Shown: positions 1-33,080 of the stretch, piece after piece
Layout: each line of letters starts with the position of its first letter
How positions within the stretch are numbered: position 1 is the first letter of the stretch
Assembly: GCA_017614465.1 (NCBI GenBank)
Contig: JAGABW010000015.1
Location: 1 to 33,080 of the forward strand
Length of the DNA stretch: 33,080 nt
Direction: 5' to 3'
Source of the DNA: Bacteroidaceae bacterium
GTDB taxonomy: Bacteria > Bacteroidota > Bacteroidia > Bacteroidales > Bacteroidaceae
Notes under the pieces: generated by a model
Databases searched by the model: none
What the model was told of the DNA's origin: nothing
The model's input: the letters and a program-made list of their open reading frames with translations, nothing else
Made by a program: the position numbers and the translations under genes

Positions 1-35
1 GATGTTGAATTTGTCACCGAATGATAATCCCCCCC

Positions 36-71
36 ACAAACTTGTGCAACCAACAAAATGTAGTACCTTTG
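36..71 (+). promoter_or_regulatory. Candidate Bacteroidetes promoter
   Basis: TACCTTTG at 64-71 fits the Bacteroidetes -7 box TAnnTTTG, with a TTG about 20 nt upstream near 43-45. It would drive the damaged reading frame that opens at 88. The -33 match is short, so this is tentative. Confidence 0.35.
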
Positions 72-87
72 TGTGGTGAAATAAAAA

Positions 88-303
88 GATTTCTTTGACT
101 GTAAGCCGTCCATAGGCAAAGCAAGAACTGTTTTTGATGCATATCAAGGCGGAAGGGAACGCTTATCGACCCAAAATACTGAATATTATGGTTGGAATCA
201 GACCTATACTCACTCAAATGGTATAACAGAAGCATCTCACATGAGAAATTCGATAAATAGTTATTTTAGCAAAGTTTGGAACAAATTTAAGAAGTTATGG
301 TAA
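88..303 (+). pseudogene. Fragment of an unrecognised protein, start codon missing
   Basis: This frame is open for 71 codons after a stop at 85-87 and ends at TAA 301-303. It has no ATG, GTG or TTG until an ATG at 241, which would leave only 20 residues. The translated stretch has a protein-like composition: a Gly/Arg turn followed by a Tyr/Asn/Thr-rich segment and a basic-aromatic C-terminus ending FKKLW. That suggests the 3' end of a gene whose 5' part is lost or frameshifted. A separate short frame at the window edge (codons 1-8, stop 22-24) may be the tail of another gene. I do not recognise the family. The last codons overlap the start of the next small gene (ATGGTAA at 297-303), an arrangement typical of translationally coupled genes. 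Confidence 0.3.
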
Positions 304-398
304 TTAAAAGGACTTTTGCAGTGATTGTTTGCATCTTATTAATGTTCTATGCTGCAGTACAGTGTCAGTGTAATCACCAATCTGATGTCGATACATAA
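297..398 (+). CDS. Small hydrophobic peptide, possibly secreted or a lipoprotein
   Basis: This is a 33-residue frame beginning at ATG 297, inside the last codons of the preceding fragment, and ending at TAA 396-398, just before a strong terminator. Residues 2-5 carry Lys/Arg and residues 7-21 form an Ala/Val/Ile/Leu-rich helix. VQCQC follows, so the layout is that of a signal peptide with a possible lipobox-like cysteine, or a single-pass membrane peptide. Only about ten polar residues follow. No family is recognised. It could be the immunity or anchor partner of the broken upstream gene, or a chance frame; the coupling and the terminator directly after it are the only support. Confidence 0.3.
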   Translation: MVIKRTFAVIVCILLMFYAAVQCQCNHQSDVDT

Positions 399-407
399 TA
401 CACTAAT

Positions 408-453
408 GATATGAACCCCGAAAGTTATACAAAAAACTTTCGGGGTTCATATC
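408..453. terminator. Perfect 19-bp hairpin, bidirectional terminator
   Basis: Arms 408-426 and 435-453 are exact reverse complements around an 8-nt A-rich loop (427-434). The stem contains a run of four C pairing with four G. It separates the small genes at the window start from the histidine operon. No long U tract follows, so termination is inferred from stem strength and position. Confidence 0.65.
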
Positions 454-614
454 ACATTTAGACACATACTTATTTCTTATTATCACAACACAATAAAAAA
501 CAAACACCTGATTTTTCACAGACATATGTTGCATTTCATGCAATTATCACTGACTTAATAACATATAAACACAAAATTATCAGTAATTATATTAAGAAAA
601 TCATAAATTCTTCG

Positions 615-622
615 TAACTTTG
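615..622 (+). promoter_or_regulatory. hisH promoter -7 box (TAACTTTG)
   Basis: TAACTTTG is an exact match to the Bacteroidetes -7 element TAnnTTTG. Transcription normally starts a few bases downstream, about 628-630, while the hisH ATG is at 632. The mRNA would have almost no 5' leader. The in-frame TTG at 620 lies inside this box and therefore cannot be the start codon. Confidence 0.6.
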
Positions 623-631
623 CACCATATT

Positions 632-1222
632 ATGCAGATATCTATAATTAAATATAACGCAGGAAACATTTGTTCTGTTGACAATGCTTTCAAACGACTC
701 GGTATTGAACCTATCATTACCGACGATCCAGAAATCATCAAAAGCTCAGACAAAGTAATTTTTCCAGGACAAGGCGAAGCTGGCTGCACAATGCAGTACT
801 TACGCGAGAGACAATTAGACACGCTCATTAAAGAGTTGAAACAACCAGTACTCGGCATCTGTATCGGAATGCAACTTATGTGCCGACACAGCGACGAAGC
901 CAATACTGATTGTCTTGGCATCTTTGATGTTGATGTGAAACGATTCGTACCCAACCAGCACAATCAGAAAGTGCCACAAATGGGATGGAACACAATAGAG
1001 GATACAAAATCAGAACTGTTTGCAAACTTCAACAAACAAGAGTTCGTGTATTTTGTACATAGCTACTATGTGCCTCTATGCGAGAACACAATCGCTACAA
1101 CAAACTATATACAACCATATAGTGCAGCTTTGCATACACGCAACTTCTATGCAACACAATTTCACCCTGAGAAAAGTGGCATTATCGGAGAACAAATACT
1201 TAAGAACTTTCTTGAAATATGA
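632..1222 (+). CDS. hisH: Imidazole glycerol phosphate synthase, glutaminase subunit HisH
   Basis: HisH hydrolyses glutamine and channels ammonia to HisF, which makes imidazole glycerol phosphate and AICAR in histidine synthesis. The 196-residue protein is a class I glutamine amidotransferase: nucleophile Cys77 in GICIGMQ, and the His178/Glu180 pair in FHPEKSG near the C-terminus. Length is normal for the family (about 195-210). The start at ATG 632 gives MQISIIKYNAGN, the usual N-terminus; an upstream TTG at 620 falls inside the promoter. It is the first gene of hisH-hisA-hisF-hisIE and overlaps hisA by 4 nt (ATGA), so the two are probably translationally coupled. hisG, hisD, hisC and hisB are not in the window, so the pathway is split or lies elsewhere. 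Confidence 0.96.
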   Translation: MQISIIKYNAGNICSVDNAFKRLGIEPIITDDPEIIKSSDKVIFPGQGEAGCTMQYLRERQLDTLIKELKQPVLGICIGMQLMCRHSDEANTDCLGIFDVDVKRFVPNQHNQKVPQMGWNTIEDTKSELFANFNKQEFVYFVHSYYVPLCENTIATTNYIQPYSAALHTRNFYATQFHPEKSGIIGEQILKNFLEI

Positions 1223-1944
1223 TTGAAATCATTCCAGCGATAGATCTCATCGACGGCAAATGTGTCCGTTTGACAAAAGGCGATTACAACCAAAAAAAGG
1301 TTTACAACGACAACCCTTTAGAGGTTGCTAAACAATATGAAGACGCTGGTGTAAAACGATTACACTTGGTAGATTTGGACGGCGCACGTTCAAAACATGT
1401 TGTAAATATAAAAACCATAGAAGCAATTGCATCTCAAACTAAACTGGTTATTGATTTCGGAGGTGGAGTAAAAACCGATGATGACATCAAAAAAGTATTC
1501 AACGCAGGAGCTTCTATGATTACAGCTGGTAGTATAGCTGTAACCAACAAAGAACAGACTCTAAATTGGATTAAAACCTTCGGAGCCGACAGAATCATAC
1601 TTGGAGCCGACGTAAAGAATGGTTATATCAGCATTAACGGATGGAAAGAAGAAGGACAAGACCTGCTTCTGCCATTCATAAAATATTACACTGAACAGGG
1701 CATAACAAATGTTCTTTGTACTGATATCTCAAAGGACGGAATGCTACAAGGTCCCGCCGTTGAACTCTACAAAGAAATTCTCAACGTGCACCCTACCCTC
1801 AATCTGATTGCCAGCGGAGGTGTAAGTTCAATGCAAGATATATACAACCTCGATAAAGCAAACGTGAAACAAGTAGTTGTAGGCAAAGCCATATACGAAG
1901 GAAGAATCACACTTGAAGATATAAAAGATTGTAATAAATTGTAG
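1219..1944 (+). CDS. hisA: Phosphoribosyl-formimino-AICAR ribotide isomerase HisA
   Basis: HisA carries out the Amadori isomerisation of ProFAR to PRFAR, the substrate of HisF/HisH. The 241-residue protein is a TIM barrel with the expected catalytic aspartates Asp9 (PAIDLIDGK) and Asp131 (GADVKNG). It has the phosphate-binding glycine segments DFGGGV (79-84) and, late in the chain, ASGGV and VVGKAIYEG. Its ATG overlaps the hisH stop, and hisF follows after 25 nt. Nothing unusual in sequence or length. Confidence 0.97.
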   Translation: MIEIIPAIDLIDGKCVRLTKGDYNQKKVYNDNPLEVAKQYEDAGVKRLHLVDLDGARSKHVVNIKTIEAIASQTKLVIDFGGGVKTDDDIKKVFNAGASMITAGSIAVTNKEQTLNWIKTFGADRIILGADVKNGYISINGWKEEGQDLLLPFIKYYTEQGITNVLCTDISKDGMLQGPAVELYKEILNVHPTLNLIASGGVSSMQDIYNLDKANVKQVVVGKAIYEGRITLEDIKDCNKL

Positions 1945-1969
1945 GACAAACGTATAACAACATATAACA

Positions 1970-2725
1970 GTGTTAGCAAAACGAATCATACCCTGTCTTG
2001 ATATTAAAGACGGAACAACGGTAAAAGGAACCAACTTTGTTGGACTGCGCGAGGCTGGAGATCCTATTGAATTAGGAAAACTCTATAGCGAACAAGGTGC
2101 CGACGAACTGGTTTATCTCGACATAACAGCAAGCCACGAAGGAAGAAAAACCTTCACGCAATTAGTAACCCGAATTGCAAGAGAAATAAATATACCATTC
2201 ACTGTAGGCGGAGGAATCAACGAACTTAAAGATGTTGACAGACTACTAAACGCAGGAGCTGACAAAATAAGCATAAACTCTGCCGCTATCAGAAATCCAG
2301 AACTAATCGACGATATTGCCAAACATTTTGGAAGTCAGGTATGCGTGGTTGCAATCGATGCAAAACAGACTGACGAAGGATGGCGCTGCTTCCTTAACGG
2401 AGGACGACTGCAAACTGAATTCGACCTCTTTAAATGGGCACGTGAAGCTAACGACAGAGGTGCAGGAGAAATCCTTTTCACCAGCATGGATCATGATGGT
2501 GTGAAACAAGGATATGCCGACGATGCTTTAAGAAAACTCTCTGACGAATTATCAATCCCTGTAATCGCATCAGGAGGCGCAGGAAAGAAAGAACACTTCC
2601 GCGACACATTCATCAACGGACATTCTGATGCCGCATTGGCAGCCAGCGTTTTCCATTTTGGAGAAATACCAATTCCAGAACTAAAACAATATCTGAGAAA
2701 TGAGGGTATAGAAGTTCGTTTATAA
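1970..2725 (+). CDS. hisF: Imidazole glycerol phosphate synthase, cyclase subunit HisF
   Basis: HisF is the cyclase half of IGP synthase. It uses ammonia delivered from HisH to convert PRFAR into imidazole glycerol phosphate and AICAR. The 251-residue TIM barrel has the catalytic aspartates Asp11 (IPCLDIKDG) and Asp130 (VAIDAKQ), phosphate loops TVGGGI (78-83) and ASGGAG, and the usual C-terminal [15 protein letters not shown]. The start is GTG at 1970: translation from it gives [11 protein letters not shown], the standard N-terminus, and no suitable ATG is nearby. It lies 25 nt after hisA and 36 nt before hisIE. Confidence 0.97.
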
Positions 2726-2761
2726 TAACCGAAAAATATAACAAGTAAAATATATAACAAC

Positions 2762-3373
2762 ATGTCAATAGATTTCAGTAAAATGGATGGTTTGGTACCA
2801 GCCATTGTTCAAGACGACAAAACTTTAAAAGTTCTAATGCTTGGCTTCATGAATGAAGAAGCATACAAGAAAACTGTTGAAACAAAACAAGTTACTTTCT
2901 GGAGCAGAAGCCGCAAATGCCTCTGGACAAAAGGAGAGACAAGCGGAAACTTCCTTAAAGTTGTTTCAATCGATGTAGACTGCGACAACGACACATTGTT
3001 AATCAAAGCTAATCCAACCGGTCCTGTATGCCACACTGGTGCAGATACTTGTTGGAACGAGAAAAATGATAACCCAATCATGTTCCTAACCGAACTACAA
3101 CGCTTCATTGAAAAACGTCACGAAGAAATGCCTGAAGGTTCATACACTACAAGCCTTTTCAAGGACGGTTTAAGCAGAATGACTCAAAAAGTCGGAGAAG
3201 AAGCTGTTGAGTTGGTTATTGAATCAATGAAAGGCGACAACGACAGACTTATCTACGAAGCATCAGATATGATATACCACCTGATTGTGCTTCTCACATC
3301 TAAAGGTTTGTCTATCGAAAATATCGCTAAAGAACTCATTGAACGCCACGACCCAAATTGGCACAAGCATTAA
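2762..3373 (+). CDS. hisI: Bifunctional phosphoribosyl-AMP cyclohydrolase / phosphoribosyl-ATP pyrophosphohydrolase HisIE
   Basis: This is a fusion of the second and third steps of histidine synthesis. Residues 1-110 are the cyclohydrolase domain: the [18 protein letters not shown] motif, the Mg-binding DVDCDND and the Zn-site cysteines in the CDND and GADTCW segments. Residues 114-203 are the pyrophosphohydrolase domain, an all-helical MazG-like fold with [12 protein letters not shown] and the acidic [13 protein letters not shown] helix. At 203 residues the length fits HisIE fusions. It is the fourth and last his gene of this cluster and is followed after 60 nt by an ABC ATPase gene on the same strand, without an obvious terminator between. 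Confidence 0.96.
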
Positions 3374-3433
3374 TTACAAGTCTAAAGTAATAACACTGAG
3401 CTTTTTAAGCAACAAATAATAATTGATTCGCAT

Positions 3434-4219
3434 ATGCTCATCAACTACAAGAACGTAAACGTCTATCAAGAAGTACAAGAAGTACTCTCAGATGTAACAT
3501 TCTGCATAAACGAAGGCGAATTCGTTTACATAATCGGTAAAGTGGGATCGGGTAAAAGCTCCCTACTGAAAACGATTTACGGCGAATTGCCTTTGAACGA
3601 AGGAGAAGCCGTGGTTATGGATCATAACATGGTGGAGTTGAAGAACAAGCACTTACCTGAATTAAGACGTAAATTAGGTATTATATTCCAAGACTTCCAG
3701 CTACTTACAGACAGAAACGTCGAAGCAAACCTGAAATTTGTACTTAAGGCAACTGGATGGAAAGACAAAAACGAGATTGAGGAACGCATACAACAGGTTC
3801 TTCAATTAGTCGGAATGGAAACCAAAGGATATAAACTACCAAGCGAATTGTCAGGTGGTGAACAACAACGTATTGCCATTGCCAGAGCCATACTCAATAG
3901 GCCTCAACTGATATTGGCTGATGAGCCAACGGGAAACCTCGACATGGAAACAAGTAACAAAATAACTGAACTTCTAAGAAGAATTGTAAAAGAATACAAT
4001 TCCACAGTTATTATGATTACTCACAATCTAAGCATGCTCGAAAAGTACCCAGGACGAGTATTTTTATGCAAAGACCACAAATTGAATGAAATAAAGGATT
4101 ATAAATTCAATCCTGAAACATCTGTGGACGAAAATGTTAAGGATGAAAATAACACAGTAAAAAAAGAGGAAATCAACGACGATATAATCATCCTTGAAGA
4201 TATAAACGAGACAAAATAA
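3434..4219 (+). CDS. ftsE: FtsE-type ABC transporter ATPase with acidic C-terminal tail
   Basis: This is a cytoplasmic ATP-binding subunit resembling FtsE, which with FtsX links cell division to peptidoglycan hydrolase activation. Motifs in order: Walker A GKVGSGKSS (35-43), Q-loop Gln86 (FQDFQ), signature LSGGEQQR (139-146), Walker B LILADEPTGNLD (159-170), and the H-loop His197 (MITHN). Residues about 225-261 are an extra Asp/Glu/Lys-rich, probably disordered tail. No ftsX-like permease gene is next to it, so the FtsE assignment rests on the ATPase similarity alone; LolD- or MacB-like ATPases are the main alternative. It lies between hisIE and lysC with gaps of 60 and 34 nt, probably co-transcribed with the amino-acid genes. 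Confidence 0.8.
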   Translation: MLINYKNVNVYQEVQEVLSDVTFCINEGEFVYIIGKVGSGKSSLLKTIYGELPLNEGEAVVMDHNMVELKNKHLPELRRKLGIIFQDFQLLTDRNVEANLKFVLKATGWKDKNEIEERIQQVLQLVGMETKGYKLPSELSGGEQQRIAIARAILNRPQLILADEPTGNLDMETSNKITELLRRIVKEYNSTVIMITHNLSMLEKYPGRVFLCKDHKLNEIKDYKFNPETSVDENVKDENNTVKKEEINDDIIILEDINETK

Positions 4220-4253
4220 TTGTAAAACTAAAAAGAAAAAACTATACATAATT

Positions 4254-5570
4254 ATGAAAGTAATGAAATTTGGTGGAACTTCAGTTGGTTCACCACAAAG
4301 AATGAAAAATGTCGTTGAACTTATAAACGACTCTGAACAGAAAATTGTTGTACTGTCAGCGATGTCAGGAACAACTAATATGCTTTATGAAATTTGTGAT
4401 TATCTTTATAAGAAAAATACTGTCGGTGCAAACGAAATCATCAACGCTATGGAAGAAAAATACCAACAGCACGTTGATGAATTATATACAACTAACGAAT
4501 ACAAACAAAAAACTCTTGAATTCCTAAAACAAGAATTCGACTATCTTCGTTCTTTTGCAAAAGGTGCATTCACTATGTTCGAAGAGAAAATCGTTGTTGC
4601 ACAAGGTGAGATTCTTAGTACAAACATGGTTACTAACTATCTTATCGAACAAGGATACAAGGCAATGCTTCTTCCTGCATTGGATTTCATGAGAACCGAC
4701 AAAAACGACGAACCTGATTTTGCATATATCAGAGAAAACTGCAAGGCTATCCTTGAAAAGAATGCTGATTACAACATTTACATAACTCAAGGATTCATCT
4801 GCCGTAATGCATACGATGAGGTTGACAACTTGAAACGTGGAGGTTCTGACTATACTGCATCACTCATCGGAGCTGCTATTGAAGCTGATGAAATCCAAAT
4901 CTGGACCGATATCGACGGTATGCACAACAATGACCCTCGTTTCGTTGAAAACACTCAACCTGTAAGCAATCTTAATTTCGAAGAAGCAAGCGAACTCGCT
5001 TACTTCGGAGCAAAGATCCTGCACCCTACTTGTGTGCTTCCTGCTAAATTCGCTGGTGTTCCTGTAAAACTCCTTAACACAATGCAACCAGATGCACCAG
5101 GTACTGTTATCAGCAACAAGACTGAACGCGGAAAGATCAAGGCTGTAGCAGCAAAAGACGATATCACAGTTATCAACATCACTTCAAGCAGAATGCTGCT
5201 CGCTTATGGTTTCTTACGTAAAGTGTTTGAAATATTCGAAACCTACAAGACAAGTATCGATATGGTTACAACCAGCGAAGTTGGTGTATCTGTAACAATC
5301 GACAACACAAGCAACCTCACAGAAATTCTTAACGAGCTCAAGAAGTTAGGAACTGTGAAGATGGATATGAACATGTGTATCATTTGCGTTGTAGGAGACT
5401 TGGATTGGCATAACATCGGATTCGAAGCAATTGCAACTGACACATTGAAAGGTATTCCTGTACGCATGATATCATACGGAGGTAGCAACCACAACATCTC
5501 ATTCCTCGTTGCTGCAGAAGACAAAAAACGTGCATTACAATCACTCAGCGATCACCTCTTTAACAAATAA
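4254..5570 (+). CDS. lysC: Aspartate kinase, monofunctional
   Basis: Aspartate kinase phosphorylates aspartate, the entry step to lysine/diaminopimelate, threonine and methionine. The 438-residue protein has the KFGGTS motif (5-10) binding ATP and aspartate, GGSDYTAS (196-203), WTDIDG (217-222) and FGAKILHP, all in the kinase domain. From about residue 300 to the end lie two ACT-type regulatory domains, usual for feedback control by lysine or threonine. There is no homoserine dehydrogenase fusion. The gene stops 5 nt before lysA, which strongly suggests a lysine/DAP role and a shared transcript. Confidence 0.93.
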   Translation: MKVMKFGGTSVGSPQRMKNVVELINDSEQKIVVLSAMSGTTNMLYEICDYLYKKNTVGANEIINAMEEKYQQHVDELYTTNEYKQKTLEFLKQEFDYLRSFAKGAFTMFEEKIVVAQGEILSTNMVTNYLIEQGYKAMLLPALDFMRTDKNDEPDFAYIRENCKAILEKNADYNIYITQGFICRNAYDEVDNLKRGGSDYTASLIGAAIEADEIQIWTDIDGMHNNDPRFVENTQPVSNLNFEEASELAYFGAKILHPTCVLPAKFAGVPVKLLNTMQPDAPGTVISNKTERGKIKAVAAKDDITVINITSSRMLLAYGFLRKVFEIFETYKTSIDMVTTSEVGVSVTIDNTSNLTEILNELKKLGTVKMDMNMCIICVVGDLDWHNIGFEAIATDTLKGIPVRMISYGGSNHNISFLVAAEDKKRALQSLSDHLFNK

Positions 5571-5575
5571 GAACT

Positions 5576-6718
5576 ATGGTAGCAACACCTTATTATATAT
5601 ATGACACAAAACTGCTGAAAGATACTCTTGACGCAATCAATAAAGCTGCAAGTACTATAGAAAATAGTCATGTGCATTACGCTGTAAAAGCTTGTACAAA
5701 CCCTAAAGTCTTGGATATAATCTGCGAAGCCGGATTAGGTATAGACTGTGTCAGCGGTGGAGAAATCGAAACTGTCATCAATGCAGGGTTCAATCCAAAC
5801 TCTATCATGTTTGCAGGAGTGGGAAAAGCTGACTGGGAAATACAAACTGCACTTGACAATAATATATTCTGTTTCGTTGTTGAAAGTATTCCTGAACTTG
5901 AAGTAATCAACGAAATTGCAGGTAAAAACAACAAAATAGCACAAGTTTGCTTGAGAATCAATCCTAATGTAGGCGCACATACTCATGCAAATATCGTTAC
6001 TGGATTGTCTGAGAATAAGTTTGGTATAAATATGGACGACATGATGGATGTCATCAAAAAATGTTCAGACCTTGCCAACATAAAATTCATGGGACTCCAC
6101 TTCCACATTGGTAGTCAGATTCTCGACATGAAAGATTTCGAAGCACTTTGCAGAAGAATCAATGAACTGCAAGACAAACTTGAAGCAGCAAATATCCGCG
6201 CTGAAATCATCGACGTTGGTGGTGGACTCGGTATCGATTATGATAACCCAGAAGAAAACCCTATCCCTGATTTCGATTCTTATTTCAGCGTATTCCGCAA
6301 CACATTGAAACTACGTCCAAAACAACAACTCCACTTTGAATTAGGACGCTCTGTTGTTGGACAATGTGGCAGACTTATCACTAAGGTGCTCTATGTTAAG
6401 AAAAGCGGACCAAAACAATTTGCAATCGTCGATGCTGGATTTACAGACCTCATACGACCTGCATTATATAATGCAAGACATAAAATCATTAACCTTAGCA
6501 ACACTGGTGATGATCTTGAAACATACGATGTAGTGGGTCCTATCTGCGAATCAAGTGATGTCTTTGACAAAGATGTACGCCTTAGCAAGACAAAAAGAGG
6601 CGACGTGTTGGCAATCTTATCTGCAGGAGCATATGGCGAGATCATGGCTTCTCAATACAACTGCAGAAAATTACCACAAGGCTACACAACAGAAGACATA
6701 ATGACAGACAACAAATAA
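5576..6718 (+). CDS. lysA: Diaminopimelate decarboxylase
   Basis: LysA removes CO2 from meso-diaminopimelate to give L-lysine, using PLP. The 380-residue protein is a fold-type III decarboxylase: the PLP lysine Lys38 in HYAVKACTN, HFHIGS (175-180), the glycine-rich phosphate loop GGGLGIDY (215-222), and the dimer-interface active-site segment GPICESSDVF with Cys324. The strand segment reads ELGRSVV, where many homologues have EPGR. The start ATG lies 5 nt after lysC, indicating coupling. It is the last gene of the his-ftsE-lys run; a sigma-54-like promoter for grpE begins 11 nt after its stop. Confidence 0.95.
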   Translation: MVATPYYIYDTKLLKDTLDAINKAASTIENSHVHYAVKACTNPKVLDIICEAGLGIDCVSGGEIETVINAGFNPNSIMFAGVGKADWEIQTALDNNIFCFVVESIPELEVINEIAGKNNKIAQVCLRINPNVGAHTHANIVTGLSENKFGINMDDMMDVIKKCSDLANIKFMGLHFHIGSQILDMKDFEALCRRINELQDKLEAANIRAEIIDVGGGLGIDYDNPEENPIPDFDSYFSVFRNTLKLRPKQQLHFELGRSVVGQCGRLITKVLYVKKSGPKQFAIVDAGFTDLIRPALYNARHKIINLSNTGDDLETYDVVGPICESSDVFDKDVRLSKTKRGDVLAILSAGAYGEIMASQYNCRKLPQGYTTEDIMTDNK

Positions 6719-6729
6719 ATATCTTCTGT

Positions 6730-6747
6730 TTGGCACACTCTTTGCAT
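6730..6747 (+). promoter_or_regulatory. Sigma-54-like promoter upstream of grpE
   Basis: TTGGCAC (6730-6736) and TTTGCAT (6741-6747) fit the -24/-12 consensus TGGCAC-N5-TTGCA. The invariant GG (6732-6733) and GC (6744-6745) are separated by exactly 10 nt. Transcription would start near 6757, 23 nt before the grpE ATG at 6780. No good TAnnTTTG box is present in the 61-nt gap (only ACTCTTTG). The function is inferred from sequence only; no activator gene is visible nearby. Confidence 0.5.
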
Positions 6748-6779
6748 AGGATTTGGTAAAACTCAAACCATACAAGAAA

Positions 6780-7358
6780 ATGAAAGAAAACAACGAAGAC
6801 ATTAAAAAATCGCAAGATATTGAAATAGAAGACAATAATGAGCAAAACGAGGCGTGTTGTGACTCAAAAAACACAGAGGAATCTGATAATGAACAAGATT
6901 CATTAGAAGCACAATTAGCTAAGGCTCAGGAAGAAATCGCAGAACTAAAGGATAAGAATCTCAGACAGATTGCAGAATTCGACAACTATCGTAAACGCGT
7001 TCTGAAAGAGAAAGCAGACCTTATCCTTAATGGTGGCGAAAAAATCCTAACTAATATTCTGCCTATTATAGATGATCTGGAACGTGCCCAACAAGGTATG
7101 GTACAGATGACCGATGTAAACGCTGTAAAAGAAGGAGTTAATCTGATTATCGATAAATTCATGAAATTCCTTAAGAGTGAAGGCGTTGCACAAATTGAGA
7201 CAGAAGGCAAAGATTTTGATGTTAATTTCCACGAAGCAATAACTATGATTCCTGCACCATCTGACGAGATGAAAGGTAAGGTCATTGATTGTGTAAGCAA
7301 AGGATATACCTTGAACGACAAGGTTATACGTTATGCAAAAGTTGTTGTAGGTGAATAA
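6780..7358 (+). CDS. grpE: Nucleotide exchange factor GrpE
   Basis: GrpE releases ADP from DnaK in the Hsp70 folding cycle. The 192-residue protein starts with a polar, acidic disordered segment (1-40), then a long coiled coil (about 41-90, QLAKAQEEIAELKDKNLRQ) with the conserved AEFDNYRKR. The C-terminal beta domain ends KGYTLNDKVIRYAKVVVG, the typical GrpE tail. I place the start at ATG 6780; an in-frame TTG at 6753 would add nine residues but lies at the expected transcription start of the sigma-54-like promoter. dnaJ follows after 43 nt. dnaK is not in the window. Confidence 0.95.
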   Translation: MKENNEDIKKSQDIEIEDNNEQNEACCDSKNTEESDNEQDSLEAQLAKAQEEIAELKDKNLRQIAEFDNYRKRVLKEKADLILNGGEKILTNILPIIDDLERAQQGMVQMTDVNAVKEGVNLIIDKFMKFLKSEGVAQIETEGKDFDVNFHEAITMIPAPSDEMKGKVIDCVSKGYTLNDKVIRYAKVVVGE

Positions 7359-7401
7359 TTATCAAAATTATAAATAAAAAGAAGGTTTTAGGACATAAAA
7401 C

Positions 7402-8565
7402 ATGGCAAAAAGAGATTACTACGAGGTTCTTGGAGTCGAGAAGACAGCAAGCGCAGATCAAATAAAAAGTGCTTATAAGAAAATGGCTATAAAATATCAC
7501 CCAGACAGAAATCCGGGTGACAAAGAAGCCGAAACAAAGTTTAAAGAAGCAGCTGAAGCATATGACGTTTTGCGCGATCCTGAAAAACGTCAAAGATACG
7601 ACCGATTTGGACCTGAAGGTGTGAACGGAATGGGAGGATTCAATGCCCAGAACATGGACATGAACGACATCTTCTCTATGTTCGGCGATATGTTTGAAGG
7701 ATTTGGAGGATTCCGAGGATTTGGTGGATTTGGAGGCGGAGGACGCCAACAACATGCTCCAGTATACCGAGGACAAGACCAACGTTTGAAGGTAGAACTT
7801 ACTTTAGACGAAATTGTCAACGGTACCACAAAGAAATTCAAACTAAAGAAACATGTAGCATGTCCTCACTGTCATGGTTCAGGTAGTAGCGACGGACAAA
7901 AAGAGACATGTCCTTCATGTAACGGTTCTGGATATATTATCAAGACCCAACAGAGTATCTTCGGAGTAATGCGCAGCCAAAGCGTTTGTCCTCACTGCCA
8001 CGGAGAAGGCTCAGTTATCAAAAACAAATGCCAACACTGTAATGGTGATGGTATCGTAATGGGTGAAGAAATCGTTGAAGTTAATTTCCCTGCAGGACTT
8101 GCCGACGGCATGATTCTCAATGTCAACGGCAAAGGCGGCGCTGGAAAACACAACGGACAAAACGGTGACTTACACATCATCATCAAAGAACAAGCTAACA
8201 AGGAACTGATCAGAGACGGAAACGACCTTATCTATAATCTTGTACTCACTATACCACAAGCCATTCTTGGTGGACAAGTTGAGGTGCCAACAATCGACGG
8301 CAAGGCAAAAATAACCATACAGCCGGGAACTCAACCAGGTACAGTACTGAGACTGAAAGGAAAAGGTATTCCTGAAGTACAAGGATACAACAAAGGACAA
8401 AGAGGTGATGAAGTCATCAATATCAGTGTTTATGTTCCAGAGACACTTACACGTGAGGAAAAACAAGCTATCACCAACTTCCAGACAAGCGACAATTTTA
8501 CACCAACCGATAGTATAAAGGAAAAAATCATAAGAAAATTCCGATCATACTTCGGAGAAAAGTAA
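7402..8565 (+). CDS. dnaJ: Chaperone protein DnaJ
   Basis: DnaJ is the class A Hsp40 that delivers clients to DnaK and stimulates its ATPase. The 387-residue protein shows all expected parts: J domain with His-Pro-Asp at 33-35 (KYHPDRN), a Gly/Phe-rich linker (about 74-118), four CxxCxGxG zinc modules beginning at Cys154, Cys170, Cys196 and Cys210, and the C-terminal substrate-binding beta sandwich (about 220-370). It is 43 nt downstream of grpE and 37 nt upstream of folC. It most likely shares the grpE promoter. Confidence 0.97.
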
Positions 8566-8602
8566 AAGAATATAAATCATACAGAATCAACTACATCAAT
8601 TA

Positions 8603-9859
8603 ATGATGAGAAACTATTCTGAATATACAAACTATCTGTTTTCTCAAGTCCCAATGTTTCAAAACTTAGGTAAAGATGCATACAAAGAAGGACTTGAGAA
8701 TACATTTTTATTAGACGAACACTTCGGACATCCACACAGAAAATTCAAAACAATCCATATAGCAGGAACCAACGGAAAAGGCTCATGCTCACACACTATT
8801 GCATCTGTATTGCAAGAGGCTGGATATAAAGTCGGATTGTTCACATCACCACACCTAATAGATTTCAGAGAAAGAATTCGTGTAAACGGACAAATGATTT
8901 CCGAGGAATATGTAATGGATTTCATTGATAACGAAAAACAATTCTTCGAACCACTCTACCCTACCTTCTTTGAATTGACAACCGCAATGGCTTTCAAATA
9001 TTTTGCTGAGCAGAATGTTGACATTGCTGTTATTGAAGTGGGACTGGGCGGAAAATTAGATTGCACAAATATCATCTCACCGTTGTTATCTATCATAACA
9101 AATATCAGTTACGACCACGTTAATCTATTGGGAGACACACTTAGCAAGATTGCAAGCGAAAAAGCAGGTATCATCAAACACGGCACACCAGTGGTCATCG
9201 GCGAAAGAAACAACGAGACAGAAGGTGTGTTCAGAGCTAAAGCATATAGCGAGAAAACAAGAATCATATTTGCAGAAGATAATGATATAGATATCGACAA
9301 CTATGATTTTGAACTGAAAGGATGGTATCAAAAGAAGAATCTGAGAACTATATTAACGGCTATAGACGAACTGAAGAAAAACTACCCTTCAACCATTAAT
9401 ATAAAAGAAAACGATATTATCAACGGTTTAAAAAACGTATGCAAAAACACCGGACTGATGGGAAGATGGCAAGTTATCAGCAACAAACCACTTACCATAT
9501 GCGATACCGGACATAATCTCGGAGGATTCACATATCTTGTTCAACAAATAAAATCACAAAAATGCGACAAACTCCGCATCGTTTTCGGGATGGTCAACGA
9601 TAAAGACATTAAAGGAGTAATAAGTATGTTGCCTAAAAATGCAATATATTATTTTACCCAAGCATCAGTAAAAAGAGCAATGCCAAGCAACGAACTAAAA
9701 TCGCTTGCACAGGCATTTGGACTAAATGGCAATGCATATAATAATATAGAACAGGCATATACCACAGCCCTACATGACGCTAATGAAAATGATTTCATTT
9801 ATATAGGTGGAAGCAGTTTCGTGGTCGCAGATTTATTGACATATATCAACAAGAAATAA
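8603..9859 (+). CDS. folC: Bifunctional folylpolyglutamate synthase / dihydrofolate synthase
   Basis: FolC adds glutamate to dihydropteroate and then lengthens the polyglutamate tail of folates. The 418-residue Mur-ligase-family protein has the ATP loop GTNGKGS (55-61), the omega-loop segment LFTSPHLIDFRERI, the catalytic VIEVGLGGKLDCTN region, and the C-terminal domain motif DTGHNLGG. Two adjacent ATGs (8603 and 8606) could start it; the first is used here. It is 37 nt after dnaJ and is probably read from the same transcript, an arrangement with no obvious functional link to the chaperones. Confidence 0.92.
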   Translation: MMRNYSEYTNYLFSQVPMFQNLGKDAYKEGLENTFLLDEHFGHPHRKFKTIHIAGTNGKGSCSHTIASVLQEAGYKVGLFTSPHLIDFRERIRVNGQMISEEYVMDFIDNEKQFFEPLYPTFFELTTAMAFKYFAEQNVDIAVIEVGLGGKLDCTNIISPLLSIITNISYDHVNLLGDTLSKIASEKAGIIKHGTPVVIGERNNETEGVFRAKAYSEKTRIIFAEDNDIDIDNYDFELKGWYQKKNLRTILTAIDELKKNYPSTINIKENDIINGLKNVCKNTGLMGRWQVISNKPLTICDTGHNLGGFTYLVQQIKSQKCDKLRIVFGMVNDKDIKGVISMLPKNAIYYFTQASVKRAMPSNELKSLAQAFGLNGNAYNNIEQAYTTALHDANENDFIYIGGSSFVVADLLTYINKK

Positions 9860-9928
9860 TAGAAGAAGGAACCAAAACATAAATTACAAGATAAAAAGCA
9901 AAAATAATTGATAAAGGTTGTAAAATTA

Positions 9929-9960
9929 TTTGCAAGTATGAGAAAAAAATGTTTTATTTG
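9929..9960 (+). promoter_or_regulatory. Candidate promoter for galM-galK
   Basis: In the 152-nt gap after folC, TTTG at 9929-9932 and TTTATTTG at 9953-9960 are 20 nt apart, the spacing of the Bacteroidetes -33 (TTTG) and -7 (TAnnTTTG) elements. The -7 box lacks the A at its second position. The 10-mer TTATTTGCAA occurs twice, at 9926-9935 and 9954-9963. Confidence 0.35.
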
Positions 9961-10011
9961 CAATAGAATTAATTTACACGACTGAAAAAATCATTTAAAC
10001 CTAGATCGATT

Positions 10012-11100
10012 ATGAACGAAAATCCAATAGAATCTTTATCGGGCTTGAAACAAGAAGATTTCAAGCAGGAAGTCCAAGGCAAGCCCGTCAACTTATATTT
10101 CCTACGTAATAGTGCTGGCAATGAAGTGGCAATCACAAACTATGCTGGTGCTATTGTTGCTATAATGGTACCAGACAGAAATGGCAAATACGCAAATGTC
10201 ATACAAGGACACGATAACATCGATGAAGTTGTAAACAGCCCTGAGATTTACCTCAGCACACTTATCGGACGTTATGGCAACCGTATAAACAAAGGTAAAT
10301 TCCAAATCGACGGAAAAGAATACACATTGGCTATCAACGATGGCGAAAATGCGCTCCATGGCGGACCTACAGGATTCCACGCACGAGTATGGGATGCAGA
10401 ACAATTAGACAAACAAACACTTAAGTTGAATTACGTCGCTGCCGACATGGAAGAAGGATTCCCAGGCAAACTCGATGTAACTGTCATATATTCATGGACT
10501 GACGATAATGAACTTAAAATAGAATATAAAGCAAAAACAGACAAAAAAACAATTATCAACCTGACAAATCACGGTTACTTCGCTTTAGCAGGATTAGCAA
10601 ACCCAACCCCTACTATCGAAGACCTTGAATGTGAGGTTAATGCAGATTTCTACTTACCAATAGATGCCGGTTGTATTCCATTAGGAAATATCGCACCGGT
10701 AGAAAATACACCGTTTGATTTCCGTAAACCAAAAACTATCGGACAAGACATTGAAAAAGATGACCAACAACTGAAAAATGGTAATGGCTACGACCATTGC
10801 TATGTTCTCAACAAAAACGAAGAAGGAGAACTATCGTTTGCAGCTAGAATTTATGAACCAAACAGTGGACGAACAATGGAGGTCTATACAACAGAGCCAG
10901 GTATGCAAATGTATACAAACAATTGGGGACAAGGTCACCATGGAACCCATGGAGCTACATACCCACGTCGCAGCGCTATCTGTTTTGAAGCACAGCATTT
11001 CCCAGACTCACCAAACAGACCATACTTCCCAAGTGTAATCTTACGCCCTGAAGACGAATACACTCAAACCACTATTTATAAGTTTGGCGTAAAGAAATAA
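10012..11100 (+). CDS. galM: Aldose 1-epimerase, cytoplasmic
   Basis: This mutarotase interconverts alpha and beta anomers of sugars such as galactose; galactokinase needs the alpha form. The 362-residue protein has no signal peptide. Family landmarks: ITNYAGAIVAIMVPDRNG near the N-terminus, GRYGNRINKG, the binding His in ALHGGPTGFH, the catalytic His in LTNHGYFAL, and the catalytic Glu region ICFEAQHFPDSPN near the C-terminus. galK follows 34 nt later, so it acts in galactose use. A second, lipoprotein copy of the family is encoded at 12608-13789. Confidence 0.92.
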   Translation: MNENPIESLSGLKQEDFKQEVQGKPVNLYFLRNSAGNEVAITNYAGAIVAIMVPDRNGKYANVIQGHDNIDEVVNSPEIYLSTLIGRYGNRINKGKFQIDGKEYTLAINDGENALHGGPTGFHARVWDAEQLDKQTLKLNYVAADMEEGFPGKLDVTVIYSWTDDNELKIEYKAKTDKKTIINLTNHGYFALAGLANPTPTIEDLECEVNADFYLPIDAGCIPLGNIAPVENTPFDFRKPKTIGQDIEKDDQQLKNGNGYDHCYVLNKNEEGELSFAARIYEPNSGRTMEVYTTEPGMQMYTNNWGQGHHGTHGATYPRRSAICFEAQHFPDSPNRPYFPSVILRPEDEYTQTTIYKFGVKK

Positions 11101-11134
11101 CAATCGTTTTTAACCCTTTAAAACCTAATTGAAT

Positions 11135-12295
11135 ATGAAACTTACTATTGAAGACGTAAAAAGTCGCTTTATCAAGCACTTCAACGGAGAGACAGGAAAT
11201 GTTTACGCAGCTCCTGGACGTATTAATTTGATTGGTGAACATACTGATTATAACGGAGGATTCGTATTTCCAGGAGCAGTAGAACAAGGCATGATTGCTG
11301 AGATCAAACCTAATGGTACACGTATCATTCGTGCATACAGCATAGACCTTAAAGACTATTATGAATTCTCACTCGATGACGAAAAAGGACCACGAGCAAC
11401 TCACTTCCGCTATATCTTCGGAGTAGCAAAGGAAATGATGAAGCTTGGAGTAAAAGTCGAAGGTTTTGACACTGCATTCGCTGGCGATGTACCTCAAGGT
11501 AGTGGTATGAGTTCAAGTGCCGCACTCGAAAGTTGTTTCGCATATGCATTAAACGACCTGTTTGGAGACGGAAAAATCGATAGCATCACACTTGCAAAAG
11601 TCGGTCAGGCAACAGAGCACAATTATATTGGCGTGAAATGCGGTATTATGGACCAATTCGCTTCTATATTCGGAAAAAAAGACAACCTCATGAGACTTGA
11701 CTGTCAAAGTGGTGAATATCAGTATTTCCCTTGGAAACCAAAAGATTATAAATTAGTGCTTATTAATTCTTGTGTAAAACACGAACTTGTGGGTAGTCCA
11801 TACAATGACAGACGAGAAAGCTGTGAACGTGTTGTAGAGGCTATAAAGGCATTCAAGCCTGAAGTAAAGACTCTGAGAGACTGCACATGGGACGACTTAG
11901 CACAAGTAAAAGATAAAGTCAGCGAAACTGACTATAAACGTGCAAAATACGTATTGGGCGAAGTTGACAGAGTACTTGCTGTGTGCAACGCATTAAATGC
12001 TGGAGAATATGAAACTGTCGGCGAAAAAATGTATGAGACTCACAACGGACTTAGCAAAGACTATGAAGTTAGTTGCGACGAAATTGACTTCCTCGTAAGT
12101 CTTGCTGCAGATTGTGGTGTGACAGGTTCACGAATCATGGGCGGTGGATTCGGCGGATGTACAATCAACCTCGTAAACAAAGATCTATACCCTACTTTCA
12201 TTGAACAAGTAAAGAGCCAATACAAGTCTAAATTCGGTAAAGAATGTAAGATTATAGATGTTGTAATCGGTGAAGGAGCAAGAAAATTAAGCTAA
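11135..12295 (+). CDS. galK: Galactokinase
   Basis: GalK phosphorylates alpha-D-galactose with ATP, the first committed Leloir step. The 386-residue GHMP kinase has the galactokinase signature GRINLIGEHTDYNGG (28-42), the ATP loop GSGMSSSAALE, the catalytic Asp segment CGIMDQFAS, and GGGFGGCTINLV near the C-terminus. I start it at ATG 11135, giving MKLTIEDVKSRF; an in-frame TTG at 11129 would add two residues only. galT and galE are not in the window. The gene is followed by a strong terminator, so galM-galK is a separate unit from the arabinose genes. Confidence 0.95.
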   Translation: MKLTIEDVKSRFIKHFNGETGNVYAAPGRINLIGEHTDYNGGFVFPGAVEQGMIAEIKPNGTRIIRAYSIDLKDYYEFSLDDEKGPRATHFRYIFGVAKEMMKLGVKVEGFDTAFAGDVPQGSGMSSSAALESCFAYALNDLFGDGKIDSITLAKVGQATEHNYIGVKCGIMDQFASIFGKKDNLMRLDCQSGEYQYFPWKPKDYKLVLINSCVKHELVGSPYNDRRESCERVVEAIKAFKPEVKTLRDCTWDDLAQVKDKVSETDYKRAKYVLGEVDRVLAVCNALNAGEYETVGEKMYETHNGLSKDYEVSCDEIDFLVSLAADCGVTGSRIMGGGFGGCTINLVNKDLYPTFIEQVKSQYKSKFGKECKIIDVVIGEGARKLS

Positions 12296-12346
12296 ACTAC
12301 TCAATTACAACAACAAATTATAATATTTACAAACTCAATAAAATTT

Positions 12347-12378
12347 ATCGGACATCAGTTTTGATGTCCGATTTTTTT
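12347..12378 (+). terminator. Rho-independent terminator after galK
   Basis: An 11-bp perfect stem (12347-12357 with 12362-12372) around the 4-nt loop GTTT is followed directly by a T run (to 12378). This closes the galM-galK unit. Confidence 0.85.
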
Positions 12379-12607
12379 ATAAAAAACACCCCCAAAAGAT
12401 AAAAAACAGATGAAAGTTCATTATACACATTGCAAGTATATTTGGAATTTAAAACGCAATAAGCAATAACGTGTGTAGATTTTTCATAAAATTCTTTCAT
12501 AACTCAAAACTTTTTAGTAAGTTTGCACAGAAAATGTGTCTTATAAAGACATGCAATAAAAAACAAGACAAAATTCATTCATAAATAACAAAAAAACATT
12601 TAAAAAC
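12379..12607 (+). promoter_or_regulatory. Control region of the arabinose cluster
   Basis: After the galK terminator this non-coding stretch holds the following. First, TACACATTGC (12424-12433) and GCAATAACGTGTGTA (12463-12477) share inverted TACACA/TGTGTA ends and inverted TTGC/GCAA cores, and may be a regulator site. Second, TAAGTTTG (12518-12525) is an exact -7 box. Third, an A-rich leader of about 75 nt runs to the ATG at 12608. I see no open reading frame here. The operator role is inferred only from position upstream of the promoter. Confidence 0.45.
12518..12525 (+). promoter_or_regulatory. -7 promoter box of the arabinose cluster (TAAGTTTG)
   Basis: This is an exact match to TAnnTTTG, located about 83 nt before the lipoprotein epimerase gene. 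The region where a -33 element would lie is T-rich (TTCTTTC, about 12492-12498) but not a clean TTTG, which suits an activated promoter. Confidence 0.55.
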
Positions 12608-13789
12608 ATGAAAACCTTCAAATCATTACTTGCTGCCAGCCTTACTACAGCAGCTATCCTTTGTGCATGTAACAACCAGACTCAGACAGGCAACGAAGTC
12701 ATCACTGCTTCAGGTTTAAACCCAGCAGACTTTGACACTACATATGTTGACTCTCTTTATGGTGAAAAGAAAGTAGCTCTTTACACTCTTACTAACAAAA
12801 ACGGAATGGAAGTATGCATTACAAACTTCGGTGGACGTATTGTCAGCATCATGGTTCCAGATAAAGACGGAAACATGCAAGACGTAGTTCTTGGTTTCGA
12901 CAAAGCTTCTGACTATTTCCCAGAAAACAATGCATCAGACTTCGGAGCTGCTATCGGACGATATGCAAACCGTATCAACCAAGGACAAATCACTGTTGAC
13001 GGTAAAACTATACAACTTCCACAAAACAACTTCGGACACTGCCTTCACGGAGGTCCTTCTGGATGGCAATACCAAGTATATGAAGTTGTTGAATCAACTG
13101 AAAATTCACTCACACTCAATATAACAAGTCCTGACGGAGACAACAACTTCCCAGGAGAAGTTAGCGCAAACGTTATCTACACACTTGATGACAACAACGC
13201 TATCACTATCAAATACAACGCAACTACTACAGCTACTACAGTCGTTAACATGACTAACCACTCATACTTCAACCTTAACGGTGACCCTACAAAACCAATC
13301 ACAAACCACCTTCTCACAATCAATGCTGACAACTTCACTCCAGTTGACGACACTTACATGACAACAGGTGAAATTGCAACAGTAGAAGGAACTCCAATGG
13401 ACTTCCGTACAGCTAAGGAAGTTGGTGCAGAAATCGACAACTTCGACTATGTACAACTCAAGAACGGTAACGGATATGACCACAACTGGGTACTCAACAC
13501 TAAAGGTAGTATCGAAGAACCAGCAGCAACTGTTGTAAGTCCATTAACAGGCATCAAGCTTGAAGTTTATACAACAGAGCCAGGTATTCAGGTTTATTCA
13601 GGAAACTTCCTCGACGGAACAGTTAAGGGTAAGAAAGGTATCGTATACCAACAACGTACAGGTATCTGCCTTGAATCACAAAAATATCCAGATTCACCAA
13701 ACAAGCAATGGGCTGAATCTAACCCATGGTTAAACCCAGGTGAAGAATATACAAGCTATTGCCAATTTAAATTCTCAGTAGAAAAATAA
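12608..13789 (+). CDS. Aldose 1-epimerase, lipoprotein
   Basis: This is a mutarotase of the GalM family exported and lipid-anchored outside the cytoplasm. Residues 1-20 are a lipoprotein signal peptide with lipobox LCAC, making Cys21 the modified residue; the mature protein continues with a polar linker. The enzyme domain shows FGGRIVSIMVPDKDG, GRYANRINQG, HCLHGGPSGW, the catalytic His in MTNHSYFNL and the catalytic Glu region ICLESQKYPDSPN. At 393 residues it is a full family member plus signal. It heads the arabinose cluster and is followed by a sugar symporter after 50 nt, as in the Bacteroides arabinose operon, so it probably supplies the correct anomer to the transporter. Anchoring in the periplasm versus the outer surface cannot be told from sequence. 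Confidence 0.9.
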   Translation: MKTFKSLLAASLTTAAILCACNNQTQTGNEVITASGLNPADFDTTYVDSLYGEKKVALYTLTNKNGMEVCITNFGGRIVSIMVPDKDGNMQDVVLGFDKASDYFPENNASDFGAAIGRYANRINQGQITVDGKTIQLPQNNFGHCLHGGPSGWQYQVYEVVESTENSLTLNITSPDGDNNFPGEVSANVIYTLDDNNAITIKYNATTTATTVVNMTNHSYFNLNGDPTKPITNHLLTINADNFTPVDDTYMTTGEIATVEGTPMDFRTAKEVGAEIDNFDYVQLKNGNGYDHNWVLNTKGSIEEPAATVVSPLTGIKLEVYTTEPGIQVYSGNFLDGTVKGKKGIVYQQRTGICLESQKYPDSPNKQWAESNPWLNPGEEYTSYCQFKFSVEK

Positions 13790-13839
13790 AAAGACACGAC
13801 AAAATCATTAACTAAATAAATTAATTATCAAACAAACAA

Positions 13840-15780
13840 ATGAACGTATTAGATGCTTTAAAAAACAATGGATTTGAAACCATCGACTACATCGTTGTGC
13901 TCATCTACATTGTTATTCTCGTAGGAATGGGTATTTTCCTTTCTCGCGGTAAAAAAGGTAAGGACAAGTCTTCAAACGAATACTTCCTTGCTGGTAACAC
14001 ATTGACATGGTGGGCCGTTGGTGCCTCACTCATCGCAGCAAATATCTCTGCAGAACAATTTATCGGAATGTCCGGTTCTGCATTCAACTCAGGTATTGCA
14101 ATGGCAGCATATGAACTTGAAGCCGCTTTAGCTCTTATTATTGTGGGTAAGTTCTTGCTACCTCTTATGATCAAAAAACACATCTTTACAATTCCTCAAT
14201 TCCTTTCAGATCGTTACAACTGGGGCGTAGGATTGGCTTTCTCTGTTTTCTGGCTCTTCCTTTATGTCTTCATTAACTTAACATCTGTTGCATGGCTTGG
14301 TGCATTAGCAATCAAACAGATTTTGGGATTGCCTTCTTCTATGACAACTTTCTGCGGAATGGAAATGGACATGACATTGATGGTCATCATCCTTCTCTTA
14401 TTCCTCATCGCCGGTATATATTCAATCTACGGAGGTCTTGCTTCTGTAGCATGGACTGACGTAATGCAGGTTACATTCCTCGTAGGTGGTGGTCTTATCA
14501 CTGCATACTTCGCCCTCGACTTCATCGCTACTGAATTACATATCAACGGTGGTGCATTGGGTGCATTAGGAAAGATCTACACAGAATTGGGAGATATACC
14601 TTCTGACAAACACTTCAACCTCGTTGTCAGCAGAAATCCTGAAATCGCAAATATAACAGAAGATCCATATTTCGATATTCCAGGTATCGTTGTTATCGTT
14701 GGTGCACTCTGGCTAACAAACCTCGGTTATTGGGGATTCAACCAGTATATCATCCAAAAAGGTCTTGCTGCAAAATCACTTGACGAAGCTAAGAAAGGTA
14801 TGGTTTTCGCAGGATTCCTTAAGATATTAATTCCATTCATCGTATGTATTCCAGGTGTTTGTGCATTCTATATCGTTAATAAGCACCCAGAACTATATGA
14901 ACAATTGATTAAAGGCGGAGAAGGAATCACTCGTTCTGACGACGCATATCCATTCCTTATCCACCACTTCACTCCAACAGTAGTTAAGGGTCTTGCATTC
15001 GCTGCTCTTGCTGCAGCAGTTATCTCTTCACTTGCTTCTATGTTCAACTCTACTTCTACTATCTTCACAATGGATATCTATAAGAAGTTCATCAACAAAG
15101 GCGCATCTGATAAGAAACTTGTATCTGTTGGTCGTATGACTTCTGTAAGCGCACTTATCCTTGCACTCGTTGCTGTATATCCAATCATGGGTGGTGCAGA
15201 CCAGGCATTCCAGGTAATTCAGGAATACTCAGGATTCGTTTACCCTGGTATCGTAGTTATCTTCGGTCTCGGTCTTCTCTGGAAGCGTTCAAGCGGTACA
15301 GCTGCAGTCGTTGCTGCAATCGGTACATTCTTGTTCTCAATCATCTTCAAATTCGCTCTTCCAGAAGTTCCATTCCTCATCCGTATGGGATATGTATTCC
15401 TCTGCTTGGTAGTTCTCTTCATCAGCATCTCTATGTGCAGCAAGAAGACAAAACCTGCAGAAGAATTGAGCCAAGGTGTTGTTAAGAGACAACTTTTCTG
15501 GTCAACTGTCATGCTTGTACTTTCAATCCTCACATTCGTTGGTGGTATGATTATGATGTTCGACGAGAACTGTCGCAACTATGGTGCTGAAACAATCTTC
15601 TTCTTAACTGTAATGTTCTTCGTACTCTTCTGGTACTTACGTTCTAACGCAAAAGACAAAGTTGAAGATATCAAGTCTATTGGTGTTGATACAGCAATCT
15701 TCAGAACCAATAAGATCTTTAATTTCGGTGCTTTAGGAATTGTTATCATCCTTGCTATCTTGTATATAACTCTTTGGTAA
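13840..15780 (+). CDS. Sodium/sugar symporter (SSS/SGLT family)
   Basis: This is an inner-membrane Na+-coupled sugar transporter of the sodium:solute symporter family, with about 14 hydrophobic helices over 646 residues. Recognisable parts are the EYFLAGNTLTWWAVGASLIAA segment in the first helices, the NISAEQFIGMSG sodium-site region, the GGLASVAWTDVMQ motif, and the LAALAAAVISSLASMFNSTSTIFTMD helix typical of SGLT-like members. Its position between a secreted epimerase and araD/araA/araB makes L-arabinose the most likely substrate; that is inference from context. A hairpin follows 15 nt after the stop and may reduce read-through into araD. Confidence 0.9.
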   Translation: MNVLDALKNNGFETIDYIVVLIYIVILVGMGIFLSRGKKGKDKSSNEYFLAGNTLTWWAVGASLIAANISAEQFIGMSGSAFNSGIAMAAYELEAALALIIVGKFLLPLMIKKHIFTIPQFLSDRYNWGVGLAFSVFWLFLYVFINLTSVAWLGALAIKQILGLPSSMTTFCGMEMDMTLMVIILLLFLIAGIYSIYGGLASVAWTDVMQVTFLVGGGLITAYFALDFIATELHINGGALGALGKIYTELGDIPSDKHFNLVVSRNPEIANITEDPYFDIPGIVVIVGALWLTNLGYWGFNQYIIQKGLAAKSLDEAKKGMVFAGFLKILIPFIVCIPGVCAFYIVNKHPELYEQLIKGGEGITRSDDAYPFLIHHFTPTVVKGLAFAALAAAVISSLASMFNSTSTIFTMDIYKKFINKGASDKKLVSVGRMTSVSALILALVAVYPIMGGADQAFQVIQEYSGFVYPGIVVIFGLGLLWKRSSGTAAVVAAIGTFLFSIIFKFALPEVPFLIRMGYVFLCLVVLFISISMCSKKTKPAEELSQGVVKRQLFWSTVMLVLSILTFVGGMIMMFDENCRNYGAETIFFLTVMFFVLFWYLRSNAKDKVEDIKSIGVDTAIFRTNKIFNFGALGIVIILAILYITLW

Positions 15781-15794
15781 GAGAATAAATAACG

Positions 15795-15835
15795 AGTTAC
15801 ACCTATTACTTTTAAATAGTAGGTGTAACTTTTTT
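15795..15835 (+). terminator. Hairpin between the symporter gene and araD
   Basis: Arms 15795-15808 and 15817-15830 pair over 14 bp with one G-T wobble and an 8-nt loop, followed by a T run to 15835. By structure it is an intrinsic terminator; since araD lies only 40 nt further on the same strand without a clear promoter, partial termination (attenuation within the operon) or 3'-end stabilisation is likely. Confidence 0.7.
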
Positions 15836-15874
15836 AAATTATAACACATACCAAAAAAAATTGTTTAAACGGCG

Positions 15875-16585
15875 ATGTTAGAAGAACTTAAACAAAAAGT
15901 ATTCAAGGCAAACCTTGACCTTGTAAAACAAGGACTCGTAATTTTCACATGGGGAAATGTTAGTGGTATAGATCGCGAAAAAGGTCTAGTAGTAATCAAA
16001 CCTTCAGGCGTAAGCTATGATGAAATGAAAGCTGAAGACATGGTGGTTGTTGACTTAAAAACCGGAGAGGTTGTTGAAGGCGACTTGAACCCATCATCTG
16101 ATACCCCTACTCACCTTGCTCTTTATCGTGCATTCCCTAATATTCAAGGTGTAGTCCACACTCACTCAACTTATGCCACTGCATTTGCACAAGCAGGAAA
16201 AGATATCCCAAATATCGGTACAACTCACGCTGATTACTTCTATAAAGATATTCCATGTACACGTGACATGACTGAAGCCGAAGTAAAAGGACAATATGAA
16301 CTGGAAACAGGAAATGTTATTGTGGATGAAATTCTTAACATCCGTAAGATTAACCCAGACCACACTCCTGCCGTTCTTGTTAAGAACCACGGACCTTTCT
16401 CTTGGGGAACATCTCCAGACAATGCAGTTTATAACGCAAAAGTAATGGAACAATGTGCTAAGATGGCATTTGTTTCTTTCATGGTAAATCCACAAACAAC
16501 AATGAATCCGCTTCTTGTTGAGAAGCACTACATGCGCAAGCATGGACCTAATGCCTACTATGGTCAAAAAGGTCAAAAACACTAA
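15875..16585 (+). CDS. araD: L-ribulose-5-phosphate 4-epimerase
   Basis: AraD converts L-ribulose 5-phosphate to D-xylulose 5-phosphate, the last arabinose-specific step. The 236-residue protein belongs to the class II aldolase/adducin fold: TWGNVSG and [10 protein letters not shown] near the N-terminus, Asp76 in SSDTPTHL, zinc ligands His95 and His97 ([12 protein letters not shown]), a third zinc His at 172 ([10 protein letters not shown]), and the catalytic Tyr region 228-229 (GPNAYYGQ). Length matches the family (about 230). In Bacteroides a Nudix-type regulator gene sits between the transporter and this gene; here there is only a hairpin. araA follows after 42 nt. Confidence 0.95.
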
Positions 16586-16627
16586 ATTGACAATTCGAAT
16601 AAAAACCAAATAAATACATAAATTACA

Positions 16628-18166
16628 ATGAAAGCATTTGAAAATATGGAACTCTGGTGGATAACTGGCGCACAGTTATTATACGGAGGCGATGCTGTTG
16701 TCGCAGTTGACGCACACTCAAAAGAAATGGTAGCAGGATTAAACCAATCTGGAAATATTCCTGTTAACGTAGTATATAAAGGTACTGCTAATTCTTCTAA
16801 GGAAGTAGAAGATATCATGTTGGCAGCTAACAATGATGCAAAATGTATTGGTATCATTACATGGATGCACACATTCTCTCCTGCAAAGATGTGGATTAAA
16901 GGACTTCAGGCACTCAACAAGCCTCTTCTTCATTTCCACACTCAGTACAACACAGATATTCCTTGGGATTCTATCGATATGGACTTCATGAACCTCAACC
17001 AGAGTGCTCATGGCGACATCGAGTTCGGACACATCTGCACTCGTATGCGCGTTGCTCGCAAAGTGGTTGTTGGTCACTGGAAGAGCGAAGAAGCTCAAAA
17101 GCAGATTGCTGTATGGGCTCGTGCTGCTGCTGGTGTTGCTGATGCACACAACGTACGTTGCCTTATGTTCGGTATGAACATGAACAACGTTGCTGTAACA
17201 GATGGCGACCGTGTTGAATTCGAACAGCGTTTAGGATACCATGTTGACTACTACCCTGTTTCTTCACTCATGAAATACTTCAAGAAAGTAACTGATGCTG
17301 AAGCTGATGCTCTCGTAGAAGAATATAAGAAAGCATACACTATCAAGATCGACGAAAGTGGCGAAGAAGTATATTGGGAGAAAGTTAAGAATGCTGCAAA
17401 AGCTGAAATTGCACTCCGTCGTGTACTCAAAGACGAAAATGCAACTGCATTCACAACTAACTTCGACGACCTTGGAGATGCCGACATCAACGATCCTAAC
17501 TTCGTAGGTTTCGACCAAATCCCTGGTCTTGCTTCACAGCGTCTCATGGCTGAAGGTATCGGTTTCGGTGCTGAAGGTGACTGGAAGACAGCTTGTCTCT
17601 ATCGCACACTTTGGGTAATGAACCAAGGTCTTTCTAAGGGATGCTCATTCCTTGAGGACTATACACTTAACTTTGCTGCTGATTGCACATCAAGCCTTCA
17701 GAGCCACATGCTTGAAGTGTGTCCACTTATCGCAACTGACAAACCAAAGCTTGAAGTACACTTCCTCGGTATCGGTATCCGCAAGCAACAAACTGCTCGT
17801 CTTGTATTCACTTCAAAGACTGGTGCTGGTGTTAAGGCTACAATCGTTGACCTCGGAAACCGTTTCCGTCTCATCACAAGCGAAGTTGAATGTATTGAAC
17901 CAAAACCAATGCCAAAACTTCCTGTTGCATCTGCTCTCTGGGTTCCACAGCCAACATTTGAAATCGGTGCAGGAGCATGGATTCTTGCTGGTGGTACTCA
18001 CCACAGTGCATTCTCATACGAAATCACTGCTGAATACTGGGAAGACTTTGCTGAAATTACTGGTATTGAATTCGTTAATATCGACAAAGATACTACTATC
18101 AGTAAGTTCAAGCAGCAACTTCGCAACAATGAAGTTTACTTCATGTTAAATAAAGCATTACAATAA
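16628..18166 (+). CDS. araA: L-arabinose isomerase
   Basis: AraA converts L-arabinose to L-ribulose with a divalent metal, usually Mn2+. The 512-residue protein shows family landmarks: LWWITGAQLLYG at the N-terminus, GIITWMHTFSPAKMWI, LHFHTQYN, EFGHICTRM, and in the C-terminal half AEGIGFGAEGDWKTACLY and LAGGTHHSAFSYE. Length fits the family (about 500). It lies 42 nt after araD. A long hairpin (18188-18227) follows in the 105-nt gap before araB. Confidence 0.96.
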   Translation: MKAFENMELWWITGAQLLYGGDAVVAVDAHSKEMVAGLNQSGNIPVNVVYKGTANSSKEVEDIMLAANNDAKCIGIITWMHTFSPAKMWIKGLQALNKPLLHFHTQYNTDIPWDSIDMDFMNLNQSAHGDIEFGHICTRMRVARKVVVGHWKSEEAQKQIAVWARAAAGVADAHNVRCLMFGMNMNNVAVTDGDRVEFEQRLGYHVDYYPVSSLMKYFKKVTDAEADALVEEYKKAYTIKIDESGEEVYWEKVKNAAKAEIALRRVLKDENATAFTTNFDDLGDADINDPNFVGFDQIPGLASQRLMAEGIGFGAEGDWKTACLYRTLWVMNQGLSKGCSFLEDYTLNFAADCTSSLQSHMLEVCPLIATDKPKLEVHFLGIGIRKQQTARLVFTSKTGAGVKATIVDLGNRFRLITSEVECIEPKPMPKLPVASALWVPQPTFEIGAGAWILAGGTHHSAFSYEITAEYWEDFAEITGIEFVNIDKDTTISKFKQQLRNNEVYFMLNKALQ

Positions 18167-18187
18167 TATATATATTATAATCGACAG

Positions 18188-18227
18188 GTTAAAAGTGCTC
18201 AACGAACAGTCGTTCGGCACTTTTAAC
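18188..18227 (+). terminator. Long hairpin between araA and araB
   Basis: Outer arms 18188-18198 and 18217-18227 are an 11-bp perfect match; inside, AACGA (18201-18205) pairs with TCGTT (18210-18214) around ACAG. There is no T run after it, so it may be a processing or stability element rather than a true terminator. Confidence 0.5.
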
Positions 18228-18271
18228 TCTCGTTTATGTCATAATATTGTATAACATAATTATATTTCAAC

Positions 18272-19870
18272 ATGAGTTTAGATGCAAAACAAACAATCGA
18301 AGCAGGTAAAGCCATATTGGGTATTGAATTCGGTTCTACTCGTATCAAGGCTGTTTTGATTGACCAAGATAACAAGCCTATCGCTCAAGGTAGTCATACA
18401 TGGGAAAACCAATTAGTTGACGGACTTTGGACATATAGCATTGACGCTATATGGAATGGGCTGCAAGACTGCTACACAGACCTCCGCAAAAATGTAAAGG
18501 ATCAGTATAATACTGAAATCAAGACATTGGCTGCTATCGGTATCAGTGCTATGATGCATGGTTACATGGCATTCAACGACAAGCAAGAAATCCTTGTACC
18601 ATTCCGCTCATGGCGTAATACTAACACAGGTAAAGCCGCTGCAGAGTTGTCTGAATTATTTGTGTACAACATTCCACTTCGTTGGAGTATCTCTCATTTG
18701 TATCAATGTATCCTCGATAAAGAAAGCCATGTTAAGGATATCGAATTCCTTACTACACTTGCAGGATATATCCATTGGCAACTTACTGGAGAGAAAGTTC
18801 TTGGTGTTGGCGATGCTTCAGGTATGATTCCTGTAGATCCTAAGACAAAGGACTATGACTCTACAATGGTTGAGAAATTCGACAAGCTCGTTGCTCCAAA
18901 CGGATATAGCTGGAAATTGCGCGACATTCTTCCTAAGGTATTAGTTGCAGGAGAGAATGCAGGTTGCCTTACAGCTGAAGGTGCAAAGAAACTCGACGTT
19001 TCTGGAAATCTACAACCAGGTGCACCTTTATGTCCTCCTGAAGGCGATGCAGGAACTGGTATGGTTGCAACAAACGCAGTTAAACAACGTACTGGTAACG
19101 TATCAGCTGGAACTTCTTCATTCTCAATGATTGTGTTGGAGAAAGACTTGTCAAAACCATATGAAATGATTGACATGGTTACAACTCCTGACGGAAGTTT
19201 GGTTGCAATGGTACACTGTAACAACTGTACATCTGATCTTAATGCATGGGTTGGTCTCTTCAAAGAATATCAAGAATTGCTTGGTATCCCTGTTGATATG
19301 AACGAAGTATATGGCAAACTCTACAATAATGCTCTTACTGGAGATAAGGATTGTGGCGGTTTGATCTCATATAACTATATCTCTGGTGAACCTGTAACAG
19401 GTTTGGCTGAAGGTCGTCCTATGTTCGTTCGTTCTGCTAACGACAAATTCAACCTTGCCAACTTCATGCGTACACATCTCTACGCTTCAGTTGGTGTATT
19501 AAAGATTGGAAACGACATCCTGTTTAAGGAGGAAAAAGTAAAAGTTGACAGAATAACAGGACATGGCGGTTTATTTAAGACTAAAGGTGTAGGCCAACGT
19601 GTTCTTGCTGCAGCTCTCAACTCCCCTATCTCAGTTATGGAAACAGCAGGAGAAGGAGGAGCATGGGGTATCGCTCTTCTTGCATCATATCTTTGCAACA
19701 ATAACAACAATCTATCATTGGCAGATTATCTTGAAGAAGTAATCTTTGCCGGTAACACAGGTGTTGAGATTGCTCCTACAGAGGAAGAAGTTGCAGGATT
19801 CAATGCATACATCGAGAACTACAAGACAGGCTTGGGTATCGAACAGGCAGCAGTTAAATTCAAAAAATAA
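18272..19870 (+). CDS. araB: L-ribulokinase (FGGY family)
   Basis: This sugar kinase phosphorylates L-ribulose to L-ribulose 5-phosphate, the step between AraA and AraD. The 532-residue protein has the N-terminal phosphate-binding [15 protein letters not shown] (17-31), the mid-chain [13 protein letters not shown] region, and a C-terminal [20 protein letters not shown] that binds ATP in FGGY kinases, followed by [14 protein letters not shown]. The substrate is assigned from its position beside araA and araD; by sequence alone a xylulokinase-like role could not be excluded. Transketolase follows after 36 nt. Confidence 0.88.
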
Positions 19871-19906
19871 ATTTTGAAAAATCTATAACAAATACTAATA
19901 ATAAAA

Positions 19907-21928
19907 ATGGCAAATTCAATTCAGGTATTAAACCACGCAGCTGATAACATTCGTATTCTTGCTGCATCAATGGTTGAGAAAGCAAAGTCTGGACACCCAG
20001 GCGGTGCTATGGGTGGAGCAGACTTCATCAATGTTCTTTATTCAGAATATCTTAACTTCGATCCAGCAAACCCATCATGGGTTGGTCGTGACCGTTTCTT
20101 CCTTGACCCAGGTCACATGGCTCCAATGCTTTATGCTCAATTGGCTATGATTGGCAAATTCTCATTGGAAGAACTCGCACAACTCCGTCAATGGGGTTCA
20201 CCAACTACAGGTCACCCAGAATTTGAGATTGCACGTGGTATCGAAAACACATCTGGTCCATTAGGTCAGGGACATGTGTTCGCAATCGGTGCTGCTATCG
20301 CTGCAAAATTCCTTGCTGCACACACAGGAAACCCAACATTCTCAAAAGAGACAATATATGCTTACATCTCTGATGGTGGTATAGAAGAAGAAATCTCACA
20401 AGGTGGTGCACGTATCGCAGGTGTTCTCGGACTTGACAACATCGTGATGTTCTACGACTCTAACGACATCCAGCTTTCTACTGAAACTAAAGTCGTTATG
20501 AACGAAGATACTGCTGCTAAATACCGTGCTCTCGGTTGGGAAGTAAAGGAAATCAACGGAAACGACGCTCAACAATGCCGCGAAGCTATCGAATGGGCAA
20601 AAGGTATAAAAGGTAAACCAGCACTTATCATCGGTAAATGTATCATGGGTAAGGGTGCTCGTAAAGATGATAACTCTTCATACGAAGCAAACTGCAAGAC
20701 TCACGGTGCTCCTCTTGGTGGTGATGCATATCGCAACACAATCACAAACCTTGGAGGAAATCCTGATGATCCATTCAAGATCTTCGACGACGTAAAAGAT
20801 TTATATGCAAAACGTGCTGAAGAACTCAAATCAATCTGCGCTGCACGTTATGAAGAAGAAAAAGCATGGGCTGCACAAAACCCTGAAAAGGCTGCTCAAC
20901 AAGCAGACTGGTTCAGCGGAAAGGCTCCAAAGGTTGACTGGAGTGCAGTACAGCAGAAAGCTAACGATGCTACTCGTTCTGCAAGTGCAAGCGTATTGAG
21001 CGTTTTAGCAGAACAAGTTCCTAACATGATTTGTGCTTCTGCAGACCTTTCTAACTCTGACAAGACTGATGGTTTCTTGAAGAAGACAACTTCATTCACT
21101 CAGAACGACTTCAGCGGTGCATTCTTCCAGGCTGGTGTTGCTGAACTTTCAATGGCATGCTGCTGTATCGGTATGGCTCTTCACGGAGGTGTCATCCCAG
21201 CATGTGGTACATTCTTTGTATTCTCTGACTACATGAAACCAGCTGTTCGTATGGCTGCCCTCATGGAACTCCCAGTTAAGTTCATCTGGACTCACGATGC
21301 ATTCCGTGTAGGTGAAGACGGTCCTACTCACGAACCAGTAGAACAAGAAGCACAGATCCGCCTTATGGAAAAACTCCAGAACCACAGCGGAAAGAACTCT
21401 ATGCTCGTTCTTCGTCCAGCAGACGCAAAAGAAACTACAGCTGCATGGAAACTTGCAATGGAGAACACTGATACTCCATCAGCTCTTATCCTTTCACGTC
21501 AGAACATCAACGACCTTCCAGAAGGCAACGACTACAGCCAAGCAGCTAAGGGTGCTTATATCGTTGCAGGAAGCGATGCTAATCCAGATGTAGTTCTTGT
21601 TGCTTCAGGTTCTGAGGTTTCAACTCTCGTTGCTGGTGCTGAACTTCTTCGCAAAGATGGTGTTAAATGCTCAATCGTAAGCGTTCCATCAGAAGGTCTC
21701 TTCCGCACACAATCAGCAGAATACCAGAAGTCAGTACTTCCATGCGGAGTAAAACGATTCGGTCTTACTGCAGGGCTTCCTGTTAACCTCGAAGGTCTTG
21801 TTCCTGCTTGCAGCGGAAAAGTTTGGGGACTCAGCTCATTCGGATTCTCTGCTCCATACAAGGTATTGGACGAGAAACTCGGATTCACTGCAGAAAATGT
21901 TTACAAGCAAGTTAAGTCTATTCTCTAA
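19907..21928 (+). CDS. tkt: Transketolase
   Basis: Transketolase moves two-carbon units between sugar phosphates with thiamine diphosphate and feeds xylulose 5-phosphate from arabinose into central metabolism. The 673-residue protein has the N-terminal SGHPGGAMGG with His30, GHPEFE, SGPLGQGHVFAIGAA, the ThDP/Mg segment YISDGGIEEEISQG (where many transketolases read GDG), and the C-terminal THDAFRVGEDGPTHEPVEQ and LRPADAKE motifs. It is the last gene of the arabinose cluster, as in Bacteroides, and is followed by a strong terminator. Confidence 0.94.
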   Translation: MANSIQVLNHAADNIRILAASMVEKAKSGHPGGAMGGADFINVLYSEYLNFDPANPSWVGRDRFFLDPGHMAPMLYAQLAMIGKFSLEELAQLRQWGSPTTGHPEFEIARGIENTSGPLGQGHVFAIGAAIAAKFLAAHTGNPTFSKETIYAYISDGGIEEEISQGGARIAGVLGLDNIVMFYDSNDIQLSTETKVVMNEDTAAKYRALGWEVKEINGNDAQQCREAIEWAKGIKGKPALIIGKCIMGKGARKDDNSSYEANCKTHGAPLGGDAYRNTITNLGGNPDDPFKIFDDVKDLYAKRAEELKSICAARYEEEKAWAAQNPEKAAQQADWFSGKAPKVDWSAVQQKANDATRSASASVLSVLAEQVPNMICASADLSNSDKTDGFLKKTTSFTQNDFSGAFFQAGVAELSMACCCIGMALHGGVIPACGTFFVFSDYMKPAVRMAALMELPVKFIWTHDAFRVGEDGPTHEPVEQEAQIRLMEKLQNHSGKNSMLVLRPADAKETTAAWKLAMENTDTPSALILSRQNINDLPEGNDYSQAAKGAYIVAGSDANPDVVLVASGSEVSTLVAGAELLRKDGVKCSIVSVPSEGLFRTQSAEYQKSVLPCGVKRFGLTAGLPVNLEGLVPACSGKVWGLSSFGFSAPYKVLDEKLGFTAENVYKQVKSIL

Positions 21929-21947
21929 TATAAAATAGACATCAATT

Positions 21948-21992
21948 ATTGCTGTCCGCCAAACTATATTAAGCGGGCAGCAATATTTTTTT
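21948..21992 (+). terminator. Rho-independent terminator of the arabinose cluster
   Basis: Arms 21948-21959 and 21973-21984 pair over 12 bp with one wobble; a T7 run (21986-21992) follows. This marks the end of the arabinose cluster and the left edge of the accessory region. Confidence 0.88.
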
Positions 21993-22083
21993 ATATTAAA
22001 AATAACGGTAAGACAAGTCGCTATACTTATTTGATGGTATAGCATAAATATTGCTGTAATTCTTTCATGCATAATATTGTGCG

Positions 22084-22091
22084 TAACTTTC
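22084..22091 (+). promoter_or_regulatory. Weak -7-like box (TAACTTTC)
   Basis: TAACTTTC matches TAnnTTTG except for the last base and lies 19 nt upstream of the ATG at 22110, as for other short-leader genes here. Confidence 0.25.
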
Positions 22092-22109
22092 ATTTCTTGT
22101 TCACGAATT

Positions 22110-22376
22110 ATGTCGTCTGATACCGTACAGAGATATTGGCGGTCTTTCAAAGAAAAGAAAGAAAAGACATCTGTTGCCGTGCATAAATACGGACACATAT
22201 TCAAAGAAATTGTTGAAGATATAGTCAATCCTAAAGAAGTATCCCAAGAACTCATTCAGAAATATGGAATGTCATTCAACGAGAAAAGAAAGGAGATCGG
22301 ATTATCATTATTGACGATAGAGAAGTTACCAAGCAAGAAGCTGATTTGGTTATTACATCATGGGGGTATAAAATAG
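22110..22376 (+). CDS. Small charged protein of unknown function
   Basis: This is an 88-residue frame from ATG 22110, with no signal or membrane segment. It is rich in Lys, Glu and His and predicted mostly helical, with an amphipathic N-terminal half (residues 7-45) and a hydrophobic C-terminal end (LPSKKLIWLLHHGGIK). I do not recognise the family. It stands at the left edge of the AT-rich accessory stretch containing the immunity-like gene and RHS remnant, so it could be a solitary immunity or regulatory gene. An in-frame TTG at 22077 is less likely as a start because it lies upstream of the weak promoter-like box. Confidence 0.45.
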   Translation: MSSDTVQRYWRSFKEKKEKTSVAVHKYGHIFKEIVEDIVNPKEVSQELIQKYGMSFNEKRKEIGLSLLTIEKLPSKKLIWLLHHGGIK

Positions 22377-22433
22377 AATAGCAGAAATGTTATGGAGTAA
22401 GTAGAATACAAAGCAGGTGAATAAACTAAAACA

Positions 22434-22823
22434 ATGAGAAAGGTACATATAATAATGTTTGGAGGACACATTATAATGTGTTTGGTATTTTTTTTGATTC
22501 TTTTAGGAGGTGTTTGGGGGCCTAATACATATATGGCTTTTATATATCCTGTTATTGCTTTTATTTTTTTAGTAGCAGATATGTTTTTGACTACTTTTAC
22601 AACAGATTGCATTATTCATGTCACAAAGAAAAATCGTCTTCTGTTGATAATAACACGAGATATAGCAATCATTCTATTATGTTTTTGGCTCCTATCATAT
22701 TTAGAAAATGATTTTATATTAGTGGGAGGAACTATTAGTTATGCTTTTCCCAAGATTGTAAAAATCATATTATGTGATATAATAAATAAGCAAAAGTATT
22801 TGGATGTGTATATAGATATATAA
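22434..22823 (+). CDS. Small four-helix membrane protein of unknown function
   Basis: This is a 129-residue frame with about four hydrophobic segments: roughly residues 5-26, 32-54, 68-88 and 92-112, separated by short polar turns with Lys/Arg. It ends in a polar tail KQKYLDVYIDI. The tail is encoded by the first copy of a 34-bp tandem duplication, and the stop TAA (22821-22823) spans the copy junction, so the original C-terminus may have been different. There is no recognised family. Multi-pass membrane proteins of this size are common as immunity proteins beside polymorphic toxins, which would suit the neighbourhood, but nothing in the sequence proves it. Confidence 0.5.
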   Translation: MRKVHIIMFGGHIIMCLVFFLILLGGVWGPNTYMAFIYPVIAFIFLVADMFLTTFTTDCIIHVTKKNRLLLIITRDIAIILLCFWLLSYLENDFILVGGTISYAFPKIVKIILCDIINKQKYLDVYIDI

Positions 22824-22855
22824 GCAAAAGTATTTGGATGTGTATATAGATATAT
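22788..22855. repeat. 34-bp perfect tandem duplication
   Basis: The 34-nt unit at 22788-22821 is repeated exactly at 22822-22855, and the first five bases recur at 22856-22860. The unit length is not a multiple of three, so insertion or deletion of one copy shifts the reading frame across the end of the membrane-protein gene. Perfect identity points to a recent event. Confidence 0.95.
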
Positions 22856-22969
22856 AAGCAGATAGGCTTGTGGAAACTGATTGGGGATGTTTATTTCCCA
22901 TATGAGAACCCTCCGAATAGGAAAATGTCCCAGCACAAAACGTCATTGTATCTTTTCAAAAAAAAATAA
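22850..22969 (+). pseudogene. Possible C-terminal remnant of a toxin gene
   Basis: After a stop at 22847-22849 this frame stays open for 39 codons and ends at TAA 22967-22969, only 5 nt before the ATG of the immunity-like gene. The encoded stretch (LWKLIGDVYFPYENPPNRKM, then a basic end with KKK) looks like real protein rather than noise, but there is no start codon of its own. A toxin C-terminus ending directly before its immunity gene is the standard polymorphic-toxin arrangement, and the RHS remnant downstream supports that reading. No toxin family is recognised. The upstream part appears lost or shifted, possibly linked to the 34-bp duplication. Confidence 0.3.
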
Positions 22970-22974
22970 ACAAT

Positions 22975-23370
22975 ATGGATTACTCTTTATTTGATGATGT
23001 AAAGTGCATCTCTACGATATACAAAGATAAGATGCCAGATTTACAAGATATAGAAATCTTAAAAATGGTAATAATTCCAGGAAAAGATGCAGAAATTCGC
23101 ATATGCGTAGATACTACGGAATTGCCACAGGAAATGCCATCTGAATGGTTAGAACAAAAGGCTACTAACGTTCAAATATGGATTGCTTTTATGGGTATTG
23201 AATTTATTGAATTCAATATAACAAATGGTATGAATTGCAGTATGGCTCTTTCAAATAATAATGGTAAAAAACGTGTTTGCATTACAAACAATACAGATAA
23301 AAAAAGAATCTGCATTGATGCAAAATGGATATTTGCAAAAAAAATATCTGCATGCGCTGTATGGGTTTAA
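22975..23370 (+). CDS. Imm50-like immunity protein
   Basis: This is a 131-residue cytoplasmic protein without signal or membrane helix. The pattern MPDLQDIEILKMVII, a PSEWLEQKATNVQIWIAF segment with the Pro-x-x-Trp motif, then alternating beta strands and a final hydrophobic strand (ISACAVWV) resembles the Imm50 family of immunity proteins found next to polymorphic toxins. The match is from memory of the family pattern, not a search. It follows the possible toxin remnant by 5 nt and precedes an RHS-repeat remnant by 89 nt. It could be an orphan immunity gene kept against toxins of neighbouring cells. A perfect palindrome (23405-23424) lies after it. Confidence 0.5.
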   Translation: MDYSLFDDVKCISTIYKDKMPDLQDIEILKMVIIPGKDAEIRICVDTTELPQEMPSEWLEQKATNVQIWIAFMGIEFIEFNITNGMNCSMALSNNNGKKRVCITNNTDKKRICIDAKWIFAKKISACAVWV

Positions 23371-23404
23371 AACTGGACCGTGGATATGTAACGGTATTTA
23401 CTTC

Positions 23405-23424
23405 TGGGGATTTGCAAATCCCCA
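23405..23424. repeat. 20-bp perfect palindrome
   Basis: TGGGGATTTG followed immediately by its reverse complement, with no loop sequence of its own. It lies 35 nt after the immunity-like gene and may serve as its 3' hairpin, or as a protein-binding site. No T run follows. Confidence 0.6.
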
Positions 23425-23459
23425 CACATTCATATAAGAAGAAGATAATGCCAGAATAG

Positions 23460-23576
23460 ACTCATGCCAATGGTAACCCTGTCCTTGTAGAGAACGACTC
23501 AACAAGTGAGACAAGGGAACTCTGTTGGGACGAGTACAACCGTCTTACGGTATTTAGCGGTGCATCTTTAAAATAA
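23460..23576 (+). pseudogene. RHS-repeat protein remnant
   Basis: The frame opens right after a stop at 23457-23459 and ends at TAA 23574-23576. It encodes 38 residues including NGNPVLVENDS and TRELCWDEYNRLTVFSG. The NGN, the WD-E-NRL pattern and the spacing are those of RHS/YD repeats as found in Bacteroidetes RHS proteins. No start codon or further RHS sequence is present, so this is a leftover of a larger gene. It is oriented like the immunity-like gene, as expected when toxin cassettes are displaced within an RHS locus. Confidence 0.6.
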
Positions 23577-23606
23577 ATCAAAAGACGCTCGAATACAAAA
23601 AAGGCT

Positions 23607-24752
23607 TTATTTCTTAGGAAGTTTACTCAGATATTGTTCCAACCTGTCTAATCCTTCTTTGATTCGTTCTATTGAATTAGCATAAGAGAATCTGATATAT
23701 CCTTCTCCACGCGAACCGAAATCAATTCCTGGAGTCACACCCACATGTGCGTTTTCAAGGATGTCTAAAGCAAATTGCAACGAGTCATTTGTGAATTTAT
23801 GTGCATCGGCAAATATATAAAACGCACCCTGAGGGGCTGTTGGGATATCAAAGCCAAGTGAACGAAGACGGTCAAGCATATATAATCGGCGTTCGTTATA
23901 TATCTTTTTCGTCCTTGCTGTATAGTCATCTCTATCACGTAGTGCTGCAATTCCAGCCCTCTGAGCAGTACTTCCGGCACAAATCATAATATTCTGTTGA
24001 AGTTTTATCAATGACGGAATATATTGCATTGGAGCAATAAGATAGCCTAATCGCAATCCTGTCATTGCAAATCGCTTACTGAATCCATTCAGCACAAATG
24101 CGTTGTCGGAATATTCAAGGATGCTATGTGCCTTTCCTTCATACACCAATCCATGATATATCTCATCAGAGATTATTGGAACTCCCAAGGTTGACACTTC
24201 TTTCATAAACTCCTCGGAAAGGACTGCCCCAGTTGGGTTCATTGGAGAGTTTATGAATATTGCCGCCGTGTTAGGTGTTATTTTTTGTCTTATATCCTCT
24301 ACATTGTATTGAAAACCTTGTTCTGCATACAATGGCATATACACAGGTTTTGCGTGAGCTGCAAGAACAAAGTTTTTATAACAAGAATAACCAGGATTAC
24401 TTAATATCACTTCAGAACCATTGTCACATAACATCAGCATTAAGAACAAAATAGCAGGAGATGATCCACACGTTACCAGTATCTGTTCAGGCTTAATTTC
24501 CACGTTATATTCTTGTTTATACAACAAGGCTATTTCTTTTCTCAGTTCGATATCTCCGAGTGAAGAGGTATAGTGGGTGCGATGTTCCGCATATGCCTGA
24601 ATAACACTTTTTGAGACATTTTCCGACACATCAAAGTCTGGTTCTCCAACTTCAAGATGTATCACGTCAATGCCCTTCCGTTCCATCTCTTTTGCTTTAT
24701 CAAGAATGTCCATTACTATGAATGATGACATCTCGTTAAGTATTTTATTCAT
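23607..24752 (-). CDS. Pyridoxal-phosphate aminotransferase, class I/II
   Basis: This is a fold-type I aminotransferase of the aspartate aminotransferase superfamily, 381 residues. Motifs: VIHLEVGEPDFDV (30-42) at the substrate site, GSSPAIL binding the cofactor phosphate, NSPMNPTG (168-175), SDEIYHGLVY with the cofactor-contacting Asp and Tyr, the PLP lysine Lys226 in NGFSKRFAMTGLRLGY, and the C-terminal substrate-carboxylate Arg in EGYIRFSYA. The substrate cannot be assigned from sequence; aspartate, alanine or LL-diaminopimelate-type activity are all possible. It lies downstream of nrdG on the same strand with a hairpin in the 75-nt gap, so it may be transcribed separately. Confidence 0.9.
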   Translation of the reverse strand: MNKILNEMSSFIVMDILDKAKEMERKGIDVIHLEVGEPDFDVSENVSKSVIQAYAEHRTHYTSSLGDIELRKEIALLYKQEYNVEIKPEQILVTCGSSPAILFLMLMLCDNGSEVILSNPGYSCYKNFVLAAHAKPVYMPLYAEQGFQYNVEDIRQKITPNTAAIFINSPMNPTGAVLSEEFMKEVSTLGVPIISDEIYHGLVYEGKAHSILEYSDNAFVLNGFSKRFAMTGLRLGYLIAPMQYIPSLIKLQQNIMICAGSTAQRAGIAALRDRDDYTARTKKIYNERRLYMLDRLRSLGFDIPTAPQGAFYIFADAHKFTNDSLQFALDILENAHVGVTPGIDFGSRGEGYIRFSYANSIERIKEGLDRLEQYLSKLPKK

Positions 24753-24773
24753 ATTCTGTATGTTATTTAAGTG

Positions 24774-24802
24774 AATAAGCTATCCTGAACAGATAGCTTA
24801 TT
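24774..24802 (-). terminator. Hairpin downstream of nrdG
   Basis: An 11-bp perfect stem (24774-24784 with 24792-24802) and a 7-nt loop lie between nrdG and the aminotransferase gene. There is no T run on the minus strand, so termination is likely but not certain. Confidence 0.55.
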
Positions 24803-24827
24803 TAATTCCTGAATCAAGCACTAAGTT

Positions 24828-25313
24828 CTATATTGCAGATGCCACTTCAGTTTTTTTCCATAACTTAGAAGTAATATCAATAAAACCGTCTTGTTCTTTT
24901 TTATATAAACGCTGGTTGGTTGTCGGAGAATCCAAAGCCCCAAGATGTGCTATATAAGGTCCCACCTTGATATAATCGAACAATTGTTTGTCCACTGATC
25001 TGGGTACTCGTTGACGTCCACTATACCACCCTACCTTGAGTTTTGGATGATTAGCATGGATGTGTTGTGCCAGTTCACATAAAGTTTGCGGATCAGCATC
25101 ACCACCCATAAAGCACAGACAGGTTACATTTGCACCATATTGGACTATTAAATCATCAATAACCTCATTAGTCAACATCTCTCCAATATCATCCCATAAA
25201 TATTTACTATGACAATTCGGACAATGACATGGACAATTTGAAATGTTGACAGATAGTGTTACTTCATTTGGAATCTCCTGAAATACCACCCCTGTATTAA
25301 CATATTTCAGCAT
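24828..25313 (-). CDS. nrdG: Anaerobic ribonucleotide reductase activating protein
   Basis: NrdG is the radical-SAM activase that uses S-adenosylmethionine and a 4Fe-4S cluster to create the glycyl radical on NrdD. The 161-residue protein has the cluster motif Cx3Cx2C at Cys27, Cys31 and Cys34 (NCPCHCPNC), and CFMGGDADP, the glycine-rich SAM-binding segment. Length is normal for NrdG (about 150-180). It is encoded 51 nt after nrdD on the same strand, the standard operon order. Confidence 0.94.
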   Translation of the reverse strand: MLKYVNTGVVFQEIPNEVTLSVNISNCPCHCPNCHSKYLWDDIGEMLTNEVIDDLIVQYGANVTCLCFMGGDADPQTLCELAQHIHANHPKLKVGWYSGRQRVPRSVDKQLFDYIKVGPYIAHLGALDSPTTNQRLYKKEQDGFIDITSKLWKKTEVASAI

Positions 25314-25364
25314 TATCGTTGTAAAATATTTATATTGCTACATGAGGGTTATTTACTACACACA

Positions 25365-27470
25365 CTATGCTTTCAAAGCATCCTTATGTGCATAGTATCT
25401 TCTGTCTGCTTCTTTCTGTCTTGCCTCTGAGAAGTTGCTTACACGTTTCAGATATCCGATAATACGAGTCATGTAATCGACATTCTTTGAATGGCAATGT
25501 GGACATTCCTTGAGGTATCTCTTATCTATTGTGCCACAATCATTACATATTGTATTTGGAATATTGAATGTGAAGTAGTTACATCCTTCTTTTGCTGCAA
25601 CACGTATCAGCTGCAGATATTGCTCCTTTGAGAGATGTTCTTCGAGATTAAGATGAAGTGCAGAACCACCTGTAAGATGTTCGATATATGGAGCACCATG
25701 GAGTTTGAACTTATCAATAATATTCAATGAATCATCTTCTACAATATAGAAATAACTGTTGTAGCAGTCACGAGGAACGAAATATCCGTCTTCACGATCC
25801 CATTTTGCATGTTTTACACCTACATTTTCTGCTGGAATCATTTCACAGTTGAAGAGAATATCCTTTGTTCTATAAGCTTTGTTATACTTCTCGATAAGTC
25901 CAAGTATGTCTTGAACGAACTTCTTGTATTTTGGATTATCATTGATTTCCAGTCCCATGAATTCAGCAGCCTCAACCAAACCGTTTACACCGATTGTGAG
26001 ATACTGTCTGTTCATTGTGATGTAACCGGCATCGAACAATGGAAGCATACCATTCTTCTGAAGTTCCTTAAGGTTCTCGTTGTATGCCAACTGAACTTTA
26101 TGACAGAGATCTACGACCTTACCCAATTCTTCCATGTAGTCCTTATTATTATTGACTGCATTTTGGATTGTTCTGTTGAGGTTGATTGTCAACACACTCT
26201 TTGAACCAGTTGAAACACCACCGGCACCAAGTGTATAGCTAAATCCGTTATCCTGAATTTCGTTTCTCAATCGGCAGCATGAAGAAAGAGAATCGGCATT
26301 ATCACTAAGATAAGTGAAGAAAGAGTGACCAGCTGCATACATTTCAGCTGTAAATTCACCATATTCCTTATCTTTTGGTTCACCATTCTCTGAAAGCAAT
26401 GCCATTGTCTCTACTGGGAATGTAAGAACTGTCTTTGTACGTTCTGCATTGAACCATGTCATGAAACGGCGTTGCAACCAGTCCAATCCGTTCCAGTCAG
26501 GACTTGATCCGTCTGGGAAATAGAAGTTGCCGAAGAGACTTTCGAAATAATATCTGTCGTAATAAGCAACATTCCAGAATACAGCCTGATAATTTCTTGC
26601 TCCGGTTGGTTGGTTTATAGAATATACTATTTGTTCGAAACAGTCTGTGATTACTTTATCTATGGTACGTTTCTTCAGAGAGAGATCTACAACCTCGTCT
26701 GCTCTCTTGTAATAATCCAAACCATATTCCTGACCGATGAAATAGTTCAGATACATGAGGAACTCAGGAGTTGCACATGCGCCAGACAACATACTACTTA
26801 CCATGAAAACCATGTTGACGAATCCGCCACAGAATGATTTCAGATTTGTAGGAGCTGTTGAGTTACCTCCAATTGCTGTTGTTCCACCTATAAGCCATGG
26901 ATACATAGTTATAGATGCACAATAGTTTGCAAGACTTGTCTCATCGTTCTTGTAAATAAAGTGATGAGTGAGCAAGTCTATATATTTGTCTGCTGTTTCC
27001 TTATCATACATTTTCTTTATTCTCTCAACCAACATACGGCGATTCAGACGAATAAAGTTTGACTTTGGCAATTCACCGATAAGTGTAGCTATATTCTTGT
27101 TCTCAACATTTGCGTTTGCATCATATTTCGAACCAGTTGCAGCATTTGCAGCATTACAATAATCAGAAAGGAATTTAATTTTATCAAGAGTCTCACGGTC
27201 TTCTGTATGCTGTTGACGATATAACATGAATGACTTTGCCACATGATAGTAGCCTTCACGCATCAACGACACCTCAACCTGATTCTGGATATCTTCAACT
27301 GTTATACCATTATGGATATCTAAATTACTAAGAACTTTACTTATACTACATAAGTCGGCTGTTTCCCCTACTGATTTGAATGCCTTGATAATTGCATTCA
27401 TTATTTTATCGAGTGAGAAATTTTCGCTCGAACCATCCCTCTTAAGGATACTGAATGAATTGTTTTCCAT
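25365..27470 (-). CDS. nrdD: Anaerobic (class III) ribonucleoside-triphosphate reductase
   Basis: NrdD reduces ribonucleoside triphosphates to deoxy forms under anoxic conditions, using an oxygen-sensitive glycyl radical. The 701-residue protein begins with an ATP-cone allosteric domain (about 5-90, ILKRDGSSENFSLDKI). The catalytic barrel follows, and the C-terminus has a zinc site of two CxxC pairs (Cys642/645 and Cys656/659) and the glycyl radical loop RIIGYL with Gly672. It forms an operon with nrdG. Its only good promoter box lies about 430 nt upstream, so the mRNA has an unusually long leader. It marks the organism as an anaerobe or facultative anaerobe. Confidence 0.96.
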   Translation of the reverse strand: MENNSFSILKRDGSSENFSLDKIMNAIIKAFKSVGETADLCSISKVLSNLDIHNGITVEDIQNQVEVSLMREGYYHVAKSFMLYRQQHTEDRETLDKIKFLSDYCNAANAATGSKYDANANVENKNIATLIGELPKSNFIRLNRRMLVERIKKMYDKETADKYIDLLTHHFIYKNDETSLANYCASITMYPWLIGGTTAIGGNSTAPTNLKSFCGGFVNMVFMVSSMLSGACATPEFLMYLNYFIGQEYGLDYYKRADEVVDLSLKKRTIDKVITDCFEQIVYSINQPTGARNYQAVFWNVAYYDRYYFESLFGNFYFPDGSSPDWNGLDWLQRRFMTWFNAERTKTVLTFPVETMALLSENGEPKDKEYGEFTAEMYAAGHSFFTYLSDNADSLSSCCRLRNEIQDNGFSYTLGAGGVSTGSKSVLTINLNRTIQNAVNNNKDYMEELGKVVDLCHKVQLAYNENLKELQKNGMLPLFDAGYITMNRQYLTIGVNGLVEAAEFMGLEINDNPKYKKFVQDILGLIEKYNKAYRTKDILFNCEMIPAENVGVKHAKWDREDGYFVPRDCYNSYFYIVEDDSLNIIDKFKLHGAPYIEHLTGGSALHLNLEEHLSKEQYLQLIRVAAKEGCNYFTFNIPNTICNDCGTIDKRYLKECPHCHSKNVDYMTRIIGYLKRVSNFSEARQKEADRRYYAHKDALKA

Positions 27471-27660
27471 AAATCTTCCTTTCTTGATAAGTTCTAAAAT
27501 TATATACTACCACTACACGTTTTCTTATCTATAGCCGTAAAGATAGCACTGAAAGCGCTATAATACTTACAAAATATTATTACAACAATCAAGGGTCGAT
27601 ATACAAGCTATATCACTCTTATGCGATTTAAACTGCTTTGAATTAAGGTATCAAAGATGT

Positions 27661-27759
27661 TTAGTAAATATTTATTCCGTAGATACTTCTACATGATAAG
27701 AATTCTAACGTTTTGTTAAGGTTTGTTTTCTGACATCTCTCTATTGTTACCTCTCCCAT
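27661..27759 (-). CDS. Possible nrdD leader peptide 2
   Basis: This 32-codon frame (MGEVTIERCQKTNLNKTLEF and on to TAA at 27661-27663) starts 9 nt after the first leader frame. The region upstream of the ATG is purine-rich (GAAAGTGAAG) but has no clear Shine-Dalgarno. It could be chance. Confidence 0.2.
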   Translation of the reverse strand: MGEVTIERCQKTNLNKTLEFLSCRSIYGINIY

Positions 27760-27768
27760 CTTCACTTT

Positions 27769-27852
27769 CTAATGCTGTGATTTATAGATAATAATCAATA
27801 GCGTAAGGATTTTACAGCGATTCTGCTGTTTTGGCTCATCATCAGATTCCAT
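27769..27852 (-). CDS. Possible nrdD leader peptide 1 with strong ribosome-binding site
   Basis: This 27-codon frame begins at ATG 27852 and is preceded by GAGAGGAG with a 4-nt gap, one of the best Shine-Dalgarno sequences in the window, where most genes have none. The peptide has an acidic/polar start (MESDDEPKQQNRC), a hydrophobic middle (ILTLLIIIY) and a short polar end. It lies in the predicted nrdD leader, about 45 nt after the transcription start. It may be a regulatory leader peptide or a small membrane peptide; no family is recognised. Confidence 0.3.
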   Translation of the reverse strand: MESDDEPKQQNRCKILTLLIIIYKSQH

Positions 27853-27898
27853 TTTACTCCTCTCAGCATTCGAGCTAATCGAAAACCTATAACGAAAG

Positions 27899-27928
27899 CA
27901 AAGATAATACATTTTTAGTAAACGCAAA
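27899..27928 (-). promoter_or_regulatory. Promoter of nrdD-nrdG
   Basis: Read on the minus strand, TATCTTTG (27906-27899) matches TAnnTTTG exactly, and a TTTG (27928-27925) lies 18 nt upstream as a -33 element. It points toward nrdD and implies a leader of about 420 nt. Confidence 0.55.
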
Positions 27929-28115
27929 AATTTCCGCATATATTTTTTTTGTTTTTTTAGAGTGATTTTTCATCAAATAATTTATGGTTTCGCACTAACC
28001 TATCTGTAACTCAGCGGAGATACATCTCTTAACTGTAAAAAAAATTTTTTTTGCCTTTTTCTTTTACGATTCATTAAAAGTAACAAATAAAAAACGATGA
28101 ATTAAAAAATATTTG

Positions 28116-28123
28116 TAACTTTG
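28116..28123 (+). promoter_or_regulatory. -7 promoter box (TAACTTTG) of the VanZ-like/AAA pair
   Basis: This is an exact TAnnTTTG match, identical in core to the hisH box, 41 nt before the ATG at 28164. No clear TTTG at -33. An A8T8 tract, expected to bend DNA, lies about 64 nt upstream. Confidence 0.55.
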
Positions 28124-28163
28124 CACTTAATGCAAGCTAAAGGGAGGCATTTTTTATAAGGAA

Positions 28164-28625
28164 ATGGACAAAAACAACAATAATAATATACATACGACAC
28201 GAAAAAAGGCACAACTGGTTTTGGGAATTGCCACTGTGTTAACAGGTGCTGTCATATATATATTATTCCGCCCCACTTCGCTACTTATCTTTCGGGTATT
28301 CAAGGCATTAGGCTTAATGGAAGCTATCAGTAAGATAAGAGCACTCTCCTCTGGGATTCATCTTCCCGACTTTATCATCAATTGTCTTCCTAACGCATTA
28401 TGGGTAATCTCATACATAATTATAATGGATTATCTGTGGAAAGACAAAACGGAAATAACCAAACTGAGATGGGCTGTTGTCGTCCCTGTAATAGGATGCG
28501 TTTCCGAATATCTTCAACTCATACATTATATCCCCGGTACATTCGACATATGGGATTTCTTATGTTATAGTATTCCATTCATTCTTTATTATATATATCT
28601 AAAAACTAAAAATTATGAAAAATAA
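28164..28625 (+). CDS. VanZ-like membrane protein
   Basis: This 153-residue protein has an Asn-rich, basic start (residues 1-15) and about four membrane helices (roughly 18-38, 72-90, 101-118 and 128-146). The conserved VanZ feature is the acidic pair around the third and fourth helices: SEYLQLIHYIPGTFDIWDFLCY, that is a Glu followed by GTFDxxD. VanZ of enterococci gives low-level teicoplanin resistance, but most VanZ-like proteins have unknown roles in the envelope. Its last 11 nt overlap the start of the AAA ATPase gene, suggesting coupled expression and a shared function. Confidence 0.75.
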   Translation: MDKNNNNNIHTTRKKAQLVLGIATVLTGAVIYILFRPTSLLIFRVFKALGLMEAISKIRALSSGIHLPDFIINCLPNALWVISYIIIMDYLWKDKTEITKLRWAVVVPVIGCVSEYLQLIHYIPGTFDIWDFLCYSIPFILYYIYLKTKNYEK

Positions 28626-29628
28626 AGTCGCTATTATCATTGGAGCCATTATCATTGGTATTTTTATAGCATTAGGTATCTTAACTGCTGTTGCTGACAG
28701 CGATAAGGATTCAAGCACTGACGAAAACACAGAAAATGTAGAAAACAGTAACAAAGACAACAAAGACAAGGACGACGAAGGCGACGACGAAGACGAATAC
28801 AACATCACAATGCCATCCGACGAAGACCCATACAAAGAACTGAACGATCTGATCGGTCTTGATTCTGTAAAGTCTGAAGTGAAAACCCTTGCCAACTTCG
28901 TAAGAGTACAGCAACAACGTAAGAAACAAGGTCTGAAGACACCTTCATTATCATACCACCTTGTATTTACAGGAAGTCCTGGTACTGGTAAGACTACTGT
29001 TGCACGTATCATAGCACGAATATACAAGGATCTCGGCATCCTTAAGAAAGGACATACTGTAGAAACCGACCGTTCTGGTCTGGTTGCCGCATATGTAGGA
29101 CAAACAGCCATTAAAACAAACAAGATTATAGACAAGGCAATCGGTGGAGTATTGTTCATCGACGAAGCATACGCATTAGTTCCAGAGGAAAGTTCACAAG
29201 ACTATGGTCAGGAAGCCATCTCTACATTATTAAAACGTATGGAAGACGACCGCGACAGTCTGGTTGTGATTATAGCAGGATATTCAAACGAGATGAAACG
29301 TTTTATCGATTCCAACCCTGGTCTTCAATCACGATTCAACAGATACATTTCATTCCCTGACTATACAGCCGATGAATTATACCAGATATTCTGCATGTAT
29401 TTAAATAAAAACGAGTACAAAATGACCAGAGACGCAGCCGACTATGCACGTGAACGTCTCAACTATGCTGTAACCCACAAAGACAAAAACTTCGGTAATG
29501 CACGATTTGTAAGAAACGTATTCGAGAAAACAATACAAAAACAAGCAAACAGAGTGGCTAAAATAAAGAATGCCACAGCCGCAGACTTAACAACTATCAA
29601 AATAGAAGATCTGAAAGCTGTTTTCTAA
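28615..29628 (+). CDS. Membrane-anchored CbxX/SpoVK-type AAA ATPase
   Basis: This 337-residue protein has an N-terminal membrane helix (4-26), then a very acidic, disordered linker (28-72, rich in Asp, Glu, Asn, Lys), then an AAA domain. Walker A is GSPGTGKTT (120-128), pore-loop AYVGQT (159-164), Walker B VLFIDEAY (179-186), and arginine fingers Arg241/Arg244 in LQSRFNRYI. The AAA part resembles CbxX/CfxQ (Rubisco activase), SpoVK and EccA-like ATPases. No Rubisco, sporulation or type VII secretion genes are near, so the role is open. The anchor would place the ring at the inner face of the membrane, beside the overlapping VanZ-like protein. Confidence 0.85.
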   Translation: MKNKVAIIIGAIIIGIFIALGILTAVADSDKDSSTDENTENVENSNKDNKDKDDEGDDEDEYNITMPSDEDPYKELNDLIGLDSVKSEVKTLANFVRVQQQRKKQGLKTPSLSYHLVFTGSPGTGKTTVARIIARIYKDLGILKKGHTVETDRSGLVAAYVGQTAIKTNKIIDKAIGGVLFIDEAYALVPEESSQDYGQEAISTLLKRMEDDRDSLVVIIAGYSNEMKRFIDSNPGLQSRFNRYISFPDYTADELYQIFCMYLNKNEYKMTRDAADYARERLNYAVTHKDKNFGNARFVRNVFEKTIQKQANRVAKIKNATAADLTTIKIEDLKAVF

Positions 29629-29659
29629 GATATTCAGTAAAGACATTATCATATAATCA

Positions 29660-29697
29660 AAAATGAGGCCGTTATATCTGATCACGACCTCATTTTT
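29660..29697. terminator. Bidirectional terminator between convergent genes
   Basis: AAAATGAGG (29660-29668) pairs with CCTCATTTT (29688-29696), with a further CGT/ACG pairing inside. The plus strand ends in a T run and the A run at the left gives the same for the minus strand. It sits between the AAA ATPase gene and the oppositely oriented DUF262-HNH gene. Confidence 0.8.
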
Positions 29698-29731
29698 GTT
29701 TGTCATTCAAATACAAAACGCTACTGATTCG

Positions 29732-30871
29732 TTATTTTATTCCCTTCCTTCTATTACACTCCCTACATAACATCTGACAATTATCAACAACTGTACGACC
29801 ACCTTCACGCCACGGAGTAATGTGGTCGCCTTCCATGAATTCGAAGTCATACTCTTTACCACAATGAGGACAAATATGGTTCTGCTTCTCCCACACTGCC
29901 AATTTGATATCATCTGGGAAAGCACGAAGATCCAGATAATGTTCATCACCTGTCAACACATATGGAATGATGCCTGACTGCTTCTGTATTTCGCTGTCGC
30001 GCATCAAAATAGAAATCTTTTTCCCCATATCCACTGTGTTAAGAGTCTCACTACCATATTTATCATAAAGCAGTGCCCAATCCAGCCCCTTCATGATTTT
30101 CTTGAACTTCTTCATGTCAAAGTTGGTAATGGCCCAGTTCAATACCGTTTGAAAGTAAGACCACAAATTATTTGCATTGGGGTCGTGCTGATGGGCTGCC
30201 ATATAACCAACTACAGTTTGTCGATGGCCATTTCGTGTTTCGTGGTTGGCTATCCATTCTAAGGCCACCTTTAGAAAGTCCTGACGGATAGGCGTCCCAT
30301 TAACGAGGTCTTTACCTAAACGAGCTGCCCCGCTATTGCTCTTAGAGAAATGCCGCTTGGCATCCGAGACGAAAGGCCCCGCATAAATTGCATTATTAAT
30401 TTCCTGATCATTCAATGGTTTTCCTGCTATATTAATGGTTTTAAACCACTCCAACTTCTCAGAAGCCTCTCCCTCACAAACATAGATAGTAAGCGGATAA
30501 TTGAGTATTCGCTTCTGGACATCCTCTGGCTGATTGAAAAAGTTCTTAAATTCAAACGAAAATTTACCTGCCACATATTCACAAAGCGAGAGAGTACGCT
30601 GCTGTCCGTCCATTACCTCATAGGGACATTCCGCATCCTCACTACGTTTCACCCAATACATAACATTCAGCGGATAGCCTTGCAATACGGTATGTATTAC
30701 TGCCTGTTGTTCCTTTTCATTATAGATAAATTCACGTTGATATGGAGGACGGATATCCAGCAGACCATCATAGCCACGAACACCTTGTTCGTCGTTATTT
30801 ACATAACCTTTGGTAATGTCACCAACTGTTACTTCAATTTGTTTTATAGTCATCATCTTTGCTATATTCAT
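29732..30871 (-). CDS. DUF262 protein with C-terminal HNH nuclease domain
   Basis: This 379-residue protein starts with a DUF262 (GmrS-like, ParB-related) domain: RPPYQREFIY (41-50), the nucleotide-site motif MDGQQRTLSL (87-96), and FKTINIAGKPLNDQE. The middle is helical. Residues 334-379 form an HNH nuclease: CPHC (334-337), GDHITPW with His350, DNCQ with Asn364, and CREC (369-372), with the zinc-binding and catalytic positions all present. Known DUF262 proteins with nuclease domains include GmrSD-type restriction enzymes for modified DNA. Its ATG overlaps the stop of the methyltransferase gene by 4 nt (ATGA). It is most likely the nuclease of a two-gene restriction or defence unit; the target is unknown. 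Confidence 0.85.
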   Translation of the reverse strand: MNIAKMMTIKQIEVTVGDITKGYVNNDEQGVRGYDGLLDIRPPYQREFIYNEKEQQAVIHTVLQGYPLNVMYWVKRSEDAECPYEVMDGQQRTLSLCEYVAGKFSFEFKNFFNQPEDVQKRILNYPLTIYVCEGEASEKLEWFKTINIAGKPLNDQEINNAIYAGPFVSDAKRHFSKSNSGAARLGKDLVNGTPIRQDFLKVALEWIANHETRNGHRQTVVGYMAAHQHDPNANNLWSYFQTVLNWAITNFDMKKFKKIMKGLDWALLYDKYGSETLNTVDMGKKISILMRDSEIQKQSGIIPYVLTGDEHYLDLRAFPDDIKLAVWEKQNHICPHCGKEYDFEFMEGDHITPWREGGRTVVDNCQMLCRECNRRKGIK

Positions 30872-31932
30872 AGTTTCTCTGGTATTTTGCGAATTAATAA
30901 TCTATGATATCTCTTTTGACATAGTATTCCTTTGTACATTTTCTGTCTAGATTTGTACTCTTTAAACTTGGGCTTTTTTAATAAAACACACAATCTAATA
31001 CATGGTTCACAACAATCTAATATTTCAAATTGTTTGGGATTAAAATAATTAAGAAAGGTAATCGGTACCCCCATTACACCATCATAATCACATGGTATTG
31101 AAAATGTATCTGAGACCTCTATTGCATTATAATCCTCATAACATGGATACTCTTCTTCTGAGAAATGACAAACTAAATCCAACAAGTCATATCGCTTTGG
31201 TATTTCCATATTTGTAAACCATGTAACACCAGAGACTCTAATCATTCCCTTACGATGATCGTTTGCCGATGCTGTATCTTCATATGGAGAGAAAAAATGA
31301 GTCGCACCTCCCTTAAAGCCATAACCGAGCCATATTTTGTTATCCTTAATTAACGGGAATACTTCTTTATAAGTAATTGCATTTTGATGCCCAATTATCA
31401 AAAATTTCTTGTCATATTTTACTAACTGAGCCACATATTCTCTGAACAACGAGAATGGAGGATTTGTCACAACGATATCTGCCTGCTTTAATAGTTCCAT
31501 GCACTCAGGATCCCGGAAATCTCCCGTCTTCAATATAGAACAAACGTTTTTATCGTTCTTCAGCAAATATTGAACATCAGCAAGATCAACAGCCCCATCA
31601 CCATTAAGGTCACTTACTTCCGTAATCTCAACCTTATAGGCAATCTTCTTTGGCTCATCCGTAAAATCGCCAAAATCAATCTTTAACTCATCGCCTTGTA
31701 CTGGCGAACCATTATAGCAAGTACAAATCAACTTCTTTAATCCTAATTGATTAAAGCGAAGGGCAAAATATTTAAAGAAATTACTTTCGTAAGGGTCGTC
31801 ACAATTGCATAATACCACCTTACCACGAAAGTGAGGCCAATAATGTTGTAATTCCCTCTCAATGTCAGTCAATTGAGTATAGAATTCATCTTTCTTCGCA
31901 ATTTTAGCTGCATTTAAATTTTTGTTAGCCAT
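30868..31932 (-). CDS. EcoRI-family adenine-specific DNA methyltransferase
   Basis: This 354-residue protein resembles M.EcoRI-type N6-adenine methyltransferases: N-terminal AAKIAKKDEFYTQLTDIE, a SAM-binding region around KVVLCNCDDPYESNFFKYF (38-56), the catalytic motif IV TNPPFSLF (156-163), LIIGHQNAITYKEVFP, and the target-site segment GVTWFTNMEIPKR. I start it at ATG 31932 (MANKNLNAAK); an in-frame TTG 39 nt upstream is less likely. Residues 108-119 form a complete EF-hand/dockerin-type loop. It is coupled to the DUF262-HNH gene by a 4-nt overlap and has a long structured leader. It probably protects host DNA from the partner nuclease, or marks DNA for it. Confidence 0.85.
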   Translation of the reverse strand: MANKNLNAAKIAKKDEFYTQLTDIERELQHYWPHFRGKVVLCNCDDPYESNFFKYFALRFNQLGLKKLICTCYNGSPVQGDELKIDFGDFTDEPKKIAYKVEITEVSDLNGDGAVDLADVQYLLKNDKNVCSILKTGDFRDPECMELLKQADIVVTNPPFSLFREYVAQLVKYDKKFLIIGHQNAITYKEVFPLIKDNKIWLGYGFKGGATHFFSPYEDTASANDHRKGMIRVSGVTWFTNMEIPKRYDLLDLVCHFSEEEYPCYEDYNAIEVSDTFSIPCDYDGVMGVPITFLNYFNPKQFEILDCCEPCIRLCVLLKKPKFKEYKSRQKMYKGILCQKRYHRLLIRKIPEKL

Positions 31933-32010
31933 ATTGGATTGATAGTTAGGTTTATACGCATCAACTATCAATCACGCCGAGACGCAAAAAGAAGCGCGAT
32001 GCATCTCATT

Positions 32011-32191
32011 GCGTTCAGCAAGAGGCGAAGCCTAGGATACTTGGAACCTCTGTATATGAACAAGAATGCACCACGCTATGCGTGTGCATCGCTATATTCA
32101 TATAACAGAGGCCAACATGGGCTCACCTGTCACGTATTATTCCGTGCTTTTTATTCCAATTAAAGTTTCCTAGGCTTACTTGGCTGAACGC
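32011..32191 (-). ncRNA. Nested inverted-repeat element, candidate structured RNA or dispersed repeat
   Basis: Four helices nest inside one another: 32011-32022 with 32179-32191 (12 bp, one bulge), 32028-32037 with 32168-32177 (10 bp perfect), 32047-32060 with 32097-32111 (14 bp, one bulge), and 32066-32076 with 32080-32089 (10 bp, one bulge, 3-nt loop). About 56 nt (32112-32167) remain unpaired on one side. The minus strand would be transcribed from the box at 32244-32251 into the methyltransferase gene. It could be a regulatory leader, a free small RNA, or a MITE-like repeat carried in many copies; sequence alone cannot decide. Strand is inferred from the promoter. Confidence 0.55.
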
Positions 32192-32243
32192 GAAATAATA
32201 GCGAATGCTTTATGTTTATTCGGATTTCTCCCCGAACTATTGG

Positions 32244-32251
32244 CAAAGATA
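32244..32251 (-). promoter_or_regulatory. -7 promoter box (TATCTTTG) of the methyltransferase-nuclease unit
   Basis: On the minus strand TATCTTTG matches TAnnTTTG exactly and is the same octamer as at the nrdD promoter. Transcription would begin near 32237, giving a leader of about 305 nt that includes the nested repeats. No TTTG is seen at -33. Confidence 0.5.
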
Positions 32252-32351
32252 CACAATTATTTGTGAATAATGTGTTTTCTTTAAAAAAAACTAATCAAGA
32301 ATATATTTTATATTACTGATATATATGATTTATTGATTATCACTAATAGAA

Positions 32352-33080
32352 TCATCTCATATCAATACCTTTTTCCAAAAAATCTGACAACAGTATTGCC
32401 TTTTCAAATGGCGAGTGAGTTAATTCACTATCTGTCAACTCGTTTCTTCCACATATAGCAATACAAGGTACTTGCTTTTCCTTTGCTCTGCATGCAATGC
32501 CATATGGTGCTTTTCCCATAAGTGTCTGGCGATCAAGACATCCTTCACCTGTAATAACCAAATCTGCAGAATCAAGTAATGTGTCAAAGTGTTGCCATTT
32601 CAACATGAGATCAATGCCCGAACAAATTTCCACATTGCGCATAGACAATAATGCAGCACCTACTCCACCTGCAGCACCTGCACCTGGTATCTCAATTATC
32701 GGTTTTCCGCTGATATCCTCAAGATAACGTCCGTAATCACGATTTCTGTTTTCAAGAGCCTCAAGCATATCGTCTGATGCACCTTTTTGACGTGCAAAGA
32801 CATATGTTGCACCGTTAGGTCCGCACAATGGATTTTTCACATCCGAAGCGATAACAAAACGGCATTCATCCAGTACATCTGTGTCTTTCAATGCATCAAG
32901 CATCCCTTTTCCACAATCATTCGTTGCTGAGCCACCAAGTCCGATGATAAAATCCCGACATCCATGGTTGATTGCATGAAGTATTAACTGCCCTGTTCCG
33001 TACGTAGTGGCGTTCAATGGATTACGTTCATTGACAGGAACCAACAGCAAGCCCGATGCCTGAGCCATCTCAATAACAGC
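32352..33080 (-). CDS. Glycerate kinase, 5' part outside the window
   Basis: This enzyme phosphorylates D-glycerate. The visible 242 residues are the C-terminal two thirds; coding continues in frame to the window edge (four more codons before the Met at 33068, reading AVIEMAQASG), and roughly 130 residues are missing. Motifs: EMAQASGL, NPLNATTYGTGQLI, FIIGLGGSATNDCGKGML, VIASDVKNPLCGPNGA, PGAGAAGGVGAALL and VITGEGCLDRQTLMGKAP, all characteristic of the GlxK/GarK-type glycerate kinase family. The product (2- or 3-phosphoglycerate) cannot be decided here. No neighbour on this side suggests a pathway. Confidence 0.92.
   Translation of the reverse strand, partial: AVIEMAQASGLLLVPVNERNPLNATTYGTGQLILHAINHGCRDFIIGLGGSATNDCGKGMLDALKDTDVLDECRFVIASDVKNPLCGPNGATYVFARQKGASDDMLEALENRNRDYGRYLEDISGKPIIEIPGAGAAGGVGAALLSMRNVEICSGIDLMLKWQHFDTLLDSADLVITGEGCLDRQTLMGKAPYGIACRAKEKQVPCIAICGRNELTDSELTHSPFEKAILLSDFLEKGIDMR

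Follow-up and report, generated by a model that had tools for sequence, protein, structure and literature searches.

A conserved, pseudoknotted RNA leader with a probable cis-regulatory, switch-like role upstream of restriction-modification and envelope genes in Bacteroidales

We analysed a 33,080-nucleotide stretch of DNA from a gut bacterium of the family Bacteroidaceae (contig JAGABW010000015.1; hereafter the window). Near its right end, a DNA adenine methyltransferase gene and a nuclease gene follow an element of about 310 nt on the minus strand that runs from a −7 promoter box (32251) to the methyltransferase ATG (31932). PADLOC labels the two genes MTase_II and REase_II, in keeping with an earlier suggestion that they form a probable defence unit. 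The listed open reading frame of the methyltransferase starts further upstream, at TTG 31971. From the promoter box towards the genes, the locus consists of the following parts, with the basis of each in brackets.

32244–32251, minus strand: −7 promoter box TATCTTTG, which we take to be of the Bacteroidota type (sequence)
32218–32238, minus strand: 5' hairpin of the type GTTCGG-GGAGAAAT-CCGAAT (sequence)
32192–32208, minus strand: conserved 5' core GCATTCGCTATTATTTC (sequence)
32192–32200 and 32135–32143, minus strand: T helix, in which TATTATTTC is able to pair with GGAATAATA (covariation count)
32183–32191, minus strand: 5' strand of helix P1, GCGTTCAGC (covariation count)
32169–32175, minus strand: kissing-loop strand K5', GCCTAGG (covariation count)
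32047–32113, minus strand: variable hairpin c, with apical arms c5' (32080–32087) and c3' (32062–32076) (fold)
32021–32051, minus strand: hairpin b (AGAGG..CCTCT), with kissing strand K3' (32030–32036) in its loop (covariation count)
32011–32019, minus strand: 3' strand of helix P1, GCTGAACGC (covariation count)
31983–32012, minus strand: segment d, able to form its own hairpin or to pair with c3', the proposed switch partner (covariation, energies)
31937–31973, minus strand: hairpin e, GATTGATAGT..ACTATCAATC, directly 5' of the start codon (covariation count, ATG spacing)
30868–31932, minus strand: DNA adenine methyltransferase (Pfam EcoRI_methylase; PADLOC MTase_II), ATG at 31930–31932
29732–30871, minus strand: GmrSD_N (DUF262) plus HNH nuclease (Pfam; PADLOC REase_II)

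A preliminary description of this DNA had placed a set of nested helices behind an exact −7 box and had proposed folding both strands as a check. The box is present as described, and the helices are borne out by the minus strand of 32001–32260, which folds at −94.6 kcal/mol. Shuffled versions average −61.67 (z −7.07), and none of 200 folds as well; the plus strand of the same region gives a z of −5.70. Two points of that description needed revision. It had ended the element at 32011, for a length of roughly 180 nt, and the conserved segments d and e carry it on to the start codon at 31932. It had also read two CCTAGG-centred stretches as near-direct repeats; these are the two strands of a kissing-loop helix, 32169–32175 with 32030–32036, which resemble direct repeats because CCTAGG is self-complementary.

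To count covariation, we took sequences that had come from a search of the blastn type, from a sequence-only model or from a sequence pattern, chose 113 of these elements for P1 and e, reduced them to 90 representatives at 88% identity, aligned these with MAFFT, and scored each helix by script, with 500 shuffles of the 3' partner and slid controls for comparison. Shuffling leaves the relatedness of the sequences in place, so the shuffle counts are not probabilities; P1 complementarity and a match to e were used in choosing the sequences, so the counts for these two helices are not independent. P1 is paired in 100% of 807 cells, with double changes in six of its nine pairs and none of the 500 shuffles reaching that value. 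The kissing helix K is paired in 99.0% of 630 cells (shuffle mean 80.6%; 0/500 reach), with double changes in all seven pairs, and the duplex between c3' and d in 91.7% of 881 cells (shuffle mean 82.0%; 0/500), with double changes in nine of ten. For hairpin b the figure is 98.6% of 360 cells, again reached by none of 500 shuffles, but the best slid control attains 93.8%. The two inner pairs of hairpin a hold in 98.2% of 165 cells (0/500), with two double-change cells, and the apical pairing of c5' with c3' in 77.3% and 78.9% of cells, reached by one and none of 500 shuffles. Covariation is weak in the T helix and in hairpin e because both are nearly invariant: T is paired in 94.8% of 806 cells (shuffle mean 94.0%; 0/500; five double-change cells) and e in 93.4% of 763 (shuffle mean 92.5%; 1/500; double changes in three of ten pairs). 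The basal stem of d shows little of it, at 86.6% of 322 cells (shuffle mean 85.6%; 12/500). The compensatory changes that the preliminary description had proposed looking for are thus found in K, b and c3':d, and we conclude that the leader is a real, conserved, pseudoknotted RNA.

Several further pairings were tried and set aside. The outer stem of hairpin a is unsupported (75.0% paired against 75.2% in shuffles), as is a pairing of the e loop with a 5' GCAT (55.9% of 370 cells); pairing of the e loop with the 5' end, compared over 135 elements, gave 5.79 for cognate against 5.45 for non-cognate combinations. The core CTATT and the GATAG of e show no clear covariation, with nine sequences in the extended test.

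We then surveyed the distribution of the element. A search with 260 nt of the locus found matches in 14 of 101 genomes. A sequence-only model, built on 81 positions from the 5' part, was run on genomes of increasing taxonomic breadth: 92 of 399 matched in the family, 20 of 393 in the order and 3 of 296 in the phylum. All four counts include the source genome. The two phylum-level matches outside the source genome (L297 and L298) were unconfirmed by a full-length profile. At the order level, 20 of the 29 matches outside the source genome were taken, and all 20 were confirmed, with E-values from 1.3e-17 to 3.1e-56 and alignments running from profile positions 1–3 to 234–278; at the family level, 100 places were taken from the model matches. 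A pattern scan of titled genomes added at least 118 stretches, and the titles among the pattern matches listed name Bacteroidales taxa or looser groups (Bacteroidia, Bacteroidetes, 'bacterium'), many of those listed coming from ruminant gut samples. Among the carriers of the leader is a cultured relative, Marseilla massiliensis An824 (L214). Two pattern matches, L170 and L174, were dropped, the element being absent from the sequence shown. In the source genome, the search for further copies called for earlier gave three matches, which amount to the window and one further locus: this second locus is split over contigs C87 and C24, whose matches overlap by 196 nt at 99% and are therefore counted as one. 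The overlap at these contig ends has two differences, both within the leader core, and they are perhaps strain variation or assembly error.

The 224 elements collected form 205 clusters at 97%, of which 197 were kept, 30 of these having fewer than eight of the nine P1 pairs; the other eight clusters have no P1 assignment, some being too short and some missed by the regular expressions. L006, L018 and L126 were missed in this way, and the element is visible in them by eye. Energies were computed for 162 elements and reassortment was scored for 145.

In 147 of 185 elements, a TAnnTTTG box is present no more than 130 nt upstream of the core, compared with 10 of 185 in a control stretch. A GGGAGAAAT motif, with one change allowed, occurs within 45 nt upstream of the core in 91 of the 185; of the elements bearing it, 84 have a TAnnTTTG box, and in all 84 the box ends 30–44 nt before the core. 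At the other end, hairpin e was assigned, like element type, by regular expression; it is present in 138 elements, its 3' arm could be located in 123, and in every one of these the first ATG follows within 0–11 nt. Some automatic gene starts are wrong: in L068 the start was called inside the e loop, and in L051 the gene was lost. Position, −7 box, covariation and start-codon spacing agree with the proposal that the element is a structured leader.

The position of the 5' hairpin is taken by other sequences in many relatives, as if the 5' module of the leader were exchangeable. In L055, L095, L107 and L123, which lack the GGGAGAAAT hairpin, other sequences fill the interval from the −7 box to the core, and in some of them several small hairpins can be made out by eye.

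These results bear on the suggestion that the element is a mobile or dispersed repeat with no function for the gene behind it. At least two matches occur in 27 of the 92 matching family genomes, and six copies (L011, L065, L076, L108, L134 and L135) appear truncated: they seem to have lost all but its 5' part, and some of them sit right in front of unrelated genes. Both observations are what such a repeat would produce; the first also accords with the cis-acting leader preferred below. Copies placed without regard to genes would not keep an ATG 0–11 nt behind hairpin e or a −7 box in 147 of 185 cases, and long-range covariation likewise speaks against a repeat. Searches of phage and plasmid records (blastn at 1e-5) and of viral contigs (one exact pattern) returned no match. 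We regard this explanation as very hard to credit.

Within the leader, one strand has two conserved partners. When extended through TTCTT, c3' is able to form a long duplex with d, and its pairing with c5' is also kept, although more weakly than that with d. Averaged over crudely cut segments of 162 elements, the computed energy is −30.9 kcal/mol for the c3':d duplex, −19.5 for c by itself and −11.7 for d by itself; the competing structures are thus similar in mean energy, as a strand-exchange switch needs. The cognate c3':d duplex is more stable than non-cognate ones in 1471 of 1934 comparisons. One strand with two kept pairings is an attenuator-like arrangement, and a conserved core joined to a gene-start region is a riboswitch-like one. 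No intrinsic terminator was called in the window, d included, and the longest T run in d varies from 2 to 7, being 2–3 in 50 of 162 elements. A leader peptide from the ATG in c, the only ATG covered by this test, was rejected: 34 of 167 elements lack that ATG, and in the rest the frame runs from fewer than 5 to at least 60 codons, with no constant length.

Judged from comparative sequence, the RNA leader is most likely cis-regulatory and switch-like. It would be co-transcribed with the gene behind. In its upstream domain, P1 closes a pseudoknotted fold in which the kissing loop ties hairpins a and b together, with covariation seen throughout except in the outer stem of a. Downstream, c3' may pair with c5' or with d, and d may also fold on itself. 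We infer that folding of the upstream domain, set by a ligand or factor, could tip the balance between these partners: pairing of c3' with d would let the gene be transcribed or translated, and closing of c and folding of d, together with formation of e at the start codon, would lower expression, or the signs may be reversed.

Riboswitches and other attenuation leaders combine a structured conserved domain with alternative pairings and a gene start downstream. The leader shares all three features; it differs in that it matches no Rfam family at gathering score and no terminator is called in the window. With Rfam 15 at the gathering threshold, no family falls on the element in the window or in sets of 18 and 20 loci (one tRNA lies elsewhere in L075), and a permissive search of 31900–32400 yields three matches with E-values of 7.1–8.5, all below the gathering score. 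Candidate structured RNAs of Bacteroidetes have been reported (Weinberg 2010, PMC2864571; Fremin and Bhatt 2021, PMC8040213), and as far as the main texts go these resemble the leader in coming from the same phylum and, for some, in lying directly upstream of genes. Neither 'restriction' nor 'methyltransferase' (or 'DNA methyl') appears anywhere in the two main texts; the comparison extends to main texts, so the leader may equal a candidate listed in a supplement. Full-text literature searches together with these two papers, within a scope of main texts from largely open-access journals, gave no description of the RNA.

We next examined the genes behind the leader. The preliminary description had tied the element to the methyltransferase-nuclease pair of the window; it is not specific to that pair, the same RNA preceding unrelated methyltransferases, other defence-like genes and envelope genes. 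A called first gene is present behind 178 of 197 elements, and classes were assigned by hand from Pfam matches of representatives, sequence clusters and methyltransferase motifs, the latter with the meaning we take them to have. On this assignment, 118 of the 178 encode DNA methyltransferases: 94 are EcoRI-type and form one cluster, and the remainder have N6_Mtase, N6_N4_Mtase, C5, MmeI or D12 domains or methyltransferase motifs alone. Ten encode other defence-like proteins or nucleases (HSDR_N, DUF4268/PDC-S11, HKD plus Snf2, putAbiC, and RNase_T-type exonucleases, which we infer to be defence-like), 27 encode envelope or surface proteins (MBOAT, Acyl_transf_3, Sulfatase, glycosyltransferases, BspA-type LRR, Mfa_like, CsgG and others), and a further 23 were given no class. 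The second gene belongs to one cluster in 82 elements (median 374 aa); in an earlier census, second genes of this kind clustered with the window nuclease (cluster of 43). Among the 10 of 20 order-level first genes scanned with Pfam, three are EcoRI-type, one each is D12, N6_N4_Mtase, MmeI and ResIII-HNH, two are Sulfatase and one has no Pfam match.

Of the elements with at least eight P1 pairs and e, 103 of 123 precede methyltransferases; of the 44 with at least eight P1 pairs and no e, 14 precede envelope genes, 13 genes without a class, 6 methyltransferases and 3 other defence-like genes, and 8 have no gene. Conversely, among 30 EcoRI-type methyltransferase loci in the family, which are mostly the best matches of the search, the leader is present at 18 and absent at 12, two of the latter having too little upstream DNA to judge (L277, 177 nt; L284, about 373 nt).

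Comparison of nearest leaders and of leader pairs indicates that the leader reassorts between genes. Of the 58 leaders of non-EcoRI-type genes, 57 have their nearest neighbour among the other leaders in front of a gene from another cluster; 27 of these 58 could not have agreed, being the sole members of their gene cluster, so that at least 30 of the 31 informative leaders disagree. Among leaders of EcoRI-type genes the count is 16 of 87. Nine pairs of similar leaders were compared. Similarity stops within 12 nt of both called starts in six of them; in two further pairs the partners' called starts differ, and the block ends between 15 nt before and 38 nt after them; in the one pair lacking e, similarity ends after d, 64–129 nt before the ATG. 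L106 and L107 have leaders that are 83% alike and share a downstream block (843 nt, 70%), and carry different genes in between, a member of the DUF4268 cluster in L106 and a methyltransferase plus a nuclease-cluster gene in L107.

Reassortment, blocks that stop at or near the ATG, and the exchange between L106 and L107 would also follow if the leader were constitutive, stabilising the mRNA, insulating it or aiding ribosome loading, with its sameness permitting recombinational exchange of genes and no sensing involved. Two alternative partners for one strand exceed what a stabiliser needs, however, and compensatory change keeps the structure, whereas a recombination anchor would need sequence identity. 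We consider a constitutive leader rather unlikely.

The preliminary description had also allowed for an independent small RNA. In this reading the element would act in trans, or serve as the RNA partner of defence proteins in the manner of the IscB omega RNA, retrons or toxin-antitoxin RNAs. It could account for the 19 of 197 elements without a called open reading frame behind them, a number that is an upper bound, six of the 19 having at most 170 nt of downstream DNA and L051 having an EcoRI-type gene in the earlier census. Seven elements (L110, L112, L124, L133, L137, L143 and L145) have a full P1 and thousands of bases with no close called open reading frame, so that for these few an independent small RNA is conceivable, and the single compared pair without e loses similarity before the ATG, as a trans-acting RNA might. 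Against it stand the constant distance from e to the first ATG in all 123 elements and the fact that the same RNA precedes proteins as unlike as methyltransferases, sulfatase-fold enzymes and BspA-type LRR proteins; a dedicated protein partner is disfavoured because the proteins behind the leader have nothing in common. Like the IscB omega RNA, or HEARO, the leader is a large RNA immediately upstream of an operon that includes an HNH nuclease, but a methyltransferase lies directly behind it and no IscB is adjacent: the window nuclease matches the IscB and Cas9d models over residues 322–377 only, at 28–29 bits against cut-offs of 175 and 375. The leader differs from retron RNA in that no reverse-transcriptase family was found among the scanned first genes (some first and few second genes were scanned). 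We hold a trans-acting role to be quite improbable.

A cis-acting, attenuator- or riboswitch-like mRNA leader of a new kind, moving between genes as a module, is the reading we consider reasonably probable. Against it weigh the lack of a called terminator in the window, the short T runs of d in 50 of 162 elements, the slight covariation in the basal stem of d, the modest c5':c3' pairing, the pairings set aside above and the 12 EcoRI-type loci at which the leader is absent. A portable leader of this sort before restriction-modification, other defence-like and envelope-modifying genes could let several of them answer one signal. More tentatively, and as less likely than not, we suggest that it represents a new riboswitch-like class of Bacteroidales through which a single signal, sensed by RNA, governs both immunity genes and the envelope genes that face phages, and that it is passed between such genes as a control module. 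Discussion of how restriction-modification genes are controlled mostly centres on proteins. If the suggestion is true, a large RNA leader would give restriction-modification, other defence-like and envelope genes a shared layer of control over how these bacteria meet phages, its ligand or trigger would be directly searchable, and the leader would mark a modular means of carrying expression control from one gene to another, unrelated one.

Individual loci vary in what stands behind the leader. The methyltransferase-nuclease pair follows it directly in L099; in L095, a DUF4268 gene (PADLOC PDC-S11) lies between the leader and the pair, and in L080 two EcoRI-type methyltransferase genes stand in tandem behind one leader. 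The clusters of L063 (770 aa) and L075 (829 aa) consist of large proteins without a Pfam or NCBIfam match; they carry NPPF or NPPY, that of L063 also DRCAGTG, and they are likely single-chain modification enzymes.
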